DNA of 64,000 bases from Candidatus Saccharimonadales bacterium (GTDB lineage Bacteria > Patescibacteriota > Saccharimonadia > Saccharimonadales > Saccharimonadaceae), in NCBI GenBank assembly GCA_035697325.1, contig DASSDB010000002.1:217232-281231 (forward strand). Reading direction: 5' to 3'. The notes beneath the pieces are model-generated. The model was not told the DNA's origin. It saw only the letters and a list, made by a program, of their open reading frames with translations, and did no database searches. Positions within the stretch are counted from its first letter, which is position 1; each line of letters starts with the position of its first letter. The position numbers and the translations under genes were made by a program. This document shows positions 1-64,000 of the stretch, piece by piece.

Positions 1-1
1 G

Positions 2-451
2 GATGAAAAGGCGGGAAGACTTGACTTCGGACACAATCCTTTTTCAATGCCCAAAGGCGGGGTTGAAGTACTTCGAGGGGATGATAAGCTCTCGATTGTG
101 GCCGATCAGTACGATATGGTTATGAACGGCTACGAAATTTGCTCTGGAGCAGTTCGAAACCACAACCCAGAGGTAATGTACGAAGCGTTCGGCGCTCTTG
201 GATATGATAAAGAGTATGTTGAGGCCAAGTTCGGTGCAATGCTCGGTGCATTTAAGTTCGGTGCCCCACCTCATGCTGGTTGTGCATTTGGCCTCGACCG
301 TATGCTGATGGAACTTATGGGCGAGGAAAACATCCGTGAAGTCGTTGCTTTTCCAAAGAATGGTTCGGGCATCGACGTTATGATGAACTCGCCAAGTACC
401 GTTGAGCCAGCCCAGCTAAAAGAGCTTTCAATTGCCTCAACCGAATCTTAG
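2..451 (+). CDS. aspS: Aspartyl-tRNA synthetase, C-terminal part (5' end outside window)
   Basis: The frame is open from base 2 and ends with TAG at 449-451, so only about the last 149 residues are present. They carry the class II synthetase ending: LDFGHNPFSMPKGG near the start, then the motif 3 region PPHAGCAFGLDRMLMELMG, whose Arg contacts ATP. The enzyme charges tRNA-Asp in the cytoplasm. The tail ends shortly after DVMMNSPSTV, as is usual for the bacterial type. The next gene starts 8 bases downstream. Identification is secure from the motifs; whether it is discriminating or charges Asn-tRNA too cannot be judged from this part. Confidence 0.95.
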   Translation, partial: DEKAGRLDFGHNPFSMPKGGVEVLRGDDKLSIVADQYDMVMNGYEICSGAVRNHNPEVMYEAFGALGYDKEYVEAKFGAMLGAFKFGAPPHAGCAFGLDRMLMELMGEENIREVVAFPKNGSGIDVMMNSPSTVEPAQLKELSIASTES

Positions 452-458
452 GAATCCG

Positions 459-1043
459 ATGCCACACGCGCGACACCTTGTTCTCTATATTCCGGGTCTT
501 GGTGACCATTATGATAATGGACGTTCACTACTTCTCAAAGGGTGGCGACTGTGGGGAGTTGAAGCTCGCCTTGTTCCAATTAAATGGTATGAAAAAGGAA
601 ACTATCAGAACAAACGAGCCTTGGTATATGCGGCTGTCCAAGAGGCCAAGCGACAAGGGTATTTGATAACGCTCATTGGTGAAAGTGCTGGTGCAAGTTT
701 GGCATTGAATACGGCGAGTGAATTCCCTCAAGCTATTAAGAAAGTAATTGTCATTGCAGGTGTAAATAGCTCGCAACTACCAATTTCGCCCCACTATACT
801 ATGCTTGCTCCGGCATTTGCCGAGTCTGCCGGGCGGGTATCGCAATCAGTAAGAATAATGGATCCCGCTAAAATCCACACTGTTAGGGGTCTATTGGACC
901 ATGTAGTGTCACCTCGGTTTAACGATATTGAAGGTGCTAAAAAGCACGTAATCTTCAGCGTCGGTCACTTCTGGACAATCGTCCTCTGTCTCACTCTCCT
1001 GAGCGGTTTTATAGCGCATTTGGTGAAACAGTCTCACGACTAA
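459..1043 (+). CDS. Alpha/beta hydrolase-like protein
   Basis: A protein of 194 residues starting at ATG 459, chosen because AGGAA lies 5 bases before it; an upstream TTG at 432 would overlap aspS. The N-terminus VLYIPGLGDHYDNG looks like the first strand and oxyanion loop of an alpha/beta hydrolase, and GESAGAS (Ser about residue 76) is a nucleophile elbow. VGHFWT near the end is a plausible catalytic His. The C-terminus is hydrophobic and may touch the membrane. It follows aspS closely and is probably cotranscribed. The substrate is unknown; esterase or lipase activity is inference from the fold only. Confidence 0.7.
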   Translation: MPHARHLVLYIPGLGDHYDNGRSLLLKGWRLWGVEARLVPIKWYEKGNYQNKRALVYAAVQEAKRQGYLITLIGESAGASLALNTASEFPQAIKKVIVIAGVNSSQLPISPHYTMLAPAFAESAGRVSQSVRIMDPAKIHTVRGLLDHVVSPRFNDIEGAKKHVIFSVGHFWTIVLCLTLLSGFIAHLVKQSHD

Positions 1044-1131
1044 AGATTATAATGCTATTGCTTTTTTATCAATATAATGATACAGTAAAAAGTGTTGATA
1101 CAGCAAATATAAAAATAAGGAGAAAGAAAAC

Positions 1132-1347
1132 ATGGATACAAACGTCGTGATCACACTCCTCACTATCGCGGTAGTATTGCTTTCGATCGTTATCATTGCA
1201 ATGCTTACAGCACTTGTCATTGTGCTTGTGAAAGTGCAGCGTGTTATTAAAAGTATCGACGCGATTACGCAAAATGTCGCAGCAGCGAGTGAATGGTTAG
1301 TGCCTGCCCGAGTTATCGGTCACATTTCTAAACTTTTCCGTCGCTAG
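1132..1347 (+). CDS. Small single-pass membrane protein
   Basis: A protein of 71 residues with AAGGAG 8 bases before the ATG. Residues 5-35 form one long hydrophobic helix rich in Val, Ile and Leu, followed by a basic amphipathic tail ending SKLFRR. It sits 27 bases before the YtxH-type gene and both precede one terminator, so they form a two-gene unit. The pairing suggests a membrane or envelope stress role, but no family was recognised with certainty. Confidence 0.75.
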   Translation: MDTNVVITLLTIAVVLLSIVIIAMLTALVIVLVKVQRVIKSIDAITQNVAAASEWLVPARVIGHISKLFRR

Positions 1348-1374
1348 TAAACAAAAACGAAAGGACTATTAATT

Positions 1375-1752
1375 ATGTCACGTGCAACAAAAATTATCGC
1401 CGCAGCAGCAATCGGATTTGTCGCAGGAATCCTGCTAGCCCCAAAAAGTGGTAAAGAAACCCGCGAAGATCTAAAAAACAAAGCCCTCGGCGCAAAAGAT
1501 TACGCCGATGATAAAGCTCAGCAAGTAAAGGCGGCCGCTATGGAAGCCGGAGATACATTACGCGAGAGTGCTCAAGGTTTTAAAGATGAAGCATTAGGTA
1601 TGCTTCAGAGCACTCGCCGTAGCGCCGACGTTGTTTCTGACGAGGCCGAAAAACTTGGCGAGGAAGCAAAGGGCCGAGCGACTCGTGTTGCCGGTCAGGC
1701 AAAGCGAACAGCAAGCCGTGTCCAAAAAGACGCAGAAAAGCGCCTTCGCTAA
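1375..1752 (+). CDS. YtxH-domain protein
   Basis: A protein of 125 residues. The N-terminus is a short Ala-rich membrane segment followed by the YtxH signature FVAGILLAPKSGKETREDL at about residues 15-33. The remainder is a long charged Ala/Lys/Glu helix, probably coiled coil, ending with basic residues. YtxH-type proteins are general-stress or envelope proteins of unknown biochemistry. The ORF ends 20 bases before an intrinsic terminator, which closes the unit with the small membrane protein upstream. Confidence 0.85.
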   Translation: MSRATKIIAAAAIGFVAGILLAPKSGKETREDLKNKALGAKDYADDKAQQVKAAAMEAGDTLRESAQGFKDEALGMLQSTRRSADVVSDEAEKLGEEAKGRATRVAGQAKRTASRVQKDAEKRLR

Positions 1753-1772
1753 AATCTTCATATCAGCTTAAA

Positions 1773-1806
1773 AATAACACCCTTCACTTCGAGGGGTGTT
1801 ATTTTT
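1773..1806. terminator. Bidirectional intrinsic terminator
   Basis: AATAACACCC pairs with GGGGTGTTATT around a short loop, followed by a T-run on the + strand and preceded by an A-run. It lies between the YtxH gene (+) and the convergent AlkA-like gene (-) and could serve both. Confidence 0.85.
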
Positions 1807-2429
1807 TAGACTTTCGGTGCATTATCAAGCGAATGCCAGACGTACCAACTGGCGACAGATTCGTAAGGGTGCCAATGTCTTTGTGAAGCGATTTCGATAA
1901 CCATTTCAGGACTAGGGGTGTTGGGTAATTTGTAAAGACGCTGAATGCCGTTACGGATGCCAAGGTCGCCTACGGGAAGTACATCGAGCCTCCTCATGCA
2001 GAACATCAAAAACATATGCGCTGTCCATTCGCCAATCCCTTTCACTTGCGTAAGCTCCTGTATAATAGCTTCATTATCAAGAGAGTCAAACATGTCAAAT
2101 CGTACCGTTCCATCTAAAATATGCTGGGCGAGATCTTTGATATAGCGAACCTTTGGCCGTGATATGCCTACGCTGCGCAGCAGCTCGTCATCCTTTTCGA
2201 TGATCTGTTCTGGAGAAGGGAAGTCATTTTCAAATAAATTTTTGAAGCGAGCTTCAATGGCGGCAGCCGCCTTAACGCTGAGTTGTTGACTGATAATACT
2301 GTCAACCAGTGCTTGGTAATAGTTAGTATGGCCAGTAAAAGGAGGCGACGCATTGGTCGATGTGATGACGCGAGCCAAAATAGGATCAGCCGCCGCAAGG
2401 TGCTGCCTGGCATTTGAAAGAACATCCAT
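1806..2429 (-). CDS. DNA-3-methyladenine glycosylase, AlkA/HhH-GPD type
   Basis: A protein of 207 residues. The helix-hairpin-helix and GPD region is visible: SQQLSVKAA near residue 48, VKGIGEWTAHMFL at about 129-141, and the catalytic Asp in LPVGDLGIRNG. It removes alkylated purines as the first step of base excision repair. It has the compact length of the single-domain form rather than E. coli AlkA, which carries an extra N-terminal domain. Its ATG overlaps the stop of the upstream MBL gene, so translation is probably coupled. It is the last gene of the msrA operon. Confidence 0.9.
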   Translation of the reverse strand: MDVLSNARQHLAAADPILARVITSTNASPPFTGHTNYYQALVDSIISQQLSVKAAAAIEARFKNLFENDFPSPEQIIEKDDELLRSVGISRPKVRYIKDLAQHILDGTVRFDMFDSLDNEAIIQELTQVKGIGEWTAHMFLMFCMRRLDVLPVGDLGIRNGIQRLYKLPNTPSPEMVIEIASQRHWHPYESVASWYVWHSLDNAPKV

Positions 2430-3055
2430 TATACTTCGATCGACTCTATGCGCTGATAGCGTATGCCATGCTGCTCAGCTGTTCCTGTTAATATTCTATC
2501 CACCAGTTCCTTGCCTTCATTCGAAAGGATTTTATCGTGCGTCGGAAATGCCAGGCGTGGCTTAATAAGCGAAAGAAAATCCATGACTTCTCCAATTTTC
2601 AACCACGGCGCAGATACGGGAAGAGCGAGAGTGTCGACGGGCTTATGGGTAAGAGTGAACGAATCGCCTGGGTAATACACAAGATCATTAATGAAAACGC
2701 CAAGGTTTTGAATAACTGGGATGCTTTCATGAATCGTAGCGTGGTGGCCTCCGTGAAATTCCAGGCTGAACGGGCCCACCGCAATGACATCACCGGTAGT
2801 AACCGTATGTGAGGCGAGTGATTCAAGTTTGCTCGTTACTGACTCGGGACCAAATATCACTGCCTCCGGGTTTTTATCAATAATGCTTGCCAGCTGCTCT
2901 GTATCCATATGATCAGAATGTTCATGGGTGACAACAATGGCTGCTACATTTTCCGGGGCAATAAAATCCGTAGCAAATTCGCCTGGGTCAATGACAAGCA
3001 GAGCATTGTCTTTTTCTACCGTAAAGCAAGCATGTTCGTATTTCACTATATTCAT
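2429..3055 (-). CDS. MBL-fold metal-dependent hydrolase, UlaG-like
   Basis: A protein of 208 residues with the metallo-beta-lactamase zinc motif THEHSDHMD at about residues 43-51, GGHHATIH in the middle and YPGDSF further on. The family covers lactonases, phosphodiesterases and other hydrolases, so the substrate cannot be given. The start overlaps the msrA stop by ATGA and its own stop overlaps the AlkA start. The operon setting with msrA and a glycosylase suggests a damage-response role; this is inference. Confidence 0.85.
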   Translation of the reverse strand: MNIVKYEHACFTVEKDNALLVIDPGEFATDFIAPENVAAIVVTHEHSDHMDTEQLASIIDKNPEAVIFGPESVTSKLESLASHTVTTGDVIAVGPFSLEFHGGHHATIHESIPVIQNLGVFINDLVYYPGDSFTLTHKPVDTLALPVSAPWLKIGEVMDFLSLIKPRLAFPTHDKILSNEGKELVDRILTGTAEQHGIRYQRIESIEV

Positions 3056-3582
3056 GAGTCCTCCTTAAACCAGCGAGCGTAAGCTTTGCGGGCTTTAATA
3101 AGTTTGGGTTCGATAACGACCGCACAGTAGCCGGCATCGGGATTTTTGTTGAAGTAATCCTGATGTTCTTCTTCTGCCGGATAGAATACTTCAAGCGATT
3201 CGATGTTGGTTACTATGGGGTCATCCCATAGCTTCTTCGCTCGTTCGACGGCCTCCTGAAAAGCTTTGTGTTGTGTCTCGTCGGCATAAAGCATAAGTGA
3301 ACGGTACTGAGTGCCAATATCCGCTCCTTGCTGGTTGAGCGTAGTGGGATTGTGACTGGAAAAATAGATATCAAGAATCGTCTCGGGTGGTACGATCGTT
3401 TCGTCGAACGTTATTTGAACCACTTCGGCATGCCCAGTCGTTCCGCTGGCAACTTGATAGTATCTTGGATCTTGAGTAGCTCCACCGGCGTATCCACTGA
3501 CCACTTTAGCGACGCCTTGTATTCGCCTGTAAATAGCATCTAAACACCAAAAGCAGCCGCCGCCGAGAACATATGTTGTCAT
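3052..3582 (-). CDS. msrA: Peptide methionine sulfoxide reductase A
   Basis: A protein of 176 residues with the active site GGGCFWCLDAIY (nucleophile Cys 10), SGYAGG, and the family blocks HAEVV and YFSSHNPTTLNQQGADIGTQ. MsrA reduces methionine-S-sulfoxide in proteins and free Met using thioredoxin. It is the first gene of a three-gene minus-strand operon (msrA, MBL hydrolase, AlkA-like) with 4-base and 1-base overlaps. A TATAAT box lies only 6 bases before the ATG, so the mRNA is probably leaderless. Confidence 0.96.
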   Translation of the reverse strand: MTTYVLGGGCFWCLDAIYRRIQGVAKVVSGYAGGATQDPRYYQVASGTTGHAEVVQITFDETIVPPETILDIYFSSHNPTTLNQQGADIGTQYRSLMLYADETQHKAFQEAVERAKKLWDDPIVTNIESLEVFYPAEEEHQDYFNKNPDAGYCAVVIEPKLIKARKAYARWFKEDS

Positions 3583-3613
3583 ATACCTATTATACCTCGG
3601 TATAATAGAGAGT
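3583..3613. promoter_or_regulatory. Divergent, interlocked leaderless promoters of msrA and the MutY-like gene
   Basis: The 31-base gap holds two TATAAT boxes facing opposite ways: 3589-3594 for msrA (6 bases to ATG) and 3601-3606 for the glycosylase (7 bases to GTG). They are 12 bp apart, so each -35 region falls on the other promoter or coding start. The two polymerases should exclude each other. Confidence 0.75.
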
Positions 3614-4414
3614 GTGAATACGAATCAGTTTCAAGAACTTATTTGGGAGAAGGGCGGCGAATTATATCGTTCGATGCCATGGCGCGATGATACTCGGGGC
3701 TACTATGTACTCGTGAGCGAGCTCATGCTTCAGCAGACGCAAGTTGATCGAGTAATACCCAAGTTCGCCGCTTTTATTGAAAAATTTCCTAACGAACGCG
3801 CACTTGCGAAAGCCTCGCTTGGTGAGGTGCTGACTCTCTGGAATGGGCTGGGGTATAACCGTAGGGCTAAGTTTCTTCACGAAGCCGCAAAAATGATTCA
3901 CCACGAATATAGCGGTGCTTTTCCAAATACGAAAGAGCAATTAATGAAACTCCCCGGCGTCGGAAAAAATACTGCCGGAGCAATCCTGACGTATACGTTT
4001 AATGAGCCGATAGTATTTATCGAAACAAATATTCGGACGGTTTATTTTGAACATTTCTTCAAGGAGGGCGTTCAAGTGAGTGATGACGAATTGAGCAAGG
4101 TGGTTGAAGAAACGATCGACAGGGAGCATCCAAGAGAATTTTACTGGGCTCTTATGGACTATGGAACATGGTTAAAAAAACAGGGTGCAGGTCGGCTTGA
4201 TAAAAGCAAACACTACAAAAAACAATCGCCACTTAAAGGAAGCGTACGGGAAGTGCGGGGGCAAATTATCCGGTTGCTAATGGAAAAAGACTGGGGCGTT
4301 TTTGAGCTGGAGAATGCTGTTAATGGAGATGACAGATTCGATAAGGCGCTGGATGGATTGCTCGCGGATGGGCTGGTTGAAAAAACCGGAAGCAAGTTGC
4401 ATTTGACCAAATAG
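3614..4414 (+). CDS. MutY-like A/G-specific adenine glycosylase lacking the 4Fe-4S cluster
   Basis: A protein of 266 residues starting with GTG. It has the HhH-GPD core: SELMLQQTQVDRV (the Glu equivalent to the catalytic Glu of MutY), LWNGLGYNRRAKFL, and the hairpin LPGVGKNTAGAI. Where MutY has the catalytic Asp in DGN, this protein reads FIETN. The segment after MDYG that normally holds four cluster Cys residues is instead Lys/Gly-rich, and no Cys is present. The C-terminal 60 residues resemble a small winged helix rather than the Nudix-like MutY domain. It probably removes A opposite 8-oxoG, but specificity is uncertain. Confidence 0.82.
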   Translation: MNTNQFQELIWEKGGELYRSMPWRDDTRGYYVLVSELMLQQTQVDRVIPKFAAFIEKFPNERALAKASLGEVLTLWNGLGYNRRAKFLHEAAKMIHHEYSGAFPNTKEQLMKLPGVGKNTAGAILTYTFNEPIVFIETNIRTVYFEHFFKEGVQVSDDELSKVVEETIDREHPREFYWALMDYGTWLKKQGAGRLDKSKHYKKQSPLKGSVREVRGQIIRLLMEKDWGVFELENAVNGDDRFDKALDGLLADGLVEKTGSKLHLTK

Positions 4415-4440
4415 TGGTAGCCGTACCATAATAGAGCGAG

Positions 4441-4974
4441 ATGAAACGAATTTCAGGATTTTTACTTGTCGTCATGGCTGTTCTTGCATTTTTTTCCGTG
4501 TCTGTTCCGGTGCGTGCTGAAACAGCGCCAATGACAGAGGCGCATATAGCGCAGATCCGGGCAAATTGCGTCGACGCTCAATCGGTACTGGCTCAGTTGC
4601 ATGCGAGTGACGCGTTGCTTCGGGTGAACCGCGGTCAGTTGTACGAATCTATTTCTACGAAGCTTATGGCGCCGTTTAATAGCCGTGTGGCGCTTAATAA
4701 GTACGATGGCTCAAAGTTGACCGAACAATCGGTGATATATGATCGCCAGCTGGATGAATTTCGAAGTAGCTATAAGGCGTATGATGAGGCCATATCCAAA
4801 GCTCTGAAAATCAACTGTGTTAACGAACCAGTGGCATTCTACGATAGCGTGGCCGATGCACGGGCAAAACGCCAGATGGTTCATCAGAGTACAGTAGCCT
4901 TGCAGACGACGATCCAAAACTATAAGAACCAATTTGAAGTATTTGCTGGTACGTTGCAGGAGAAAAAGCAGTGA
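4441..4974 (+). CDS. Secreted or membrane-anchored helical protein
   Basis: A protein of 177 residues with a clear signal peptide: MKR, a hydrophobic stretch to about residue 22, and a likely cleavage after VRAE. The mature part is mainly helical with two Cys (about 43 and 126) and probable coiled coil. The TAAT of a -10 box ends 8 bases before the ATG. Its stop overlaps the GTG of the next gene, so the two probably act together at the cell surface. No known family was recognised. Confidence 0.75.
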   Translation: MKRISGFLLVVMAVLAFFSVSVPVRAETAPMTEAHIAQIRANCVDAQSVLAQLHASDALLRVNRGQLYESISTKLMAPFNSRVALNKYDGSKLTEQSVIYDRQLDEFRSSYKAYDEAISKALKINCVNEPVAFYDSVADARAKRQMVHQSTVALQTTIQNYKNQFEVFAGTLQEKKQ

Positions 4975-5339
4975 GCGAAGAGCAACTAATAGCGGAGAAG
5001 AACCACCTGGGTAAATGGGAGCAGCATAAGTTTCTTTTGATGATAGGCTGTGCAGTGGTGATAGCACTGTTTTTTGTTGGTGTGGCACTTGCGCTCTACG
5101 CTAGTAGTGGGGCAGCGCAGCTCGATCTTAGCCGTCCGGGCTATCAATCGGTGCGCGAACAGGCAGTTCGGAGCGACAATCTCGATAGTTTTCCTGCGAG
5201 CGGACAGCTCGACCAACAGGCGATAGATCAATTTCGAAAGCTCTACGACGAAAGGGCAAAGCAGGCAACAAGCATAGATAGCTTTGGCGGGAATGTGATG
5301 AGCGATGACGCGCTTTCTATCGGTAGTCCAACTCAGTAA
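4971..5339 (+). CDS. Small membrane-anchored protein
   Basis: A protein of 122 residues starting with GTG in a 4-base overlap with the upstream secreted-protein gene. One transmembrane helix (about residues 20-44) follows a charged N-terminus; the remaining 75 residues are polar and should face outside. The overlap implies translational coupling. Function unknown. Confidence 0.7.
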   Translation: MSEEQLIAEKNHLGKWEQHKFLLMIGCAVVIALFFVGVALALYASSGAAQLDLSRPGYQSVREQAVRSDNLDSFPASGQLDQQAIDQFRKLYDERAKQATSIDSFGGNVMSDDALSIGSPTQ

Positions 5340-5355
5340 ACGATAGGGAAGGGGT

Positions 5356-6207
5356 CTACTTTTTCTTTTTTGATGGTGGGGCAGGGGAGGCACCGCTAAG
5401 AGCAATCCCCTTCTCTTCAAATTTGGAAAGTAGTTTGCGGCGCATTTCACTCGTGACTGACCATTGATCAGAAGGAAGCGTTTTACCGGATATTGTGATC
5501 GTAACGCCGCTCGATGAAAACTCACCAACAGATGAAAATACCGGCGGCTCCAGGATCTTACTTTTCCATTTCGGCTCTTTAGCAAGGGTTTTACCTGTTG
5601 TATTTATTATATCAATCACCTCGTCTAAATCATGAGACGGATGGACGGTAACGGTAAAATGCGCCATGCTGTAACCCATTGTTTTATTGATAACATGCTG
5701 GACGATCCCATTCGGAAAGTAGTGAACATTTCCGTCGGCGTCGCGAATAACAGTAGATCTGGCGCCAATGCGCTCCACGGTGCCCGTAGCTCCATCAATT
5801 TCAATGATGTCACCCACTCGGTACTGGTTTTCAGAGATGATAAAGATACCCGAAATGAAGTCTTTGACAAGTGATTGAGCACCAAAACCAAGCGCAACAC
5901 CGATAATTCCGGCACTTGCAAACAGGGGTGCCAAACTGACACCAGGAAACAGTTTACTAAATAAGATAAGTGCACCAATTGTGATAATAAGCACACGCCA
6001 TGTATTGTTGAAAAGTTCGGCCAATGTCTTTTGGCGCTTTTCGATATCTTTATAGTGCCAATCGTGGCGCTTCATACTTGCCTGAACTGCCGACTTAATT
6101 ACGCGACCTAGTAATGCTGTGCCTAAGTAATAAACGGCGATGACGATAATAAGCGTCACGACAAGATCGAGACTATTCTGAAGTGTCCAATTTATGACCG
6201 TGTCCAT
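5356..6207 (-). CDS. mscS: Small-conductance mechanosensitive channel, MscS family
   Basis: A protein of 283 residues when started at ATG 6207, which has TATACT 7 bases upstream; an upstream in-frame start would lie before this promoter. Transmembrane segments are at about 12-32 and 70-110. The pore helix and following beta domain carry the family signature: GVALGFGAQSLVKDFISG and the vestibule strand YRVGDIIEIDG. The C-terminus is Pro/Ser/Lys-rich. It opens on membrane tension to release solutes in hypo-osmotic shock. It is convergent with the preceding membrane gene. Confidence 0.93.
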   Translation of the reverse strand: MDTVINWTLQNSLDLVVTLIIVIAVYYLGTALLGRVIKSAVQASMKRHDWHYKDIEKRQKTLAELFNNTWRVLIITIGALILFSKLFPGVSLAPLFASAGIIGVALGFGAQSLVKDFISGIFIISENQYRVGDIIEIDGATGTVERIGARSTVIRDADGNVHYFPNGIVQHVINKTMGYSMAHFTVTVHPSHDLDEVIDIINTTGKTLAKEPKWKSKILEPPVFSSVGEFSSSGVTITISGKTLPSDQWSVTSEMRRKLLSKFEEKGIALSGASPAPPSKKKK

Positions 6208-6252
6208 ATCTGGTAGTATAGCACGGCCTCCTGTAGAATAAGCTGGAGTAGT

Positions 6253-6900
6253 ATGATCCTCGATCCGCAAGATTTTATCATTACCAGAAAGCGCAAAAAG
6301 TATAAGTTTGCTCTATTTCACAATTCTTCACTTTGTTTTGAATTTGATGAGCGTACGCAGTTGGATCCATTCAAAGTTTTAGAAGTAGGGGCAGGAACAG
6401 GCCTCTTTAGTGTTGCGCTAGCGGCGACGTCCGACAAGCGATTCTTGGCTGTTGATGTAAAAGCAGACCGCCTACAGAAAGGCGCTGGAAAAGCGGCGGC
6501 GGAAGGTCTTAATAATATCCAGTTTCTCAGGGCACGAGTGGACCAATTGGACGAATTCGTTCTTCCCCATTCACTAGAAACGATTTGGGTAACCTTCCCT
6601 GATCCGTTTCCCCGCGGGAGAAGCGCTAAGCGTCGGCTCACGCATGCCAATTTTCTTGCGCTCTACGAAAAGTGGTTAGCGCCTGGTGGCACAGTGTGCT
6701 TTAAAACGGATGCTCGTTCGCTTTTTGAATGGAGTTTGGAGGAATTTGTACGAAACGGCTGGCGTATTGAAGAATTGTCCTTTGATTTACACGGCTCCTC
6801 CCTGTCTCGTGAGTACATACATAAAACTACTTATGAGGATAGGTATATCCGAGAAGGAAAACCAATTGGTTTTGTAAAAGCCTTGCCGCCTACACGCTAA
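6253..6900 (+). CDS. trmB: tRNA (guanine-N7)-methyltransferase
   Basis: A protein of 215 residues. It shows the SAM site VLEVGAGTGLFSVALA and the TrmB hallmarks FPDPFPRGRSAKRR and KTDARSLFEWS, ending with TTYEDRYIREGKPIG. TrmB methylates G46 of tRNAs. It is divergent from mscS with 45 bases between starts. Its last 11 bases overlap the end of convergent murC, so the two transcripts are complementary at their 3' ends. Confidence 0.93.
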   Translation: MILDPQDFIITRKRKKYKFALFHNSSLCFEFDERTQLDPFKVLEVGAGTGLFSVALAATSDKRFLAVDVKADRLQKGAGKAAAEGLNNIQFLRARVDQLDEFVLPHSLETIWVTFPDPFPRGRSAKRRLTHANFLALYEKWLAPGGTVCFKTDARSLFEWSLEEFVRNGWRIEELSFDLHGSSLSREYIHKTTYEDRYIREGKPIGFVKALPPTR

Positions 6901-8140
6901 GCTGGTTTCGCACCCAGGTATCAATACTGCCGGCACCCATTATTAGGACAAGTTTGTCGTTTTGACGTGCTGTTTCGATAGCATCCCAAAGGGTATCGTT
7001 AAGACCAGCAAAATGAAGAGAGGCTTTGTTGGTAATGTTTTGCGATAGCTGCTGCGGAGTGAGAATGGGGAGATTAGGGTCTTCGCGCGAGAGGTAGGTG
7101 GGGAGCCAATAGATTTCCTCGGCAAGCTTGAAGCAATCGGTGTAGGCGTTTTTAATCTCGTGCTGGCGAACGTTTTGGTGCGGTTGGTACACTAAAACGA
7201 TATGGTCGGAAAGCTCGCGGGCTAGTTGCAAGGTTGCTGCTATTTCTTTTGGGTGGTGGCCGTAATCGCTATAAAGATTTTGTGCTAGTCGTTCGAAGCG
7301 ACGGCCTGTGCCGGGGAATTGATTGATAATTTTATGTACGTCTCCCCCACTAATCCCCAGATACTCAAGGCCTTTTGAAACAAGTGTCGCGTTACGACGA
7401 TTATGCTCACCGGGCAGGGAGAACAGTTGCACTTCGTTGGACCGAAGCACCCACGAGTTCGAAGCGGCCTCCGAGATGTTTTTATCGTCTGCTTGCCACA
7501 TAATGACCTGTTCAGACTGCCGAGCGAATTGGGCGAAAGCCCGAAGATAATCTGTTTCGGTTGGGTAGGTGTCGGGGTGATCGTAATCAAGAGAGGTAAT
7601 GAGAGTGAGATAGGGGCGAAAATGGAGGAAGTTCTTATCAAATTCATCACATTCATACACAAAATATTCACTTTCTGGCTGGTACTTCCCGCTTGGTCCA
7701 AAACTAAGCGTGGCGCCCACAGAGTAACTTACAGGAATTCCTAGTTGTTGCATTGCCCATACCATTATGCCGGTGGTAGTTGTTTTCCCATGTGTACCGG
7801 CAATGGCAATTAACTTAAGGTTCTTTTCTTCGATAATGTGCGCCAGGAGTTCATCACGCTTTGCGGTTTTTATGCCAAGTGCGCGTGCTTTTAGCAGTTC
7901 GGGGTGATCGCTTGGCAACGCAGAAGTATGAACGAACCAGTCGATGGGGGTTGCGCTGTGACAGGCCTCAAGAAACGAACCATCTTGGTTAAACGATAGG
8001 GAAACGCCTTTTTTTTCGAGCATATGAGTGAGGGGGGAAGCCTGGAGATCGGACCCCTGGATAGAATAGCCCGCATCGAGAGCTATTTCGGCGAGAGGCC
8101 CAATCCCCACTCCGCCAATTCCAGAAAAGAAAACATTCAT
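6890..8140 (-). CDS. murC: UDP-N-acetylmuramate--L-alanine ligase (Mur ligase)
   Basis: A protein of 416 residues. It shows the N-terminal nucleotide fold FSGIGGVGIGPLAEIALDAG, the Mur ligase P-loop AGTHGKTTTTGIM at about 114-126, and the middle-domain motifs YECDEFDKNF and LDYDHPDTYP. The C-terminal domain has SDYGHHPKEI. It adds L-Ala to UDP-MurNAc in peptidoglycan synthesis. The recycling ligase Mpl is close in sequence and is the main alternative. TATACT lies 7 bases upstream of the ATG, suggesting a leaderless mRNA. Confidence 0.9.
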   Translation of the reverse strand: MNVFFSGIGGVGIGPLAEIALDAGYSIQGSDLQASPLTHMLEKKGVSLSFNQDGSFLEACHSATPIDWFVHTSALPSDHPELLKARALGIKTAKRDELLAHIIEEKNLKLIAIAGTHGKTTTTGIMVWAMQQLGIPVSYSVGATLSFGPSGKYQPESEYFVYECDEFDKNFLHFRPYLTLITSLDYDHPDTYPTETDYLRAFAQFARQSEQVIMWQADDKNISEAASNSWVLRSNEVQLFSLPGEHNRRNATLVSKGLEYLGISGGDVHKIINQFPGTGRRFERLAQNLYSDYGHHPKEIAATLQLARELSDHIVLVYQPHQNVRQHEIKNAYTDCFKLAEEIYWLPTYLSREDPNLPILTPQQLSQNITNKASLHFAGLNDTLWDAIETARQNDKLVLIMGAGSIDTWVRNQLSV

Positions 8141-8211
8141 ACCCTACAGTATACCACTTGTCCTTATCCGGTCTCTCGTGTTGTAATAGAGGAAACGAAG
8201 GCAATACAAAC

Positions 8212-9426
8212 ATGATTAGGCAACTTATTCACCGACTTCTCCTACGCCGCCACTTTTGGCGCTATGCGACGTTTTCTGAGGTAGCCGAAATATATGCTTC
8301 ACGAACGCTGCGGTTGATGGCCATCAGTATGTCGATGGTCTTTATGGCGATTTTTCTGTATCAAAACGGCTATTCGGTTCAGTTTATCGCAGGATATGGA
8401 GTGTGCTTCTCTTTCTTTAAGGGAATCATTGCGCTGCCAGCTGCGAAATATACGGCACTGTTTGGTCCAAAACACGGTATATTATTGTCAAATTTGTTAT
8501 ATATACCGTCTATGGTATTGTTTGCCTCGGTGCCGCAGCTTGGTCTGCCTGCGCTTGTAGCAACAGGAATTCTTCAGGGGATTTCGTTGACTCTTTATGA
8601 TATTTGTCATCTGACCGACTTCTCTAAGGTAAAAAGCGTGGAGCATGGCGGTAAAGAAATCGCATTCATGAATATCTTTGAAAAGATAGCAACTGGTCTC
8701 AGTCCCCTTTTAGGGGGAGTTATTGCACTATTTGCGGGTCCTCAAGCGACTCTGTATGTTGCGGCCCTTCTCTTTACGATAGCTTCTATACCTCTATTTA
8801 AGACGGGCGAGCCGGTGCCGACTCACCAAAAACTAGTATTTCGTGGTTTTCCGTGGCGAACGGTTTGGAGGACGCTTGTAGCAGAAACGGCTGTGGGCTT
8901 TGACTCTGTGGCTTCAAGTACTGTATGGCTTTTGCTTGTTGCGCTGACGGTATTGGGTATTTCGGGCAATCAGGTGTATGCAGAATTAGGTGCGCTTATC
9001 TCGGTAGTATTGCTCGCTGCGCTCGCGTCATCGTATGCGTACGGTGTGCTGATTGATCGACGAAAGGGCGGAGAGTTGCTTAAAACGATGGTAGTAGTAA
9101 ATGCATTGCTCCATCTCACGAGGCCGTATGCTCAAACCCCCGTGTCGGTAGCGCTAATAAATGCAACGAACGAGGTGGCGACAACTGGATACGCAATGTC
9201 GTTTGTAAGAGGGATATTCGATACCGCAGATTTGTCAGGGCATAGAGTAACATACATTGGGCTTATTGAGATAGCGCTCAATGTTGGTATGGCCGCCGCC
9301 GCTGGTCTATTCCTCTTCTTTGTCAGCTTTTGGGAGCCGACTTTAGGGATGAAGCTGTTCTTCTTTGTGGCTGCCCCCGTGACACTTCTTATTGCAACGC
9401 CGAAGTTTCGTCTCTACCGAAAATAA
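8212..9426 (+). CDS. MFS-like transporter
   Basis: A protein of 404 residues from ATG 8212; a TTG at 8158 in frame is less likely because it would overlap the murC promoter. Eleven or twelve hydrophobic segments are visible with a basic N-terminus (RLLLRRHFWRYATF) and a short charged cytoplasmic loop near the middle. The layout fits the major facilitator superfamily. The substrate is unknown. Confidence 0.75.
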   Translation: MIRQLIHRLLLRRHFWRYATFSEVAEIYASRTLRLMAISMSMVFMAIFLYQNGYSVQFIAGYGVCFSFFKGIIALPAAKYTALFGPKHGILLSNLLYIPSMVLFASVPQLGLPALVATGILQGISLTLYDICHLTDFSKVKSVEHGGKEIAFMNIFEKIATGLSPLLGGVIALFAGPQATLYVAALLFTIASIPLFKTGEPVPTHQKLVFRGFPWRTVWRTLVAETAVGFDSVASSTVWLLLVALTVLGISGNQVYAELGALISVVLLAALASSYAYGVLIDRRKGGELLKTMVVVNALLHLTRPYAQTPVSVALINATNEVATTGYAMSFVRGIFDTADLSGHRVTYIGLIEIALNVGMAAAAGLFLFFVSFWEPTLGMKLFFFVAAPVTLLIATPKFRLYRK

Positions 9427-9471
9427 GGGGCATGCTACAATAAAGAGAGCGTCGAGGTGGGGTATTTTTAG

Positions 9472-10104
9472 GTGGCTGATAGAAAGCGAGTAAAGAAAAG
9501 TATCAAACAATTGCAGCGGGTGAAAACCTGGCAGCTTTTGATTTTGTTTATTCTTATGGCTTTTGTTACGGCCACATTCCTCCGCTTAAACAACATCGGC
9601 ATGATCCAGCGCCGTGACGCAGTGCTTGCTGCCGATAAAGATGGCAACATTGAAACGATCCAAAGCAGATTATGGGACCTCCAACGCTATTCATCGATGC
9701 ATATGAATAGCGAAACAGGGCCATTTTATCTGGAGCAGCAATACCGTCGTGATGCACAAAAAGCCGTAGACGCGGCCTCTAAAAGCGACAATAACCCGAA
9801 CGGTAACATCAATGCAAAGGCCGAGGCAGTCTGTCGCCCTCAGTATGCGGTATGGTCACCTGCCTACGTACAGTGTTTTACGGATGAGCTTGCCAAGTAC
9901 CCGCCGTCTCCCGATCCTACCGAAAACGTCAACCTCCCTAATCCCTCTTTGTATCGGCAGAATTTCATTAGCCCTTTATGGTCGCCTGATTTTGCGGGAT
10001 GGTCTGTAGTAGTATGTGTCGTTATTCTTCTTATGATTATTGCCCGGTTGATAAGCCTTGGCGTTCTTCGTCTGCTACTTAAAAAACATTACCACGGCAT
10101 TTAA
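9472..10104 (+). CDS. Two-helix membrane protein with a large external loop
   Basis: A protein of 210 residues starting with GTG. The basic N-terminus (KRVKKSIKQLQRVKTW) is followed by a helix at about 20-42, a polar region of about 120 residues with a Cys pair near 114 and 126, and a second helix at about 177-200. Both termini should be cytoplasmic. Function unknown. Confidence 0.7.
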   Translation: MADRKRVKKSIKQLQRVKTWQLLILFILMAFVTATFLRLNNIGMIQRRDAVLAADKDGNIETIQSRLWDLQRYSSMHMNSETGPFYLEQQYRRDAQKAVDAASKSDNNPNGNINAKAEAVCRPQYAVWSPAYVQCFTDELAKYPPSPDPTENVNLPNPSLYRQNFISPLWSPDFAGWSVVVCVVILLMIIARLISLGVLRLLLKKHYHGI

Positions 10105-10171
10105 ATGTTGACAGAGGCCGACAGAGGCGGTACGCTTACAGAGTAAGACGCTAAAGGAGGTATAAGAACTT

Positions 10172-10387
10172 ATGGCTTACAAACACACTAACTCTAAAGG
10201 TGTTACCTACTACCTGCACAAAACTGAAGTGACGCTTCGTGGCGGCAAAAAGCAGACAATCTACTTTTTCGCTAAGGTAGAAAAGAACGCTAAGGGTGAA
10301 CCTACAGACCTTCCAGAAGACCGCGTAGTTAAGGAAAATCCACGCAACGGCTTCCTTACCATTAGCAAGAAGAAAACAGAAGACTAG
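10172..10387 (+). CDS. Small basic protein of unknown function
   Basis: A protein of 71 residues with a strong AAAGGAGG site 9 bases before the ATG. It is rich in Lys and contains TYYLHKTEVTLRGGKKQTIYFF and the tail NGFLTISKKK, suggesting a small beta-sheet fold. It has its own promoter (TTGACA near 10106, then TACGCT) and terminator. Good translation signals suggest high expression. No family assigned. Confidence 0.75.
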   Translation: MAYKHTNSKGVTYYLHKTEVTLRGGKKQTIYFFAKVEKNAKGEPTDLPEDRVVKENPRNGFLTISKKKTED

Positions 10388-10413
10388 TACATTTCTCTAT
10401 TTATAGACAGAAT

Positions 10414-10441
10414 CCCACAACAGTTACGTTGTGGGTTTTTT
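10414..10441 (+). terminator. Intrinsic terminator
   Basis: CCCACAAC pairs with GTTGTGGG around a six-base loop and is followed by six T. It closes the small basic-protein gene. Confidence 0.9.
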
Positions 10442-10476
10442 GTGTGCGGGGGTGGTTTAGACCCCCGGCACGCGTG

Positions 10477-10827
10477 TCAGCGCAGCTCTACCTTCTTGAC
10501 CTTGAAGCAGCGATCCAGAGCACCTTGAGTCAGCAGGCCAAAATAGCCTGGGGCGATTTCGGTGGAGCTGAAGCGAAGGATGTCAGCGGTTGACTTGATG
10601 TCGTCTACTTCCATACCCTCGCGATTCGCAGCGGCAAATGCGGCCACCTCTCCTACGACATACCCTGTACCAGGGGGAGTGATCTCGAGGATCCGCACGC
10701 AGAATGACTCGCATACGGCCAGCTTCCCTCTGTCCAGGTTGAGTAGCTGAAGGTGAATGACCGTTCCGCTCTCACTAACGATGAAAAGCTCACGTCCGAT
10801 TTCCTGGCCAAGATCAATCGTGTCCAT
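10477..10827 (-). CDS. GC-rich orphan gene 1, unknown
   Basis: A protein of 116 residues from ATG 10827, preceded by GAGGAG at 6 bases; an upstream in-frame start would make an unlikely hydrophobic extension. The TATAAT-type promoter lies near 10857, so it has a leader of about 30 bases. The protein is mixed alpha/beta and acidic at the N-terminus (MDTIDLGQEIGREL). Codons are mostly C/G-ending, unlike the flanking core genes. No family was recognised. Confidence 0.7.
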   Translation of the reverse strand: MDTIDLGQEIGRELFIVSESGTVIHLQLLNLDRGKLAVCESFCVRILEITPPGTGYVVGEVAAFAAANREGMEVDDIKSTADILRFSSTEIAPGYFGLLTQGALDRCFKVKKVELR

Positions 10828-10950
10828 GGTGACTCCTCGATCGAAGGGATGATGCGAGTATAATCTTATCATAATAATGAAAAAAAGCAATGTATTGAAA
10901 CATAACCTTTTTTGATGTACAGTTAAATCAAACAAACAGGTGCCAAATTT

Positions 10951-10986
10951 ACCGGCAAATGCCTCGTGTGTTTGCCGGTTTTTTGA
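10951..10986 (+). terminator. Intrinsic terminator without an obvious upstream gene
   Basis: ACCGGCAAA pairs with TTTGCCGGT and is followed by seven T on the + strand. No + strand gene ends just before it. It may insulate the next orphan gene or end a small transcript. Confidence 0.65.
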
Positions 10987-11124
10987 AACCTGGTTCTCTT
11001 TACTCTAGAGCGACTAACGACAACGCTAAGATAAACACCTACGAAACGATCAATACATTTATTGTGCGTTCAGGGCTTTTCCTCTAAAATAAGGACGTTT
11101 TAGACCAGCACTTGAAGAGGAATC

Positions 11125-11478
11125 ATGGCTGAACAGCGGTTTGTGCCGGGTACGCCGATCGATCCGAGCGTTCCGCTTATAGTGGGTGTGTTTCATGAGG
11201 AATGGCTACGGGTGGTGTACCCCGAGATCAAGGAAGTTGCCACCAGTCAGCGGACGTGGGAGGGAAAGACATTCATCGTCTATCCCGTTCACGAATACGG
11301 CGTAACCCGCAAGCTTCTAAAAATGCTGATGGCGACGACTAACGAAGAAACGGCGGCAGCCAAAAACTATCCGCATCCGATACATGACGAGAAAGGTAGG
11401 CTTATCGCGGTCGTCGTTCACCAAGTGTCATCCATGATTTACGACGGATTGTACACGTACCGCATGCTCATGAAGTAG
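11125..11478 (+). CDS. GC-rich orphan gene 2, unknown
   Basis: A protein of 117 residues with GAGG 6 bases before the ATG; TAAAAT at about 11083-11088 is a likely -10 box, giving a leader of about 30 bases. It is a soluble alpha/beta protein with GVFHEEWLRVVYPEIKEVA and KLLKMLMATTNEETAAAK. It shares a bidirectional hairpin terminator with the convergent DUF4419 gene. Function unknown. Confidence 0.7.
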   Translation: MAEQRFVPGTPIDPSVPLIVGVFHEEWLRVVYPEIKEVATSQRTWEGKTFIVYPVHEYGVTRKLLKMLMATTNEETAAAKNYPHPIHDEKGRLIAVVVHQVSSMIYDGLYTYRMLMK

Positions 11479-11489
11479 CCTAAAACAAA

Positions 11490-11530
11490 CTTCGGTGGTG
11501 CTCCTTCTAATTGACGGAGCACCACCGAAG
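11490..11530. terminator. Long perfect-hairpin bidirectional terminator
   Basis: CTTCGGTGGTGCTCC pairs perfectly with GGAGCACCACCGAAG (15 bp, 11-base loop). It lies between orphan gene 2 (+) and the predicted hammerhead (-) and is also the last element of the minus transcript. No long T-run follows, so it may act mainly as a 3' end stabiliser. Confidence 0.75.
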
Positions 11531-11598
11531 CCGATAATCGCTTTTCGTCCTTTTGGACTCATCAGTACGAATACGCATTTGTAGAAGCAATTTGCGGC
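11530..11598 (-). ncRNA. Predicted type III hammerhead ribozyme 1
   Basis: Read on the minus strand. The core CTGATGAG is followed by stem II (GTCC, loop AAAA, GGAC) and then CGAAA. Stem III pairs 11536-11543 with 11585-11592 (8 bp, one G-U), then after a 2x2 internal loop 11530-11533 with 11595-11598. Stem I is TAC/GTA and AAT/ATT around GCGT with one mismatch. The cleavage triplet reads UUC; cleavage is predicted between 11584 and 11583. All conserved core bases are present. It lies 72 bases past the stop of the DUF4419 gene. Confidence 0.85.
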
Positions 11599-11629
11599 AG
11601 AGTGAAGTGAATTTTCGCTTCACTCTGCC
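11596..11629. repeat. 12-bp perfect hairpin directly 5' of the hammerhead
   Basis: GGCAGAGTGAAG at 11596-11607 pairs with CTTCACTCTGCC at 11618-11629. On the minus transcript it sits just before the cleavage site, so a cleaved mRNA would end 12 bases after a stable stem. Its inner arm overlaps the outer 4 bp of hammerhead stem III, so the two pairings compete. Confidence 0.8.
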
Positions 11630-11669
11630 GACCTGAGCATGCAACTCAGGATTTTCCTCTCAGATCACG

Positions 11670-12776
11670 TCACACCTCGGCGACGGCGAATCCCAGTCGG
11701 GGGACCAGGAAGCTGCCTTCGAAGCCCACGTTGGTGATGCCGGCCCCGAAAGCCATGGGGTACTTCGTGCCGAAGTAGTCCCAGGTGAACGGAACCTTGC
11801 TGACGTGCGTGGAGAACTGGTTGGTCTTGTAGCCTCCCCAGCCCTTCTTGGCGAACGACCTCCAGTCGAATTCCTTCTTGAGCTGCGGACCCTCTTTGGT
11901 CTGGATGTAGGCGAAGAACGCCGTGATCCATCCCGAGACGTGCGGTCCACCGGAACCGTCCTCGTACTTGTAAATCGAGCGCCAGAAACCCTCATTGGGT
12001 GTGGCGCCTCCGGCAGTCTCGGCGATCTGCTGCAACACGGGTAGGAGGTCACTGAAGTAGCCTGCCAGCCCGTGGAAGTCGCGTGCCAGCATCTCCGTGC
12101 GGAAGTAGAGATCGTTCCAGTCGGTCGGTTCTCCCTCCAGCTGAATGCGCGGAATACCGCACCTGGTGGACATGACGTACTCGTAGAACGGGCTCGCCGC
12201 GTCCATCAGAGCGATCAGTAGCGTGGTCTCATCCTCGATGGTGGAGGTCGAGAATCGCGGCAGGAAAAGATCGGCTGTGTAGTCGGTGATCTTCTCCCTG
12301 AGCGGATCACGGAACAGGTTGATGGCCCGTCCCCATTCTGAAGGTGCGTCGTAACGCAAGGAGTCGTCGCGGACCTCGATGGTCTGCTTGGCCTCCGGCG
12401 TGTCGGTGAACAGACGTGCATAGTCCGACGAGTTGTCCTTGATGAGCTGGGCGACCTCGTGGACGATCATGTACCACAAGACTTCCGGTCGAAGGCTCAG
12501 CGCGGTGTGTGATGCGTACGCCTGATGAATCGCTTGGATTCCCAGGCTGGCACTAGCCGAACCAAAGGCGGCTTCGTTGTAGTCGCCGAAATCGTCGGGC
12601 TGGTTGACGAAGTACGTTGTGTCGCTGCTGTTGTAGTGGAATCGTGCCGGGTTACCCAGCGCGGACTTCAAGAAGACCTCGTTGCCCGTCTGTTCGACGC
12701 GAGTTGCTTCTTGGGTGCGGTGAGAACTCCAACGATCGTAGGAGGGCTCGACGGGGGTGTCGATAACGACAGTCAC
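11670..12776 (-). CDS. DUF4419 family protein (orphan gene 3)
   Basis: A protein of 368 residues starting at GTG 12776, preceded by AAGGAG at 5 bases. It matches the DUF4419 pattern: EVLWYMIVHEVAQLI, FSTSTIEDE, STRCGIPRIQLEGEPTDW, FWRSIYKYEDGSGGP and VSGWITAFFAY. The family is known from eukaryotes and scattered bacteria and has no established activity. Codons are strongly C/G-ending. The 3' end holds, in order, a small hairpin (11632-11650), a 12-bp hairpin, a predicted hammerhead and a 15-bp hairpin. The palindrome CTGTAT-AA-ATACAG at 12793-12806 overlaps the promoter. Transfer from a high-GC bacterium is likely. Confidence 0.85.
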   Translation of the reverse strand: MTVVIDTPVEPSYDRWSSHRTQEATRVEQTGNEVFLKSALGNPARFHYNSSDTTYFVNQPDDFGDYNEAAFGSASASLGIQAIHQAYASHTALSLRPEVLWYMIVHEVAQLIKDNSSDYARLFTDTPEAKQTIEVRDDSLRYDAPSEWGRAINLFRDPLREKITDYTADLFLPRFSTSTIEDETTLLIALMDAASPFYEYVMSTRCGIPRIQLEGEPTDWNDLYFRTEMLARDFHGLAGYFSDLLPVLQQIAETAGGATPNEGFWRSIYKYEDGSGGPHVSGWITAFFAYIQTKEGPQLKKEFDWRSFAKKGWGGYKTNQFSTHVSKVPFTWDYFGTKYPMAFGAGITNVGFEGSFLVPRLGFAVAEV

Positions 12777-12883
12777 CAGAACTCCTTCACGAGAAGTACA
12801 CTGTATAAATACAGAGGTCGTTCCGAGAGGAAAGACCTGTATATTATAGAATGATTTGTAATAAAAATCAATAAATTCTAATC

Positions 12884-12959
12884 TGGTGGGGGCGGTTGGA
12901 ATCGAACCAACTACCAAGTGGTTATGAGCCGCCTGCTCTAACCGATGAGCTACGCCCCC
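12884..12959 (-). tRNA. tRNA-Met (anticodon CAT), CCA encoded
   Basis: A 76-base cloverleaf: acceptor GGGGGCG/CGCCCCC, D-arm AGCTC...GAGC, anticodon arm with CTCATAA, T-arm with GGTTCGATTCC, and encoded CCA. The 5' half resembles elongator tRNA-Met. CAT tRNAs can also be tRNA-Ile2 after lysidine modification, so Met is the likelier but not proven identity. Confidence 0.9.
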
Positions 12960-13014
12960 GCTCTAGGGCATTATAGCGTATTCTTCCCTGTTAGGCTATA
13001 ATAGTCTTAAGAAA

Positions 13015-13464
13015 ATGAAAAACATAAACATCCGCAAAACTTACTATCATCTTCGACATCGGTACTTCACGATGAATAATGTAGTGATGACAATCGCCCT
13101 CCTTGTGGGCGTGGGCTGGGCGTGGGCATCGGTAGGTGCCATGCAACGCAATTATAATTTGCAAAAAGAGGTGGATGACAAGGCGCGTCAAGCCAAGTTA
13201 CTTGAATTAGAAACACAGTCACTAGCTTTTGAGCAGAAGTATTTTAAAAGCACTGAATATCAGGAGTTGGCACTTCGTGAACGCTTAGGTCTTGCGAACC
13301 CAGGAGAAAAAGTATTAATGTTACCACCAAATACGGACGCGGCAAGAAAAGCTGATGCATCATTGGCCGCGTCTCCTCAAGTAAAAGCGAGCGATGAGCC
13401 GGTGAGTAATTATCAATTATGGATGAATTTTCTCTTTGGTGGAAATAGCAAAGAGATGAAGTAA
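13015..13464 (+). CDS. FtsL/DivIC-type septum formation initiator
   Basis: A protein of 149 residues with a basic N-terminus, one transmembrane helix at about 23-42, then a heptad-like coiled coil and the DivIC-type ending YFKSTEYQELALRERLGLANPGEKVL. Such proteins join the divisome and couple FtsZ-ring assembly to wall synthesis. The tail after residue 105 is variable. TATAAT at 12997-13002 lies 12 bases before the ATG. It is flanked by two tRNAs on the other strand and ends in its own terminator. Confidence 0.85.
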   Translation: MKNINIRKTYYHLRHRYFTMNNVVMTIALLVGVGWAWASVGAMQRNYNLQKEVDDKARQAKLLELETQSLAFEQKYFKSTEYQELALRERLGLANPGEKVLMLPPNTDAARKADASLAASPQVKASDEPVSNYQLWMNFLFGGNSKEMK

Positions 13465-13471
13465 TACGGCA

Positions 13472-13510
13472 AAGAAAAAACGACTACCGAAAGGGTAATC
13501 GTTTTTTCTT
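13472..13510 (+). terminator. Intrinsic terminator
   Basis: AAGAAAAAACGACTACC pairs with GGGTAATCGTTTTTTCTT around GAAA; the T-run is part of the stem. It closes the FtsL/DivIC-like gene and abuts the 3' end of the minus-strand tRNA. Confidence 0.85.
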
Positions 13511-13587
13511 GGTTGCGGGGAGAGGATTTGAACCTCTGACCTCGTGGTTATGAGCCACGCGAGCTGACCAGACTGCTCCACCCCGCG
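13510..13587 (-). tRNA. Initiator tRNA-fMet (anticodon CAT), CCA encoded
   Basis: A 78-base cloverleaf beginning CGCGGGGTGGAGCAG, the usual initiator 5' end, with the C1-A72 mismatch typical of fMet. The anticodon loop is CTCATAA, the T-arm contains GGTTCAAATCC, and CCA is encoded. The anticodon stem ends in TGG/CCA rather than the usual three G-C pairs. Confidence 0.92.
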
Positions 13588-13646
13588 ATACGTTCTTTAT
13601 TCTAACAGATTGAATCATTCATTGCAATGGAGTAACAGGGTAATGC

Positions 13647-13671
13647 GGGGTAGGCCAAAAAAGCCTACCCC
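13647..13671. terminator. Hairpin terminator of the zinc-ribbon gene
   Basis: GGGGTAGGC pairs with GCCTACCCC around a short A-rich loop. It lies 17 bases past the stop of the minus-strand gene at 13688. Confidence 0.75.
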
Positions 13672-13687
13672 TAGGGAAGCTACTTGC

Positions 13688-13933
13688 TCAGTAGTAATCC
13701 TCGTCGCGCTGTTGTTTGTTGTACGTCTCCGCCGACGAGACTCCATAGCTGTGAGTCACGTCGATGATGTGACGACAGTCCTTGTCCGGGCAGGTGATGA
13801 CGGTCTTGTGGTCGTCGTGGCTGTGCGGCAATCGTTCGCCTGCTCGCACGTCTCGCTTCTGGAAGCGAACTTTGGCACCACAATTGGAGCAGTTTGTTTC
13901 GAATCGCTTATCACGACCAACGATTTCGGCCAC
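13688..13933 (-). CDS. Small zinc-ribbon protein (orphan gene 4)
   Basis: A protein of 81 residues starting at GTG 13933. CSNC near residue 15 and CPDKDC near residue 48 form a four-Cys zinc ribbon; His-rich SHDDH lies between them and an acidic tail follows. Such ribbons bind nucleic acid or proteins. The leader shares AAGGAGTTCTGGTG, including the start codon, with the DUF4419 gene. TTGACG near 13989 is a plausible -35 box. Codon use is GC-rich. The partner is unknown. Confidence 0.75.
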   Translation of the reverse strand: MAEIVGRDKRFETNCSNCGAKVRFQKRDVRAGERLPHSHDDHKTVITCPDKDCRHIIDVTHSYGVSSAETYNKQQRDEDYY

Positions 13934-13998
13934 CAGAACTCCTTACTCGTAGTAGTTTCGCTCCCTACCCTATCATCGAACACAAAATGCGTCAACGA

Positions 13999-15372
13999 TC
14001 AGAGCTTTGCTGCGGCAACCCGAACAGCTTCACTCCAACTAAGAAATGCGTGCGGTGTCTCTGCCAGCTGTTGGGCGGTGAGCTGATATTTTATAGCCAA
14101 CGCTAATTCATGAATTGTCTCGGCCGAATGAGGAGCCACTACAGTTGCGCCCAGTAAGATCCCTTTTTTATCAGTGATGAGTTTTACAAATCCATCCCGA
14201 AAGTCCGATGTGTTGCTGCGGGCAATAATATTAAGGGGTGCGATAGCTTTGTTGATAGGAAGATCACGCTTAATACAGTCATCCTCAGAGAGACCCACTG
14301 AGGCAATACCCGGATAAGTGAAGGTAAGACGGGTAGTAGCCGTATAGTCTGGGCTGGTGCGAGATTTGGGGTGAAGGAGATTGTGTGCGGCAACGCGGCT
14401 TTCAAGGATTGCTGTATGTGTGTGGCTGTTGTGTCCTAGCACATCGCCTGCCGCGTAAATGTGCCGTGCCCTTGTTTGAAGGAATTCATTTGTTTCAATC
14501 CCTTTAGGGGTGTATGCGACGCTAGCATTTTCAAGACCAAGATCAACCGAGGGTACTCGGCCGGTGGCAATGAGGACATCATCAACATGGATTGTTTTTT
14601 CCACCCCACCTCGATTGTAAGTGATTTTTTTGCCAATACCATCTTTTACGATGACAAGCGTTCGAGTTTGCGTGAGGGAAGTAATGCCTTTTTGTTCTTT
14701 TAGAATCCGCTCCATGAGGATGCCAACTTCTTCATCTTCTTGAGGAAGAATGCGACTGGCGATCTCAGCCAAATATACCTTGGTGCCAAACGTTGCCATC
14801 AATTGGGCAATCTCAACGCCGATTGTTCCGGCGCCAATAATGTAGAGACTTTTTGGTGGCCGCATAACTTCGAGGATCGTTCGTGGGGTGAGGTAAGAAA
14901 CGTTTGCAAGGCCTTGGATGTTTGGTGGGATCCAGCGAGAACCGGTAGCAATGAGGAATTGATCTGCGGTGAGATGACGTCGGTTAACAGTGATTTCATT
15001 TGGGGTAAGGAAGTGAGCCGAGCCTTGAAAAGTATCGATACCTTCGTTCTCGTAGTAACGCCGATTACCACCGGCTCCGGTTCGTTTTACGGCGAGATCC
15101 TTCCAGGCGCGAAGCGAAGGGTAATTATAGCCAAGAGTATTTGAGCGTAAACCAAACCGAGCCCCGTGCCGGGCTTCGTCGTATAAATGGGCAACATGAA
15201 GCAGTGCTTTGGTTGGAACATCGCTCCAGTTAGGGGAGTCGCCGCCAAATGTATCGGCTTCGATAATGGCAACCCGCTTCCCTTCACGGGCGGCAATCGT
15301 AGCGGCAGCACTTCCGCCGGCACCGCTGCCGATAACGATAAGATCATAATCAAAGGTGGTTTTTTTCGCCAT
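13999..15372 (-). CDS. FAD/NAD(P)-dependent oxidoreductase, lipoamide-dehydrogenase-like, without redox disulfide
   Basis: A protein of 457 residues. The FAD fold VIGSGAGGSAAATIAA is at the N-terminus, a second dinucleotide fold YIIGAGTIGVEIAQLMA is at about 172-188, and IYAAGDV binds FAD. The dimerisation domain follows. The active-site segment, normally GGTCLNVGCIP, reads GGDSPNWSDVP, so both Cys are missing, and the C-terminal His-Pro dyad is also absent (HAFLSWSEA). It cannot use the normal disulfide mechanism. It is last in an operon after an ATP-cone gene and a membrane gene. NAD(P)H oxidase or quinone reductase activity is possible. Confidence 0.85.
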   Translation of the reverse strand: MAKKTTFDYDLIVIGSGAGGSAAATIAAREGKRVAIIEADTFGGDSPNWSDVPTKALLHVAHLYDEARHGARFGLRSNTLGYNYPSLRAWKDLAVKRTGAGGNRRYYENEGIDTFQGSAHFLTPNEITVNRRHLTADQFLIATGSRWIPPNIQGLANVSYLTPRTILEVMRPPKSLYIIGAGTIGVEIAQLMATFGTKVYLAEIASRILPQEDEEVGILMERILKEQKGITSLTQTRTLVIVKDGIGKKITYNRGGVEKTIHVDDVLIATGRVPSVDLGLENASVAYTPKGIETNEFLQTRARHIYAAGDVLGHNSHTHTAILESRVAAHNLLHPKSRTSPDYTATTRLTFTYPGIASVGLSEDDCIKRDLPINKAIAPLNIIARSNTSDFRDGFVKLITDKKGILLGATVVAPHSAETIHELALAIKYQLTAQQLAETPHAFLSWSEAVRVAAAKL

Positions 15373-15382
15373 TACTTTCTCC

Positions 15383-15658
15383 TTAGAGCACTAATTGGTG
15401 GTGTTTATACAGATATGCGGCCTCTGGATGAAGAACGGCGAGTGCTTCACTGGCTTTACGGCGGACATCTTCACTGGTGACTTCCGGTTTTTGATTGAGC
15501 CAAGAGGTAACTTGCTCGCAGACACGGTTGGCAATACTTTCAGCCTCACCCTCGGGGCTACGAACGCTCAGGCATGCGGCAACAACACTGGCATGGAGCT
15601 TGCTGCGTTGGAATTGCTCGCTTTCTCGCTTGCCACTCCGTTTGATAATATCGGCCAT
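15383..15658 (-). CDS. Stand-alone ATP-cone domain protein
   Basis: A protein of 91 residues that is almost only an ATP-cone: IIKRSGKRESEQFQRSKLHASV at the start and RRKASEALAVLHPEAAYLYKHH at the end. ATP-cones sense ATP/dATP in ribonucleotide reductases and NrdR, but neither neighbour is such a protein. It lies between a membrane gene and an FAD oxidoreductase in one operon with gaps of 10 bases or fewer, so it may regulate or bind one of them. Confidence 0.8.
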   Translation of the reverse strand: MADIIKRSGKRESEQFQRSKLHASVVAACLSVRSPEGEAESIANRVCEQVTSWLNQKPEVTSEDVRRKASEALAVLHPEAAYLYKHHQLVL

Positions 15659-16375
15659 CTAAAATCCTCCATGGGCCATGGCTGTGGTGGCAAGTACTTG
15701 GTCGACATAGATATAAAATCCTAGTACTAGCAAGCCGCCGCCTGCCGTAAATTGCAAGAAACGTTTGTTGTTTTCGCGCCATGCCTGGATGCGACTGAGT
15801 TTGTGGCCACTACCCACCAAAGCGTACACAATTAAGAGGGAAAGAAGTGATGTGAGAGTATAAAGAGTAATACCAAGTAACTGCCACATAGGTTCAAGTC
15901 GGATCAGCGCGAGGCTGGCTACGATAATAGGGGCTATGATAAACAACACTTCGCTGATGACGCTACTAAGTCCTAGGCTGAATGCCTCTGCGCTATGGCG
16001 AGTGGATTTGGCCCGATCACTCAAATGTCTGGCAATTTCTCTTGGAAGCCAGAGGCTCGTGCCCTGCCCTTTGCGGTAGTAAAATGCCCATACTGCCACG
16101 CCAAGACCTAAAAGAAGCCCGCAGCTTGCAGCCCAGATGATCTGTGGGGTCGTTTGGGTAAAGATATTTTGGAAAACAAAGGAAGTAAATGAAATAGCGA
16201 GCATGGTCATCACCAATGCACCAAGGAGAAAGCCTGTCGTAAGCCGCATGACCTTGGCGCGCGCTGTTTTGGCACCGATAGCATGGCCGCTGAACAGCGT
16301 AAATACACTCACGCTGAGCTGAAAGCTGGCGTGTATAAGGGCTGCGAAGGCAATTATGGCGAGAGAACTAATCAT
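15659..16375 (-). CDS. Polytopic membrane protein, unknown
   Basis: A protein of 238 residues with six or seven transmembrane segments in two blocks separated by a basic loop (about 108-128). The layout recalls LysE or CcdA-type proteins, but the CcdA Cys pair is absent. It is the first gene of the operon with the ATP-cone and FAD oxidoreductase genes. TATAGT near 16410 (minus) is the likely promoter. A redox or transport link is inference from context. Confidence 0.7.
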   Translation of the reverse strand: MISSLAIIAFAALIHASFQLSVSVFTLFSGHAIGAKTARAKVMRLTTGFLLGALVMTMLAISFTSFVFQNIFTQTTPQIIWAASCGLLLGLGVAVWAFYYRKGQGTSLWLPREIARHLSDRAKSTRHSAEAFSLGLSSVISEVLFIIAPIIVASLALIRLEPMWQLLGITLYTLTSLLSLLIVYALVGSGHKLSRIQAWRENNKRFLQFTAGGGLLVLGFYIYVDQVLATTAMAHGGF

Positions 16376-16474
16376 TGTTTATTTTTTGGCCTACCTCTTG
16401 ATTCACTATAGCATAAGCGTAGTAACATGGTCAAAGCAACATAAGATTTGCGGTATGTTTGAAAATATGGCGCC

Positions 16475-16528
16475 TGTAGTGTAGGCTGAGTGGTGGCACT
16501 ACACATCACCTACACCTAAGGAGCGGCC
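16475..16528 (+). promoter_or_regulatory. Leader with two mutually exclusive hairpins
   Basis: TGTAGTG (16475-16481) can pair with CACTACA (16497-16503), or the overlapping GTGTAGG (16479-16485) can pair with CCTACAC (16509-16515) next to the AAGGAG site. Only one can form. This could control access to the ribosome site, but no ligand or protein is suggested by the sequence. Confidence 0.45.
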
Positions 16529-16951
16529 ATGTGTCGTAAGCGTGATCGAGGACAAGCAGATCGGGTTGAAAAGCCCGAAATCAGTAACAGCCTTCTGAAG
16601 TCGATGATGAATCGTGCATCTCACGGAGACGTAGACGCCTTACTAGGGCTGAGTACCCTACTGAGTAAACGCATCGACGACAGTCGCAACAATTTCCGAG
16701 CCCAACACACCGATGATAATCGTGTTGAAGAGGTGCGCCAGGCACTTGCTTGGGCAACTCAACAGGCGTGGCAGAGGAGGCATTTGAAAAAGCTCTCTTC
16801 CCCCGACGTCAAACGGCTCATGGACGATGCGCTGCGTGGAGACGACGTTGCCCTTGAGCGCCTCCAGCTCATTGGGGAGGAAGTCAAGACCATCACCGGC
16901 GCCGAGGCGAATTTGGTGGCGCACTTCGTTAAGGCTAGATTGGCGAAGTAG
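16529..16951 (+). CDS. GC-rich orphan gene 5, unknown
   Basis: A protein of 140 residues with CTAAGGAG 7 bases before the ATG. It is almost all helical and highly charged, with HGDVDALLGLSTLL and RGDDVALERLQLI, which look like two related helical turns. There are no membrane segments. It has its own leader and terminator. Composition is more GC-rich than the flanking operon. Function unknown. Confidence 0.7.
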   Translation: MCRKRDRGQADRVEKPEISNSLLKSMMNRASHGDVDALLGLSTLLSKRIDDSRNNFRAQHTDDNRVEEVRQALAWATQQAWQRRHLKKLSSPDVKRLMDDALRGDDVALERLQLIGEEVKTITGAEANLVAHFVKARLAK

Positions 16952-16968
16952 GGTGAGTGTAGTGCGGA

Positions 16969-16995
16969 AGTGGGCGTCCTTCTGGTGCGCCCACT
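16969..16995 (+). terminator. Hairpin terminator
   Basis: AGTGGGCG pairs with CGCCCACT around an 11-base loop, 18 bases past the stop of the preceding gene. Confidence 0.75.
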
Positions 16996-17084
16996 CCAAT
17001 AATTCTTTCATAATACTATTGCTTTTTTATAAAATTTATGCTTAAATAAAAATATACAAATGACAAAACAAAAAGGAAAGAAAA

Positions 17085-17204
17085 ATGGAAACAACCGACA
17101 TAACCGATATGGCAACATGGAATAGAGAGCGTTCTACCGCTGAGCTTCGCTTTTTTGTCGAACGACATCACGCTACTCTGCCGGCCGACATCGAACTAGA
17201 GTAA
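17085..17204 (+). CDS. Small protein of 39 residues
   Basis: The ORF begins at ATG 17085 with AAAGGAAAG 4 bases upstream and ends with TAA at 17202. It encodes a hydrophilic, probably helical protein containing TWNRERSTAELRFFVERHH. An AT-rich promoter lies upstream (TATAAA near 17031). Good ribosome site and uninterrupted composition argue that it is real; the length leaves doubt. Confidence 0.5.
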   Translation: METTDITDMATWNRERSTAELRFFVERHHATLPADIELE

Positions 17205-17266
17205 GTCTCGCCTAAAATGCTATAATTAAATAGCCAGCGAAGATTCTTTTGAAAGGGTAGCAACGA

Positions 17267-17569
17267 GTGTCTGATGTACTTCGGATCCAGCCATACGACC
17301 TTTCATCCCGTCCAACGGCCAACAGTCCGACGGCGTACGCCACGTGGCCAGCAAGTAGCGAGCTTTCGGGCGAACAGCGAGGCGAAATCCGAAACAAAAT
17401 AGTGGCAATCAGCGAAATCGCATCGTGTAACTGGGACGACGAAGGTCGTCTCCTTTTGGAGCGCAGGCCGGATCTGGTCTGGCGCACCGATGTGGGACAG
17501 CAGATCTGCGACGTGGTTTCCACATACCTAGAGAAGCCGCTAGACCTTGAAATAGGGAGGGCGGGATAG
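17267..17569 (+). CDS. GC-rich orphan gene 6, unknown
   Basis: A protein of 100 residues starting with GTG, preceded by AAAGGG and with TATAAT at 17220-17225. The N-terminal third is Pro/Ser/Thr-rich and probably disordered; the rest is amphipathic (GEIRNKIVAISEIASCNWDDEGRLLLE). It ends in its own hairpin. No family recognised. Confidence 0.65.
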   Translation: MSDVLRIQPYDLSSRPTANSPTAYATWPASSELSGEQRGEIRNKIVAISEIASCNWDDEGRLLLERRPDLVWRTDVGQQICDVVSTYLEKPLDLEIGRAG

Positions 17570-17582
17570 TTTCTTCGAGGCG

Positions 17583-17615
17583 GGCGAGTACTTCACGAAA
17601 AAGTGAGTGCTCGCC
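17583..17615. terminator. Hairpin terminator
   Basis: GGCGAG and TCAC pair with GTGA and CTCGCC around GAAAAA with a small internal loop. It separates orphan gene 6 from the convergent terpenoid-synthase-like gene. Confidence 0.75.
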
Positions 17616-17622
17616 TTCTTCA

Positions 17623-18936
17623 TTATGATGATTTGCGGTAGGTAGAGATAAACTGTTTGTAGTCGGCATGGGTACGTACGGATTGATTGGCGGTAGAGGT
17701 TAGCCTTTCGAGCAAGTCAAAAAGGGGCCCGTGTGGCAAAAAGCAACCACTCTTAAGGAGGTACTTCCTTGAGAGTTGAATATGCTCTTTAATCAAGGTA
17801 TTCGTTGCTTCCATGGAATATAGCCAGAAGTCTTCTTGCATATGCGCAACCAAAGAATTTATTTCATAAGTGCCAGGGCGTATCCGGGCGTGGCGCAAGA
17901 TATAGGTGACAACCGCACTACCGCTTCCCTTGCGTATATCTTCTTGCCAGTCATAAATATCGTCTGTCAGTTGCCGGGCGATAAGATAATGCCTGATGCC
18001 TTTTTCAATTAAGTGACGTGAAGGGGCTGTTTGATGGCAGAGATATGTGAGGGCCATTGGTCCGAGCGCATGGCCAAAAGAACGGCGGGCAAGGCCTTGG
18101 AACCGGTGATAGCGAGGAAGAGAGGGGATGATAATTGAGTTGCCGTCTTGTATAAATTGACAATTTGCCAGCTCCCATGAATTTGCTATATCCATATCGT
18201 CAAAGGTCGAGGTGACTAATTTTGAAAAAGGGTGATCAGAAGGGAAAAGCGAATGGTATCTTGTAAGCGCTAAGCGGTGGGCGCAGTTAGCGACAGGCAA
18301 GCCTTCGACGCCTGATTGCTCGTCAAGGAGGTGGTCGTAAATGGTATACGCCATCCAGCAATATACATTAGCTTCTCCTAGTAGGGTAAGCGGCAGGTTA
18401 GACGGTGTCGCTGCTAACGTGCTTGAGAAATGGCTGGCAAAGAGAGGGATTTCGAAGTGCGTATCCGCCTTTTTAATGCGCTGAAGAAACTGTAAGGCAA
18501 GCGAACGAAGCGGCTCGTCGAACTGTGTAATCTGAGCGGTGACGGTAGAAAAAACAGTATCGGCAAGGGGCGTCGAGGTCTTTTGAAAGGGTTGCCGTAA
18601 GAGTAGGGCAGCGTCGTATTTTCTTAGTAGCTCTGTCACTTCTCTGCTCTGCTTCCCTGCCCGTCGCGCGTTGATGAATAGCGTTACGCCCGGCAGTGGT
18701 ATATGAAGGTAAACAAACAGGTAGCCGACGGCAATATTAGTGAGGAGATCGGGCTCTCCGTGAGCATTTCGGTACGGACCGCCCGGTGCCGTTTCGGCGG
18801 CGATGAGTCGCTTGATAAGCCGTGCCATCGTTGCTCCGTCGGGTTTTGTGCCGGTGGTTAGGGAAGTGTCTGCGATTTGTACACAGACCTCATGAAGCGG
18901 GCTCTTCCCTATCCAATCTATCGTGCGTGTACTCAT
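17623..18936 (-). CDS. Terpenoid-synthase-like protein with extra N-terminal domain
   Basis: A protein of 437 residues. The C-terminal part has two acidic motifs placed as in class I isoprenoid synthases: YTIYDHLLDEQ (about 195-205) and RQLTDDIYDWQEDIRKG (about 321-337), the latter a good Mg-diphosphate site. The N-terminal part contains ETAPGGPYRNAHG, recalling the alpha-barrel of terpene cyclases and prenyltransferase beta subunits. It could make or cyclise a prenyl product, but the first motif is weaker than DDxxD. The start overlaps the histidine kinase stop by ATGA, so it is coexpressed with the two-component genes. Confidence 0.7.
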   Translation of the reverse strand: MSTRTIDWIGKSPLHEVCVQIADTSLTTGTKPDGATMARLIKRLIAAETAPGGPYRNAHGEPDLLTNIAVGYLFVYLHIPLPGVTLFINARRAGKQSREVTELLRKYDAALLLRQPFQKTSTPLADTVFSTVTAQITQFDEPLRSLALQFLQRIKKADTHFEIPLFASHFSSTLAATPSNLPLTLLGEANVYCWMAYTIYDHLLDEQSGVEGLPVANCAHRLALTRYHSLFPSDHPFSKLVTSTFDDMDIANSWELANCQFIQDGNSIIIPSLPRYHRFQGLARRSFGHALGPMALTYLCHQTAPSRHLIEKGIRHYLIARQLTDDIYDWQEDIRKGSGSAVVTYILRHARIRPGTYEINSLVAHMQEDFWLYSMEATNTLIKEHIQLSRKYLLKSGCFLPHGPLFDLLERLTSTANQSVRTHADYKQFISTYRKSS

Positions 18937-20303
18937 GAGTGGGCGAGAGGAAGCTCGATAACAAAATCTGTCGAGTCTGTGGTGTCGGCAAGGGCGAGAT
19001 TTCCTTTGAAATGGGTTTCGGTAATCTTTTTTGCTATAAAAAGTCCGATGCCGAGTCCATCTTTTTTGCTACTTTGAAGTGGTGAAAAAAGCTTCTTGCG
19101 CTGAGTAGGGGTAATGCCCACGCCTTTATCGCGCACCGTAATAAGAAGTTTCTGCCCAACTACTTCAACGAGTACGGATATAGGCTTTTCTTTTGCTGTT
19201 TTGGGGTAGGCCTCAATCGCATTGCGGATAAGGATTCCAACGATATGATTGAGTCGAAGCGGATCACCATAAAGAGGGGGGTGGTTTTTTGGTGAGATGA
19301 GAGTGATATCGGCACGCGCTTCGGCAGTCTTTGGTGCGAGAATTTTAATACTCTCTTCAAGGCAAGCGACGGCATCGAAGTGGTGAGCCTCATTTTTACC
19401 TTGTAATTGTTTGCGCACCTCACTGACGGCATGATCAAGGTAAGAGATACTTTCTTCAACGTGATGAACGGTTTGGCTGTGTTGTTGCTTTTTGAGGTCG
19501 GCAATATCGAAGTTAAGCACAGAGAGGTGATTGGCTAAATCATGAAGCAAGGCTGCGCTTAGTTGGCCCATTTCCGCGAATTGATACAGCTGTTCCATCT
19601 CCTCCAGCTGAGCTTTTTGCAACTGACGCGTCCGTTCGCGTACACGAATCTCTAGGAGTTTCTTTTCGTTAAGAAGTGCTTGCTCGGCACGCCTGCTTTT
19701 GAGAAAGAGGTATTCGGTTTGTCGCCCGAACAGCCAGGAGATAAGTGCAAGTATGCCAAGGAGTGTACTATATGCGGCTGCATCTCCAAAGTGGGACGGG
19801 TTAACAGTATTAGAGAACAGTGCGGTGTGGTGTAGCGTAATAAACGTTTGGATTGCAAAGATAGAGATAATAGCGCAAACGGCAGCATACAGTGTATGAC
19901 GCGCTCCGAGTAAAATTCCTGCCAGGATGATAGTGATGGCAAAGATAAGCAGCCCGAACGAAGTGTTGAGCCCCCAGCCGAGTAAAACGATGACGGAGAT
20001 AAAAAAATAAAATGAAATCAGGATTTTTGAGGCAGCTGCCCGGCGATTTCGAATCCAGACCATATACCCAATACCAAGATAAATAAGCCCCACAACACAC
20101 AAGAAGATCCGACTGAGGACATAGTTGTTGTGAAATGCGAAATAGCTAACAACAAGAAGAAGTGATACGACCGCAATCAAAACGAAAGATCCGATAAGCA
20201 ACGTCTCAAAAACGGTCCTGTATTCGCTTGAGGGATCCATTGCATTTGATGGCGACGGGGAATAAGGGCCTCGTGCTGATGTGTGTCTCTTTTGTCGTCT
20301 CAT
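18933..20303 (-). CDS. Membrane sensor histidine kinase
   Basis: A protein of up to 456 residues; an internal ATG at residue 22 (20240) is an alternative start. Six or seven transmembrane helices occupy about 30-205, followed by a coiled coil and a His box, LSAALLHDLANHLSVL (His about residue 255). The ATPase domain has an N box (HIVGILIRNAIEAY), a G1 box (VRDKGVGI) and a G2 box (GLGIGLFIAK). It should phosphorylate the response regulator encoded just upstream. The signal is unknown; the sensor is all membrane. Confidence 0.9.
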   Translation of the reverse strand: MRRQKRHTSARGPYSPSPSNAMDPSSEYRTVFETLLIGSFVLIAVVSLLLVVSYFAFHNNYVLSRIFLCVVGLIYLGIGYMVWIRNRRAAASKILISFYFFISVIVLLGWGLNTSFGLLIFAITIILAGILLGARHTLYAAVCAIISIFAIQTFITLHHTALFSNTVNPSHFGDAAAYSTLLGILALISWLFGRQTEYLFLKSRRAEQALLNEKKLLEIRVRERTRQLQKAQLEEMEQLYQFAEMGQLSAALLHDLANHLSVLNFDIADLKKQQHSQTVHHVEESISYLDHAVSEVRKQLQGKNEAHHFDAVACLEESIKILAPKTAEARADITLISPKNHPPLYGDPLRLNHIVGILIRNAIEAYPKTAKEKPISVLVEVVGQKLLITVRDKGVGITPTQRKKLFSPLQSSKKDGLGIGLFIAKKITETHFKGNLALADTTDSTDFVIELPLAHS

Positions 20304-20333
20304 CTTTTACCTAGTCGTTGGCGGACCGTTTCA

Positions 20334-20441
20334 ATCAAACCAAGGCGCACCGACTGTGAGCTCTTGCGATAAACGCTGCTCTATACTTTCCGCGTCGCGG
20401 GCATCTGTGTCAGTAAGAATTGCATATACTGTTTCTTCCAT
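20334..20441 (-). CDS. Micro-ORF between response regulator and kinase, possibly frameshifted
   Basis: ATG 20441, with GGGGAGG 5 bases before it, opens a frame of 35 residues starting MEETVYAILTDTDARDAESI. After a shift to another frame the sequence reads LGLIETVRQRLGKR and stops by ATGA overlap with the kinase start. Either a short protein couples the two genes, or a gene of about 50 residues has a frameshift. Confidence 0.4.
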
Positions 20442-20454
20442 GTGCCTCCCCTTT

Positions 20455-21129
20455 CTAGTTAGAATCATCTACCATGTATCCAACCCCATATGCCGTTTTG
20501 ATAAGAGGTGAATCAAATGGTTTGTCAATTTTGTCTCTCAGATATTTAATATGGACGTCTATTGTATTATGCCAGCTTTCTTTCGTGGTGTCCCACGCGT
20601 GGTCAAGAATCATATTGCGAGTGACGGCACGACCCCGGTTGCTGACAAGATATTCAAGGATATCAAATTCCTTACGACGCAGCGAAATGGGCTGACCGGC
20701 TCGCTGGACTTGGCGCCGATTTATATCGATGGTGAGGTCCTTGACTTTAAGTATATGGTGGTTGTATCCGTACTGATGCCGTCGGAATAAAGCATGAATC
20801 CGGGCGGTAAGCTCGCGTGGGTCAAACGGTTTAACCAGGAAATCATCAGCACCGTAGTCGAGGAGAGTGACACGACTATTGCTGTCCTTTATCCCTGAAA
20901 TAATAAGGATAGGGGTAGTTATTTGGGCTTTGCGGAGTTCTTGGCATATTTCACGTCCATGGATATCCGGAAGATTGAGGTCGAGTAATATAACAGCGTA
21001 CGACGAAGATAAGGCTTTGGTTTTGCCTTCTTGGCCTGTTGAGGCCGTATCAACAACGAAGCTCTTTCCGAGGTAGTATTTTATTCGTTCGGCCAAGCGA
21101 AGATTGTCTTCGATAAGCAATATTTTCAT
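20455..21129 (-). CDS. OmpR/PhoB-family response regulator
   Basis: A protein of 224 residues. The receiver domain has the acidic pair EDN, the phospho-acceptor Asp in LLDLNLPD (about residue 51), and Lys in VKPFD. The C-terminal winged helix ends WDTTKESWHNTIDVHIKYLRDKID and GVGYMV, typical of the OmpR/PhoB class. It is the first gene of the unit with the kinase and terpenoid-synthase-like gene. Direct repeats upstream of the promoter suggest autoregulation. Confidence 0.95.
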   Translation of the reverse strand: MKILLIEDNLRLAERIKYYLGKSFVVDTASTGQEGKTKALSSSYAVILLDLNLPDIHGREICQELRKAQITTPILIISGIKDSNSRVTLLDYGADDFLVKPFDPRELTARIHALFRRHQYGYNHHILKVKDLTIDINRRQVQRAGQPISLRRKEFDILEYLVSNRGRAVTRNMILDHAWDTTKESWHNTIDVHIKYLRDKIDKPFDSPLIKTAYGVGYMVDDSN

Positions 21130-21175
21130 CGTTAGTACCTTTAGCTCTCAGTAAGAAATAATTCTAACTCTTCTT

Positions 21176-21228
21176 ATAATAAGGTCTAAATATTAAATTA
21201 CTATTAAATTTTAATCTTCATTTAACAT
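21176..21228 (-). promoter_or_regulatory. Response-regulator promoter with 11-bp direct repeats
   Basis: On the + strand TATTAAATT occurs at 21191-21199 and again at 21202-21210, exactly 11 bp apart, followed by a weaker TTTAAC/TTTAAT copy. This is the spacing of OmpR/PhoB tandem sites. The minus -10 box TATTAT lies at 21176-21181. Autoregulation is inference. Confidence 0.55.
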
Positions 21229-21339
21229 TTAATTAATAAAGAAGGATGTACGGGGGTGAAACCGAGGAGTGAAAAAGTCCCTCCTCGGTACCTGCCAGCC
21301 TTTGTAGAGACGGGTGCCACGAGGCAACCGTTCAAGCAT
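21229..21339 (-). CDS. Short ORF, possible gene remnant
   Basis: The frame has ATG at 21339 with GAGGAG 6 bases upstream and encodes 36 residues containing LPRGTRLYKGWQVPRRD. The ribosome site is strong, but the ORF contains a 9-bp hairpin (ACCGAGGAG/CTCCTCGGT) and ends in AT-rich promoter DNA. It may be the truncated start of a larger gene, or part of a structured transcript. Confidence 0.35.
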   Translation of the reverse strand: MLERLPRGTRLYKGWQVPRRDFFTPRFHPRTSFFIN

Positions 21340-21441
21340 GATCTACTCCTCACATGGCTCGTAGGTGAACTTTCCCACCAAAGTTAAATCTATAATCCCA
21401 CTTTTTTATTGCTAAGTCAAAACCAGGTATGATAAGTGTAC

Positions 21442-22152
21442 ATGAATAAAACTAATCGAATGCATATCGATCATTACTTGCAAGGAGTGATGCTTTCTAA
21501 GTTGGCCGCTTCAGATACGCCGCTTCGTTTTAGTGAGCTGAAGGATGATGGAATCGAGAATAGCTTGTTTATGTATCACGCGAACAAACTCATTGCCCGT
21601 GGAATGTTAGAAAAGACGGACAAAGGGTTTTACCTTACACCCAATGGTGCGCGGTGGGTAAATACTATGACCTCGGATATGTGGTATACCAAGCCGACAC
21701 CACGACCACTTATCCAGTTTGTGATTACTAGGGACAATGAAGTACTTCTTAGCTCCCGTACAGGCCAGCTTAAAGAGCTCCTCAACGACTATATGCTACC
21801 GGGCGGGCTGCATAAGCTGGGCTTTTCTGCCGATGATAATGCTGCTCGTATTGTCACCGAGTGGTGGGGAGAAAGTACTATTTCTTTAGAGTTTCTTGCT
21901 GTAGTAGAGACTATCGCTACCCATAGGGACGGATTTACGCACCATAGCCTCTCGCACATCTTTAGAGGCGAGGCGGATACCGGGGTACTGCCTCCTCGGG
22001 ATCCTCGTTTTGAGTTCCACTGGGTACCTATAGAGGCAATTCGGGCAGACAGCGAACTGTTTGCGAAGAGTCAGTTCGTTCCCCTCTTTATGCAAAAAGT
22101 ACAAAGCGAAACCGTGGCCGCCAGAGAGGTGATTCGCATCGACACCATTTAG
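21442..22152 (+). CDS. Winged-helix plus Nudix-like protein
   Basis: A protein of 236 residues from ATG 21442; TATGAT lies 8 bases upstream. Residues 1-75 resemble a winged helix (ENSLFMYHANKLIARGMLEKTDKGFYLTPNG). From about residue 90 a Nudix-like fold follows, with LPGGLHKLGFSADDNAARIVTEWWGE at the Nudix box. The box lacks the full REUXEE set, so hydrolase activity is doubtful; it may be a sugar-nucleotide or NAD-metabolite sensing regulator. Confidence 0.75.
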   Translation: MNKTNRMHIDHYLQGVMLSKLAASDTPLRFSELKDDGIENSLFMYHANKLIARGMLEKTDKGFYLTPNGARWVNTMTSDMWYTKPTPRPLIQFVITRDNEVLLSSRTGQLKELLNDYMLPGGLHKLGFSADDNAARIVTEWWGESTISLEFLAVVETIATHRDGFTHHSLSHIFRGEADTGVLPPRDPRFEFHWVPIEAIRADSELFAKSQFVPLFMQKVQSETVAAREVIRIDTI

Positions 22153-22226
22153 TAAAAAATATTTTACTGACTATTGCAAGCGGGCATACCATAATAGGCT
22201 CCGAAATAACGAAAGGAGCCTAGACT

Positions 22227-22847
22227 ATGGCAAATCATGAACAACTTGCGAGAAGAGGACAAGAAATAATTAAAGCGGCACCACAACTTTATTTTGATGT
22301 GGATGTGGAAGCGGATGGGGTTCCCGGGTACGGATCGCTGTTAAGTGTAGGGGCGGTGAGTCCGTGGGGTGAAACATATTATAGCGAGCTAAAACCGTCG
22401 AGCGAGCGGTTTATAAAGAGTAACCGTGAGTTTTGTGAGGCGCATAATCTGGAGCGCACTCGTCTTATGGACGAGGGACGGAACCCGGATGAAGCGATGC
22501 GTGAATTGCGTGATTGGGTAGGTGATGTGACGAACACGTATGAGAAAAATCGCCCGGTATTTTCGGCATTCAATGCAAGCTTTGATTTTCCTTGGGTGGA
22601 TCTTGCCATGCGCGAAGCGGAGCTGAAGAATCCGTTTGGCATTGCGGGCTATTGTATTAAAAGTCTGGCGAATCACCTATCGCGCGACTATGATTGGCGA
22701 AAGACGGCCAAGGGCAACTTGCCTGCCGAGATTGTGCCCGAGGGTGACTTTACGCATAACGCTCTTGAAGACGCCGTATATCAGCAGAAAATCCACAATG
22801 CATTAGTTGGTAAATTGAAGCAGGGTCAAGAGCTCGGAATCCTTTAA
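22227..22847 (+). CDS. DEDD-family 3'-5' exonuclease
   Basis: A protein of 206 residues with GAAAGGAG before the ATG. The first acidic motif reads YFDVDVEADG, the second FNASFDFPWVD, and the third HNALEDAVYQQ, which has the His and Asp of the DEDDh type. It probably trims DNA or RNA from the 3' end. It stands alone as a polymerase-free exonuclease and ends in a hairpin shared with the convergent orphan gene. Confidence 0.85.
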   Translation: MANHEQLARRGQEIIKAAPQLYFDVDVEADGVPGYGSLLSVGAVSPWGETYYSELKPSSERFIKSNREFCEAHNLERTRLMDEGRNPDEAMRELRDWVGDVTNTYEKNRPVFSAFNASFDFPWVDLAMREAELKNPFGIAGYCIKSLANHLSRDYDWRKTAKGNLPAEIVPEGDFTHNALEDAVYQQKIHNALVGKLKQGQELGIL

Positions 22848-22852
22848 TTAAA

Positions 22853-22889
22853 GATAGCCTACCCGCACGCCATGTGTGAGTAGGCTATC
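22853..22889. terminator. Bidirectional hairpin terminator
   Basis: GATAGCCTAC pairs with GTAGGCTATC; TTTAATTAAA flanks it on the minus-transcript side. It ends the exonuclease gene (+) and orphan gene 7 (-). Confidence 0.8.
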
Positions 22890-22902
22890 CAGACGTGACG
22901 AA

Positions 22903-23145
22903 CTACGCGGCGGTCAGCGGGGTGACCTCTTCGACGCGGCGGAAGCGCTGCACGAAGTCGGTGAGGGGAAGCTCGTAGTAGGGATGGGTGATGTCGGCGG
23001 GGCGCCACTCGAGCTTGATCATGCCCGTGTCGTAGTCGATGCCGACCACTTTCGCCTGCCGCGAATCCATGCCGTTCTTGGATTCCCACATCTGGTCGCG
23101 CACGATGCCGGGATCACCATTACCGGAGTACATAATCTCTCTCAT
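22903..23145 (-). CDS. GC-rich orphan gene 7, unknown
   Basis: A protein of 80 residues. The first ATG is at 23145; a second at 23133 has a better purine-rich site (GAGAGA) and may be the true start. The sequence is beta-rich with KVVGIDYDTGMIKLEWRP, like a small SH3-type barrel. The promoter is clear: TTGACC, 17 bases, TATTAT on the minus strand (23170-23197). Codons mostly end in C or G. Function unknown. Confidence 0.65.
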   Translation of the reverse strand: MREIMYSGNGDPGIVRDQMWESKNGMDSRQAKVVGIDYDTGMIKLEWRPADITHPYYELPLTDFVQRFRRVEEVTPLTAA

Positions 23146-23169
23146 TCGTCGAACGTATCTGGCTTGAAA

Positions 23170-23197
23170 ATAATACCATCATTGCAAACATTGGTCA
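23170..23197 (-). promoter_or_regulatory. Promoter of orphan gene 7
   Basis: TTGACC (23192-23197) and TATTAT (23170-23175) are separated by 17 bp. The -35 region CTTGACCAAT recurs in the upstream region of orphan genes 8-9 near 23980. Confidence 0.65.
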
Positions 23198-23209
23198 AGA
23201 AAAGTAAAA

Positions 23210-23262
23210 CCCCGACTCTAGCGGGAAGGAGCGGGGCTCTACTTTCCTTTTTGGTGTCGGGG
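23210..23262 (-). terminator. Hairpin terminator of orphan genes 8-9
   Basis: On the minus strand CCCCGAC pairs with GTCGGGG, enclosing further pairing, and is followed by TTTTACTTTT. Confidence 0.7.
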
Positions 23263-23264
23263 CG

Positions 23265-23594
23265 TTATACCTTCTGGAAATAAAAGGTGTTGTCGGCCTG
23301 CATGGTGAATTCGACGCCGTATTGCTCAGTGAGGCCGGGTGTTGTGAGGCTGGTCAGGATCTCCGCGTGATTGACGACCCCGCGCTTGGTTAGCGTGACA
23401 GCCACTTGCGCCATTGCCTCCAAGCCTTCGGCCTTTTTCTGAGCCTCTTCGTACATGCTCCTCACAAGCTCGTTCGAGCTCATGGTGGCGCGCGCCGAAT
23501 CGAGGTTATCCGTGCTGGAGTTCGGCGAAGAGCCGGTGTGGGATGCTTGCTCATCCAATCGGTGCCAACGGCGCCTTCTGAACCTTTCGGGCAT
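23265..23594 (-). CDS. GC-rich orphan gene 8, unknown
   Basis: A protein of 109 residues whose ATG overlaps the stop of orphan gene 9 (TAATG), so the two are translationally coupled. The N-terminus is Arg-rich (RFRRRRWHR) and then Ser/Thr-rich; the C-terminal half is helical and then beta (TFYFQKV). Codons strongly favour C or G at the third position. No family recognised. Confidence 0.65.
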   Translation of the reverse strand: MPERFRRRRWHRLDEQASHTGSSPNSSTDNLDSARATMSSNELVRSMYEEAQKKAEGLEAMAQVAVTLTKRGVVNHAEILTSLTTPGLTEQYGVEFTMQADNTFYFQKV

Positions 23595-23911
23595 TACTTC
23601 TCCTTCTTCTTGGCCACCTGGATCATGTAGATCGCGATGGTCTCACCGTGGACCCTGTACACGACATTGACGCTGCCGACCACCTCGTCTTCGTAGCTCG
23701 GCAGCACGAGGCATCCGGCATAGTACTCGCTTTTGGTGACGATCGTACCCATGTCGTGCGGGTCGAGCTGGTTGTTCTCGAGGTAGTCGAGAAGCCGGTC
23801 GCAGAATTCGTCCCGCGCCTCCTTACCACTCCCCTTGGCCTCGAGAGTCTCGAGCCCTCGGCCAATAGCCGGTTCGTCGATGAATTGCGCTACGTAACGA
23901 ATGTCACTCAC
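23594..23911 (-). CDS. GC-rich orphan gene 9, unknown
   Basis: A protein of 105 residues starting at GTG 23911, chosen because GGAGGT lies 9 bases upstream. It is acidic with a basic end (VAKKKEK), and the core VVGSVNVVYRVHGETIAIYMI is probably a beta-hairpin. It is the first gene of a two-gene minus unit with orphan gene 8, divergent from orphan gene 10. The shared region 23912-24039 is AT-rich and holds both promoters. Confidence 0.65.
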   Translation of the reverse strand: MSDIRYVAQFIDEPAIGRGLETLEAKGSGKEARDEFCDRLLDYLENNQLDPHDMGTIVTKSEYYAGCLVLPSYEDEVVGSVNVVYRVHGETIAIYMIQVAKKKEK

Positions 23912-24039
23912 GAAAGAAGAACCTCCAATCAATCCGACGACTACAACATTATAGTTTTAACATGGTATGTTGTATTGGTCAAGTTAGCTATGCTATGATG
24001 ACGATGCTACTTTTTGTACTGCTACGATGAGGAGAAATC

Positions 24040-24573
24040 GTGAACAGGGAAATCGGGTTTGAAGAATTCAAGGAGCGGGCCAAAGCCAGAGATTTCAACC
24101 CCCGCAACGTGACGGTGATGTGGAAATGGCTCGCGGAACACCGGGGAGGCTACGAGCTGCGAGATTACGTCCTGACAGACTGCACGATCCCTCTGGAGAC
24201 CATTCTGAGTTTTACTCCGTCTATGGCGGAAGGCGCCAAAGGGGTAAGCCTGGTTTTGCTTAAGGTATACAGGTTTGTCTATCAGAGTCTGCTGGACGAC
24301 CCTTCACCTCTCCCCGATCATGACGAAGAGGTAACCCGGGAGAATCTGAGGAAGTTCGCACCCGACGTGCACCCCGGAACGATTACATCAGCGTGGCATG
24401 AGTTTCGTCGAGCGATGAGTGGTTTGTCGGAGGAGCAGCCCCTTATCGAACAGCTCGAACTGTTTTGCGGACGCATGGAGGACAGGGACAACTGGCCTAT
24501 AGCGTTCAAGCCGGCGTATGACAAGCTGCTGCGTGACTGGCTGAAATCCCTCCAGTCGCAGCAAGGCAAGTAG
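24040..24573 (+). CDS. Orphan gene 10: protein with two Ala-Trp (AW) modules
   Basis: A protein of 177 residues starting with GTG after GAGGAG. Two segments follow the same pattern: FEEFKERAKARDFNPRNVTV then MW near the start, and TRENLRKFAPDVHPGTITS then AW near residue 115. The end ELFCGRMEDRDNWP...DKLLRDWL matches the end of the gene at 38271 (LETFCELMEDENNWP...DSLLRLWL). The module looks like helix-turn-helix, so nucleic-acid binding is possible but unproven. A conserved two-hairpin RNA element follows the stop. Confidence 0.75.
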   Translation: MNREIGFEEFKERAKARDFNPRNVTVMWKWLAEHRGGYELRDYVLTDCTIPLETILSFTPSMAEGAKGVSLVLLKVYRFVYQSLLDDPSPLPDHDEEVTRENLRKFAPDVHPGTITSAWHEFRRAMSGLSEEQPLIEQLELFCGRMEDRDNWPIAFKPAYDKLLRDWLKSLQSQQGK

Positions 24574-24583
24574 CAACGAAGAT

Positions 24584-24638
24584 CCGTGATCGGGCTCACT
24601 GCGAGAAGCCGACCAATACCAGCTACGGTAATGCTGGT
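24584..24638 (+). ncRNA. Two-hairpin RNA element, copy A
   Basis: Hairpin 1 pairs GATCGG with CCGACC (one mismatch) and, past a G/AAG internal loop, CTC with GAG. Hairpin 2 is ACCAGC/GCTGGT around TACGGTAAT and is followed by six T, so this copy probably also terminates transcription. Copies B and C (38104 and 38814) have the same shape with compensated base changes. Confidence 0.75.
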
Positions 24639-24676
24639 TTTTCCATGCCAAAAGTTTTATTTGCTATACTGTGGCT

Positions 24677-25540
24677 ATGAAGCCTGGTGGAACAAACAAA
24701 ACAATTCTCCAAAAAAATTTCTTCTCTACGGAATTGTTACTTCCTCTTATTTTGTTATCTTTAGCAAGTTATGGAGTGGTCCAATTGACGCCGCTGCTTA
24801 CTCACAATACTGGGGCGACCCAGCCCGCTACGTGGCAGCTTGTCATTGTAGGAGTAGGGATTATACTATTCAGTTCGCTTTTTCTTACCTATGCAGCTAA
24901 GCTTATCGGTCTCACGCGGGGGTGGTTGATATTGGGCGTGCTATTCAGCTCGTGTATGATAATCACGAAATTCATCCTTATTCCAGAAGCGCTTTACTCT
25001 CAAGTTTTTACTCTTAAACCCGGTGGATTTGATCCAAACAGTACGGGTGGGTATTTTACTATAGCAATCGTGTTATTTATTGTGTATGCCGCTATACTTA
25101 TGTCTACATATAGCTATCACCGTAAAAGAGTAGCGGCTGTGCTTGAGAATAAAGAGCTCATGATGGAAGAGCCAAAGAGCATGGCCATGGTAACTATACT
25201 TATTCTCCTGGGTCTTATTGCAGTGCTGGCATCGGGAGCTGGTGCTATTTTGCTATTTCCATTGTTCTTCCTTGGTGGGCCGGTGGATTATGTGAATTAT
25301 GCACTGGCGGGTGGAGGGATTGTTTTGGTCTTGATGACGGTAATGACGATCGTACTTTCATTAAAATATCTCCAGCATGCCTCAAACAAAGCTATCGAGG
25401 CAAAAGATGCGACTATTTTGGCGGTTACCTTTTGGATCGGCTTGTCGCTTATTTTGGTGTATCACGTACTATGGGTGATATTTATGGGCGTTCTTCTTGC
25501 CCTGTGGCCATTTAAAACGATCTCGCCAAGCGGAAAATGA
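24677..25540 (+). CDS. Polytopic membrane protein of the prenyl-lipid operon
   Basis: A protein of 287 residues from ATG 24677; TATACT ends 6 bases before it, so the operon mRNA is probably leaderless. About seven transmembrane helices are visible, with a charged loop near residues 155-175 (HRKRVAAVLENKELMMEEPK). Its stop overlaps the UbiA start by ATGA. It has no recognised family; as first gene of the operon it may transport or bind the lipid substrate. Confidence 0.7.
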   Translation: MKPGGTNKTILQKNFFSTELLLPLILLSLASYGVVQLTPLLTHNTGATQPATWQLVIVGVGIILFSSLFLTYAAKLIGLTRGWLILGVLFSSCMIITKFILIPEALYSQVFTLKPGGFDPNSTGGYFTIAIVLFIVYAAILMSTYSYHRKRVAAVLENKELMMEEPKSMAMVTILILLGLIAVLASGAGAILLFPLFFLGGPVDYVNYALAGGGIVLVLMTVMTIVLSLKYLQHASNKAIEAKDATILAVTFWIGLSLILVYHVLWVIFMGVLLALWPFKTISPSGK

Positions 25541-26526
25541 GGTATCTTCGCCTTCTTTTTCATATGATCCGCTATAAGTCGGCACTTGTTTTGGTGTTGT
25601 TTATGACACTAAGCTCGCTGATACACGATCCGGTGATCTCCCATGTTTTCAAATGGCAGACGCTTATTATGGCTGTGGCTTTGGTGTTGGTGTACGCGTG
25701 CGCTACTTGTATTAACGATCTTGCAGATTGGAAAATAGATAGGGTTAATTTGAAGGGTCATGCTGATCGACCGCTAGTAACCGGCGAGGGAAGCAGAAAA
25801 GATTTAATCATTCTTGGCATTATTGCGGCGATGGTTGCGATAAGCTTGGCACTCCTGATTAACCCCATTGCGGTGATAGTCGTATTACTGGGATTGGTGC
25901 TTAATGCAGCGTATTCTCTTCGTCCTCTACGGATATCACATCGCCCTATCCTTACGCCGTTTTATTTGGCGCTTTGTTATGTTCTTGTTGCGTATCTTGC
26001 CGGATTTGCAGTTGTATTTGCGGCAGAATTACAGTTTAATTGGCTGTACTTGAGCGCGTTTTATTTTCTCTTTTTGGCGCGCATTAGCCTTAAAGATTTT
26101 CGAGACAGAAAAGGCGATGCGCTAGCTGGAAAACCTACCTTAATCTTAAAGTATGGAAAAACGGCAGTATGCATGTTGAGCAGTACAGCTGTCGCTGTAG
26201 GAAGTATCCTTTTAATGATGGCGGTGAATAGGCCTTATTTACAGGTGGTAGTTGGAGGCTTTGCAGTGTGCCTTCTGGTCATTGAGTATAGATTGTATAG
26301 ATCACGGAGCGAGCTTCACGAACTACTCTCTGTGGGATATAGCGCGAGGGTGGGAAATGGGATATCTTTTGCACTTCTTGGTACGCTAGTGTTAGAGGCA
26401 AGCGGTGCAGCGACATCGGATATAGTCATTTTTTATGCCAGTTTGGTATTGCTTTATGCCTGGATGGTTTGGGATTATGTGAAGCATCCGGAGTCATTTT
26501 ACTTTGGTAAAAAGAAAGTCGTATGA
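25537..26526 (+). CDS. UbiA-family prenyltransferase
   Basis: A protein of 329 residues with about eight helices. The first Asp-rich motif is NDLADWKIDRVNLKGHADRP (about 62-81), matching the NDxxDxxxD signature that binds Mg-prenyl diphosphate. The second is KDFRDRKGD (about 186-194). UbiA enzymes transfer a prenyl chain to an aromatic or other acceptor in the membrane. The start and stop overlap neighbours by ATGA, so the four genes from 24677 to 27697 are one coupled unit. Confidence 0.88.
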   Translation: MRYLRLLFHMIRYKSALVLVLFMTLSSLIHDPVISHVFKWQTLIMAVALVLVYACATCINDLADWKIDRVNLKGHADRPLVTGEGSRKDLIILGIIAAMVAISLALLINPIAVIVVLLGLVLNAAYSLRPLRISHRPILTPFYLALCYVLVAYLAGFAVVFAAELQFNWLYLSAFYFLFLARISLKDFRDRKGDALAGKPTLILKYGKTAVCMLSSTAVAVGSILLMMAVNRPYLQVVVGGFAVCLLVIEYRLYRSRSELHELLSVGYSARVGNGISFALLGTLVLEASGAATSDIVIFYASLVLLYAWMVWDYVKHPESFYFGKKKVV

Positions 26527-27092
26527 GCGAGAAAGAATTCTTAGTTATTATAGGCCCTTCAGGCGTAGGAAAGACGAGTGCCGTCAAGGCTCTGAGCAGA
26601 CGGAAGGTTCTTCACCCTATTCCCTCTTGGACAACACGCTCTTTGCGACCTGGCGAAGAGGATGAGCGAGTTGACCATATCTTTGTTAGCGAAGAAGAAT
26701 TCGAGCGTCGTAGCAAGGCAGGTTTTTTCTTGGAAGAAGTACGAATGTTCGGATTGCCTTACAGGTACGGTCTGCCCAAAATTGAATTTAAGTCAGATAC
26801 GGTTGTTCCTGTTTTGTTACTTCGAGCGTCGCTCGTCTCCCTTCTTCGAAAACACTATAGTAATTACCGTATCTATCAGATTGAAGATAGTTTTGAGCGC
26901 GTAGCCAAGCGGCTTCGGCGGCGCGAAGAACAGGGCGAGGAACAGGGCGAACGGCTGGTAATGTATAAAAAGGAAATAGCCTTGGGAAGAAGTGTTGCCG
27001 ACAGGATAATAGAAAATAAGGAGGATCTTGAGGGGCTTAGTGCGAAAATCGAAGAGTACGTTCGGCAGGACTTTAAGGAGATCGTTACGTGA
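26523..27092 (+). CDS. P-loop kinase, guanylate-kinase-like
   Basis: A protein of 189 residues with the Walker A motif GPSGVGKTS at about residues 10-18, followed by SWTTRSLRPGE, which resembles the GMP-binding block of guanylate kinases. The second half diverges and contains RRREEQGEEQGER. A separate guanylate-kinase-like gene lies at 51637. Its place between UbiA and a polyprenol-kinase-like gene suggests a phosphate acceptor in lipid metabolism, for instance prenyl phosphate; this is inference. Confidence 0.75.
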   Translation: MSEKEFLVIIGPSGVGKTSAVKALSRRKVLHPIPSWTTRSLRPGEEDERVDHIFVSEEEFERRSKAGFFLEEVRMFGLPYRYGLPKIEFKSDTVVPVLLLRASLVSLLRKHYSNYRIYQIEDSFERVAKRLRRREEQGEEQGERLVMYKKEIALGRSVADRIIENKEDLEGLSAKIEEYVRQDFKEIVT

Positions 27093-27697
27093 TTGTCTTC
27101 CTCATTACGGCCTTTTATTTTCTGACACTCTTTATTGGGATTGAGTACATAGCGAGAAAGACTGCCGTCGTGACCGAGGTATCTCGTAAGTTAGCTCACA
27201 TACTCGCTGGCATCAGCGCAGCTTTTCTGCCGCTCGTGCTGCCATATCCCTCGATAGCCTTATTGGCCGGTGTATTTTTAATCGTGATGATGATTTCTCG
27301 GAAGTTGCACGTGTTTACCTCTATTCATGATGTGACACGCCGTAGCTATGGTGAACTGTTTTTTCCGATTGTGATTGGAGGCATGGCGTTAATTTTTCCT
27401 CAGAATATCCTTTATATGTATGGTGTCTTGGTGATGGCTTTAGCGGACGGATTAGCGGGATTGCTCGGCACTTTTTATGGCCGCGCGACATATAGTTTGG
27501 GAAGAGCACAGAAAAGTTATTTGGGAAGTGGAGTATTTTTTCTCGTTTGTGTGGGTATTGGTTGGGTGATGACGCCGCAAGAGAGTGTAATTATAATTGC
27601 GATTATTTTGACATGTGTAGAGGCGGTAAGCTCAAAGGGGTTGGATAATCTGCTTCTGCCGCCTATAGCAGCGATCCTTATGGCAGCTCTGGGGTAG
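27089..27697 (+). CDS. Phytol/dolichol kinase-like membrane protein
   Basis: A protein of 202 residues with about six helices. It carries the CTP-dependent polyprenol kinase signs: RKLAHILAGISAAF near residue 32, ADGLAGLLGTFYGR at about 113-126, and KSYLGSGVFF at about 136-145. Members phosphorylate phytol, dolichol or diacylglycerol using CTP. Gene overlap with the kinase and UbiA genes supports a joint pathway. Phosphatidate cytidylyltransferase is the nearest alternative. Confidence 0.8.
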   Translation: MIVFLITAFYFLTLFIGIEYIARKTAVVTEVSRKLAHILAGISAAFLPLVLPYPSIALLAGVFLIVMMISRKLHVFTSIHDVTRRSYGELFFPIVIGGMALIFPQNILYMYGVLVMALADGLAGLLGTFYGRATYSLGRAQKSYLGSGVFFLVCVGIGWVMTPQESVIIIAIILTCVEAVSSKGLDNLLLPPIAAILMAALG

Positions 27698-27782
27698 CTG
27701 CTATTGCATTTATTTATTATTTGTTTTATTATATCGATTAGCTCCCTCGTGGAGACACCTAACACCTGAAGGGGTGACTATA

Positions 27783-28184
27783 GTGTTTGAGCTCAGTGGC
27801 TCGTTCGATTCACTGGACCCGGAGAAGCGGCGCAAGCTCGCGGATTACCTGGAGGTGCGCAACGAGTACCTCGAGATGACGATCAAGCTCAACGAGCTGC
27901 GCATCCGGACGCTCGTGGAACCGACGGCCGCCAACCAGGACGCCGTGAACAACTACGCCTCCGCGGTGCTCGCACCGATGCGTGCGAAACACAACGAACT
28001 GGCGTCGAACCTGGTGAGAGACGCGGTCAACGTGGAGAGCCTCAAGGGCATGCTTCCCATGCTGGCCATGGCGCTCACCAGCTCGATCGACGTGCCGCTC
28101 CTGCTGACGACGCTCAACGTCGATCCCGACATGATCGAGAAGATCGTCGGCGAGGCGTCGTCCTTCTTCAAGAGGGGCATGTGA
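27783..28184 (+). CDS. GC-rich orphan gene 11, unknown
   Basis: A protein of 133 residues. GTG 27783 is preferred because GAAGGGG lies about 7 bases before it; GTG 27774 is the alternative. The codons are almost all C/G-ending, an extreme contrast with the AT-rich gene before it. The protein is helical and acidic, with LEVRNEYLEMTIKLNELRIR as a likely coiled coil and a hydrophobic stretch near residues 85-105. It has its own AT-rich promoter and hairpin terminator. Confidence 0.7.
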   Translation: MFELSGSFDSLDPEKRRKLADYLEVRNEYLEMTIKLNELRIRTLVEPTAANQDAVNNYASAVLAPMRAKHNELASNLVRDAVNVESLKGMLPMLAMALTSSIDVPLLLTTLNVDPDMIEKIVGEASSFFKRGM

Positions 28185-28194
28185 CCTTCTGAAG

Positions 28195-28233
28195 ACCAGA
28201 GGGGCGGAGAGTTATACTTTTCGCCCCTCTGGT
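28195..28233. terminator. 12-bp hairpin terminator
   Basis: ACCAGAGGGGCG pairs perfectly with CGCCCCTCTGGT around a 15-base loop, 11 bases past the stop of orphan gene 11. No T-run follows. Confidence 0.7.
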
Positions 28234-28357
28234 AACCCGAAAATATGGCCTGCTTGAAATTGCGAGCCTATGAGTAGGGCTTTTTTCATGTCCAATAACG
28301 GCATACTCTTTCTACGCTTCTTTCGGGAATAGTGCCGTAATCTGTTAGAATGGTGAA

Positions 28358-29653
28358 ATGAAACATTTTTATCAGGTCCTCTTTAATACACTTATCGCCA
28401 ATGTTACAACCAGTTATCTTTGGTTTGCATTGACGTTTTGGGTATACCTTGAGACTAAGTCAGTCCTAGCTACGGGTATTATCGGCGGTGCATATATGCT
28501 CTTAATAGCAATTTTCAGTATTATCTTTGGTACGATCGTCGACCACAATAAAAAGAAGCGTGTTATGGCATTTTCGTCGATCTTTACGCTCGTGTGCTTT
28601 GTGATCGCCAGCCTGGTATATCTCTATTTCGACAAGAGTCAGCTACTCGATTGGACCGGGCCGGTCTTTTGGTTATTCACGATGATTATCCTCATTGGTG
28701 GCGTGATTGAAAATATGCGCAACATCGCACTTAGCACGGTAGTGACGCTGTTGGTACCAAAGGACGATCACGATAAAGCCAACGGCATGGTCGGAACAGT
28801 ACAAGGCGTTGCCTTTATGGTAACAAGCGTCTTTTCGGGACTTTCCATCGGTTTTTTGGGCATGGGGTGGACATTGGGAATCGCTATTTTTCTTACGGCC
28901 GTCGCGGCAATTCACATTCTATTCGTAAAGATCCCTGAGAAAGAAATCGTGCATGACCCGGAACTAGAAAATAAAAAGATTGACTTAAAGGGGAGTATCG
29001 CGGCAATCCGCGCCGTACCTGGCCTTGCCTGGCTTATCGTATTCTCGACATTCAATAACCTGGTAGGCGGTGTGTTTATGGCTCTTATGGATCCATACGG
29101 ACTCACACTCTTCCCAGTAGAGATATGGGGCGTCGTGTTGGGAGTGACGAGTATCGGCTTTATCATTGGTGGGACGGTTGTTGCCAAAAAGGGTCTTGGT
29201 AAGAACCCACTAAGAACAATGCTTCTTGTAAATATAGGAGTAGCGATATTAGGCGGTTTGTTTACTATTCGTGAATGGTGGTTGTTGTATGGGGTGGGTA
29301 TACTCCTTTTCATGTGCCTCATGCCTATTGCAGAGGCGGCAGAGCAGACCATCATTCAGCGCGTCGTTCCTTTGAAGCGTCAAGGCCGAGTGTTTGGCTT
29401 GGCACAGGCTATCGAGTCGGCAAGTTCGCCTATCACCGCTTTTATCGTGGCACCAATAGCTCAATTTGCTATCATTCCCTACATGCAGTCGTTGCAGGGG
29501 AAGCAGACGCTTGGCTGGCTGCTTGGGGATGGTCAGGCTCGAGGTATTGCACTGGTATTTGTTGTGGCAAGCCTTCTTATGCTTGTTGTTGTGCTATTTG
29601 CTTTTAGAACTCAAGCGTATCGGCGATTATCGGAGTTTTACCAGAAGGCATAA
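28358..29653 (+). CDS. MFS transporter
   Basis: A protein of 431 residues with twelve predicted helices and the loop 2-3 region GTIVDHNKKKRVMAFSS, like the MFS motif A. The family includes drug and macrolide exporters of the MefA type, which this resembles in layout. TAGAAT lies 6 bases before the ATG, so the mRNA is probably leaderless. The substrate is unknown. Confidence 0.85.
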   Translation: MKHFYQVLFNTLIANVTTSYLWFALTFWVYLETKSVLATGIIGGAYMLLIAIFSIIFGTIVDHNKKKRVMAFSSIFTLVCFVIASLVYLYFDKSQLLDWTGPVFWLFTMIILIGGVIENMRNIALSTVVTLLVPKDDHDKANGMVGTVQGVAFMVTSVFSGLSIGFLGMGWTLGIAIFLTAVAAIHILFVKIPEKEIVHDPELENKKIDLKGSIAAIRAVPGLAWLIVFSTFNNLVGGVFMALMDPYGLTLFPVEIWGVVLGVTSIGFIIGGTVVAKKGLGKNPLRTMLLVNIGVAILGGLFTIREWWLLYGVGILLFMCLMPIAEAAEQTIIQRVVPLKRQGRVFGLAQAIESASSPITAFIVAPIAQFAIIPYMQSLQGKQTLGWLLGDGQARGIALVFVVASLLMLVVVLFAFRTQAYRRLSEFYQKA

Positions 29654-29703
29654 ACTCTTAGCCCTCCGCGAAATATATTCGCTTCTTTCTTCGTATAAAG
29701 GGT

Positions 29704-30225
29704 ATGATAGATGAAAATAAATGCATCTCGGCGATCATAAAAGGAGATGCTAACCAATACAGAATACTTGTTGAGCGGTATCAAACGGGTCTCATTATTC
29801 ACTGCGAAAATCTTTTAAAAGATCGCGAGGATGGTGAAGATGTCGCCCAGGAGGCATTTATAAAAGCCTACAATAATCTGGCGGCATTTTCCAAGGATAA
29901 GGCTAGATTCTCAACGTGGCTGTATAGAATAGCAACGAATCTTTGTATCGATCATTTGCGCAAAAACAAGCGGAAAGTACATATTGAGAATGTGGAGGAG
30001 TATGTTGACACCATCCAGCTACGGGCGCTTGAGCAAAACGACGTCGTGGCAATCCGCCAAGCGGTCGAAACACTTGAGCCACCGCTCTATTCACAAATAA
30101 TAAAGGCTTATTTTTGGGAAGGTAAAAGTTACAAAGAAATCGCTGAATTGCACAATACATCTATAAATACGGTGGGAACCTGGATAAGCCGGGCAAAAGC
30201 TCAGTTGAAGGAGAAGCTTGTATGA
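29704..30225 (+). CDS. ECF-type RNA polymerase sigma factor
   Basis: A protein of 173 residues. Region 2 shows DVAQEAFIKAYNNLAAF and FSTWLYRIATNLCIDHLRKNKR; region 4 shows SYKEIAELHNTSINTVGTWISRAKAQLKEKL. It should direct transcription of a small envelope-stress regulon. The stop overlaps the start of the membrane partner gene by ATGA, the usual arrangement of an ECF sigma with its anti-sigma. Confidence 0.93.
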   Translation: MIDENKCISAIIKGDANQYRILVERYQTGLIIHCENLLKDREDGEDVAQEAFIKAYNNLAAFSKDKARFSTWLYRIATNLCIDHLRKNKRKVHIENVEEYVDTIQLRALEQNDVVAIRQAVETLEPPLYSQIIKAYFWEGKSYKEIAELHNTSINTVGTWISRAKAQLKEKLV

Positions 30226-31484
30226 AAACTATAATAGATACCTATATTGCTGCGGCTCGTCCCGATGACAGCCAAAATGCTAATGTATTATTTACCGACA
30301 GGGTAATGACCAGCATTACCTCCAGCGAAATATTTTCTTCCGCAATTCGTAAAACGAGTGTTACTAAAAAGGAGACACTGTTTATGAAATTACGTCACTT
30401 ACCAAAAATAGCGATTATTGCCATTGCTATTGGCGCGCTGCTTTTTGTTACAGGAACGACTTATGCTGTAGTGCAAACGATTTCAAATCTTTCACATGTG
30501 AAAGTTGATGAATCAAGCACCAACGAATTTGGTCGAAAACAGCTCAGCGTCAAATTTAATAGCTGTGATGAACAAAAGAAAGAAGGAACGACGTACGAAT
30601 TGAAACGAGGAAGTAACCTCTCGGCTGAAGATGGTGCGAAGGTTTTGCAAGCTAAGTGTGATATGGACACGCTGACTTCGTGGATTCAAAACGATGCTCA
30701 ATCGGTAGAAAAGATGGGCAACTTTGCCCGAACATACACGCGACTTATGCCGGGGCTTAATACCGCAGATATAGTAAAAGAAATCAAAGGGAATACACTC
30801 GTGCTTGAACATCGTGGCGAGCGACTGCTTGCTGAGGATGCTCGCGTGGTGGAAGAAAACAAGGTCATTCCACGGGACACTTTGAAAGTCGGTGACGCGA
30901 TTGTCTATTTTGTCCCTGCTACTTTTGGAGATATGGGAGTTGCGCAAGAGTCTAAGGACGCAAGCGGAGTAGTTATCTTTAAACTGCCACTGCCGGCGCA
31001 GTATTACAGCCTGGAGTATCAGTCGTATGTGAACGTTCGTGCCGCATGCGATGGTAATCCTGAGCGCACATGTTTGAAAAGCAATGGTATTAACCATACG
31101 ACACTTGTAGTGACGTATGGTGGAGGGCTACCATCTATGTCAGATCCACGAACGCCACGTGAAATTCAAGGACGAGTAGTCAGTTATGATGCAAACTTAA
31201 TAAAGTTAGATGTAGGCAAGGGTGTCATTTACACTATTCAAACTCCAAGGAGTATTATTGACCAATACAACCAAAACAAAGTATATACCCTCGCAGGTTT
31301 TGATAACATTTACGCCAACACAAGTCCGGAAGATTTGAAGATAAAACTAGGTGACAGTTTAAGTATTGGCTATCTCGAGTCAGCTAATGAATTTTCTTCA
31401 ACCATTGCATGGAATCAGGTTAGCGGCATAAGTCTGATGGTGGAACGGACGCCTAAGAACTTGGATGTCCTCCAAAAATACTAA
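30222..31484 (+). CDS. Membrane partner of the ECF sigma factor, putative anti-sigma factor
   Basis: A protein of 420 residues. A cytoplasmic N-terminal part of about 65 residues precedes one transmembrane helix (about 66-85), and a large outer domain of about 330 residues follows, with Cys near 115, 145, 277 and 286. Topology and coupling to the sigma gene suggest an anti-sigma factor, but the usual zinc HxxxCxxC motif is absent. The last 4 bases overlap the convergent YggT-like gene. Confidence 0.7.
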   Translation: MKTIIDTYIAAARPDDSQNANVLFTDRVMTSITSSEIFSSAIRKTSVTKKETLFMKLRHLPKIAIIAIAIGALLFVTGTTYAVVQTISNLSHVKVDESSTNEFGRKQLSVKFNSCDEQKKEGTTYELKRGSNLSAEDGAKVLQAKCDMDTLTSWIQNDAQSVEKMGNFARTYTRLMPGLNTADIVKEIKGNTLVLEHRGERLLAEDARVVEENKVIPRDTLKVGDAIVYFVPATFGDMGVAQESKDASGVVIFKLPLPAQYYSLEYQSYVNVRAACDGNPERTCLKSNGINHTTLVVTYGGGLPSMSDPRTPREIQGRVVSYDANLIKLDVGKGVIYTIQTPRSIIDQYNQNKVYTLAGFDNIYANTSPEDLKIKLGDSLSIGYLESANEFSSTIAWNQVSGISLMVERTPKNLDVLQKY

Positions 31485-31879
31485 GCTTCGTCTTGTGGTC
31501 GGCTGAGGGTTGCTAGTTTGGCGATACCCCAGCCGATCAGGGCGTACACTACAATGGCAACAACAGTACTTACCTCAAAAGTAAACTGGCCATATGTAGG
31601 TTGGTAATTGAAAATGCCAAAGAATGGCGCTGCGAAAATACCACTGAGTGAGTAAACAAAACTAACGAAAGCTGCCGTATCGTTGGCTGCCAATAGTAAG
31701 AGCACGAGGCGGAGCGCCAGAAGCGCGATAATAATACCGGTAATATACCACACCACTCGGCGGAAAATGATCGCACCTGGTGTCGTCGTCGTTTTTTTGA
31801 CCGTTTCACGTTGCACATCGGTGTTGCCTACGCGTTCGTTTGTCTCTCGTACCTCGGTTGTTTGCTTGTCTTCTTGCAT
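31481..31879 (-). CDS. YggT-like membrane protein
   Basis: A protein of 132 residues with a perfect TAAGGAGG site before the ATG. A polar, Thr-rich N-terminus of about 35 residues precedes helices at about 40-65 and 98-122. The segment LRLVLLLLAAN and the layout resemble the YggT family, thought to act in membrane or osmotic functions. The stop is convergent with, and overlaps, the anti-sigma-like gene. Confidence 0.75.
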   Translation of the reverse strand: MQEDKQTTEVRETNERVGNTDVQRETVKKTTTTPGAIIFRRVVWYITGIIIALLALRLVLLLLAANDTAAFVSFVYSLSGIFAAPFFGIFNYQPTYGQFTFEVSTVVAIVVYALIGWGIAKLATLSRPQDEA

Positions 31880-31992
31880 AACCCCTCCTTAATTAAGAGC
31901 TAACTCTATTGTAGCACCTTGCAAAAGGGTATATGGTGCTACAATAGCATTAAGCTTTGAGAGGCTAAAACAAAAACAACAAGGAGAGACAG

Positions 31993-32670
31993 ATGGCTCA
32001 GAATGTGCCACTTATTCAACACCCTAGCGGGATCGACCAGAAAATAGTAGATAAAGTGGTAAGCAGAAGAGAGAGACTATACGCTTTCCCTGTTCTTAAT
32101 CTCTCTAAAACGGCACTTGTCGTCATTGATCTTGATATGGGAACGGGAAGAGATGATGAGGTGCAAGTAGCGAGCATCTCTGAAAATATAAATAGCCTTG
32201 CGAGTGCACTGCGAAGTAGTGGAGGGCGGATGGCTTGGGTAACGACACCTATGGAGAAGGCAACCGATAATTTTCGGGCGGTATTTGGTGATGCGTTTGC
32301 CGACCTTCACGAGGCTAACGGAAAATCAGGCAAGTCCGATACTATTTGGCCCGAGCTGGAGTATCGGACTGATGATATTCGCGTAACAAAACGAGGTCAC
32401 AGTGCGTTTTTTCCAGGAAAGTCAGATTTGCATCAACGGTTGCAAGCTGAAGGAGTCGAATCGATTTTAATCGTTGGCGCTGTAACGAATGTATGCTGCG
32501 AAGCGTCCGCTCGCGATGCTGCCGAGCTACAATACAAAGTTACCCTTATTTCTGATGCCTTGATTGGCTGGTCGGAAGAGCAGAGCCAAGCAACCTTCGC
32601 TACTTTCTTTCGCTGTTATGGAGATGTAAGGCCTAGTGTGGAAATGGTGCAGCTCATTAAAGAAGGATAA
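31993..32670 (+). CDS. Isochorismatase-family cysteine hydrolase
   Basis: A protein of 225 residues with AAGGAG before the ATG. The catalytic triad is visible: Asp in LVVIDLDMG (about residue 40), Lys in RVTKRGHSAFF (about 133), and Cys in GAVTNVCCEASARDA (about 166). The cis-peptide motif AVTNVCC is typical. Enzymes of this family hydrolyse amides such as nicotinamide, N-carbamoyl compounds or isochorismate; the precise substrate cannot be read. Confidence 0.88.
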   Translation: MAQNVPLIQHPSGIDQKIVDKVVSRRERLYAFPVLNLSKTALVVIDLDMGTGRDDEVQVASISENINSLASALRSSGGRMAWVTTPMEKATDNFRAVFGDAFADLHEANGKSGKSDTIWPELEYRTDDIRVTKRGHSAFFPGKSDLHQRLQAEGVESILIVGAVTNVCCEASARDAAELQYKVTLISDALIGWSEEQSQATFATFFRCYGDVRPSVEMVQLIKEG

Positions 32671-32686
32671 TTTAGGACATATGAAA

Positions 32687-32710
32687 ACCCCCGCTATGAA
32701 AGCCGGGGGT
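32687..32710. terminator. Bidirectional hairpin terminator
   Basis: ACCCCC pairs with GGGGGT with CT/AG pairing and one bulge above. It is flanked by TTTTC on the minus strand and lies between the isochorismatase-like gene and orphan gene 12. Confidence 0.75.
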
Positions 32711-32750
32711 ACCTACTTCATTATGAGCCAATAGACCTCTCCAAAAAGGA

Positions 32751-33086
32751 CTATGCGTACTGCGCTGTGAGGGCCGTCACCTTCTCCTGGTGATGCTTCA
32801 CGATCGACCACAGCTCTGAGCACTCGGGGTTGGTTCTGAGGTATTCGAACGCCACCTTCAGTCGCTCAACCAGCTCTTGTTCGTGGATAGCGTTGTACAG
32901 AAGTTCGAACGCCCCCGCGCCGTACTTGGCGATCATGAAAGCGGAGGCGACCAGCATGAACTCAAGATCCACTGTGTTGGAGATGTCCAGAAGGTGCCGG
33001 TTTCCCAGGGCATCGAAATCTTTGAACCGGACAGTCACCCGTCCTGGATGCACATGAGAAGGATAGGCGCGCAATACTTCGTACAT
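32751..33086 (-). CDS. GC-rich orphan gene 12, unknown
   Basis: A protein of 111 residues. ATG 33086 is chosen because AAAGGTG lies 7 bases upstream; TTG 33089 is the first possible codon. The N-terminal 45 residues are beta-rich (GRVTVRFKDFDALGN) and the rest helical (FELLYNAIHEQELVERLKVAFEYL). Codons are C/G-rich relative to flanking genes. No family recognised. Confidence 0.65.
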   Translation of the reverse strand: MYEVLRAYPSHVHPGRVTVRFKDFDALGNRHLLDISNTVDLEFMLVASAFMIAKYGAGAFELLYNAIHEQELVERLKVAFEYLRTNPECSELWSIVKHHQEKVTALTAQYA

Positions 33087-33244
33087 CAATCTTCACCTTT
33101 GTCCGACTAGTAGGGTGTAATGTATGGTACTGGTTTTGTATGGATTTTGCAATTACCTGGTGAATTTAATTGGAGCAATGGTAGAGCTAGCCTCCTGAGA
33201 TAGCCAAATAGTTTAAGTAAGGACCTGGTATAATAAAGCTCAAT

Positions 33245-33592
33245 ATGAGCGATATAAAAAGCTTGCAAGAAAAGATCGCCAAGTTTGTTGAGGAGCGAGA
33301 TTGGAGCCAGTTCCATAACCCTAAAGATTTAGCTATATCGCTTAGTCTAGAGGCGAGTGAGGTATTGGAGCATTTCCAGTGGAAAAATCACGAAGAAATG
33401 GCACAGCATGTTAAAGATAACAGGGAAGATGTAGAAGACGAGCTTGCCGACGTGCTTTATTGGGTACTTCTCATGGCGAATAATCTGGATATAGATGTGG
33501 TCGCTGCCAGCGAGCGCAAGTTGCTCAAGAACGCCAAGAAGTATCCTGTTGTGAAGGCAAAGGGTAATCACAAGAAATATACGGATTTGTAG
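33245..33592 (+). CDS. MazG-like nucleotide pyrophosphohydrolase
   Basis: A protein of 115 residues, a single all-alpha NTP-PPase domain. The metal motif is visible as LSLEASEVLEHFQW (about 33-46) and DVEDELADVLYWVLLMAN (about 63-80), the ExxE...ExxD pattern of dCTP pyrophosphatases. It removes non-canonical or excess dNTPs. TATAAT lies 10 bases before the ATG. Confidence 0.9.
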   Translation: MSDIKSLQEKIAKFVEERDWSQFHNPKDLAISLSLEASEVLEHFQWKNHEEMAQHVKDNREDVEDELADVLYWVLLMANNLDIDVVAASERKLLKNAKKYPVVKAKGNHKKYTDL

Positions 33593-33623
33593 CTATAAGA
33601 ACGACTTATACCGTATTTTAAGC

Positions 33624-33669
33624 TACATGAGTTCGCGACAAGAGTAGTTTGTTGTCGCGAACCCATGTA
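33624..33669. terminator. Long hairpin, bidirectional terminator
   Basis: TACATG and GTTCGCGACAA pair with TTGTCGCGAAC and CATGTA with one mismatch (17 bp) around a 10-base loop. It closes the convergent ORF at 33672 and the MazG-like gene. Confidence 0.8.
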
Positions 33670-33671
33670 TG

Positions 33672-34025
33672 TCAGTACTGTAGGTGCAGGTAGTCAATCA
33701 ACGCGAACAGCCTTGCTTTCGTTACCGTTCCAAAATCGACGAAGCTGGACGGGTGTGTGCTTAACAGCGACGACACTATGCAGAGCCATGGCAGCACATG
33801 CGTGTTGTAGGACCATCCGTCTTCGGAAGGCGTGCCGTTTTGGGCGCAGCGGCATTGGCCATAACGCTTCTCACATAGTCGGCATATGAACGCAATGCCC
33901 TCGACATTGCGGAGTTTAAGTATGAGTTCATACGCGATCCCATGCGCCTGATTGCTGGTGAGTTGCGGGTTTTGGTTTCGGAAAAAATTTGCAATATACT
34001 TGGAGTCAATCAACTGTGGCTGCAC
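33672..34025 (-). CDS. Probable orphan gene with Cys cluster
   Basis: A protein of 117 residues from GTG 34025, which has AGGGG 5 bases upstream; a TTG at 34040 is the other option. The central part has CRLCEKRYGQCRC, a metal-binding-like cluster. A long hairpin follows directly, as with other orphan genes here. Codon use is mixed, so coding is likely but not certain. Function unknown. Confidence 0.55.
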   Translation of the reverse strand: MQPQLIDSKYIANFFRNQNPQLTSNQAHGIAYELILKLRNVEGIAFICRLCEKRYGQCRCAQNGTPSEDGWSYNTHVLPWLCIVSSLLSTHPSSFVDFGTVTKARLFALIDYLHLQY

Positions 34026-34122
34026 AAATACCCCTAACAATTAGCGGCAACGGCAAGTGTTATGATATCACAGCACCAAGTCGTTATACTACAGGATAGA
34101 GTTAGCTCAGAACATGTTGTAG

Positions 34123-34448
34123 GTAATTGGCTATATTATCGACCCGTCCGACATCAGGACGTTCAAGATGCTCAGTCCTCCTGATTTGCAAGAGCAGCTC
34201 GTTCTACCTTCAAACGCACGAGCGCTTGAAGTAGTCAGGCTCGCAATTCAGATGTGCGTGGACGATCGGCTGTTTTCGGAACCGTTAAATTGGCTAGTTA
34301 TTATCTGTTAATAAACAAAATCACCCCGAAGGGTGATCGAAATATTCCTTTGGTAGGAGTGCTGCGATCGAAATGGAACATAATACTCCATGAACTGATA
34401 GAAATGCATCGTATTGTTGTATTCGCCCAGACGGGTAAACGGGTGTAG
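34123..34448 (+). pseudogene. Gene relic 1 (two frames)
   Basis: 34123-34311 is open in one frame and reads like protein (PSDIRTFKMLSPPDLQEQLV, ALEVVRLAIQMCVDDRLF) but lacks a good start and stops at TAA. A second frame, 34254-34448, ends SKWNIILHELIEMHRIV. This end matches relic 2 at 36478, where the differences are mainly synonymous or conservative, so the frame was once under selection. The whole looks like a decayed, frameshifted gene. Confidence 0.5.
34320..34337 (-). terminator. Stable tetraloop hairpin
   Basis: ATCACCC pairs with GGGTGAT. On the minus strand the loop is TTCG and the stem is followed by TTTTGTTTATT, a good intrinsic terminator, although no minus gene was identified upstream. 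It lies inside gene relic 1. Confidence 0.55.
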
Positions 34449-34693
34449 TATTACGCGCTAAGGATTGAACCTAGCTCAGCTATCAATTTCAATGTGAAGT
34501 GGCAGGTTTGTACTCTTAGCAATTTTTGGCAAAACGCCATTAAAGCCTCCCCAACGGACAGCAACTGAATTTGTAGCGGGGATAGCAAAGTGGCAAGTTT
34601 TTCTCATCAGTCTGGCTAAATAGAGTCAAGTAGATGAACATTCTGATTATGCTAAAATAAAATCAACTGTGAATAATTGTAACTGGAGGGCGA
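34449..34693. other. Non-coding stretch upstream of the beta-helix surface gene
   Basis: The first 30 bases belong to a repeat shared with 36578-36612 (TATTGAACCTA-type core). The segment AAGTGGCA-GTTT occurs twice (34496 and 34585). TAAAAT near 34651 is the probable -10 box of the next gene. On the minus strand CTGATGAG followed by AAAAAC near 34600 resembles a hammerhead core without stem II. A minus ORF of 29 residues with GGGGAGG upstream is too weak to call. Confidence 0.4.
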
Positions 34694-36448
34694 GTGGATA
34701 CAGTGCACGTGAATGCTAAAGTGAATAAAGTACGCTTAGTTTCTCGGTTGCTTGTTCTTCTAGCGGTAGTAACGACGATTGTTACATTTGGTAATTCTCA
34801 GCCAGCGTATGCGGCTTCTTTTACAGTGACGAACACAAGCAATAGCGGCTCAGGTTCACTCCGTCAGGCATTGATTGATGCGAACAATAACGCTGGTATT
34901 GATACGATTACCTTCAATATCCCCGGTTCTGGCCCTCATGTAATTTCACCGCTGACAACGTATTCTTCAGCCGACGGTTCTCAGCTGGGGAGTGGTCTGG
35001 ACGGCTCCAACGCCGTCATTATTGACGGCTGTAGTCAACCGGGTAGTGACTGTAGTAAATTCCCGCTTACTCTAAAAGTGCAAATCGACGGTGCAAATTT
35101 GCCGGCGACACAAAACTCTATCTTCAATCCGGCAGGCATTAACTCGGTAGTAAAAGGTCTGTCGATTACTGACAGTCGCTCCACTCCACTCTATGCGGCT
35201 TTTAGCGCAGATCGTGTCACTAGCGGAGGACGCTTTGTGTGTTTAGGTGGCCTCACTTTGCAGTCAAACTTTCTTGGTATAGCGCCCGATGGCAGCGCGA
35301 AAGGACTGATCTCGGGTATCGCCCCATGTGTTTCGGGTACGCTCTCCTTTCCATCCCGTATTGGAGGTGCTAATCCTGGTCAAGGAAACGTTATTGGCAG
35401 TATTGCTAACTATGGCATTGCGACAAATACACCGATTTTTGGATCTGGGAGTACGAATGACTGGATCATTGAAGGTAACTACTTTGGCCTAGATCCTACC
35501 GGTACTCAGGCTCGGCCAATCGGTGATGGCGTAGGGGCGCTTGATACCGCAATCGCCATATCGGGGGCATATACAGATCCAGTTACTCAAGTGTCTGGGG
35601 TAATTATTCGTAATAACAAAATAGCTAACAGTACACGCGGCATTTTTATGTATGCTTCAAGTGGTGTCTTAATAGAAGACAATGAGATTGTTAATAATGC
35701 GGTTGCGGGCATCTACGTCGCTGGCGCGGCTAAAACAACGACGGGTACAGGCTTTCCGCCCAACGTCGTACGAACACCCTTTATCATTCGAGAGAATACG
35801 ATTACGGGTACGACGGGTGGCCCTGGCATTGCTATTTTAACGACTGGTGCTGGTTTTACCGGAACACCAACGGGCGTTACGATACAAAAGAACAGTATTT
35901 ATGGCAATAGCGGCCCGGGGATTGATCTTGGCAACGACGGTGTGACTGCCAATGGCCCGGCAGGTGTGGCGAGGAGTGGCGCGAATAATCTGATCAATTA
36001 CCCGGTGCTTACGCATGTTGAGCAAGGATCAATTCGTATAACAGGTACCTACGCGGGCATGCCTAATCAAACGTATACACTCGATTTTTATACCAGTGAA
36101 TCCGGTGATTCAAGCGGGTATGGCCCTGGTCAAACATGGATTGGATCAACCGACATTACGACTGACGCCACCGGTAATGCACCGTTCTATGTCACCTTTA
36201 ATACTACCGTACCAGGAGGCCATGTTGTGAGCGCGACAGCTACTAATGCGACGGACGGAACTTCTGAATTTAGTGCATTCCAAGTGATGCCAGATACTCC
36301 TATGGCATCACCCACGACACCTTCAGGCTCCGAAGGTCAATTAGCTAATACGGGTGAGAATATGGTCACAGTATATAGTGTAGCCGCTCTGTTAGTCACT
36401 GTAGGTGTAGCGGGTATTCTTCGCGCCTATTCGAGACTTCGCGTATAG
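34694..36448 (+). CDS. Secreted beta-helix protein with LPXTG-like sorting signal (LANTG)
   Basis: A protein of 584 residues starting with GTG after GGAGGG. A signal peptide (helix at about 16-36, cleavage near AYAAS) leads to FTVTNTSNSGSGSLRQALIDAN, the usual start of right-handed parallel beta-helix proteins. Repeated turns such as IIRNNKIANSTRGI, VLIEDNEIVNNAVAGIYV and ITGTTGGPGIAI follow. The end is LANTGEN, a hydrophobic helix and RAYSRLRV, a sortase signal with Ala in place of Pro. It is probably displayed on the wall, perhaps for contact with host cells. No sortase gene is in the window. Confidence 0.88.
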   Translation: MDTVHVNAKVNKVRLVSRLLVLLAVVTTIVTFGNSQPAYAASFTVTNTSNSGSGSLRQALIDANNNAGIDTITFNIPGSGPHVISPLTTYSSADGSQLGSGLDGSNAVIIDGCSQPGSDCSKFPLTLKVQIDGANLPATQNSIFNPAGINSVVKGLSITDSRSTPLYAAFSADRVTSGGRFVCLGGLTLQSNFLGIAPDGSAKGLISGIAPCVSGTLSFPSRIGGANPGQGNVIGSIANYGIATNTPIFGSGSTNDWIIEGNYFGLDPTGTQARPIGDGVGALDTAIAISGAYTDPVTQVSGVIIRNNKIANSTRGIFMYASSGVLIEDNEIVNNAVAGIYVAGAAKTTTGTGFPPNVVRTPFIIRENTITGTTGGPGIAILTTGAGFTGTPTGVTIQKNSIYGNSGPGIDLGNDGVTANGPAGVARSGANNLINYPVLTHVEQGSIRITGTYAGMPNQTYTLDFYTSESGDSSGYGPGQTWIGSTDITTDATGNAPFYVTFNTTVPGGHVVSATATNATDGTSEFSAFQVMPDTPMASPTTPSGSEGQLANTGENMVTVYSVAALLVTVGVAGILRAYSRLRV

Positions 36449-36477
36449 TGTTGGTTGCTATGGTTCTATTTTAGTAA

Positions 36478-36591
36478 TCTGCTCCAGAAGTGACCGACTC
36501 GAAATGGAACCTGATACTTCATGAACTGATTGCTATGAGCAGGATTGTCGAACAGTCCAAGCGAGATGTTATCTTAAGTATTGCGCGATAG
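36478..36591 (+). pseudogene. Gene relic 2
   Basis: A frame open from 36478 to TAG at 36589, with GTG at 36490, encodes SKWNLILHELIAMSRIV and then VILSIAR. It is homologous to the end of relic 1. The two relics lie directly on either side of the beta-helix gene in the same orientation. Either the gene was inserted into a duplicated locus, or the flanks are old direct repeats of about 110 bp. Confidence 0.5.
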
Positions 36592-36627
36592 GTATTGAAC
36601 CTAAGTTTAGTCATGAAAATTCTGAGT

Positions 36628-36676
36628 GCTTTTCGTCCTTTTGAACTCATCAGCATAGACACACATCTACGTAAGC
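36628..36676 (-). ncRNA. Predicted type III hammerhead ribozyme 2
   Basis: On the minus strand CTGATGAG is followed by stem II (GTTC, loop AAAA, GGAC, with one G-U) and CGAAA. Stem III is 4 bp (36628-36631 with 36673-36676). Stem I is 6 bp, CGTAGA with TCTATG (one G-U), around TGTGTG. The cleavage triplet is UUA, with cleavage predicted between 36672 and 36671. It lies 94 bases past the stop of the minus gene at 36771. Stem III is short, so activity is a little less certain than for copy 1. Confidence 0.8.
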
Positions 36677-36764
36677 GGTGATGACAAGCAGACAATAGTT
36701 TGAGAGACAGGCAAGGAGCCTGCCTGGGTAAATTCCCAAACTACTCCCTGCCTGCCATCACCGC
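36675..36764. repeat. Branched hairpin directly 5' of hammerhead 2
   Basis: On the minus transcript GCGGTGATG and GCAGGCAG pair with CTGCTTGT and CATCACCGC (17 bp with two G-U), then TAGTTTG with CAAACTA. Two inner hairpins follow: GGG/CCC and CAGGCAGG/CTTGCCTG. The stem ends at the ribozyme, so the cleaved mRNA would end almost flush with a strong structure. Confidence 0.75.
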
Positions 36765-36770
36765 AGTTGA

Positions 36771-37325
36771 TTACCCCATGGCGTTCAGCCCGGCGCGCCC
36801 CATCAGGCGGACACCCTCTGGGGAGAGGTGGCCACTCGCCTCGATGAACGAGCCGGAGTCGGCCATCACGCCGTCCGGCTTCGTCATCTCGTCACGACAG
36901 AGCGCGATGATGGCATCGGCCATCCAGCCCGAGATCATCTCGTCGAAGACGGCCTGCACGCCACCGAATGCGACGACGAGACCGTCGCGGACGACACTGC
37001 CGCCCCACTTGGTCATGCCAGGCACGAACAGGTGAGGTGCCTGCTGCTGGACGACGCGGCTCGGCAGCCCTGTCCTCCAGGACACGTAGGCCTTGGCCTC
37101 GGCGATGGTGGTGTACTTCTCGTTTTCCGCTCCGCCCACGACTTCGGCGTACAGGACAGCATCCGTGGGGAGTGCTTCCTGGCCGACGAAGAGCTTGGTC
37201 GGATCGAGCACGAAGATCGTTCCCTCGTGCTTGTTCGTGACATCCATCTGCGCGGCTGTGCCGATGGCGGGGACGATCATGTCCCATGCAGTCGCACAGA
37301 TTCCACGGGTCAACCCTGTGTACAT
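36771..37325 (-). CDS. GC-rich orphan gene 13, unknown
   Basis: A protein of 184 residues from ATG 37325. A TTG at 37370 is in frame but lies in a long hairpin. The core KWGGSVVRDGLVVAFGGVQAVFDEMISG has a loose likeness to GlcG/HbpS-type proteins, not enough for assignment. Codons are almost all C/G-ending. The transcript has an unusual 5' hairpin (37354-37405) and a 3' branched hairpin with a hammerhead. It lies next to a tRNA gene, a common entry point for acquired DNA. Confidence 0.7.
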   Translation of the reverse strand: MYTGLTRGICATAWDMIVPAIGTAAQMDVTNKHEGTIFVLDPTKLFVGQEALPTDAVLYAEVVGGAENEKYTTIAEAKAYVSWRTGLPSRVVQQQAPHLFVPGMTKWGGSVVRDGLVVAFGGVQAVFDEMISGWMADAIIALCRDEMTKPDGVMADSGSFIEASGHLSPEGVRLMGRAGLNAMG

Positions 37326-37353
37326 CTCGGACTCATCTCGTGACTCAACTGCG

Positions 37354-37405
37354 TTAACAGTGAGACTCAATACTCGTAGCTACAAGTACTAAGTCTCACT
37401 GTTAA
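37354..37405. repeat. 14-bp perfect inverted repeat with nested palindrome in the 5' leader
   Basis: TTAACAGTGAGACT (37354-37367) pairs with AGTCTCACTGTTAA (37392-37405). The interior contains a further near-palindrome centred on GTAGCTAC. As RNA this would form one long hairpin about 30 bases before ATG 37325. It could be an operator or a leader stabiliser. Confidence 0.75.
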
Positions 37406-37496
37406 ATAATGTCTGCTTGTCAAAAAACGCCTTCGGAGCAGGTGTGCTCACGAAAGCTGAATATATTTTATCATAAAAACTGAAAATGTCTATACT

Positions 37497-37573
37497 TGGT
37501 AGCAGCGACTGGGATTGAACCAGTGACCTTAGGCTTATGAGTCCTACGCTCTAACCAACTGAGCTACGCTGCC
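37497..37573 (-). tRNA. tRNA with CAT anticodon, possibly tRNA-Ile2
   Basis: A 77-base cloverleaf: acceptor GGCAGCG, D-arm AGCTCAGTTGGTTAGAGC, anticodon loop CTCATAA on stem TAGGA, T-arm with GGTTCAATCC, and encoded CCA. G1 pairs with U72. As an initiator and an elongator-like Met tRNA occur at 13510 and 12884, this third CAT tRNA may be the lysidine-modified Ile tRNA needed by TilS (gene at 43603). The assignment needs comparison. Confidence 0.88.
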
Positions 37574-37661
37574 ATTTAACTTGAGTTATTGTAGCAGATT
37601 ATTGAGGTGATTTCCAGAGCTTGGTATACTGCTGAGACGGTTATCTGATAAGGGAGGTAGT

Positions 37662-38093
37662 GTGAGTACCGAACGTGATGGAGCTGTTTCGAGGTTGCTT
37701 GATGCGATCGAGGGTCTGAACGTACAGCAGATCAACGACCTGGCGCGCAAGGCTGAGCTGATAGGTGGTTGGCAAATGGCGATGGAGAATGCCGCCGATC
37801 GCGCGAAGACAGGAAATCAAGAGCGTCGACCGGACGCGGACGAGCTGATCTATCGGGATCTTGTCGTGTTTTGCGAGGAGATTGGTGCACCGGTTGAGGT
37901 GGCGAGTGTAGCGTGGAATAGGTTGCATGGCAAGCGAGGAGGGTTCCCGCCGAACCAGACAAACGAACTGCGTCGTACGCCCATTACGGTGCGTAAACTG
38001 CGGTCAGCTGCTGCTGGGATGCCCAGCGGCTCTCGCCACGACAAGGCCCGTCAGGACGAACAGCTCGTTATGGCTTGGGAGAAGACTCTGTAA
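37662..38093 (+). CDS. Orphan gene 14: protein with one AW module
   Basis: A protein of 143 residues starting with GTG after GGGAGG. The module LIYRDLVVFCEEIGAPVEVA then SVAWNRL resembles those in the genes at 24040 and 38271. The C-terminal part is basic and Ser/Arg-rich, then ends VMAWEKTL. A two-hairpin RNA element follows the stop at 11 bases. A regulatory or nucleic-acid-binding role is inference from the helix-turn-helix-like pattern. Confidence 0.7.
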   Translation: MSTERDGAVSRLLDAIEGLNVQQINDLARKAELIGGWQMAMENAADRAKTGNQERRPDADELIYRDLVVFCEEIGAPVEVASVAWNRLHGKRGGFPPNQTNELRRTPITVRKLRSAAAGMPSGSRHDKARQDEQLVMAWEKTL

Positions 38094-38103
38094 TAACTGC
38101 ATA

Positions 38104-38158
38104 CCGTGATCAGGCCCGATAAAGGAAGCTGATCGTTGCCAACTACGGGGATGTTGGC
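38104..38158 (+). ncRNA. Two-hairpin RNA element, copy B
   Basis: Hairpin 1 pairs GATCAG (38108-38113) with CTGATC (38129-38134), then a G/AAG internal loop and CC/GG. Hairpin 2 is GCCAAC/GTTGGC around TACGGGGAT. It begins 10 bases after the stop of orphan gene 14. Confidence 0.78.
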
Positions 38159-38270
38159 ACTCTACCCCTTGATTTTAAGGATAAAATACAGAGGTAGGGA
38201 GATTGACTTAGTAAGTATTTTATATTAAAGTTATATATGAAACCAGCTTCACGAATGAGGGAGGTTTATT

Positions 38271-38807
38271 GTGGTGAAAACTACTCGGCCTGGTGGCAGG
38301 CGACTCCGTGGAGTCGATTTTGTCGAAAGGGCGGCTGAGTTCGGCTACGAATCTGGGTCGGCGCGTCAGGCATGGCGAACCGTCGTGCAAACGATCAAGA
38401 AAGCCACATACAGCGTGTCGGCTGCGTACGACGAATCAGTTACGCGAGTTCAGCTCACTGACTTGCTGAAGTCCAAGCCGGCGCAGGTAAGCGAAGAAAA
38501 GTGGCAGCTCATAGTCAAGGTGAGCGAACGGCTGCTTCGTACGGTGACTCGCAAGGAGTTCCACGAGTTTGGCGCTGCGGTGGATGGCGTGACACCAACT
38601 GCTGTCGGCCAGGCGTGGAATCTGTTTATGAGGACCGCATCGAGCATGGGCGAATTGCCCGCCAGGACGCAGAACACCGATGAGGTGGAGCTCAAGCATC
38701 TCGAGACCTTCTGCGAGTTAATGGAGGATGAGAACAACTGGCCTCCGAACTACGGGCCGACTCACGACTCTCTTCTCCGTCTCTGGCTGACTTTCATCAC
38801 GCAGTAG
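38271..38807 (+). CDS. Orphan gene 15: protein with two AW modules
   Basis: A protein of 178 residues starting with GTG after GGGAGG; a second GTG follows at once. The N-terminus is basic (KTTRPGGRRLRG). Modules are VDFVERAAEFGYESGSARQA then W near residue 36, and VTRKEFHEFGAAVDGVTPTA then AW near 115. The ending LETFCELMEDENNWP...LLRLWL matches the gene at 24040, so the two are paralogues. Its RNA element starts 6 bases after the stop. Confidence 0.75.
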   Translation: MVKTTRPGGRRLRGVDFVERAAEFGYESGSARQAWRTVVQTIKKATYSVSAAYDESVTRVQLTDLLKSKPAQVSEEKWQLIVKVSERLLRTVTRKEFHEFGAAVDGVTPTAVGQAWNLFMRTASSMGELPARTQNTDEVELKHLETFCELMEDENNWPPNYGPTHDSLLRLWLTFITQ

Positions 38808-38813
38808 TGATCT

Positions 38814-38869
38814 CCGTGGTCAGGCCTCCTAGCGGGAAGCTGATCAACGCCAACTACGGGAATGTTGGC
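38814..38869 (+). ncRNA. Two-hairpin RNA element, copy C
   Basis: Hairpin 1 pairs GGTCAG (38818-38823) with CTGATC (38840-38845, one G-U), then a G/AAG internal loop and a short inner stem. Hairpin 2 is GCCAAC/GTTGGC around TACGGGAAT. It lies between orphan gene 15 and the promoter of the next gene. Confidence 0.78.
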
Positions 38870-38950
38870 ACCTACCTTGCGATCATTGATTATTTTAAGC
38901 TATATGATATAATATTTTTCGGTAGAAACTCGACAAGGAGAGGAGCGACA

Positions 38951-39565
38951 ATGTCGTTCGAAAAACTGATCCAGGACATCGTCGCCAAGACGGCGGGTGG
39001 TGCCCAGATCGTGGTCTACGCACCGGTGACTGTCTACGTCAGTACCCCTGCGATGGCGCCGGACCCCCTGGGGCAGGTGCTCGACGTGAGCAAAAACCCC
39101 AAGTCCGTGCCCGCCAAGGGTGACGCGTGGAAGGCGGCCGAGAACCAGGCTCAAGCGGCCCGGGACGAGCAGGAGCGCAAGGCTGCGTTGGCCGAAGCGT
39201 TGACTGAGGCGAGGAAGCGTACCGCCGAAGGTAAGGGCAAGCAGCCGGAATCTCCGGAAGCCGATGTCGCCACGCCGATGGCGGAAGCCAACTTCCGCGG
39301 TACGGTCGGTGAGCAGACGCTCGTCGACAAGGCCCTGAACCAGGAGCTCAAGGGAGCCGTGGGTCACCGCCTGTGGGAACTTCTGAACACCAGCAGGGAA
39401 CTGCGCGCCTTCTGCGCGGATCTTGGTGTCGACTTTCCGTTGCTCGGCAAGAACGGCATGTTCCGCCGGGCCGACCTGAAGTCGCTGGCCCGACGGGACG
39501 GCATCACTCGTGTCAAGGGCTTCGGCACCCGGAGTCAGGCTCTCCAACTCCTGAAGTCGCTGTAA
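38951..39565 (+). CDS. GC-rich orphan gene 16, unknown
   Basis: A protein of 204 residues from ATG 38951 with AAGGAGAGG upstream; the frame is open further back but the TATAAT-like promoter (about 38905-38913) excludes it. The middle (about 60-105) is a charged Ala/Glu/Lys coiled coil. The C-terminal domain includes ELRAFCADLGVDFPLLGKNG and MFRRADLKSLARRDGITRV. Codons are nearly all C/G-ending. A 17-bp perfect hairpin terminates it. Function unknown. Confidence 0.7.
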   Translation: MSFEKLIQDIVAKTAGGAQIVVYAPVTVYVSTPAMAPDPLGQVLDVSKNPKSVPAKGDAWKAAENQAQAARDEQERKAALAEALTEARKRTAEGKGKQPESPEADVATPMAEANFRGTVGEQTLVDKALNQELKGAVGHRLWELLNTSRELRAFCADLGVDFPLLGKNGMFRRADLKSLARRDGITRVKGFGTRSQALQLLKSL

Positions 39566-39589
39566 TTTTCTCCCTCAGGAGTTCTACTG

Positions 39590-39633
39590 TTTACCCTGAC
39601 TCCGCCTCGTAGTGACGGCGGAGTCAGGGTAAA
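39590..39633 (+). terminator. 17-bp perfect hairpin terminator
   Basis: TTTACCCTGACTCCGCC pairs with GGCGGAGTCAGGGTAAA around a 10-base loop. Confidence 0.85.
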
Positions 39634-39900
39634 GAATCTACGTAGTGCAACTTGCCCTTTTCAAGCGGCCAGCCGTGGTTAAAGGGATCACCTTTGTTCT
39701 GAAGCCTGGTCGCTTCAGTGTAAAGGTGGTATACTATAATCACTTCCACGCGATACTCACTGGCATACACCGCTAAGCGTCCCTCGCGAACGGATCATCT
39801 ATCTATCGTCTTCGGATTTGTCGCTAAAGAAACGGGCGAAAAAGACGGGCGAACAATCGAAATAACGTTTCTCTGATTAATTTATTCGGAGATTTTAACG
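39634..39900 (+). promoter_or_regulatory. Structured region, promoter and long leader of the dinB unit
   Basis: AAGCGGCCAG (39663-39672) pairs with CTGGTCGCTT (39706-39715, one G-U) and encloses AAAGG/CCTTT. TATAAT at 39735-39740 is a clear -10 box, which leaves a leader of about 150 bases before ATG 39901. The leader contains GAAACGGGCGAA and GACGGGCGAA in tandem. No LexA-type box was recognised. Confidence 0.5.
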
Positions 39901-40176
39901 ATGGATGACGAACTTTTTTTGAACGAACGGGTGGAGGTGATCACGCTTTTTAGTGATGGGCAAAACCTCTGTAAGCCGGTACGATTTCGCCGACAGAGCG
40001 GGCGAGTAGTGGAGATAACCGAAGTGGGTTTGCGTCACCCGGCACTTCACGGTGCCCGGACGATGCACGTTTTTGACGTGACGGATGGTGGAGCCGATTA
40101 CCGCTTGGAGTTTGATACAGAGCGGCTTACGTGGCATCTCACCCGTGAGGCGGATCACTATGAAGCAAGCGTTTAA
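39901..40176 (+). CDS. Small DinB-associated protein (DUF6504-like)
   Basis: A protein of 91 residues, compact and beta-rich: KPVRFRRQSGRVVEITEVGL and DYRLEFDTERLTWHLT. It resembles the small proteins found beside Y-family polymerase genes in Actinobacteria (DUF6504). The stop lies 17 bases inside dinB, so the two are coupled. A role in translesion synthesis is likely from context, not shown. Confidence 0.7.
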   Translation: MDDELFLNERVEVITLFSDGQNLCKPVRFRRQSGRVVEITEVGLRHPALHGARTMHVFDVTDGGADYRLEFDTERLTWHLTREADHYEASV

Positions 40177-41395
40177 TACGGCGCGTCCTCTCGTGATGCA
40201 TATTGATCTCAACTCTTGTTTTGCAATGGTAGAGCAGCAGTCTCGCCCTCTGTTGCGTGGGCGGCCCGTGGCGGTTGTGAACCGCCGCACGGAGAATACG
40301 TCGATCGTTACCGCCAGTTACGAGGCGAAGGCGCTTGGGGTTGCAGTAGGGATGAAAGTAAAGGAGGCGAAAAAACTTGCCCCTGATTTAGTGGCGCTTG
40401 AGAGCGACCCGGCAAAGTACCGCTATGTGTATCACAAAATGATGGATATCATGAAACGCTACTCGGCGCATATTACGATGAAAAGTATCGACGAAGGCAT
40501 CATCGACTTTAAGGATACGACCGATGCGATTCGTGGACGCGATCTTGTTAATATTGGCTATGAGATCAAACAGCGGCTCCGCGAGGAAGTGGGCTGTGCG
40601 ATGCGCTGTAATGTGGGAATCGCAACTAATCGTTTTTTGGCAAAAACCGCGGCAAGTCTCCATAAGCCTGATGGGTTGGATGTCATTACGCCGGATAATA
40701 TCCATCAGGTACTGGAAAAGTTAAAGCTTACCGATCTCACAGGAATTGCTTATCGCAACCAGCATCGGTTAAACGCAGTAGGAATCTACACGCCGTTGCA
40801 ATTTCTTGAGGCTGATGCCCAGACGCTTAAAAAAGTAGTGTTTAAGAGCGTTGTAGGGGAGTGGTGGCATCAGCGCTTGCGGGGCTGGGAAGTCGACGAT
40901 GTTTCTTATGATCTTAAAACAGTAGGCAGGCAATATGTGCTTGAAAACAAAACGCTGTCGAGGCAATTGATTCTTAAGCGCCTTCATCATTTGTGTGAAT
41001 CCGTAGGAGGAAAGTTACGCTCGCAGGGAAAACGTGCCAGGGGGGTGTTCGTCTATGCTCGTTCATACGATCGAGGGTATTGGCATGCTCGCCGTACTTC
41101 TCCCCTACCCTTTTTCAGTAACGGGGCGATTTACGCACAGGCGTTGCTGCTTTTTACCGAGGCCCCAGAGCGGATCCGTGAAATTGGTGTGAGTTGCTTT
41201 GCGCTCGAAGATAGTGATTCGCGTGACCAGCTTAGCCTTTTTGCTGATGAAATCGTGCGTGAGCAACAAATAACCAGCGCGATCGATACAATCAATCAAC
41301 GCTTTGGCGATAGAACGATCCATTCAGCCGATACATTAGGTACGGGCAAATTCGTGAAACAGAAAATTCCGTTTGGCAGTACGAGGTATTTATAG
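40160..41395 (+). CDS. dinB: Y-family DNA polymerase (DinB/UmuC-like)
   Basis: A protein of 411 residues from ATG 40160. The palm has the metal site HIDLNSCFAMVEQ and SIDEGIIDF (the usual SIDE), VVNRRTENTSIVTASYEAKALGV in the fingers, and a helix-hairpin-helix near LTDLTGIAYRNQHRL. It copies damaged DNA with low fidelity. The C-terminal little-finger region is present; a beta-clamp-like motif DQLSLF is seen near residue 355. The end overlaps the convergent membrane gene by 6 bases. Confidence 0.9.
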   Translation: MKQAFNTARPLVMHIDLNSCFAMVEQQSRPLLRGRPVAVVNRRTENTSIVTASYEAKALGVAVGMKVKEAKKLAPDLVALESDPAKYRYVYHKMMDIMKRYSAHITMKSIDEGIIDFKDTTDAIRGRDLVNIGYEIKQRLREEVGCAMRCNVGIATNRFLAKTAASLHKPDGLDVITPDNIHQVLEKLKLTDLTGIAYRNQHRLNAVGIYTPLQFLEADAQTLKKVVFKSVVGEWWHQRLRGWEVDDVSYDLKTVGRQYVLENKTLSRQLILKRLHHLCESVGGKLRSQGKRARGVFVYARSYDRGYWHARRTSPLPFFSNGAIYAQALLLFTEAPERIREIGVSCFALEDSDSRDQLSLFADEIVREQQITSAIDTINQRFGDRTIHSADTLGTGKFVKQKIPFGSTRYL

Positions 41396-41854
41396 GCTGG
41401 CGCGTGAGAGTAGGTTGCCAAGAATCGTTGTACCGTAAATAAATGCCAAAATGAAGAGGAGGGTTGCTAAGAGGATGTAGGTGCTATAGAGGATACCCCG
41501 GGAAGGATTGTGGGGCTGGCGATGAAGGGCGGGTAGTGATCCGATATAAGAAACGCCGAGCGCGAGAGGAAGAAGGTAGACGGGAAATCCGCTGAAGGTG
41601 AGTCCGATAAACCCAAGGATGAGAAGCGTGCACCCGGAGGTTACACGTGAGAGAATCGTTCGTTTGTTCAAAAATAGCGCCCCGGTAAGTGCCAGAACGA
41701 CGATAACTACTAAGCACAATGATGTGGTAAGCATCGAGCGGTGAGGAGTAAGAAGGCGGATAAGTTCGAGAGCGAGAACGCCTATAGTAAAGGCTGCAAA
41801 GAACATACTTGCACGTTTGAATATTGCCTTTGAGGTGGTGCCTTTCTTTGTCAT
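41390..41854 (-). CDS. Small polytopic membrane protein
   Basis: A protein of 154 residues from ATG 41854, with TATATT 6 bases upstream; earlier in-frame starts precede the promoter. Four helices are visible after a basic N-terminus (TKKGTTSKAIFKRA). No family recognised. Its 3' end overlaps dinB. Confidence 0.7.
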   Translation of the reverse strand: MTKKGTTSKAIFKRASMFFAAFTIGVLALELIRLLTPHRSMLTTSLCLVVIVVLALTGALFLNKRTILSRVTSGCTLLILGFIGLTFSGFPVYLLPLALGVSYIGSLPALHRQPHNPSRGILYSTYILLATLLFILAFIYGTTILGNLLSRASL

Positions 41855-41874
41855 TGTCCCAATATACCACATAC

Positions 41875-41903
41875 TTGACACCGTAAACCAATTGCCCTAG
41901 CAT
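41875..41903 (+). promoter_or_regulatory. Promoter of orphan gene 17
   Basis: TTGACA (41875-41880) and TAGCAT (41898-41903) are 17 bp apart. It is divergent from the leaderless promoter of the membrane gene at 41390 and gives a leader of about 55 bases. Confidence 0.65.
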
Positions 41904-41966
41904 GGGAAAATCGTGCTCGGGCTACCTGCCCGTTTGCACGCACTTCGACTTTTGGAAGGGTCAGTG

Positions 41967-42206
41967 ATGAAAAGACTGTTTGTCGGTTTGTCGGTCGCTG
42001 TGACGGTGGTGCTCGCGGTTCTGTTCGCACCCGCCGTGGCATCGGCCGACGGCTTGCCGTGGATCTGGCGCCTGGGCGTCGACGGAAGTCTGCGTGGTTT
42101 GGCTGGACAGTCATCGGCGGCAGCACTGGCAACGACCGGCTGGACCGAGATGGTGACGGCCGACGGAGCTACCTGTGTCCGTGGAATTCTACGAGACGGA
42201 GTATAG
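41967..42206 (+). CDS. Small secreted protein (orphan gene 17)
   Basis: A protein of 79 residues with GGAAGGG before the ATG. A strong signal peptide (MKRLF, hydrophobic to about residue 22, cleavage near ASADG) leaves a mature peptide of about 50 residues with one Cys. It is GC-rich with its own promoter and terminator. A secreted peptide of this size could act on neighbouring or host cells; that is speculation. Confidence 0.65.
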   Translation: MKRLFVGLSVAVTVVLAVLFAPAVASADGLPWIWRLGVDGSLRGLAGQSSAAALATTGWTEMVTADGATCVRGILRDGV

Positions 42207-42281
42207 CGATTCCGGCCAGGGTGATCGTCGCTCGCTCGGTTCGTACAACGCTCCGTGCATCTCCTGATCATTCAAGGGTCG

Positions 42282-42316
42282 ATCCCCTGCCGTATGTATG
42301 CGGTGGGGGATTTTCC
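42282..42316 (+). terminator. Intrinsic terminator
   Basis: ATCCCC pairs with GGGGAT with additional CCG/CGG pairing inside, followed by TTTTCCTTTTT. Confidence 0.8.
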
Positions 42317-42327
42317 TTTTTGGACAT

Positions 42328-42394
42328 GAAAAGAGGCCCACGAAAGGCTAAACGAACGTAAATGTGTTCGTGAGCACTCTTTTCGTAGGCCTTT
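42328..42394 (-). terminator. Large hairpin at the 3' end of orphan gene 18
   Basis: On the minus strand GGCCTACGAAA pairs with TTTCGTGGGCC (one G-U); inside, ACGAAC pairs with GTTCGT around an 8-base loop. CTCTTTTC follows. It starts 7 bases after the gene. Confidence 0.75.
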
Positions 42395-42400
42395 TGCTTT

Positions 42401-42691
42401 TTACTCCGCCACAATGCGGAGTTTACCGTCCTCCTCCTGAAGGATGAACTGACGCCGATCGTTGAGCTTCACTTCGTCGAGGTGAATCTTGTTGTCCACG
42501 AGTTTGGCAACGAGCAGAAGTTCTGCGGGTCGTTCACCATTCTCGTAGTAAAGAACGCCGAAGCTGCTGCCATCCTCGGTCTTTTCCTCGAGAAACTTCC
42601 TCGCTTCGTCGAGGCTCGAGCACGTGGCCTCGTTGCCGTGGTTTCCCAGTAGGAGGGAGACGACAGTGTAGCGGGTTGCAGGGTTTGACAC
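42401..42691 (-). CDS. GC-rich orphan gene 18, unknown
   Basis: A protein of 96 residues starting at GTG 42691 with AAGGAG 7 bases upstream. It is alpha/beta and acidic: SLDEARKFLEEKTEDG, then a beta-rich C-terminus RRQFILQEEDGKLRIVAE. Codons favour C and G. It has its own leader and a large terminator. No family recognised. Confidence 0.7.
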   Translation of the reverse strand: MSNPATRYTVVSLLLGNHGNEATCSSLDEARKFLEEKTEDGSSFGVLYYENGERPAELLLVAKLVDNKIHLDEVKLNDRRQFILQEEDGKLRIVAE

Positions 42692-42786
42692 GACGACTCC
42701 TTAGCAGAAAATGCAGGACCCTCGTATAATACCGCTATTTTTTATTTTCGCAACCGATTGAAAGCAAGCCTCTGTATAATAAAACT

Positions 42787-42960
42787 ATGAATAAGAGAGT
42801 ACTTCTCTTCTTTGCAATTATCTTTGGTGTGCTTGGCGCGTACGTTCCTGTATGGTTTGGTGATACGGAGCTACTTGATGGCTGGAGTATTTTAGGTGGT
42901 TTCGTCGGTGGTTTATTTGGTATTTGGCTGGGCGTAGTGGTATCAAAAAGGTGGGGATAA
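42787..42960 (+). CDS. Small two-helix membrane protein
   Basis: A protein of 57 residues starting KRVLLFFAIIFGVLGAYVP after the Met-Asn, with a second helix ILGGFVGGLFGIWLGVVVS and a basic end. TATAAT ends 6 bases before the ATG, so the mRNA is probably leaderless. The stop is 3 bases before the pilin start, so they are cotranscribed. Codons match core genes. Confidence 0.7.
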   Translation: MNKRVLLFFAIIFGVLGAYVPVWFGDTELLDGWSILGGFVGGLFGIWLGVVVSKRWG

Positions 42961-42963
42961 CGA

Positions 42964-43587
42964 ATGAGGGGAGGGCGTGTTAAAGGATTTACGATCGTCG
43001 AATTGCTGATCGTCATTGTTATTATTGGTATTTTGGCGGCTATTGTTGTTGCTTCTTATAATGGTGTTCAAAATAGGGCACGAAATAGTGTTAGGGTAAG
43101 CGATATCAAGACGGCGCAAAAGCTGGTTGAGGCGTATAATGCCCAAAATGGCAGTTACCCCATAACAACCAGCAATCCTGTTAGCAACTGGAAATCATTT
43201 GATGTACGTACCGACGATAATTGTCAGAACGGTACGAGCCAGCGGGATTGGATCCCTGGCCTTTCGACGGCACTTCCCCAGAGTGATCAGGCGTATGCCG
43301 GAGGCGTTGATGGTATAAACGGTTGTTATCTATATGTAAGCAATGGCACTCAGTATGTTCTTTCCGCTTGGAATATGGCTAGTTCGCCGCAAACATCCAC
43401 GCTGTATCGCCGGCTCGGGTTTCGAGAGTTTCAAACTCCTACATCCACGCAGTTTTATACATGCAATAGTAATGTGGTTGGTGGGGCAAACGGCAGTAGT
43501 TACGATATCACACAGGATTACTACAAGCATTCGTATACAGTTTCAAATATTACCGATTGTAACGAGACGCCACCTCCAGGTGCATAG
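42964..43587 (+). CDS. Type IV pilin-like protein
   Basis: A protein of 207 residues. The class III leader MRGGRVKG is followed by FTIVELLIVIVIIGILAAI with Glu 5, the hallmark of type IV pilins; a prepilin peptidase would cut after KG. The globular part has several Cys (near 80, 120, 165 and 196) that may form disulfides. Pili in this lineage are linked to twitching and host attachment. No assembly ATPase or peptidase lies nearby. Confidence 0.9.
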   Translation: MRGGRVKGFTIVELLIVIVIIGILAAIVVASYNGVQNRARNSVRVSDIKTAQKLVEAYNAQNGSYPITTSNPVSNWKSFDVRTDDNCQNGTSQRDWIPGLSTALPQSDQAYAGGVDGINGCYLYVSNGTQYVLSAWNMASSPQTSTLYRRLGFREFQTPTSTQFYTCNSNVVGGANGSSYDITQDYYKHSYTVSNITDCNETPPPGA

Positions 43588-43602
43588 CGTATAATAGGGG
43601 CA

Positions 43603-44463
43603 ATGATTCAAAAGTGTCTTGTTGCGGTAAGTGGTGGTGTGGACTCTGTGGCATTGCTCGATATGCTGGTAAAGCAAGGCGCATACGAACTACTGGTGGC
43701 GCATTTTGATCATGGAATAAGGCAGGACTCACAGGGAGATGCGCGATTTGTTGAGGCGCTAGCAAAAAAATACTCTCTTCCCTTCTTTACTAAGCGCGAA
43801 GAATTGGGACCGCATGCCAGTGAAGAAGAAGCGCGGGGCCAAAGGTACAGCTTTTTGCGCCATGTCGCAAAAGAGCAAGGAGCGATCATTGCTACAGCAC
43901 ACCACGCAGACGACATTGTGGAAACTGTGGCTATTAATATAATAAGAGGAACCGGTTGGCGTGGGCTGGCGGTGATGGGAGCAAAGGATATCATAAGACC
44001 TTTAAGTACTCTTCGAAAATCCGAGATTTACGCGTATGCTCTCGAAAATCGTCTGGAGTGGGTAGAGGACGATACAAATGCAACCGACAAATATCTTCGT
44101 AATCGTGTGCGCTCTCAAATTGCACGCCTAGTAGATGATGGTACGAAGCAGCAGCTTCTTGAACTTTGGAAAGCGCAAGCCGTATGTAGACAGGAGATTG
44201 AGGGCGAAGCAATACGAACTCTAAGTGCCGCGCATCATTCACGTTATTTTTTTACCTGTATTGATAGTAATGTGGCACTGGAGCTCCTTCGCCGCCGTAT
44301 ATATGCGGATCTTGGTGTTACGTTACTCACTTCGCAACTTGAACGTGGCCTTCTGGCGATCAAGGTGGCGCTGCCCGGCTCAATCGTACAGCTTGGTCGG
44401 GGGGTGGAACTTTCTTTTTCACGCGAGAGTTTTGTTGCTCTCCAAAGTGAAAAAATGCTATGA
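43603..44463 (+). CDS. tilS: tRNA(Ile)-lysidine synthase
   Basis: A protein of 286 residues with the PP-loop SGGVDSVALLDML at residues 9-21, HFDHGIRQDS, HHADDIVETVAINIIRGTG and RPLSTLRKSEI. It converts C34 of the CAT-anticodon Ile tRNA to lysidine so that it reads AUA. The length fits the short form without the extra C-terminal domains. TATAAT lies 7 bases before the ATG. A candidate substrate tRNA is at 37497. Confidence 0.93.
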   Translation: MIQKCLVAVSGGVDSVALLDMLVKQGAYELLVAHFDHGIRQDSQGDARFVEALAKKYSLPFFTKREELGPHASEEEARGQRYSFLRHVAKEQGAIIATAHHADDIVETVAINIIRGTGWRGLAVMGAKDIIRPLSTLRKSEIYAYALENRLEWVEDDTNATDKYLRNRVRSQIARLVDDGTKQQLLELWKAQAVCRQEIEGEAIRTLSAAHHSRYFFTCIDSNVALELLRRRIYADLGVTLLTSQLERGLLAIKVALPGSIVQLGRGVELSFSRESFVALQSEKML

Positions 44464-44527
44464 TTTATAGGAGTATCTTGATCTGATTCTTGTAACTCCT
44501 AAATAAGAAGGAACCTATAGATTAATT

Positions 44528-46384
44528 ATGGCAAAACAGCAGTCTCCAAAGAAAAAGTTTACAAATGCCGTACGACTGAGCATGTTCTGGGCAATCCTAG
44601 TGTTCATCGCACTCGCCGTCGTCGCATTTACCTCTCCACAAGGAGGATTGAAGGACGTTCCGTTCTCGGACGTTATTAAGCGTGCTAACAGCGGCGAAAT
44701 TTCCAAGCTCGAAATTCAGGGCAACGATATTAAAATCACACCGAAAGGCCAGCAGAAACCGACCGAACATTCAGTGAAAGAAGGTGGCAGCAGTATTTAC
44801 GAGCAAGGTCTAAAACAAGAAGCTACCGAAGTCACCATCGTCCCGCCATCTGAAGTAGGCTCAACACTATGGAATGTGGCAATTATTATTGTGCCAGTGC
44901 TTCTAATTGGTGCCTTCTTTGTGTTCATGATGCGTCAGGCTCAGGGCCAAAACAACCAAGCGATGGGCTTTGGTAAGTCGAAGGCAAAGCTGTACGGTAT
45001 CGATAAAGAAAAAGTTGTTTTTGATGACATTGCGGGTAATGACTCGGCTAAGCAAGACCTTGAGGAAGTCGTAGATTTCTTGAAACATCCTAAAAAATAC
45101 GAAAGCCTCGGTGCCAAAATTCCAAAAGGTGTACTGCTGGTAGGTAATCCGGGTACTGGTAAAACGATGCTCGCCCGTGCCGTTGCGGGTGAAGCTAACG
45201 TACCATTCTTCTCGATATCAGGTTCAGAATTCGTAGAAATGTTCGTGGGTGTCGGTGCAAGCCGTGTGCGCGACCTCTTTGCTAAGGCAAAAAAGAATGC
45301 TCCGGCGATTGTGTTTATCGACGAGATTGATGCCGTGGGTCGTAAACGCGGGAGCGGTATGGGGGGCGGTCACGATGAACGTGAGCAGACATTGAACCAG
45401 ATTCTGGTAGAAATGGACGGATTTGAGACCGGTACGAATGTGATTGTTCTCGCAGCGACCAATCGTGCCGACGTGCTTGACCCCGCTCTTCTCCGACCTG
45501 GCCGCTTTGATCGTCGCACGAATATCATGCTTCCTGAGCGTAAAGATCGTGAAGCGATTCTTAAAGTTCACTTCCGCAATAAGCCTGTGGACGGAACGGT
45601 CAATATCGATGCGCTCGCAGCCAAGACAGCCGGTTCATCTGGTGCAGACCTGGCAAATATTGCCAACGAGGCAGCTATTATCGCTGCTCGTCGTAATAGC
45701 AAGAAGATCAGTAACGTCGATTTGACAGAAGCATTTGAAAAAGTTGCCATTGGTCCTGAGCGCAAGACCAAAATAATGAGCGAAAAGGAAAAACAACTCA
45801 CTGCATACCACGAAGCTGGCCATGCGATCGTTGGTCATGTACTGCCCGATTCGGATCCTGTTCATAAGGTGACGATTATTCCTCGCGGCGGTACGGGTGG
45901 CGTGACGTGGTTCCTTCCACCGGAAGATAAAAGCTACACGAGCGTGGTTGAGTTTAAGGATATTCTGGCGCGTGCATTAGGCGGCCGTATTGCCGAAAAA
46001 ATCATCTATGGCGATGATCATATTACAACCGGCGCCGGCTCCGACTTGCGCAAGGCAACTGAAATTGCACGCGATATGGTCATCGAACAAGGAATGGGTA
46101 CCAAGCTTCGCGATCAGGTCTTCCACGAAGACAATGGCGGCATGGTGTTTGACCGCATTACTCATGAGCGACCATACAGCGACGAAACCGCTAAGGAAAT
46201 CGATAAAGAAGTCGAAACGCTTATTAAGGAAGCTGCTAAACGTGCTGAGGCCGTTCTAAAGCATAACCGTCCAAGCCTCGATCACCTTGCTAATGCACTT
46301 CTTGAAGAAGAAACGATTGAAGAAGAAGGCGTCAAGAAACTTTTAGCTCATACTGTTTTGCCACCGGAGGCAAAGCTATACTAG
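44528..46384 (+). CDS. ftsH: ATP-dependent zinc metalloprotease FtsH
   Basis: A protein of 618 residues. Two transmembrane helices (about 16-36 and 115-137) flank an outer domain. The AAA module has [21 protein letters not shown] and the second region of homology [20 protein letters not shown]. The zinc site is HEAGH (about 429-433). It degrades misfolded membrane and short-lived regulatory proteins as a hexamer. Only 11 bases separate it from murJ. Confidence 0.97.
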
Positions 46385-46395
46385 GGTAGCGGCCA

Positions 46396-48024
46396 ATGGG
46401 CAAAGTACGAAGTGCCGTCGCAAGAGCCAATATAAAGCTTACGATCCAGCTTGCCGCTGTACTATTGGCTGGATCAACGCTTCTTTCGAGTGCGCTCGGG
46501 TTGTTTCGTGACCGTCTTTTAAACGGTGCTTACCTCGATACATATCCTGTAGGGATCGACGCATATACGGTCGCGTTTACGATCCCCGATTTTATGTTCT
46601 TTATTCTTGTTTCGGGCGCGCTGAGCGTGACATTCATCCCTGTCTTTAATCAGCGCCTCGCAACAGGGAACAAAAAGTCTGCCTGGGAACTCAGCGCAAG
46701 TATGATCAATTTTATGGCGCTCGCCACGCTTATCGCCAGTGTATTAATTATTATTTTTGCTGAGCAACTTGTTCGCTATGTAGTTGGGCCGGGGCTTGAT
46801 GAATCCGGACGGAGTCTGGCCATAAGCATGATGCGTGTCATTGCGATCAACCCCTTTCTGTTTGCGATTGCGACGGTTATTGCTAGTATGCAGCAGGCAA
46901 TCGGGCGCTTCACCTTTTATGCCCTGGCGCCCACGATCTATAACATCGGTATTATCATTGGTACCCTGTTTTTCACGAATGGCATAAATATTTTTGGCTG
47001 GCAGATTTTTGACGGTGGAATCATGGGTGTGGCATTGGGCGTCGTGCTTGGATCGATTCTTCAGCTGCTTGTAAGTTCCATTGGACTTATGGGGCTGGGC
47101 TTTGATTATCAATTTAAGATATTTTGGAAAAACAAGGGCTTTCGCCAGGTGCTCCGCTTGTTGCCGCCACGCTCGTTAGACCAAGGGGCCGACTATCTGA
47201 ATAGTCTGGTCGAAACAAACTTGGCCTCACGCATGGCTGCGGGTACGGTACGTTCATATCAGCAGGCGACCGCTCTTCATTTGGTGCCGATCAATCTTAT
47301 CGGTGTGGCTATTAGTACGGCGGCATTTCCTAAAATGACCGAGCGACTGAGCCAAGGGCGACCAGACCTATTTAAGACTGAACTTCAGGCAATCCTGCGC
47401 GTAATTATTTGGTTGGCGTTGCCGGTGGCAATAGTCGCTTTCTTTTGCCGGGGATACCTTGTAAATTTCATCAAAAACGGTGGAGATACGCTTATGGCGG
47501 GGTTACTTGGTGCACTTGTCGTGGCCATTTTGTTCCGTTCGATCTATCATATCGCCGCTCGTAGTTTTTATGCCCAGCAAGATACGAAAACTCCACTCTA
47601 TATCTCAATATTCTCTATCGGTCTCAATATTTTCTTAGCTGTATGGTTTACGACGTCGCTTTCTATGGGGGCGTATGGACTGGCTTGGGCGCAATCGATC
47701 GTGGCCGCGGTGGAGGTGGCGATTCTATTTGTGATTATGTCATGGCGCATCAAGGGACTATTTAATGGCGCATTCATACATGCCGTTGCCCGGATGACTG
47801 GTGCGACAGCAATGATGGGGGTTGTGACGTACATTACTGTGCAGCTCTTTCAATTGGGTGTGAACGATCAGAGCTTCCTTGCGACCTTCCCTAAGTTTAT
47901 GGTGATTGTGATTGTGAGCCTCGGCTCGTACGTATTCTTTAGTCGTTTGCTTAAGTTACGTGAAGCCGAGCCGGTAATTGCAAAAGTGCGGTCACTTTTC
48001 TTTGGAAGGGTACGCTCCAAGTAG
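46396..48024 (+). CDS. murJ: Lipid II flippase MurJ/MviN
   Basis: A protein of 542 residues with about fourteen helices. The MATE-like MurJ features are FRDRLLNGAYLDTYPVGIDAYTVAF near the start, FIPVFNQRLATG, and SIYHIAARSFYAQQDTKTPLYIS in the second half. It moves lipid II across the membrane for wall synthesis. It follows ftsH with an 11-base gap and is followed by an 87-bp inverted repeat. Confidence 0.93.
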   Translation: MGKVRSAVARANIKLTIQLAAVLLAGSTLLSSALGLFRDRLLNGAYLDTYPVGIDAYTVAFTIPDFMFFILVSGALSVTFIPVFNQRLATGNKKSAWELSASMINFMALATLIASVLIIIFAEQLVRYVVGPGLDESGRSLAISMMRVIAINPFLFAIATVIASMQQAIGRFTFYALAPTIYNIGIIIGTLFFTNGINIFGWQIFDGGIMGVALGVVLGSILQLLVSSIGLMGLGFDYQFKIFWKNKGFRQVLRLLPPRSLDQGADYLNSLVETNLASRMAAGTVRSYQQATALHLVPINLIGVAISTAAFPKMTERLSQGRPDLFKTELQAILRVIIWLALPVAIVAFFCRGYLVNFIKNGGDTLMAGLLGALVVAILFRSIYHIAARSFYAQQDTKTPLYISIFSIGLNIFLAVWFTTSLSMGAYGLAWAQSIVAAVEVAILFVIMSWRIKGLFNGAFIHAVARMTGATAMMGVVTYITVQLFQLGVNDQSFLATFPKFMVIVIVSLGSYVFFSRLLKLREAEPVIAKVRSLFFGRVRSK

Positions 48025-48043
48025 TAATTGGCAGATGAGAAGT

Positions 48044-48130
48044 GCGGGTCCTGTCATTCGGTCCGCCCCTAAAAATTTTTATCTTTTAGATAAAATATTT
48101 TTGGGCGCTGCCCCGCCGAGTGTCACCCGC
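48044..48130. repeat. 87-bp inverted-repeat element, copy 1
   Basis: Nested arms: GCGGGT/ACCCGC, CATTCGG/CCGAGTG, GCCCCTAAAAA/TTTTTGGGC and ATCT/AGAT. Copy 2 at 55991 is almost identical. It sits between murJ and lepA. Confidence 0.85.
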
Positions 48131-48181
48131 AACAGTAGTAGCACAACACCTCAGTTAATGCTATAATACACCTCTGAAATC

Positions 48182-49978
48182 ATGACTCAAATCAATATTA
48201 GAAATTTTTGCATCATCGCCCATATCGATCACGGAAAATCGACTCTTGCTGACCGCATGATGGAGATAACCGGTACGGTTGAGAAACGCGATATGAAATC
48301 CCAACTACTTGATAGCATGGATTTGGAGCGCGAAAAGGGAATCACGATCAAGCTTGCCCCTGTTCGCATGGACTACAAAGGTCACGAACTCAATCTTATT
48401 GATACACCGGGGCACGTTGACTTTAGCTATGAAGTATCTCGAAGTCTTGAAGCCTGTGAGGGTGCAATTTTAGTAGTCGATGCCAGCCAGGGAATCCAGG
48501 CGCAAACACTGGCGAATGTATACTTGGCGCTAGCCGCAGATCTAACAATCATCCCTGTCCTTAATAAAATCGACCTCCCAGCGGCCGATGTTCCACGGGT
48601 ATCCGAAGAAATCGTTAATCTCCTTGGATGTAGTGAGGATGATATCTTGAAAATCAGTGCCAAAACAGGTGACGGCGTATCCGAAGTACTCGATGCAGTG
48701 ATCGATCGGCTAGCTCCTCCGCAAGGTATCGAAGAAGCGCCTACACGTGCTCTCATTTTTGATAGCTACTATGATGATTATCGCGGCGTCATCCTCTATG
48801 TGCGCGTGGTTGATGGCGAAATCCCTAAAAACGCACATATTCATATGCTGGCAACCAATGCGAAAGGGCTGGCGCTTGAAGTTGGAGCGCTGAAGCCAAA
48901 GATGACACCATCGGACGCTTTGAGGACGGGCGACATAGGCTATATCGTAACAAATCTCAAGTCGACTCGAGAGGCAAAGGTGGGAGATACTGTGAGTCTA
49001 GTTATCCATGGTGTGGACTCTCCTTCTGGTGATATTGTACCACTTCCGGGCTATCAAAACGTTAAGCCATTCGTATATGCTGGCTTTTTCCCTGAAAGCA
49101 ACGAGTATTACCAAGAGTTAAAAGATGCAGTAGAAAAGTTGAGCCTCAGCGATAGCGCGTTGCAGTTTACTCCTGAAAATTCACCCGTTCTAGGGTTTGG
49201 CGTACGAATCGGCTTCCTCGGACTTCTTCATATGGAAATTGTTCGAGAGCGACTTGAAAGAGAGTATAGCCTGCGCCTCATTGTTACGAACCCAAGTACA
49301 GACTACCAGGTTATCTTGAGCACGGGTGACGAGCTCGATATTAAAAGTGCCTCAGAGCTCCCCGACATGGCAAAAGTAGCTGAAATCAAAGAGCCATGGA
49401 TAAAAGGCGAGATTGTCGTACCCCGAGAGTTTATTGGTCCGGTGGTGCAGCTTATAGTTGCTCGCCGCGGTTTGCAGCGCAATATCAGCTACCTTGATGA
49501 CCGCTTGGCACTCATTACTTTTGATGCTCCGCTTGCCAATGTACTGACAAATTTTTATGATCAATTGAAGAGCTCAACCAGCGGTTACGGGAGCTTTAAC
49601 TACGAACTTACCGGCTATGAAGTTCATGATTTGGTCCGGCTTGATTTTTACGTGGCAGGTGAGATGGTAGATGCACTTTCGCTTATTGTGCACCGTACAG
49701 AAGCGCCAAGTGTAGGAAGAGAAGTAGTGGGGAAGTTAAAAGAGGTGATTCCGAGACAGCAATTCCCGGTTCCCCTTCAGGCTGCGATCGGTGGTAAATT
49801 TATTGCCCGCGAAGATATCAGTGCATATCGCAAAGATGTTACTGGCTATCTGTATGGCGGTGACGTCAGCCGCAAAAAGAAGTTGCTGGCCAAGCAAAAG
49901 CGTGGTAAGGCACGTATGAAACGATTTGGTAAAGTTGATATCCCTGCCGAAGCGTTTACGGTCCTCCTCAAGCAATAG
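48182..49978 (+). CDS. lepA: Elongation factor 4 (LepA)
   Basis: A protein of 598 residues. The GTPase domain has AHIDHGKSTLADRM, DTPGHVDFSYEVSRS and NKIDLP. The LepA-specific C-terminal part has DLVRLDFYVAGEMVDALS and the basic end RKKKLLAKQKRGKARMKRFG. It back-translocates or rescues stalled ribosomes. TATAAT lies about 14 bases before the ATG. Confidence 0.97.
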   Translation: MTQINIRNFCIIAHIDHGKSTLADRMMEITGTVEKRDMKSQLLDSMDLEREKGITIKLAPVRMDYKGHELNLIDTPGHVDFSYEVSRSLEACEGAILVVDASQGIQAQTLANVYLALAADLTIIPVLNKIDLPAADVPRVSEEIVNLLGCSEDDILKISAKTGDGVSEVLDAVIDRLAPPQGIEEAPTRALIFDSYYDDYRGVILYVRVVDGEIPKNAHIHMLATNAKGLALEVGALKPKMTPSDALRTGDIGYIVTNLKSTREAKVGDTVSLVIHGVDSPSGDIVPLPGYQNVKPFVYAGFFPESNEYYQELKDAVEKLSLSDSALQFTPENSPVLGFGVRIGFLGLLHMEIVRERLEREYSLRLIVTNPSTDYQVILSTGDELDIKSASELPDMAKVAEIKEPWIKGEIVVPREFIGPVVQLIVARRGLQRNISYLDDRLALITFDAPLANVLTNFYDQLKSSTSGYGSFNYELTGYEVHDLVRLDFYVAGEMVDALSLIVHRTEAPSVGREVVGKLKEVIPRQQFPVPLQAAIGGKFIAREDISAYRKDVTGYLYGGDVSRKKKLLAKQKRGKARMKRFGKVDIPAEAFTVLLKQ

Positions 49979-50049
49979 CATAATATCCTTGTTATTTACC
50001 TCGAGAGGGACTATTATAAGAATGTTAGATAGTCGAAGAGAGGGAAAAT

Positions 50050-50265
50050 ATGGGGTATCAACATTTTGGAGAAATCTTGGGCTTAGGAACACCGGAATTA
50101 ATCGTTATTCTGGTTATTTTGCTACTGTTGTTTGGTGGTAGTAAACTTCCTCAGCTTGCAAAAAGTATTGGGTCATCGGTGAAAGAAATACGCAAAGGTG
50201 TACAAGACGATGCAAAAGACACTGGGACACAAAACAGCCAAGCAAAGAGCAACGAAAAGGCATAA
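50050..50265 (+). CDS. tatA: Sec-independent translocase subunit TatA
   Basis: A protein of 71 residues with the TatA pattern: GLGTPELIVILVILLLLFGGSKLPQLAKSIGSSVKEIRKG. One helix is followed by an amphipathic helix and a polar tail. It forms the pore of the twin-arginine export system with TatC, encoded next. GAGAGG precedes the ATG. Confidence 0.93.
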   Translation: MGYQHFGEILGLGTPELIVILVILLLLFGGSKLPQLAKSIGSSVKEIRKGVQDDAKDTGTQNSQAKSNEKA

Positions 50266-51259
50266 TGAGCCTGATCTTCCTCCGGTAAAGAGCTTTTCGG
50301 ATCATATCAGTGAACTACGACGACGTCTTTTTGCCGTAGTGTTTATTTTCATTGCCGCTTCGGGCATCGCTTATAACTATAACGAAATTATAGTTAAGGC
50401 GATAATGAAGCCTCTAGGCGGTGAGAAGCTTATTTATCTGACTCCCGGAGGAGGGTTTAATTTTATTTTCCAGGTATCTCTTTATGCTGGATTGTTGCTT
50501 GCCGCGCCTGTTCTTATTCATCAACTGTATGGATTTATCAAGCCTGCGCTTCCCGATCGTGCCAAGCGTTCTGCTAGTAAAGTAGTAGTCGCCGCTTTTG
50601 TTTTGATGCTTGCCGGGGTTGCCTTCGGGTACTTTATCGCTATCCCTTCTGCGCTCCATTTCCTCTCAACCTTCGCAGGTAGTGACATTATTCCTAATCT
50701 TACGGCTGACTCTTATCTCAATTTCTTCCTGGCTTATGTAGCGGGGCTTGGCGTTTTGTTTGAACTTCCCCTTCTCCTTTTATTTTTTCACTGGATTCAC
50801 CCACTTACTCCAAGTGGTCTTCTTAAAACAGAGCGTTTTGTCATTTTATTTTCGTTTGTGGTGGCTGCTATCATCACACCGACTCCCGACATGTTTAACC
50901 AAGCGATGATAGCTGTACCGCTTATTTTGATTTATCAACTTGGTGCAATTACGGTATGGGTGGCGATTCGGAAAGAACATAAAAAGCTACTATCTACTCG
51001 GCAGCAGAAATCGACAGAGAAGACCCCTCGCGAGCCAGAGGTTTCTTTGCAAAAATCACCTCAGCCCTTATCCCTACCTCAAGCTCCGGTGGCTCCAAGT
51101 ACGGTGCCGCCCGTTCGTCCTCGTCGGTCACTGGATGGTTTCGGCCCTTCTCAACGACGTGTTTCCGTGCCTCAAAGGGCTCAGGCACCTCAGCGAGGTA
51201 GTGGTACGCCGAGATCGCATTATCAGCGTGGCTTAAGCGTTGATGGATTTATTTCATAA
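50210..51259 (+). CDS. tatC: Sec-independent translocase subunit TatC, with long C-terminal tail
   Basis: A protein of 349 residues from ATG 50210 (GTG 50198 is possible); the TatC frame has no start after the tatA stop, so the genes overlap by at least 56 bases. SFSDHISELRRRLFAV opens the six-helix core, and ITPTPDMFNQ lies near helix 5. TatC receives folded substrates with twin-arginine signals. The tail of about 90 residues is Pro/Ser/Gln-rich and contains the related motifs RRSLDGF and GLSVDGF, unusual for TatC. Confidence 0.92.
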   Translation: MQKTLGHKTAKQRATKRHNEPDLPPVKSFSDHISELRRRLFAVVFIFIAASGIAYNYNEIIVKAIMKPLGGEKLIYLTPGGGFNFIFQVSLYAGLLLAAPVLIHQLYGFIKPALPDRAKRSASKVVVAAFVLMLAGVAFGYFIAIPSALHFLSTFAGSDIIPNLTADSYLNFFLAYVAGLGVLFELPLLLLFFHWIHPLTPSGLLKTERFVILFSFVVAAIITPTPDMFNQAMIAVPLILIYQLGAITVWVAIRKEHKKLLSTRQQKSTEKTPREPEVSLQKSPQPLSLPQAPVAPSTVPPVRPRRSLDGFGPSQRRVSVPQRAQAPQRGSGTPRSHYQRGLSVDGFIS

Positions 51260-51350
51260 AATTGATAGGTAAAGTAGCTTAAACCCCCTTGACCCCATGC
51301 GTCATTTGCTTATAGAATAATAAGCAGTAGCACTATACGAGAAAATAGAC

Positions 51351-51569
51351 ATGAATATACAAAACGATATGCAAAAACTATTGCAAAAAGAAATGGACCG
51401 CAAGGATTTTATCAAACATGTGGGAATTGGATTCGCGGCAATCTTGGGAATTACAACCATCTTAAAAACCATCAGCACCATGAGTGGCTCACAAGGCAAG
51501 ACGGTCGGTTATAGCTCGGGTGTATATGGCGGAAGCGGTAAATCGGATACCCAAGGCCCAAAAAGTTAA
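51351..51569 (+). CDS. Small membrane protein with Tat-like N-terminus
   Basis: A protein of 72 residues. After a polar start it reads DRKDFIK, then one hydrophobic helix (about 24-40) and a Gly/Ser-rich tail. DRKDFIK matches the Tat consensus SRRxFLK except for Lys at the second Arg. It lies 91 bases past tatC. It may be a Tat substrate or a Tat-linked membrane protein. Family unknown. Confidence 0.65.
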   Translation: MNIQNDMQKLLQKEMDRKDFIKHVGIGFAAILGITTILKTISTMSGSQGKTVGYSSGVYGGSGKSDTQGPKS

Positions 51570-51636
51570 ATCTGAATTTTGGCTGTAAATTTCAACTGAC
51601 TAGTATACGCCACCAGTGTGTGGTATAGTTTGCCGT

Positions 51637-52386
51637 ATGGAAAAAGCTCTCCCCCAGTTGCATGATAAAAAAGCGTTTGAAAATGCGCTTTCAAACTATG
51701 AAGTTTCCGAGCACGGTCGACACGTACTTGCAGGCACGCCGTTCGTGGCTATGAGTAGTGTGTCAGGGGGCGGCCGTAACACGATTATTCGCCGACTTGT
51801 TGAAACGGGAAAGTACGTGTTCGCTGTATCCGACACCACGCGCCCGCCTAAAGTTCGCGACGGCCGTCTGGAAGTGGACGGAGTTGACTATTACTTTCGT
51901 GATGAAGCGGCGATGCTTAAAGATATTCAGGCGGGAGAATTTATTGAGGCCGAGATAATTCATAATCAGCAGGTCTCCGGTACTAGTATTCGTGAAATTG
52001 AAAAAGCGGCGAGTACGGGTAAGATTCCGATTCATGATTTTGAGTACGGGGGGATTAAAAACGTTATAAAAGCCAAGCCAGATGCAATTATTATCGGACT
52101 GGTTCCGCCCAATTACGATGAGTGGATTCGCCGATTGTATAATCGTGAGCCGCTTCATGATCAAGAGTTCTTTAATCGTTTGGTTACTGCGGAGAAAGTA
52201 CTTGAAAATATGCTTTCTCACGACTACTTTAAGCTTTTGGTTAACGACTCTACCGAGGAATGTGCAGAGGAACTTCGCAATGTAGTTGAGCAAGGCGAGT
52301 ATACGCCCCAGATGATAGAGCGTGGCAGGCATGTGACAGAAGCGTTGCTCGCCGATGTGCGTAAAGAACTTGTCTTGCGAAACTAG
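51637..52386 (+). CDS. Guanylate-kinase-like protein with degenerate P-loop
   Basis: A protein of 249 residues from ATG 51637; TATAGT lies 7 bases upstream. The GMP-binding-like block VSDTTRPPKVRDGRLEVDGVDYYF is clear, but the Walker A segment reads SSVSGGGRNTI, without the usual GKS/T. The second half is helical. It may be a weak kinase or a regulatory relative. Its stop lies within the CIRCE of hrcA. Confidence 0.75.
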   Translation: MEKALPQLHDKKAFENALSNYEVSEHGRHVLAGTPFVAMSSVSGGGRNTIIRRLVETGKYVFAVSDTTRPPKVRDGRLEVDGVDYYFRDEAAMLKDIQAGEFIEAEIIHNQQVSGTSIREIEKAASTGKIPIHDFEYGGIKNVIKAKPDAIIIGLVPPNYDEWIRRLYNREPLHDQEFFNRLVTAEKVLENMLSHDYFKLLVNDSTEECAEELRNVVEQGEYTPQMIERGRHVTEALLADVRKELVLRN

Positions 52387-52409
52387 CACTCGGGTTGAAA
52401 GAGTGCCAG
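52383..52409 (+). promoter_or_regulatory. CIRCE operator of hrcA
   Basis: CTAGCACTC, 9 bases, GAGTGCCAG: two mismatches from the CIRCE consensus. It overlaps the end of the previous gene. TAAAGT lies 6 bases before the hrcA ATG. Confidence 0.88.
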
Positions 52410-52429
52410 AAAAAGAGTAAAGTAAAGGC

Positions 52430-53137
52430 ATGACCGAACGTCAAATCGCCATCCTTGTTGCTATTGTCGAACAGTACGCTGAAATCGCGGTACCTGTAGG
52501 AAGTGTGACTCTGGCAAAGCTGTTTGGCGTGTCGAGTGCAACCATTCGTAGCGAAATGGTTCGGCTAGAGGAGATGGGGCTGATTACCCAACCGCACACC
52601 AGTGCTGGGCGGATTCCAACAGATAAAGGATATAGGTTTTATGTGAACCGGCTCACCGAAACAGAAGACCATAGTTTGCTTGAACTCGATCGCAGTGCGA
52701 GAGCGATTGAAGCACGAGTAACTACGCATAGCGACCATGCCGGTCACGCAATCCGCAGCGCGGTAGATAGTTTGGTTGAACTTACTCATAATCTTGGTAT
52801 TGCCACGATCGGTGATCAGTTATATATGAGCGGTATCGGTAATCTCTTTAGCCAGCCTGAGTTTATGCAAGGGCGCCATACTCAGGCGGTAGCACAGCTC
52901 CTGGATAACCTTGAGCCATGGCTACGTGAAGCGGCGCCTAACGAACCCCTGAATGTCTTTATCGGTTCGGAAAATCCAATCGGAAAAACCAGTGGAGCAA
53001 CGCTTATCATCAGTCGTTTTCGTTCACCGTATTCTGATAGAAGCTATATTGGTGTACTTGGTCCCACTCGCCAAAGCTATGGTAAGGTGATGCGCCTTGT
53101 CAGGCACACCGGCGCCATGCTTGAAGAAGTGTTGTAG
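52430..53137 (+). CDS. hrcA: Heat-inducible transcription repressor HrcA, short form
   Basis: A protein of 235 residues against about 340 in most bacteria. The winged helix is complete: PVGSVTLAKLFGVSSATIRSEMVRLEEMGLITQPHTSAGRIPTDKGYRFYV. The GAF-like part is present in reduced form (LYMSGIGNLFSQPEF, IGVLGPTRQSYGKVMRLV). It represses chaperone genes by binding CIRCE; four CIRCE sites occur in this window. It has its own CIRCE, so it is autoregulated. Confidence 0.92.
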   Translation: MTERQIAILVAIVEQYAEIAVPVGSVTLAKLFGVSSATIRSEMVRLEEMGLITQPHTSAGRIPTDKGYRFYVNRLTETEDHSLLELDRSARAIEARVTTHSDHAGHAIRSAVDSLVELTHNLGIATIGDQLYMSGIGNLFSQPEFMQGRHTQAVAQLLDNLEPWLREAAPNEPLNVFIGSENPIGKTSGATLIISRFRSPYSDRSYIGVLGPTRQSYGKVMRLVRHTGAMLEEVL

Positions 53138-53221
53138 TATAAACCATTTTTGTAATATACGCCAAAATAATTTATTATTAAGTCAGACCGAAAGTGGCTA
53201 GAAAAGAACGGTGGGTGAACG

Positions 53222-53968
53222 TTGCCCGAGCGAGCGGTGCAAGGACGTTTACAAGCTAGTGGTAGCAAGGAGACCTCACAGTTCTGGACGAAAGTCTATC
53301 TGTGGTATGTGTGGCCTGGAATGGCTGTCTTTTTGGCGGCATTGGCCTGGATGTGGTCGGATTCGCTAAGGAACCTCTTTACGACAGGAGGATTCAAGGG
53401 GATTGCTGGCTGGCTTTCATGGGGAATTATCCTCGTGGGACTGCGTGTGTTTCTCCTTAGTGTCCGTTTATACAAGGAGGTGGCCGGCCCTTGGAGTCTC
53501 AAAGCACGGTTATGGGTGCTCCTGGTTGGCGCAGGAGGGAATCTGGGTGCCAATGCGGTAGCCATCGTGGCCATTGCCACTAATCTTTCAACAGGGAGAT
53601 TGGCGTGGTCTTCGTGGGACACGCTGTGCTCATGGGTGGCTGTGGTAACGATTGTGGTAGCAGTAGTTATGAAGGTGAGATTCAGGGTAAAGACAACCTA
53701 CGCCGTAGTAGCGTTGACTATCGGCACTCGTGCGTTTCAGCAGGCGTGTCTTGTGTTGTCTTCGCAGCTCGTTCACATTCCCGCAGGAACACTCCTGGGG
53801 CTTACAGGCATTGCTTCGCAGCAGGCGATTCTGAGTTTCATTGAGTATCGGCGGGCGGTTCAAGAGCGGATGGAGAGTCGTACGGAGGCACTTTTGTTGC
53901 TGTGGGCGGATGGCTTTAATGTCATTTCTGCTCTCATCCCTCTTGGGGGATGGATTCTTTTACGCTAG
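53222..53968 (+). CDS. Polytopic membrane protein between hrcA and grpE
   Basis: A protein of 248 residues starting at TTG 53222; the start is uncertain. About seven helices follow a polar N-terminus. There are no CIRCE or chaperone features. TTATTATT-rich DNA at 53165 may hold the promoter. Base use is a little GC-richer than its neighbours. Function unknown. Confidence 0.65.
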   Translation: MPERAVQGRLQASGSKETSQFWTKVYLWYVWPGMAVFLAALAWMWSDSLRNLFTTGGFKGIAGWLSWGIILVGLRVFLLSVRLYKEVAGPWSLKARLWVLLVGAGGNLGANAVAIVAIATNLSTGRLAWSSWDTLCSWVAVVTIVVAVVMKVRFRVKTTYAVVALTIGTRAFQQACLVLSSQLVHIPAGTLLGLTGIASQQAILSFIEYRRAVQERMESRTEALLLLWADGFNVISALIPLGGWILLR

Positions 53969-54023
53969 TTTTGGTTTAGGGGAGGTGCCTGTATGCACAG
54001 TCGCAGGCATCTCCCCGGATCTT

Positions 54024-54050
54024 CTAGCACTCAATTGCAAAGAGTGCCAA
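54024..54050 (+). promoter_or_regulatory. CIRCE operator of grpE
   Basis: CTAGCACTC, 9 bases, GAGTGCCAA, lying 40 bases before the grpE start codon. Confidence 0.9.
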
Positions 54051-54089
54051 TACACGCTACCATAGAGATAAAGACGAAGAAGGAGCGCT

Positions 54090-54554
54090 ATGACAAAGCA
54101 AAAAAATGCCGACGAAGCCCAGGCAAGAATTGATGAACTAACGAAGGATCTCCAGCGTACTCGCGCTGATTTTGAGAATTATCGCAAACGTATGGAGGCA
54201 GAAAAAACAGCTGCCCGCGAAGCCGGACAAGCGAACGCCATCCTAAAACTCCTTCCTATTATTGATACAATCGAACGAGCCATCGTGTATATCCCTGCTG
54301 AATTAAAAGATAATAAATGGGCCCTCGGTATTGCGGGCCTTGCTAAAAACCTTTCTAAATCTCTTGAGGGACTCAACCTCAAGAGAATCGATGCCTCTAA
54401 GGGTGCTGCTTTTAACCCTGACCTTCACGAAGCGATCCAGTTTGATGAAGAAGCTACAGGAGACAAAGAGGTTATCGCCGAAGAACTTCAGGCAGGATAT
54501 CTTCTTGGTAATCGCCCGATTCGTCACGCAATGGTAAAAGTAACACGCCAATAA
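54090..54554 (+). CDS. grpE: Nucleotide exchange factor GrpE
   Basis: A protein of 154 residues: an N-terminal coiled coil with LQRTRADFENYRKRMEAEK and a C-terminal beta domain ending AGYLLGNRPIRHAMVKVTR, both typical. It releases ADP from DnaK. AAGGAG precedes the ATG. It is controlled by its own CIRCE and is not in an operon with dnaK. Confidence 0.95.
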   Translation: MTKQKNADEAQARIDELTKDLQRTRADFENYRKRMEAEKTAAREAGQANAILKLLPIIDTIERAIVYIPAELKDNKWALGIAGLAKNLSKSLEGLNLKRIDASKGAAFNPDLHEAIQFDEEATGDKEVIAEELQAGYLLGNRPIRHAMVKVTRQ

Positions 54555-54594
54555 GATAGAAAAGGGTATCTCCGTAAGGTACACTAGGTAGCAA

Positions 54595-55983
54595 GTGAAA
54601 GCTCACCCCTTCCTCAAAAAGCATCCCACCCGTTCTCTGTTCGCGATAGTTCTATTTATGATGGCAGTAGTACTGCTGCTTATAGCATTTAGTATTATTG
54701 CCCTTCGTTCTCCCGGGCTGACGGAAATAACAACAGGAAGAAAGACCAATGTCAGTAAGGCTACTTTTTTAAAAAACTACACCGTACACTATCCTATTTT
54801 TCATGATGCGGCTCTCGATGCAATCATTAGCCGGCATACGGAAGAATATATTGCTCATTTTGAGAAAAGACTGGCAGGCAAGAATGACATACGCGATCAT
54901 CTTACGGTAAACTACGAAGCAAATCATGTCGGTACCATCACAACGAGTATTACATTTATTAGCAAAGAAACAGTTAGCGGCCAACCGGATGTCATCTCGA
55001 GTCAGCATCTCGTTCTCGATATGCAGAATAAAAAACAGCTCACGGCGCAAGATGTTATTGCGCAGAATTTAAGTGCGCGGCAGACGTTAGCAAAATTATT
55101 GCATGACTATTTCAAGCAAGCAGGTGTCGTATCATCGCCGCTTGAGCTGGTGAATCTTCTTGAGCTACAACTAGCAGATCTTCATGATTTTAGCCTCGAT
55201 GCCCATTCACTCATTCTTTATCTCAATCCACACCAGCCGAGTATTACTAATGCGGGATTGGCTCCAGTTGCGATTGATAAGTCACTTCTTGGCGGAGTGC
55301 TTTACGATACATACACAAAACCAGATTCGGATGTTCAGCCTGCCGATCCACTAGTTGCGTCGTACCATATTCAATCCCCTCCACCAGCTGGTAACATAAT
55401 TAATCCTGATGGTCGAATGCTTGCTTTAACATTTGATGATGGCCCGGACAATCTCACGCCAAGTGTGCTTGATCGTTTGGACACGTACCAATCACATGCA
55501 ACATTCTTTGTGCTTGGTCATCTCGTCGATACCTATAAAGCGACGCTTCAGCGAGCTATCCGCGAAGGCAGCGAGATAGGCAATCATAGCTGGAATCACC
55601 CAGACCTTCGCTCACTTTCGCCCGCCGAGCTGGAGTGGCAGGTAGGAGCGACACAGGCTGCCATCCAAGTGGCCACAGGCGGATACACACCCCGGCTAAT
55701 GCGACCTCCCTATGGTGGAACGAACTCTTTAGTGGCCCATTATCTGGAGACGCACGGGTTACGTCAAGCACTGTGGAATGTGGATACGGATGATTGGCGT
55801 GACCGTGATGCGGAGGTCATCTACAATCGGATTATGGCCAACGCAGCCGATGGTCGAATAATACTGCTTCATGATATTCATCCTACTTCAGTGCAGGCGG
55901 CTCTGCGCGCTATACGCGATTTGAAAGCGCAAGGTTTTCAGTTGGTGACGGCATCTGATCTGTATAGATATAGAGGTATGTAG
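54595..55983 (+). CDS. Membrane-anchored polysaccharide deacetylase (NodB domain)
   Basis: A protein of 462 residues starting with GTG. One helix at about 16-38 anchors it. Residues 60-260 form a DUF3298/RsiV-like domain, and the NodB domain follows from about 275: LTFDDGPDNLTP (metal Asp pair), HSWNHPDL (metal His), MRPPYGG and LLHDIH. It probably removes N-acetyl groups from peptidoglycan or other surface glycans outside the membrane. This domain order resembles PgdA-type enzymes. Confidence 0.9.
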   Translation: MKAHPFLKKHPTRSLFAIVLFMMAVVLLLIAFSIIALRSPGLTEITTGRKTNVSKATFLKNYTVHYPIFHDAALDAIISRHTEEYIAHFEKRLAGKNDIRDHLTVNYEANHVGTITTSITFISKETVSGQPDVISSQHLVLDMQNKKQLTAQDVIAQNLSARQTLAKLLHDYFKQAGVVSSPLELVNLLELQLADLHDFSLDAHSLILYLNPHQPSITNAGLAPVAIDKSLLGGVLYDTYTKPDSDVQPADPLVASYHIQSPPPAGNIINPDGRMLALTFDDGPDNLTPSVLDRLDTYQSHATFFVLGHLVDTYKATLQRAIREGSEIGNHSWNHPDLRSLSPAELEWQVGATQAAIQVATGGYTPRLMRPPYGGTNSLVAHYLETHGLRQALWNVDTDDWRDRDAEVIYNRIMANAADGRIILLHDIHPTSVQAALRAIRDLKAQGFQLVTASDLYRYRGM

Positions 55984-55990
55984 CCTAGAC

Positions 55991-56076
55991 GCGGGTCCTG
56001 TCACTCGGTCCGCCCCTAAAAATTTTTATCTTTAGATAAAACATTTTTGGGCGCTGCCCCGCCGAGTGTCACCCGC
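55991..56076. repeat. 86-bp inverted-repeat element, copy 2
   Basis: Same nested arms as copy 1 at 48044, here with CACTCGG/CCGAGTG perfectly paired (copy 1 has CATTCGG, a G-U). It lies between the deacetylase gene and the dnaK CIRCE. Confidence 0.85.
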
Positions 56077-56097
56077 AGTATTCTTAAAATATATAAA

Positions 56098-56124
56098 TTA
56101 GCACTCTTGACACGAGAGTGCTAA
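56098..56124 (+). promoter_or_regulatory. CIRCE operator and promoter of dnaK
   Basis: TTAGCACTC, 9 bases, GAGTGCTAA is a perfect CIRCE. TTGACA lies in its spacer (56107-56112) and TACAAT at 56131-56136, so bound HrcA would cover the -35 box. Confidence 0.95.
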
Positions 56125-56212
56125 TTTATCTACAATGAATGTATTGGCAATCACTATGCCAGACTGCTAGAATGAATACAGACTGAATTAGTAATGTACC
56201 CCGGAGGAAATT

Positions 56213-58111
56213 ATGGGAAAAATTATTGGAATCGACCTAGGAACCACCAACAGCGCCTTTGCATACATGGTAGCCGGTAAGCCCGAAGTCATTGCAAACG
56301 CTGAAGGTAACCGAACGACGCCAAGCGTTGTCGCGATCAATAAAGGCGGTGAGCGTTTGGTGGGGCAAGTTGCTCAGCGTCAGCGTGTAACGAATGCAAA
56401 AAATACTATCTATGGTGTAAAACGTCTCATCGGTCGCAAGTTTAGCGACGACGAAGTGCAAAAAGATCTTGATATCATGCCCTACGAGATTGTCAAAAAA
56501 GGCGATGGTGTAGCAGTAAAGATGGGCGATAAAGAATACACGCCTGAAGAAGTGTCGGCTATGATCCTCTCTAAAATTAAGGCAGATGCCGAAGCATTCC
56601 TTGGTGAAAAGGTCACCGAAGCCGTTATCACCGTTCCTGCCTACTTTGACGATTCACAGCGGCAGGCGACCAAGGATGCGGGTAAGATCGCTGGCCTTGA
56701 GGTAAAGCGTATTATCAACGAGCCAACGGCGGCGGCGCTGGCCTATGGTCTTGATAGCAAAAAAGACGAAAAGATCGCTGTCTTCGACCTTGGCGGCGGT
56801 ACATTCGATGTTTCTATTCTCGAACTTGGTGATGGTGTTTTTGAAGTTCGTGCTACCAATGGTGACACGCACCTCGGGGGTGAAGACTTCGATAACCGTA
56901 TCGTCAACCACTTTCTTGACGTCTTCAAAAAGAATGAAGGTATCGATCTTAAGGGTGACAAAGCCGCAATGCAGCGTCTTAAGGACGAAGCTGAAAAGGC
57001 AAAGAAAGAACTTTCAAGTACGACGGAAACAGAAATCAATCTTCCATTTATTACCGCGGATGCCGATGGTCCCAAGCACTTCGAGTACAAGCTCACCCGC
57101 GCCAAACTAGAAGAGCTTGTTAAAGACCTCATCGACCGTCTTGCCCAGCCTGTTGAAAAAGCATTAAAAGATGCCGATCTTAAGGCAAGTGAAGTCGACG
57201 AAATCGTGCTTGTAGGTGGTATGACTCGGATGCCTGCCGTGGTAGAAAAAGTAAAGGCTATCTTTGGCAAAGACCCGCTTAAAGGTGTTAATCCAGATGA
57301 AGTGGTTGCCGTTGGTGCTGCGATTCAAGGTGGGGTGCTTCAGGGTGACGTTAAAGACGTACTACTGCTGGACGTGACACCGCTCTCACTTGGTATTGAA
57401 ACGATGGGTGGCGTTTCGACTAAACTTATCGAGCGCAATACAACTATTCCAACTAGTAAATCCCAAGTCTTTTCTACCGCTGCTGACAGCCAGCCGCAAG
57501 TTGAAATTCATGTCCTCCAGGGTGAGCGCGAAATGGCGAATGACAACAAAAGCCTTGGTCGATTTATCCTCGACGGCATCGCCCCAGCACCTCGCGGTGT
57601 TCCGCAAATTGAAGTAACCTTCAACCTCGATGCCAATGGAATCCTCAATGTTACCGCAAAAGATAAGGGAACAGGCAAAGAGCAATCCATTACCATCCAA
57701 GATAGCGGCAATATGAGCAAAGAGGATATCGAAAAAGCGCAAAGGGAAGCTGAAGCGCATGCTGACGAAGACAAGAAAAAACGCGAAGCGGTAGAAGCTC
57801 GCAATACGCTTGAAAATGCCATTTACCAGGCAGAAAAAATGCCCGACGAATTCAAGGATAAAATCTCTGACGACGATAAAAAAGCAATTACCGATGCTGT
57901 TGAGGAAGCCAAAAAACATCAGACTTCCGATGAGAAGGAAGAGCTTGAAAAAGCGGCTAAAGAATTGCTTGAAAAAGTCCAAACGATCGGTGCCAAGCTT
58001 TACGAAGCTGCGGCTAAAGAAGAAAAGGCCGATACCGACAGCGCGTCAGGTGATAAGAAATCTGATGAGCCGGTTGAAGGCGAAGTAGTCGACGATAAAG
58101 AGAAAAAATAA
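56213..58111 (+). CDS. dnaK: Chaperone DnaK (Hsp70)
   Basis: A protein of 632 residues. The ATPase domain starts [14 protein letters not shown] and contains [26 protein letters not shown] and [14 protein letters not shown]. The substrate domain has [17 protein letters not shown], and the C-terminal tail is acidic and Lys-rich. It folds and refolds proteins with DnaJ and GrpE, both encoded nearby in separate units. GGAGG precedes the ATG after a leader of about 70 bases. Confidence 0.98.
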
Positions 58112-58154
58112 TAACTAAAGCGGCGAACATCTCTAAAGCCATGCGAAAGTCGAG

Positions 58155-58178
58155 CCGCTCATCAGTAATCATGAGCGG
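58155..58178. terminator. Hairpin terminator
   Basis: CCGCTCAT pairs with ATGAGCGG around an 8-base loop, between dnaK and the convergent GGDEF gene. Confidence 0.75.
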
Positions 58179-58187
58179 TTTCCGAGT

Positions 58188-58778
58188 TTAGATCTCGCCG
58201 TGCTCTACGAGTGTAATGAGCGTGGGGAGATCTCTCGGAGAAATGCCCGATGAAAGCGCAAGGCGGGCGATCCTTCGGATTACTAGAATCGTATCCGGAT
58301 TGCCATAACGCTCTTTTTTCCGCGCAACTTTATCTTGATACATGAGTTTATCGGCTTCGGCTAAGAGCTCTTCCACCGTCTCCCCTTCGCGATGCATGCG
58401 TCCCCCAATAGCAGTGCCGATGCCATAATCGTCGAGTGTTTCGCGAATACGCTCTCGAATAACTGCCAGCTCCTCTTCCGAGTCGATCTTCGACAGCATA
58501 ACTGTAAATTCATCGCCACTTTTGTGGGCCAAAAATCTATCTTCCGAACGAATCGTTGCCGAAAGCACTTCGGCAATTGTTTGAAGAAACTTGTCCCCAT
58601 CGGGGTGGCCATCTTCGTCATTTACTTCCTTCATACCATCGATGTCCAACTCTAAAATAGCTACCATGCCGGGCATCTCCAAAACAGCCTGCTCTAGAAA
58701 TTCATTTAAAGCCAAGCGGTTGGGTAGGTTGGTGAGTGCATCTCGATGTTCTCTGGGAAGGTGATCGTATCCGGGCAT
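58188..58778 (-). CDS. GGDEF-domain protein
   Basis: A protein of 196 residues from ATG 58778; TTGACA, 17 bases and TATACT end 6 bases before it, so the mRNA should be leaderless. The GGDEF domain starts DALTNLPNRLALNEFL. The signature is HKSGDEFTVML, with Ser in place of the first Gly, and metal Asp in LELDIDGMKEVND. No sensor domain is attached. It may be a diguanylate cyclase or a catalytically altered relative. Confidence 0.85.
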   Translation of the reverse strand: MPGYDHLPREHRDALTNLPNRLALNEFLEQAVLEMPGMVAILELDIDGMKEVNDEDGHPDGDKFLQTIAEVLSATIRSEDRFLAHKSGDEFTVMLSKIDSEEELAVIRERIRETLDDYGIGTAIGGRMHREGETVEELLAEADKLMYQDKVARKKERYGNPDTILVIRRIARLALSSGISPRDLPTLITLVEHGEI

Positions 58779-58867
58779 GACGATAGTATAAAAATATACA
58801 TAGCATATGTCAAATATCAAGAGGATATCGCTTGTGTTTATCAAAGAGGCGGTGCTACAGTAAGGGT

Positions 58868-60514
58868 ATGGATTTACAAGCGGAACTTACGAAGATTTTT
58901 AAAGGCGACGTCGATACCTCTGCTGAAACACTAGAATTTTATTCACACGATGCAAGTTTGTTTGAGTTACGACCTCAAGTAGTGACATTTCCTAAAGATG
59001 TCACGGATATAAAAGCACTCGTATCGTTTGTTGCGGCGCAAAAAAAAGAACACCCGGAACTGAATATTACACCGCGTACCAGAGGAACGTGCATGTCAGG
59101 CGGTGCAATAGGCGAATCAATCATCCTGGATGTGAGTAAGTACATGACGACACTGTACGAAGTAACACCTTCAAGTGCGCACGTTCAACCGGGAATGACC
59201 TATAAAAACTTTGAAATCGAAACACTCAAGCAGGGCAGCCTTATGCCGAGCTATCCAGCGAGTCGTGAGCTTGCAGGCCTTGGCGGCATGGTAAGTAATA
59301 ATGCCGGCGGTGAAAAGTCACTTGAGTATGGTAAAACAGATAACTTCGTCACCGAATTAAAAGTTGTTTTGGCCGACGGCAACGAATATGTAGTAAAACC
59401 ACTGACGCGCACTGAACTCAATGCCAAAATGGAGCAAGACGATTTTGAAGGTAATCTCTATCGTCAAACGTTCGAGCTGCTCGATAAGCATTATGATGAG
59501 ATAAAGGCAGCAGCGCCAAAAGTAACTAAAGACTCAACCGGCTATCACCTGTGGAATATCTGGAATCGTGATACAGGAATATTTGATCTTACGAAGTTAT
59601 TTGTCGGCTCTCAGGGTACGCTAGGCATTGTTACCGATATCAAATTCCGGCTTGTTCCCCAGCCGAAGCACTCTGGGACGCTTGTATGTTATATGCGCGA
59701 TATTGCCACGCTTGGTGAAGTAATTCCAGCCGTACTTGCCCATAAGCCCGCAACTTTTGAGAGCTTTGACGACAACACACTTTGGCTAAGCTTTAAGTTC
59801 TTCTTTTCTTTTTTGTCTCGTCTTGGCTTGTGGTCGTGGATCAAACTTGCTTTGCAACTTATTCCCGATGGCATCATGCTCGTCAAGGGTATCCCGCAGC
59901 TCATCCTTCTTATTGAATTTACCGGAGCTACCCCTGAGGAAGTCACCCAGAAGATTCATAAGGCCAAGCTGGATCTAAGACGATTCCACTTCACCTATAT
60001 GGAAGAAGATGACACCGAGGCAAAGTCAAAAAAGTTCTGGCTTATGCGCCGGGAAAGCTTCAACCTACTACGCAGCAAAGTAAAAGATAAGCACACGGCA
60101 CCATTTATCGATGATCTTGTCGTTGCACCTGAGCATCTTACGGAATTTCTTCCAGAGCTGCGTGAGATCATTAAAAAATACAAATTACTTGCGACCGTCG
60201 CGGGCCATATGGGTGATGGTAACTTCCATGTTATTCCTCTCATGAAAATCGAAGAACCAAGCGAACGGGCTAAACTAGAGCCTGCTATGAAAGAGGTCAA
60301 TACGCTGGTTATCAAGTATGGCGGCTCCGTTTCTGGTGAACACAACGACGGGCTCATCCGTGGACCATGGCTCGAGCAAATGTATAGCCCGAGTGTTTTA
60401 GGGTATATGAAGGAAATAAAACACCTCTATGATCCGCAAAATATCTTCAATCCGCACAAAAAAACCGACGCAACTTGGGAATACAGCTTCAACCATATCC
60501 GCAAGTCCTTTTAA
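58868..60514 (+). CDS. FAD-linked oxidase, D-lactate/glycolate dehydrogenase type
   Basis: A protein of 548 residues from ATG 58868; TACAGT ends 6 bases upstream. The FAD-binding type 4 domain has TPRTRGTCMSGGAIGESIILD, and GGMVSNNAGGEKSLEYGKTDNFV is typical of GlcD-type enzymes. The C-terminal domain holds VAGHMGDGNFHVIPLM and GGSVSGEHNDGLIRG. A hydrophobic patch near 320-345 may bind the membrane. It probably oxidises a 2-hydroxyacid and passes electrons to a quinone or other acceptor. Confidence 0.88.
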   Translation: MDLQAELTKIFKGDVDTSAETLEFYSHDASLFELRPQVVTFPKDVTDIKALVSFVAAQKKEHPELNITPRTRGTCMSGGAIGESIILDVSKYMTTLYEVTPSSAHVQPGMTYKNFEIETLKQGSLMPSYPASRELAGLGGMVSNNAGGEKSLEYGKTDNFVTELKVVLADGNEYVVKPLTRTELNAKMEQDDFEGNLYRQTFELLDKHYDEIKAAAPKVTKDSTGYHLWNIWNRDTGIFDLTKLFVGSQGTLGIVTDIKFRLVPQPKHSGTLVCYMRDIATLGEVIPAVLAHKPATFESFDDNTLWLSFKFFFSFLSRLGLWSWIKLALQLIPDGIMLVKGIPQLILLIEFTGATPEEVTQKIHKAKLDLRRFHFTYMEEDDTEAKSKKFWLMRRESFNLLRSKVKDKHTAPFIDDLVVAPEHLTEFLPELREIIKKYKLLATVAGHMGDGNFHVIPLMKIEEPSERAKLEPAMKEVNTLVIKYGGSVSGEHNDGLIRGPWLEQMYSPSVLGYMKEIKHLYDPQNIFNPHKKTDATWEYSFNHIRKSF

Positions 60515-60524
60515 AAAGGAAAAG

Positions 60525-60558
60525 CGTCCACCGAGCGGTGAGCGCTTTTCGGTGGACG
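60525..60558. terminator. Bidirectional hairpin terminator
   Basis: CGTCCACCGA pairs with TCGGTGGACG; on the minus strand it is followed by CTTTTCCTTTTT. It ends the oxidase gene and may also end a minus-strand small transcript. Confidence 0.8.
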
Positions 60559-60650
60559 TTCTACTGACGGGAGAGAGCTTCGGCGAGCTGCCTGACTGCG
60601 TATCGCTTTTCGGATTCGTGTGCACACCCGATAAAAGGAGCTCCATTATA
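60559..60650 (-). ncRNA. Candidate small RNA
   Basis: On the minus strand TATAAT at about 60648-60653 is followed after about 90 bases by the hairpin at 60525 and a T-run. The stretch has a 10-bp palindrome (GTGTGCACAC) and other pairing but no good ORF: the only ATG overlaps the -10 box. It does not match the 4.5S RNA core. The call rests on promoter and terminator alone. Confidence 0.35.
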
Positions 60651-60682
60651 GAGCCCCTTTAGAGTTATATAACTATAACCGA

Positions 60683-61339
60683 TTAGATTGTTGGTAGTAC
60701 CGCAACAATAGTATTGTCACTAAGAACGTGGTTCTCGACGGTGTTGCCAGAATTAATTGCAGTGTTGTTAGAGGCAACAGTTGTATTGTTTGAGTTTACG
60801 TTGGTTGTATTTGCGGTAACGTTAGTTGTATTTGTGGTGTTGCCTGAGTTTACGGCAGTATTGTTGTTTGAGTTAACGTTAACGGTGTTGTCTTTAATGA
60901 TAATAGGGTTCTTACTGTTGTCGTTGTAGCTGTCTTTGTTAAAGCTATCCTTGATCTTAACGTTGGTAACTGTGGTTTTTACTTCAGTGTTGGTAATGTT
61001 GTTGGTCGTAGTTGTGCTGCTCGTGTTGTTGAATGAATTAGTAACTTTAGCAGATGGAACGTAGTGGAAATAATGCGCGCCCGTTGCAACTGGTGCAGAA
61101 TCGGCAGCTGCGTTTTGCTGAGGAGCGGGTGCGGTGGCCTCTACGGGTGCTGCGCAAGTACCTGTGGTTTGTGAGGTTGGCGTGTTGTTCTCAACATGCG
61201 AAGAAAGTGCGCTTGCAACCTCACCTTTCATAAGTGACATAATGACAAGAGTCGATACAATAACGGCAGCCGTAATAGACGCAAAAATCGTAATCCCCAT
61301 AAGTAAAAATTGATTGTTCTGGTAAGTAGAATGTTGCAT
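60683..61339 (-). CDS. Membrane-anchored Asn/Thr-repeat protein
   Basis: A protein of 218 residues with GGAGGG before the ATG. One helix at about 12-38, then a Pro/Ala/Gln linker with one Cys and a long region of Asn/Thr/Val repeats such as NNTAVNSGNTTNTTNVTANT. The repeat spacing suggests a thin beta-helix or fibre outside the cell. It may be a surface fibre or adhesin. Codons are restricted, and the DNA itself is repetitive (AAC/ACA), so length may vary between strains. Confidence 0.75.
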   Translation of the reverse strand: MQHSTYQNNQFLLMGITIFASITAAVIVSTLVIMSLMKGEVASALSSHVENNTPTSQTTGTCAAPVEATAPAPQQNAAADSAPVATGAHYFHYVPSAKVTNSFNNTSSTTTTNNITNTEVKTTVTNVKIKDSFNKDSYNDNSKNPIIIKDNTVNVNSNNNTAVNSGNTTNTTNVTANTTNVNSNNTTVASNNTAINSGNTVENHVLSDNTIVAVLPTI

Positions 61340-61535
61340 ATCAGTCCCTCCGAATGCTTTTCTAAGTTAGTTTTCAAGAACTCCACAGCCCTATATCATC
61401 ATAGTATCCCTACAAACATTAAATGATTTCAAAAAAATGTTGTAGAATAGTCAACTGTGTAAAGAAAACTAAATAATTCTTGTGACCTCTGTCACTCTTT
61501 ACAGTTTGGAGATGACTGTTCAATGCCTAAGTGAA
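61340..61535. other. Promoter region with a hairpin pair
   Basis: The left half holds the leader and promoter of the Asn/Thr-repeat gene. At 61453-61506 AACTG and TAAAG pair with CTTTACAGTT and enclose GTGAC/GTCAC. TAGAAT at 61443 could drive a + strand transcript ending at 61557. No supported gene was found. Confidence 0.35.
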
Positions 61536-61557
61536 AGAGCCCCCGCGCGGGGGCTCT
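61536..61557. terminator. Perfect hairpin terminator
   Basis: AGAGCCCCCGCGCGGGGGCTCT is an uninterrupted palindrome, 4 bases past the end of the minus gene at 61562. Confidence 0.8.
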
Positions 61558-61561
61558 CCTA

Positions 61562-61936
61562 TCACCAGCCGCGTTCGATGCAGCATTCGATGATGATGAC
61601 ACGTTGGTCCTTGTTCGTCCTGGCCTCCGACCCCAGCATGAGGTGCACCAGATCGAATGCCGCTTCATTCGGCGCTGTGAGTGTCAGTCGACGCTCGCAG
61701 TGTTGCAGCTTTCGCTCTTCTCGTGCGAGCCATCCCGCCGTATAGGGCATATCCTGAGGATGGAGGGGATAGTCGGTGTCTTCCCGGTTGCCCCAACGCC
61801 TCACGAGCCCCATGATACTGATCTCGCCCTGGACTTCGTCCGTGTTCACCCTCAACGCGTACCTGGTATTGAAACCACCTTCCGCGATGAGGGCGAAGTG
61901 CAGGGCGTCACAGCCGGGCTTGTGTCGGACTCTCAT
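61562..61936 (-). CDS. GC-rich orphan gene 19, unknown
   Basis: A protein of 124 residues from ATG 61936, preceded by AAAGGTG at 6 bases; ATG 61942 is too close to that site. It is beta-rich: HFALIAEGGFNTRYALRVNT, then LTLTAPNEAAFDLVHLMLG. Codons are C/G-ending, unlike dnaJ next door. It is divergent from dnaJ. No family recognised. Confidence 0.68.
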   Translation of the reverse strand: MRVRHKPGCDALHFALIAEGGFNTRYALRVNTDEVQGEISIMGLVRRWGNREDTDYPLHPQDMPYTAGWLAREERKLQHCERRLTLTAPNEAAFDLVHLMLGSEARTNKDQRVIIIECCIERGW

Positions 61937-62012
61937 GAACATCACCTTTCAAGTAATAGGGTCTTTGTGACGCATGTAATTATATCATAATATTAAGGAA
62001 AAAACAATACAA

Positions 62013-62039
62013 TTGGCACTCTAGACACGTAAGTGCTAA
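62013..62039 (+). promoter_or_regulatory. CIRCE operator of dnaJ
   Basis: TTGGCACTC, 9 bases, AAGTGCTAA: two mismatches from consensus. TACAAT follows at 62045-62050 and the ATG is 9 bases later. Confidence 0.9.
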
Positions 62040-62059
62040 TTCGTTACAATGAATAACAG

Positions 62060-63160
62060 ATGAGCAAACGTGATTATTACGAAATATTAGGGGTGTCTAA
62101 ATCTGCTAGCGCCGATGAAATCAAAAAAGCTTTTCGTAAGCTGGCCGTTAAATATCACCCAGATAAAGATGGTGGTAATGAAGCTAAGTTCAAGGAAGTC
62201 AATGAAGCCTACGAAGTATTGAAAGACCAACAGAAGCGTCAGCGTTATGATCAATTTGGTCATGCTGGTGTGGGCAGCGATAGTGGCGGCACCAGCGGTG
62301 GTAATCCGTTTGAAGGGTTTGGGGGATTTGGAGGTCAAAACGTTCACTTCGATTTTGGTGACGGCGGCCTTGGAGATATCTTTGGCCAGTTCTTTGGCGG
62401 TGGGCAGAATAAGCGTGGGCCACGAAAAGGCAGGGATGTCGAAACAACGATCACGCTTAGCTTCGAGCAGGCTGTTTTTGGAGTTGAAGAACAAATTGAA
62501 CTCACTATGGAAGATGAATGCTCGCATTGTCATGGCACGACGGTGGAGCCTGGTCATAGTATGAAAACTTGTCCTACGTGTAAGGGTGCGGGTCAGCAAA
62601 CTCGTGTCATGAACACGATCTTTGGTCAGATCCAGCAAGCCGTGCCCTGTGAAATGTGTCGCGGCACAGGTAAGGTTCCTGAAAAAGTATGCACTGTATG
62701 TCGGGGCAAGGGAACAGAACGCCGTAAACAGACGATCGTTCTAAAGGTGCCCGCTGGTATTGATGACGGAGCAACGATTCGCCTAAGAGAACGAGGAGAA
62801 GCCGTGGGCGGCGGTGCAAAAGGTGACCTATATGTTCATGTTCGTGTAAAACCGCACAAAAAATTCACCCGTGAAGGCGATATTATCCTGAGCGAAGAGC
62901 ACGTTTCTATGGTGGATGCAGCCCTTGGCACCGAAATTGACGTAGAAACGGTGGACGGCATCATCCGCATGAAAGTCCCGGCGGGAACACAAAGCGGTAC
63001 CGATTTTAAGCTAGGCAGCCATGGTGTAGCTCATCTTCGAGGCAATACGCGAGGCGCGCACATAGTAAGTATTATCGTTGACATCCCTACTAAACTTTCG
63101 AAAAAACAACGGGAATTACTTGAGCAATTCGAAGGCGCTAAAAAGAAAAGCCTCTTCTGA
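62060..63160 (+). CDS. dnaJ: Chaperone DnaJ (Hsp40)
   Basis: A protein of 366 residues. The J domain has [20 protein letters not shown] and the HPD triad; a Gly/Phe-rich region follows. The zinc domain has four CxxCxGxG units ([31 protein letters not shown]-type), then the substrate-binding C-terminal domains. It delivers clients to DnaK and stimulates its ATPase. It has its own CIRCE and terminator, away from dnaK. Confidence 0.97.
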
Positions 63161-63183
63161 CTTAACACTCCTGAATGAAGGCG

Positions 63184-63214
63184 CAGGGGCAGTCTAACTA
63201 TTGCACTACCCCTG
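63184..63214 (+). terminator. Hairpin terminator of dnaJ
   Basis: CAGGGGCAGT pairs with ACTACCCCTG (one mismatch) around an 11-base loop, followed by TTAATTATT. Confidence 0.8.
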
Positions 63215-63308
63215 TTAATTATTGACTTTTATACTCTAAAGTGTTATAGTTTTTAAGTTACTAATCAACAATATATAAAACGAGTGAGAATTCTGGTTAA
63301 ATAATGCT

Positions 63309-63836
63309 ATGGCCCCGAAAGACAAAATAATCGTCGGTCGAAATGAGCCTGTTGACTTTGCGAGATACGCTCGCAAAGTTCCTGCTAAAATTGATACAGG
63401 AGCTGATTCGTCCTCCGTATGGGTAAGCAATGTGCGAGTGGATAAAAACGGCGTCCTACGGTTTAGCTTATTTGGAGAGGGATCTCCCTTCTACTCGGGA
63501 AAAACCCTTAAGCGTGAGCATTACAAAGTAGCCATGGTACGTAGTGCCAGTGGCCATCAGCAAATACGATACAGAACACAACTCAGTCTTCGTCTTGGGG
63601 GTAAACGTATTCGAGCGATGTTTAATCTCTCCGATAGATCGCAAAATAAATTCCCCGTCCTTATCGGAAGGCGGACGCTAAGCGGAAAATTCATCGTTGA
63701 TGTGACCAAATCTCATTATACCGACCCAGATACAACGATAACGAAAGAATTAAACGGACAACTTAGCGAAGATCCGTACATGTTTTACAAAAAATATTAC
63801 AAAAAAAGTGGCGTAGCCTTGAGGAAAAAACTATGA
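63309..63836 (+). CDS. RimB-type retropepsin-like protein (DUF785, putative zinc protease)
   Basis: A protein of 175 residues. KIDTGADSSSVW near residue 28 is the family motif (DTGA, retropepsin-like), and FPVLIGRRTLSGKFIVDV at about 117-134 is the second conserved block. The family is genetically linked to RimK ligases and was once called an ATP-dependent zinc protease. Its stop overlaps the rimK-like start by ATGA, so it probably trims or regulates glutamate chains made by that ligase. Confidence 0.85.
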   Translation: MAPKDKIIVGRNEPVDFARYARKVPAKIDTGADSSSVWVSNVRVDKNGVLRFSLFGEGSPFYSGKTLKREHYKVAMVRSASGHQQIRYRTQLSLRLGGKRIRAMFNLSDRSQNKFPVLIGRRTLSGKFIVDVTKSHYTDPDTTITKELNGQLSEDPYMFYKKYYKKSGVALRKKL

Positions 63837-64000
63837 ATATCGCAATCCTTTCAAACGGACCAGGCAACTACTCAACGAAGCGCCTCAAAGAGGAGGCTAT
63901 AAAGCGCGGACATACAGTCAGTATTATTAAGTATCGTGATTGTTATGTATCTATCGAGCAAAATAACCCAACCGTAAGCTACAAAGGGCAGGATTTGGCA
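63833..64000 (+). CDS. RimK-like ATP-grasp ligase, N-terminal part (3' end outside window)
   Basis: The first 56 residues start NIAILSNGPGNYSTKRLKEE after Met, the usual RimK N-terminal fold, and the frame is still open at the window end. RimK ligases add glutamate residues to ribosomal protein S6 or to other peptides. The 4-base overlap with the DUF785 gene supports the call. Confidence 0.75.
   Translation, partial: MNIAILSNGPGNYSTKRLKEEAIKRGHTVSIIKYRDCYVSIEQNNPTVSYKGQDLA

Follow-up and report, generated by a model that had tools for sequence, protein, structure and literature searches.

Hammerhead ribozymes placed after single genes in Saccharibacteria: a putative role in forming mRNA 3' ends

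Results

Two hammerhead units in one window

The window, by which we mean the whole stretch of 64,000 nucleotides of Candidatus Saccharimonadales DNA analysed here, carries a DUF4419 gene followed by a type III hammerhead ribozyme (copy 1) and, 25 kb away, a second hammerhead (copy 2) behind another gene (Table 1). A sequence-only reading of the first locus had named the DUF4419 gene and the CPR-type genome, and both assignments hold. For the origin of the DUF4419 gene there are distant matches only, in plasmid and phage records, and the copy-2 cargo protein has no Pfam match. The copy 1 unit has its own promoter-like site, a predicted hairpin at the transcription start and a local hairpin at its 3' end rather than a pair of 5' and 3' elements.

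The candidate DUF4419 promoter lies directly after a tRNA-Met gene. Three tRNA-Met (CAU) genes are found on the minus strand (12884-12959, 13510-13587 and 37497-37573), two of them directly upstream of hammerhead units. A tRNA was present within 1.5 kb at 1 of the 29 other loci first examined, and we therefore do not count it as part of the unit.

Read along the minus strand from 11592 to 11535, copy 1 is AAUUGCUUC / UACAAAUGCGUAUUCGUA CUGAUGA GUCC AAAA GGAC GAAA AGCGAUUA, the slash marking the predicted cleavage site, and its parts follow in the order U16.1-C17, stem I, CUGAUGA, GUCC-AAAA-GGAC and GAA-A15.1. All core positions of a hammerhead are present; stem III is open and stems I and II are closed by loops, the arrangement that defines type III. 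Cleavage is predicted 86 nt past the DUF4419 stop codon, exactly where the earlier reading had placed it. The paired stem I of that reading is correct only in part: 3 bp and 3 bp do form beneath a GCGU loop, but an A.C mismatch separates them, and the active fold lies 2.8 kcal/mol above the computed minimum owing to a competing stem I hairpin. Because of the mismatch and this better hairpin, cleavage of copy 1 may be slower than that of its relatives, in which stem I is a clean 7 bp with 99.3% of cells paired. Stem III, likewise, was described as 8 bp plus 4 bp. The 8 bp stand, but the outer extension (GCCG/CGGC) is probably not the relevant helix, since its bases close a competing 13-bp hairpin immediately 5' of stem III. 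The 189 nt around this hairpin fold with a z score of -8.4, the entire copy 1 3' UTR folds at -36.3 kcal/mol, and a hairpin ending at stem III in this manner is what relatives tend to retain. Past the ribozyme, a terminator-like hairpin with the tail UUUGUUUU (within 11479-11489) is common to the copy 1 unit and the convergent gene 11125-11478; a simple terminator scan did not call it.

When the 58-nt segment of copy 2 is folded by computation, the active structure comes out as the minimum. In a longer fold the ribozyme is not the minimum, which counts against a function at the 3' end. Its 3' element, IR-R, has for one and the same stretch a strong local partner (19.7) and a strong distal one (16.0), as is also seen in several relatives (L035, L046, L066 and L074, among others).

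Table 1. Coordinates of the two hammerhead units in the window
Feature	Position	Strand	Basis or remark
DUF4419 gene	11670..12776	minus	PF14388, E 5e-58; inferred GTG start after GAAGGAG; GC3 0.79
Sigma-70-like promoter of DUF4419 unit, TTGATT-17-TATAAT	12843..12871	minus	consensus match only
Putative hairpin at predicted DUF4419 transcription start, ACAGGUC...GACCUCUGU	12811..12840	minus	read from sequence
Second small hairpin, between DUF4419 stop codon and hammerhead	11632..11650	minus	folds
13-bp hairpin adjoining stem III on the 5' side; predicted to be 3'-terminal in the trimmed mRNA	11595..11630	minus	folds
Hammerhead ribozyme copy 1, type III	11535..11592	minus	R1 72.8 bits, E 2.5e-24; RF00008 26.1 bits
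Copy 1 stem III	11585-11592 with 11536-11543	minus	
Copy 1 C17	11584	minus	predicted cleavage 11584/11583
Copy 1 stem I	11566-11583	minus	
Copy 1 CUGAUGA	11559-11565	minus	
Copy 1 stem II	11547-11558	minus	
Copy 1 GAAA	11543-11546	minus	
Terminator-like hairpin downstream of copy 1	11490..11530	minus	sequence and fold
Promoter-like site of copy-2 unit, TAGACA-16-TAAAAT	37465..37492	minus	putative; read from sequence
Hairpin at predicted copy-2 transcript 5' end, GCUUUCG...CGAAGGC	37429..37457	minus	-17.3 kcal/mol
5' element IR-L (TGACAAGCAGACA)	37410..37422	minus	in copy-2 unit 5' UTR; complementary to IR-R
Copy-2 cargo gene, about 184 aa (start uncertain)	36771..37325	minus	GC3 about 0.8
3' element IR-R (TGTCTGCTTGTCA)	36682..36694	minus	9 nt 5' of copy 2 cleavage site
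Hammerhead copy 2	36623..36680	minus	R1 62.3 bits, E 2.4e-20
Copy 2 predicted cleavage	36672/36671	minus	after GCUUA
Copy 2 core	36653-36631	minus	

Covariation and spread of the ribozyme

A check with the Rfam type III model (RF00008) had been proposed for copy 1, and its outcome depends on the model. RF00008 scores the copy at 26.1 bits (E 0.037 in 8 kb), under the gathering score of 48.5, so that automatic annotation misses it; this cut-off is an annotation threshold and no property of a ribozyme. A covariance model made from an alignment of 66 related hammerheads of other genomes, with the window copies left out (R1), gives the scores of Table 1. In the window R1 matches copies 1 and 2 and nothing else, and the complete genome search (1.03 Mb, 99.9% complete) returns the same two. 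RF00008 itself finds nothing in 14 well-known genomes. Pairing is kept in 91% of base-pair cells across the 66 relatives, and two-sided changes occur at 16 of 19 base pairs, values reached by none of 500 shuffles. The core columns are invariant in these relatives (C3 U4 G5 A6 N7 G8 A9, G12 A13 A14, A15.1-U16.1 and H17), and both window copies have them. The loop I region of the relatives is mostly UGNGN and loop II mostly NAAA, a conserved composition that is suggestive of tertiary docking between the two loops.

How widespread is the ribozyme? With up to 3 mismatches allowed, the core motif is present in 51 of the 295 genomes examined from the order (Saccharibacteria), a sample that takes in incomplete genomes, with 1-9 copies in each carrier; reversed, the pattern matches none of the same 295. 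This contrast, the full core and the R1 score together bear out the identification of copy 1 as a type III hammerhead. R1 matches are found in 38 of 286 genomes across the phylum. Among the matches listed for a stricter pattern are numerous IMG/VR viral contigs and, from CPR, Kaiser-, Nomura-, Shapiro- and Amesbacteria besides many further records. Since discovery relied on a pattern biased towards copies whose stem II is close to that of the window hammerheads, those that diverge further are under-counted. The earlier expectation that a CPR hammerhead would be an unusual, isolated case does not survive: it is a recurring CPR device, with a second copy in the window itself. On one Parcubacteria contig (L108:2480-6481), nine same-strand hammerheads stand within 4 kb, each with a similar CCCGCTGTTC-like lead-in. 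Several viral contigs (L218, L224, L288 and L324 among them) carry a number of hammerheads each, often after a common hairpin (GTGTCTTCAAAGACAC), as if hairpin and hammerhead formed a repeated 3'-end module.

Position after genes and pairing of the message ends

An ORF of 60 aa or more lies upstream on the same strand at 66 order loci, and at 49 of these its stop codon precedes the cleavage site by 50-150 nt. A helix adjoining stem III with a score of at least 8 is present at 36 of 71 order loci and, among the matches listed, at 82 of 127 other genome-contig loci and 121 of 159 viral loci, compared with 8-23% at shifted control positions. The stretch from -26 to -6 relative to the cleavage site is, in addition, complementary to an upstream stretch at 31 of 73 order loci, over about 11-17 nt (~13 nt), and five shifted control stretches show this at 0-2 of 73. 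The sequence of the 3' element varies from locus to locus (TGTCTGCTTGTCA, GTCTCTCCCTGATT, TCACACTTTCTTTTGTC, GAGTCTACTTATTAA and others), and the complementarity is retained.

The 5' partner lies mostly within the 5' UTR of the gene. Upstream of it stands a -10-like box in 25 of 32 cases (control 3 of 32), and also a hairpin with a mean energy of -10.3 versus -5.2 kcal/mol (p 3e-5). All three hammerheads of a sister genome (G295) have a 5' partner (18.0, 19.4 and 15.0). Over 76 nt around the ribozyme one of the three shares 84% identity with copy 2, yet the genes are unrelated: related 5' and 3' frames surround unrelated genes. Where the non-viral repeats mismatch, the sense RNA mostly has G.U, which, in small numbers, is only suggestive of pairing at the RNA level; the pooled G.U count is confounded by viral palindromic hairpins. 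Neither strong local nor strong distal pairing is found at 18 of 70 order loci, and this counts against a general function at 3' ends.

Cargo genes and codon usage

Hammerhead-linked genes are mostly unrelated, with six pairs only in an all-against-all BLASTP. At the order loci their mean GC3 is 0.69 against 0.475 for neighbouring ORFs, and the linked gene exceeds its neighbours in 48 of 50 tested (Wilcoxon p 3.7e-13); the ORF calls are mechanical, and individual starts may be wrong. The two cargo genes of the window use Phe TTC at 0.97, Lys AAG at 0.95 and Leu CTG at 0.47, as against 0.52, 0.50 and 0.08 for the ribosomal/EF-Tu region of the same genome. High expression in the bacterium's own cell was rejected as the cause of this bias, since it is absent from the ribosomal, EF-Tu and DnaK genes. 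GC-richness is not inherent to the architecture either, as an AT-rich genome (L080, GC 0.31) has it with AT-rich cargo. One hammerhead-linked protein, from a minus-strand unit at 8322 in L035, has an RNA polymerase alpha C-terminal-like domain (PF03118, E 1.2e-12), and the GC-rich window ORF 38807-39565 resembles it by eye.

Small GC3-rich ORFs that lack a hammerhead also occur in the window (23265-24573, 27774-28184, 32751-33089, 38271-39565 and 42401-42691), with the codon usage of the hammerhead-linked genes, and several have long 3' hairpins with no evident U-tract. With two copies only, and none at the majority of the window's GC-rich genes, the device is not needed by the entire GC-rich class, which also counts against a function at 3' ends.

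Discussion

The ribozyme structure, its covariation, its position after genes and the complementarity between message ends, as computed here, favour a role for the hammerhead at mRNA 3' ends. We propose that an mRNA with a single gene receives its 3' end from a type III hammerhead, which would trim it during transcription and leave the end sealed, and we regard this model as probable. In this model, the gene would be transcribed from its own promoter, and RNA polymerase would read through the 3' hairpin, which lacks a U-tract, and then through the ribozyme; at copy 1 transcription would continue to the terminator-like hairpin just beyond. The copy 1 ribozyme would cut after C11584, so that the mRNA retains a short tail with a 2',3'-cyclic phosphate beside a stable helix, and the downstream fragment, with its 5'-OH, would be thrown away. 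The helix at the end would be the local 13-bp hairpin in copy 1. In copy 2 and roughly 40% of related loci the 3' end could also form its helix with the 5' UTR, and both ends would be sequestered. Ends made of a helix and a tail with a 2',3'-cyclic phosphate should, as a general rule, resist polyadenylation and 3' exonucleases, and the purpose would presumably be a long-lived mRNA whose 3' end is resistant to both. Transcription, cleavage in the cell and the effect on stability are what we infer from the sequence. Taken together, the recurrence after single genes whose message ends can pair looks like systematic trimming and sealing of certain mRNAs.

Could the paired elements be a switch instead? 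The IR-R of copy 2 would then pair either with the left arm of its local hairpin or with the 5' UTR element, and the winner would set the folding and cleavage of the ribozyme and, with them, the fate of the mRNA. That copy 2 and several relatives have both partners speaks for a switch, but copy 1 and many other loci have a single pairing option, no ligand-binding domain is seen and hammerhead cleavage is normally constitutive; we judge a switch improbable. Only slightly less credible is a DNA-level explanation, in which IR-L and IR-R are the transposon-like terminal inverted repeats of mobile cassettes that carry GC-rich genes of foreign origin, and the ribozyme does no more than process foreign transcripts. 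The gene is indeed flanked by inverted repeats, its GC-rich cargo is mostly unrelated between loci, some genomes have tandem clusters and prophage hammerheads are known (PMC3088659). Simple terminal repeats, however, leave unexplained why the outer side of IR-L is occupied by a promoter-like box and a start hairpin and that of IR-R, directly adjacent, by the ribozyme, and for the same fixed outer arrangement of promoter hairpin and ribozyme we disfavour integron attC sites or transposon ends. The repeats, moreover, vary between loci while remaining complementary, their non-viral mismatches (in small numbers) are mostly G.U in the sense RNA, and no transposase was identified in an unsystematic look.

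A circular RNA per unit, made by a pair of hammerheads or by a hammerhead and an RNA ligase as in retrozymes and viroid-like RNAs, is very unlikely. Tandem same-strand hammerheads do occur in some genomes (L032, L033 and L108) and end pairing would bring the termini together, but the window has one hammerhead per gene and the genome two, 25 kb apart, and a unit with its own promoter-like site should have a 5' triphosphate. The ligase RtcB (PF01139), present in 9 of 14 controls, was not found in the source genome, which itself makes circularisation unlikely. That the copies are non-functional relics or chance folds can practically be dismissed, for against the score below the Rfam cut-off and the stem I mismatch of copy 1 stand two intact cores, E values of 2.5e-24 and 2.4e-20 from an independent model and strong covariation across relatives.

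What might end-sealed messages be for? Within the model of hammerhead-trimmed mRNA, we can only speculate that they are meant to last or to work elsewhere, for example by translation in the GC-rich host cell of the epibiont. The source bacterium is tiny and probably parasitic. The native AT-rich promoter, the self-trimmed, paired ends and the foreign-looking codon usage led us to this idea, which is a long shot; acquisition of foreign genes alone accounts for the codon usage equally well.

If our model is true, it describes a bacterial system of mRNA 3'-end formation based on a self-cleaving ribozyme and a panhandle. The function of bacterial hammerheads is an open question (PMC6155905), and a ribozyme that recurs in CPR bacteria at a fixed place after genes makes it testable. 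The hammerhead is also a search handle for GC-rich, mostly unrelated and uncharacterised genes of Saccharibacteria. In the open-access literature, which was the scope of our search, no paper joins ribozyme and Patescibacteria, or hammerhead ribozyme and Saccharibacteria. Hammerheads as such, and hammerheads next to prophage genes, have been described before; the 3'-end architecture in CPR was not found in that literature.

How does this architecture compare with known systems? With the Rfam family (RF00008, Hammerhead_3) the CPR hammerheads share the full catalytic core, three helices with an open stem III, closed stems I and II whose loops may be able to dock, and an NUH cleavage triplet. They differ in their short, uniform stems (stem I of 7 bp with mostly UGNGN-type loops, stem II of 4 bp with AAAA as its most common loop), in a score under the cut-off and in their place at the 3' end of CPR genes and not in viroid or satellite RNA. 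With retrozymes and viroid-like circular RNAs (PMC4918200) they have in common RNA ends set by a hammerhead; here, in contrast, there are no paired hammerheads per unit, the unit codes for protein and the genome lacks RtcB. Prophage hammerheads are a third group to compare. Perreault et al. (2011) found these flanking single genes and suggested processing into single-gene mRNAs (PMC3088659), and de la Pena et al. (2017) described small non-conserved ORFs beside bacterial hammerheads and called their role open (PMC6155905). Both groups of ribozymes stand between genes or beside small non-conserved genes, with mRNA processing as the proposed function, and the hammerheads of the window stand after genes. 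The IMG/VR contigs found here have the same stem sizes as CPR hammerheads and an adjoining hairpin; many of them, unlike the CPR units, carry a repeated local hairpin. What sets the CPR units apart from prophage hammerheads is that they are chromosomal single-gene units with their own promoter-like sites, about 40% of which have complementary 5' and 3' ends.

Follow-up and report, generated by a model that had tools for sequence, protein, structure and literature searches.

A guanylate kinase-like protein encoded beside a UbiA-family enzyme and a SEC59-like protein in a Saccharimonadales genome: a candidate prenol-activation cluster

Background

The closest described counterpart of the locus reported here is the phytol salvage of plants and cyanobacteria, in which the prenol kinase VTE5, the prenyl-phosphate kinase VTE6 and a UbiA-type transferase (HPT or ChlG) follow a similar logic. 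The VTE6 family corresponds to COG1836 (PMC9782597), and in that account few kinases of the phytol-salvage type have been identified, all of them in photosynthetic organisms. In bacteria of the kind studied here, isoprenoid precursors are said in PMC6031116 just to be scavenged.

The locus lies in a Candidatus Saccharimonadales bacterium (contig DASSDB010000002.1); the window, the whole stretch of DNA analysed, is 64,000 nucleotides long. The cluster shares with the plant and cyanobacterial pathway its first kinase type (SEC59/VTE5), and differs from it in that the second kinase, here termed GmkL, is soluble, carries a P-loop and falls into the guanylate kinase superfamily instead of COG1836, and in that the genes form one operon. 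With guanylate kinase (Gmk), GmkL has the superfamily, the P-loop and the TTRxxR phosphate site in common, whereas its guanine-contact positions are replaced, about nine residues are deleted and the score falls far below the equivalog cut-off. With the ribose 1,5-bisphosphate kinase PhnN it shares similar residues at three acceptor-side positions, but it lacks a segment that PhnN keeps, reaches 36-56 of 156 bits and is not encoded in a phosphonate operon. The cluster UbiA belongs to the same superfamily as DPPRS/PPPRS (Rv3806c) and shares motif 1 with it, whereas motif 2 is rich in Asp (KDFRDxxGD), a feature of enzymes that use prenyl diphosphates. By analogy, the chemistry proposed for the cluster is the known salvage chemistry of plant VTE5 and VTE6. 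No paper treating the gmkL cluster was found by title or abstract in the open-licence literature, which is not proof of novelty.

The gene cluster and its distribution

The cluster consists of four open reading frames in a single run on the + strand, at 24.67-27.70 kb of the window. The first gene, g1 (24677..25540, with an alternative GTG start at 24671), is defined by its open reading frame and homologues and encodes a multi-pass membrane protein of about 287 residues, likely a partner of UbiA; homologues lie directly upstream of UbiA in genomes G332 and G154 (phmmer 1e-20 to 1e-24), and against Pfam the protein gives only a weak, sub-threshold match to BrkB. It is followed by the genes for a UbiA-family intramembrane prenyltransferase (25537..26526), for GmkL, a candidate prenyl-phosphate kinase (26523..27092), and for a SEC59-like (COG0170, dolichol/phytol-kinase-like) membrane protein, a candidate CTP-dependent prenol kinase (27089..27697). 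Neighbouring genes overlap by 4 nt, with ATGA at 25537 and at 26523 and GTGA at 27089. All four are genuine genes, coupled in translation. A first-pass annotation of this DNA had placed four genes in 24677-27697, where they were confirmed, and had described the junctions as ATGA overlaps, which holds for the first and second but not for the third. Its assignments of a UbiA transferase and a P-loop kinase were borne out by Pfam (UbiA, 109.5 bits, 2.2e-31, cut-off 34.2 bits; Guanylate_kin, 4.9e-11). Structure prediction gave a mean pLDDT of about 52 in two runs, too poor for use.

Strong gmkL matches were found in three of 392 Saccharimonadia genomes (the own genome, G343 and G128; E 6e-80 or better, next match 1.3e-22) and in three of 391 Propionibacteriales genomes (G430, 5.7e-77; G504, 4.2e-53; G817, 1.7e-35; next match 1.7e-22), in searches that scored eight first-look candidates per genome and that divergent copies could escape. 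The G430 gene, first met in a collection scan, lies on a contig of a Propionibacteriaceae MAG with a GC content of 57-63%. UbiA directly adjoins gmkL in all six genomes with a strong match, and the association of the two genes is therefore beyond chance. The SEC59-like gene is present in three of the six clusters (window, G343 and G817) and missing from the other three; wherever both kinase genes occur they overlap by 4 nt (3/3 clusters, two phyla), through an ATGA in G343, where their order is reversed relative to the window, and again through an ATGA but in the window order in G817, a 7.2-Mb actinobacterium in which UbiA is convergent. The comparison of neighbourhoods suggested in the first-pass annotation thus finds the kinase pair and UbiA together across two phyla.

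The other five gmkL loci have, in place of g1, a gene for a small membrane protein, tmB, which the window lacks; the G430 copy matches only weakly (0.0013), and for the G343 copy, itself part of the profile, the call was made by position and C-terminus. Four of the five tmB proteins end in KC[LMY] and the G430 copy in SSPKFL. Prenylation of a C-terminal Cys of tmB was considered and rejected on account of the G430 ending and the absence of tmB from the window. Among plasmids, tblastn with gmkL returned 23 records with partial matches only, none covering 80% of the query, and searches with the G817 proteins gave no match.

A guanylate kinase relative without the guanine site

The best NCBIfam match of the window GmkL is the GMK model TIGR03263 (70.7 bits, cut-off 160.45); against the PhnN model TIGR02322 it scores 39.4 bits (cut-off 156), with the members spanning 36-56 bits, and the G128 protein is closer to PhnN (56.4 bits) than to GMK (49.8 bits). 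The six members were compared in an alignment that includes E. coli Gmk (b3648) and PhnN (b4094). The GPSGxGK[ST] P-loop and TTRxxR are retained in all six, the TTR-x-x-R arm being the holder of the acceptor phosphate in GMK. Equally consistent across the six are the losses: His stands for Tyr in the DY/HY-x-F site, YGT has become YGL or YAL, xLR takes the place of the DID site, and about nine residues ahead of this last site are missing. The changed positions (DxF, YGT, DID) we take to be the guanine-binding residues of Gmk. Judged by this alignment, GmkL is not a plain guanylate kinase, and the pattern fits a phosphate-to-phosphate kinase that no longer reads guanine.

Loss of the guanine site in 6/6 members and the rarity of strong gmkL led us to reject a plain nucleotide kinase as the main reading. 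The corresponding alternative, in which GmkL is an ordinary supplier of GDP or another nucleotide, possibly a real guanylate kinase, and stands near UbiA through shared regulation or transfer only, has some appeal since the P-loop is intact, TIGR03263 is the best NCBIfam match and the second guanylate-kinase-family gene of the genome (51616..52386, + strand, outside the cluster; one of two matches in a PF00625 search of the own genome) has a degenerate Walker A, GGGRNT, in which the Walker Lys is lost. We nevertheless hold it to be highly improbable, given the loss of guanine-site residues, the restriction of strong gmkL to 3/392 class genomes and its invariable position beside UbiA.

In one GmkL tree the canonical GMKs, the three of 12 that passed a filter, form a supported clade (96/94), and the gmkL rows are not separated as a single clade from the long PhnN branch; in another tree a four-row gmkL clade is supported (93/95). 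Homology to VTE6 (COG1836/DUF92) was not indicated by a Pfam match in any of the four cluster proteins, and the second kinase, GmkL, may be of a previously unrecognised family.

At the DID site and directly behind YG, the residues of GmkL look nearer to those of PhnN than to a lipid-binding site. A PhnN-like GmkL might instead make PRPP for a UbiA that transfers phosphoribosyl groups, a pathway that would account for all three genes too. With E. coli PhnN, GmkL has in common the His of the DxF site, a hydrophobic residue following YG and an Arg near DID, the G128 GmkL is nearest to PhnN in NCBIfam, the G128 cluster is surrounded by polysaccharide genes, and UbiA-family phosphoribosyltransferases are described in PMC11127046 and PMC10994848. 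Against this, the segment of about nine residues missing from GmkL is kept in PhnN.

The UbiA enzyme

Both motifs, NDxxDxxxD and KDFRDxxGD, are intact in the window UbiA (329 aa, with Pfam UbiA and PDB profile matches), and the columns of NDxxDxxxD and KDxRDxxGD are invariant in all nine rows of the family. The nine-row profile found in the PDB chlorophyll synthase (9sau, 1.3e-15) and DGGGP synthase (6m31, 6.4e-14), but, with E-values of 1 or less admitted, not the structure of DPPRS. A named equivalog (ChlG, DGGGPS or HPT) could not be assigned from NCBIfam, where all equivalog scores are far under the cut-off; the window protein scores 77-78 bits for ChlG and prenyltransferase models, against 26.3 bits for the DPPRS model NF008977 (cut-off 234). 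In these features the enzyme resembles the prenyl-diphosphate-using type.

According to PMC11127046 / PMC10994848, the phosphoribosyltransferase PPPRS (ORF15) depends on two residues of its second motif, R366 and E369. The production of PRPP by GmkL is made distinctly unlikely by the type of UbiA, with its low DPPRS score and with structural relatives that include ChlG and DGGGPS and not DPPRS. In a provisional placement, R366 and E369 of ORF15 presumably correspond to the Asp-Asp of KDFRD in the cluster UbiA (9/9 rows), which would thus carry two acidic residues where PPPRS needs Arg and Glu.

UbiA matches were present in 22 class genomes, and wide stretches were taken from 15 including the own genome; the comparison used the eight best (E up to 1e-25), and the remaining 14 of the 22 were left unclassified. 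The UbiA tree joins the G128 row to the three actinobacterial rows (support 96/97), and transfer of the cluster between Actinomycetota and Saccharibacteria is on this ground likely.

The SEC59-like protein

The phytol/dolichol-kinase-like gene of the first-pass annotation was upheld in part. The window protein has no Pfam or NCBIfam match of its own, but it has about six TM-like segments and carries AD..A..G..G...KS..G, the motif of dolichol and phytol kinases (SEC59/VTE5, COG0170), and its family, aligned in 25 rows, shows the motif SRKxxH...RRSYGExFFP...ADGxAxxxG...KSxxGS...GxDN. CTP_transf_1 is matched weakly by three of the 25 rows (best 0.0023) and not by the window protein, and the family profile found nothing in the PDB.

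A profile search located single-copy SEC59-like genes in 112/392 class genomes, most of them without a cluster-type UbiA. These single copies suggest a housekeeping role as undecaprenol kinase in such genomes. The same role was rejected for the cluster protein: G343 has a housekeeping copy as well as a cluster copy, and the latter is therefore a separate paralogue in that genome.

Yeast Dgk1 is a CTP-dependent diacylglycerol kinase, and the SEC59-like protein could have the same activity, with UbiA and GmkL making or activating an ether- or prenyl-modified membrane lipid. In G281 a UbiA of the cluster subfamily forms a fusion with a PlsC-like acyltransferase and has CDP-alcohol phosphotransferase, cyclopropane synthase and GNAT genes as neighbours, GNAT and PlsC-like genes also occur near UbiA in G179, and DGGGP synthase is the second structural relative of the enzyme. 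Such lipid genes are, however, absent from the window operon and from G343 and G128, and most of the 112 genomes with a single SEC59-like copy lack the cluster-type UbiA, so that we regard this glycerolipid route as unlikely.

Isoprenoid supply

The own genome (1.03 Mb, 99.87% complete) contains no IspH, IspG, GHMP kinases (a search that covers IspE and most mevalonate kinases) or FPP/GGPP synthase (PF00348), while controls matched in 10 (IspH), 14 (GHMP), 14 (PF00348) and 9 (IspG) of 14 genomes. As far as the markers tested go, the genome is without isoprenoid synthesis. A complete MEP or mevalonate pathway together with a plain nucleotide kinase had been named at the outset as evidence against prenol salvage; the search for the former found its markers absent, and the guanine site of GmkL is lost in 6/6. 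UppS is present in the genome, as is, read by eye, a cyo operon with CyoE (heme-O synthase). UppS and heme-O synthase both consume FPP.

Because the searches revealed no way of making IPP or FPP, the prenol of this organism would be scavenged from outside. Among 13 Saccharibacteria tested (own and 12 others), IspG was found in none, PF00348 in five and UppS in ten. As 389/392 class genomes have no strong gmkL match, gmkL is not a general answer to the isoprenoid need of Saccharibacteria, and those without IspG usually obtain isoprenoids another way. The actinobacterial G430 carries the MEP marker IspG alongside its gmkL-UbiA pair, so that salvage is not needed there. A particular prenylated product is a likelier purpose of the cluster than the supply of isoprenoids in general, because relatives that lack synthesis manage without gmkL and actinobacteria have the cluster. 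The motive first proposed, an epibiont taking isoprenoids from its host, accords with the missing markers in the own genome but not with the three Propionibacteriales that carry the cluster, nor with the 389 class genomes without strong gmkL.

A candidate route of prenol activation

The best explanation of the cluster, in our view about as apt to prove wrong as right, is a route from prenol over prenyl phosphate and prenyl diphosphate to UbiA. The SEC59/VTE5-like membrane kinase (27089-27697) would phosphorylate a prenol, in the own organism one from an external source, probably with CTP. GmkL (26523-27092) would then convert prenyl phosphate to prenyl diphosphate, a phosphate-to-diphosphate step of the kind that its relatives carry out on GMP and ribose 1,5-bisphosphate. 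UbiA (25537-26526), helped by the membrane protein g1, would finally move the prenyl group to an acceptor. Gene structure, conserved linkage, UbiA type, guanine-site loss and absent pathway markers are observed; every substrate, the use of CTP, the direction of flow and the acceptor are inferred. The route is weakened by the lack of the SEC59-like gene in three of six clusters, by IspG in G430 and by the PhnN-like residues of GmkL. The three-step scheme after VTE5, VTE6 and UbiA put forward in the first-pass annotation fares well on the prenyl-diphosphate type of UbiA, on GmkL not being a plain GMK and on the linkage across two phyla; a relation of the second kinase to VTE6 finds no support, as GmkL has no match to that family.

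A more far-reaching proposal, which we put forward tentatively and think rather less apt to hold than to fail, is that GmkL is the first member of a new family of prenyl-phosphate kinases, soluble and of the P-loop kind, for a step whose gene is missing outside plants and cyanobacteria. In this proposal a dedicated UbiA and a SEC59-type prenol kinase move together with it between Actinomycetota and their Saccharibacteria-type epibionts, and scavenged prenol is turned into a prenylated membrane molecule not described before. If the prenol route is right, GmkL fills the long-missing polyprenyl-phosphate kinase step, and the cluster would offer one way for bacteria without isoprenoid synthesis to get FPP for UppS and heme-O synthase. 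With both candidate kinases encoded beside the product-using enzyme in a compact cluster, the question is directly testable in E. coli.

Parallel cases that speak for the prenol route are pairings of UbiA with other phosphotransferases. The cluster-type UbiA subfamily adjoins a PPDK_N/PEP-utilizers phosphotransferase in G179 and G335. Among plasmids the SEC59-like protein has a single match, from Roseinatronobacter sp. S2, whose operon also encodes a UbiA outside the cluster subfamily, together with a PPDK-type kinase, DUF3419, a GNAT-like protein and an AMP-binding enzyme; the second UbiA of G335 is a homologue of this plasmid UbiA (7.7e-15). We read these cases as independent pairings of UbiA with a phosphotransferase, and regard them as no more than suggestive.

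In the Saccharibacteria genome of locus L033, a PlsC-like acyltransferase is fused to UbiA (3917-5557), and the fusion gene adjoins genes for a CDP-alcohol phosphotransferase, a GNAT protein and a cyclopropane-fatty-acid synthase. The fusion and its neighbours might constitute an isoprenyl-acyl lipid pathway in this genome.

The small membrane proteins encoded next to UbiA at loci L133 (6010-6603), L132 (1823-2362), L034 (9965-10594) and L030 of the Saccharimonadia genome G343 (8456-9184) have in common a C-terminus with a final KC[LMY], and their relative from the actinobacterial genome G430 (L088, 8245-8868) ends in SSPKFL. On a Roseinatronobacter sp. S2 plasmid, an operon (L108, 523-8507) encodes UbiA, a PPDK-type phosphotransferase, DUF3419, a SEC59-like (dolichol/phytol-kinase-like) protein fused to a second membrane part, a GNAT-like protein and an AMP-binding enzyme.

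G343 harbours two SEC59-like genes, one in the cluster and one housekeeping copy, together with an FPP/GGPP synthase; UppS was not found in this genome (92% complete). Outside the window, the genome under study, which is devoid of FPP synthase, has an NDH-2-like gene downstream of a cyo terminal oxidase operon that includes CyoE. Its other guanylate-kinase-family protein (window 51616-52386) has a degenerate Walker A motif, GGGRNT, with the Lys lost, a variant also present in a Saccharibacteria MAG (L090, 1781-2509).
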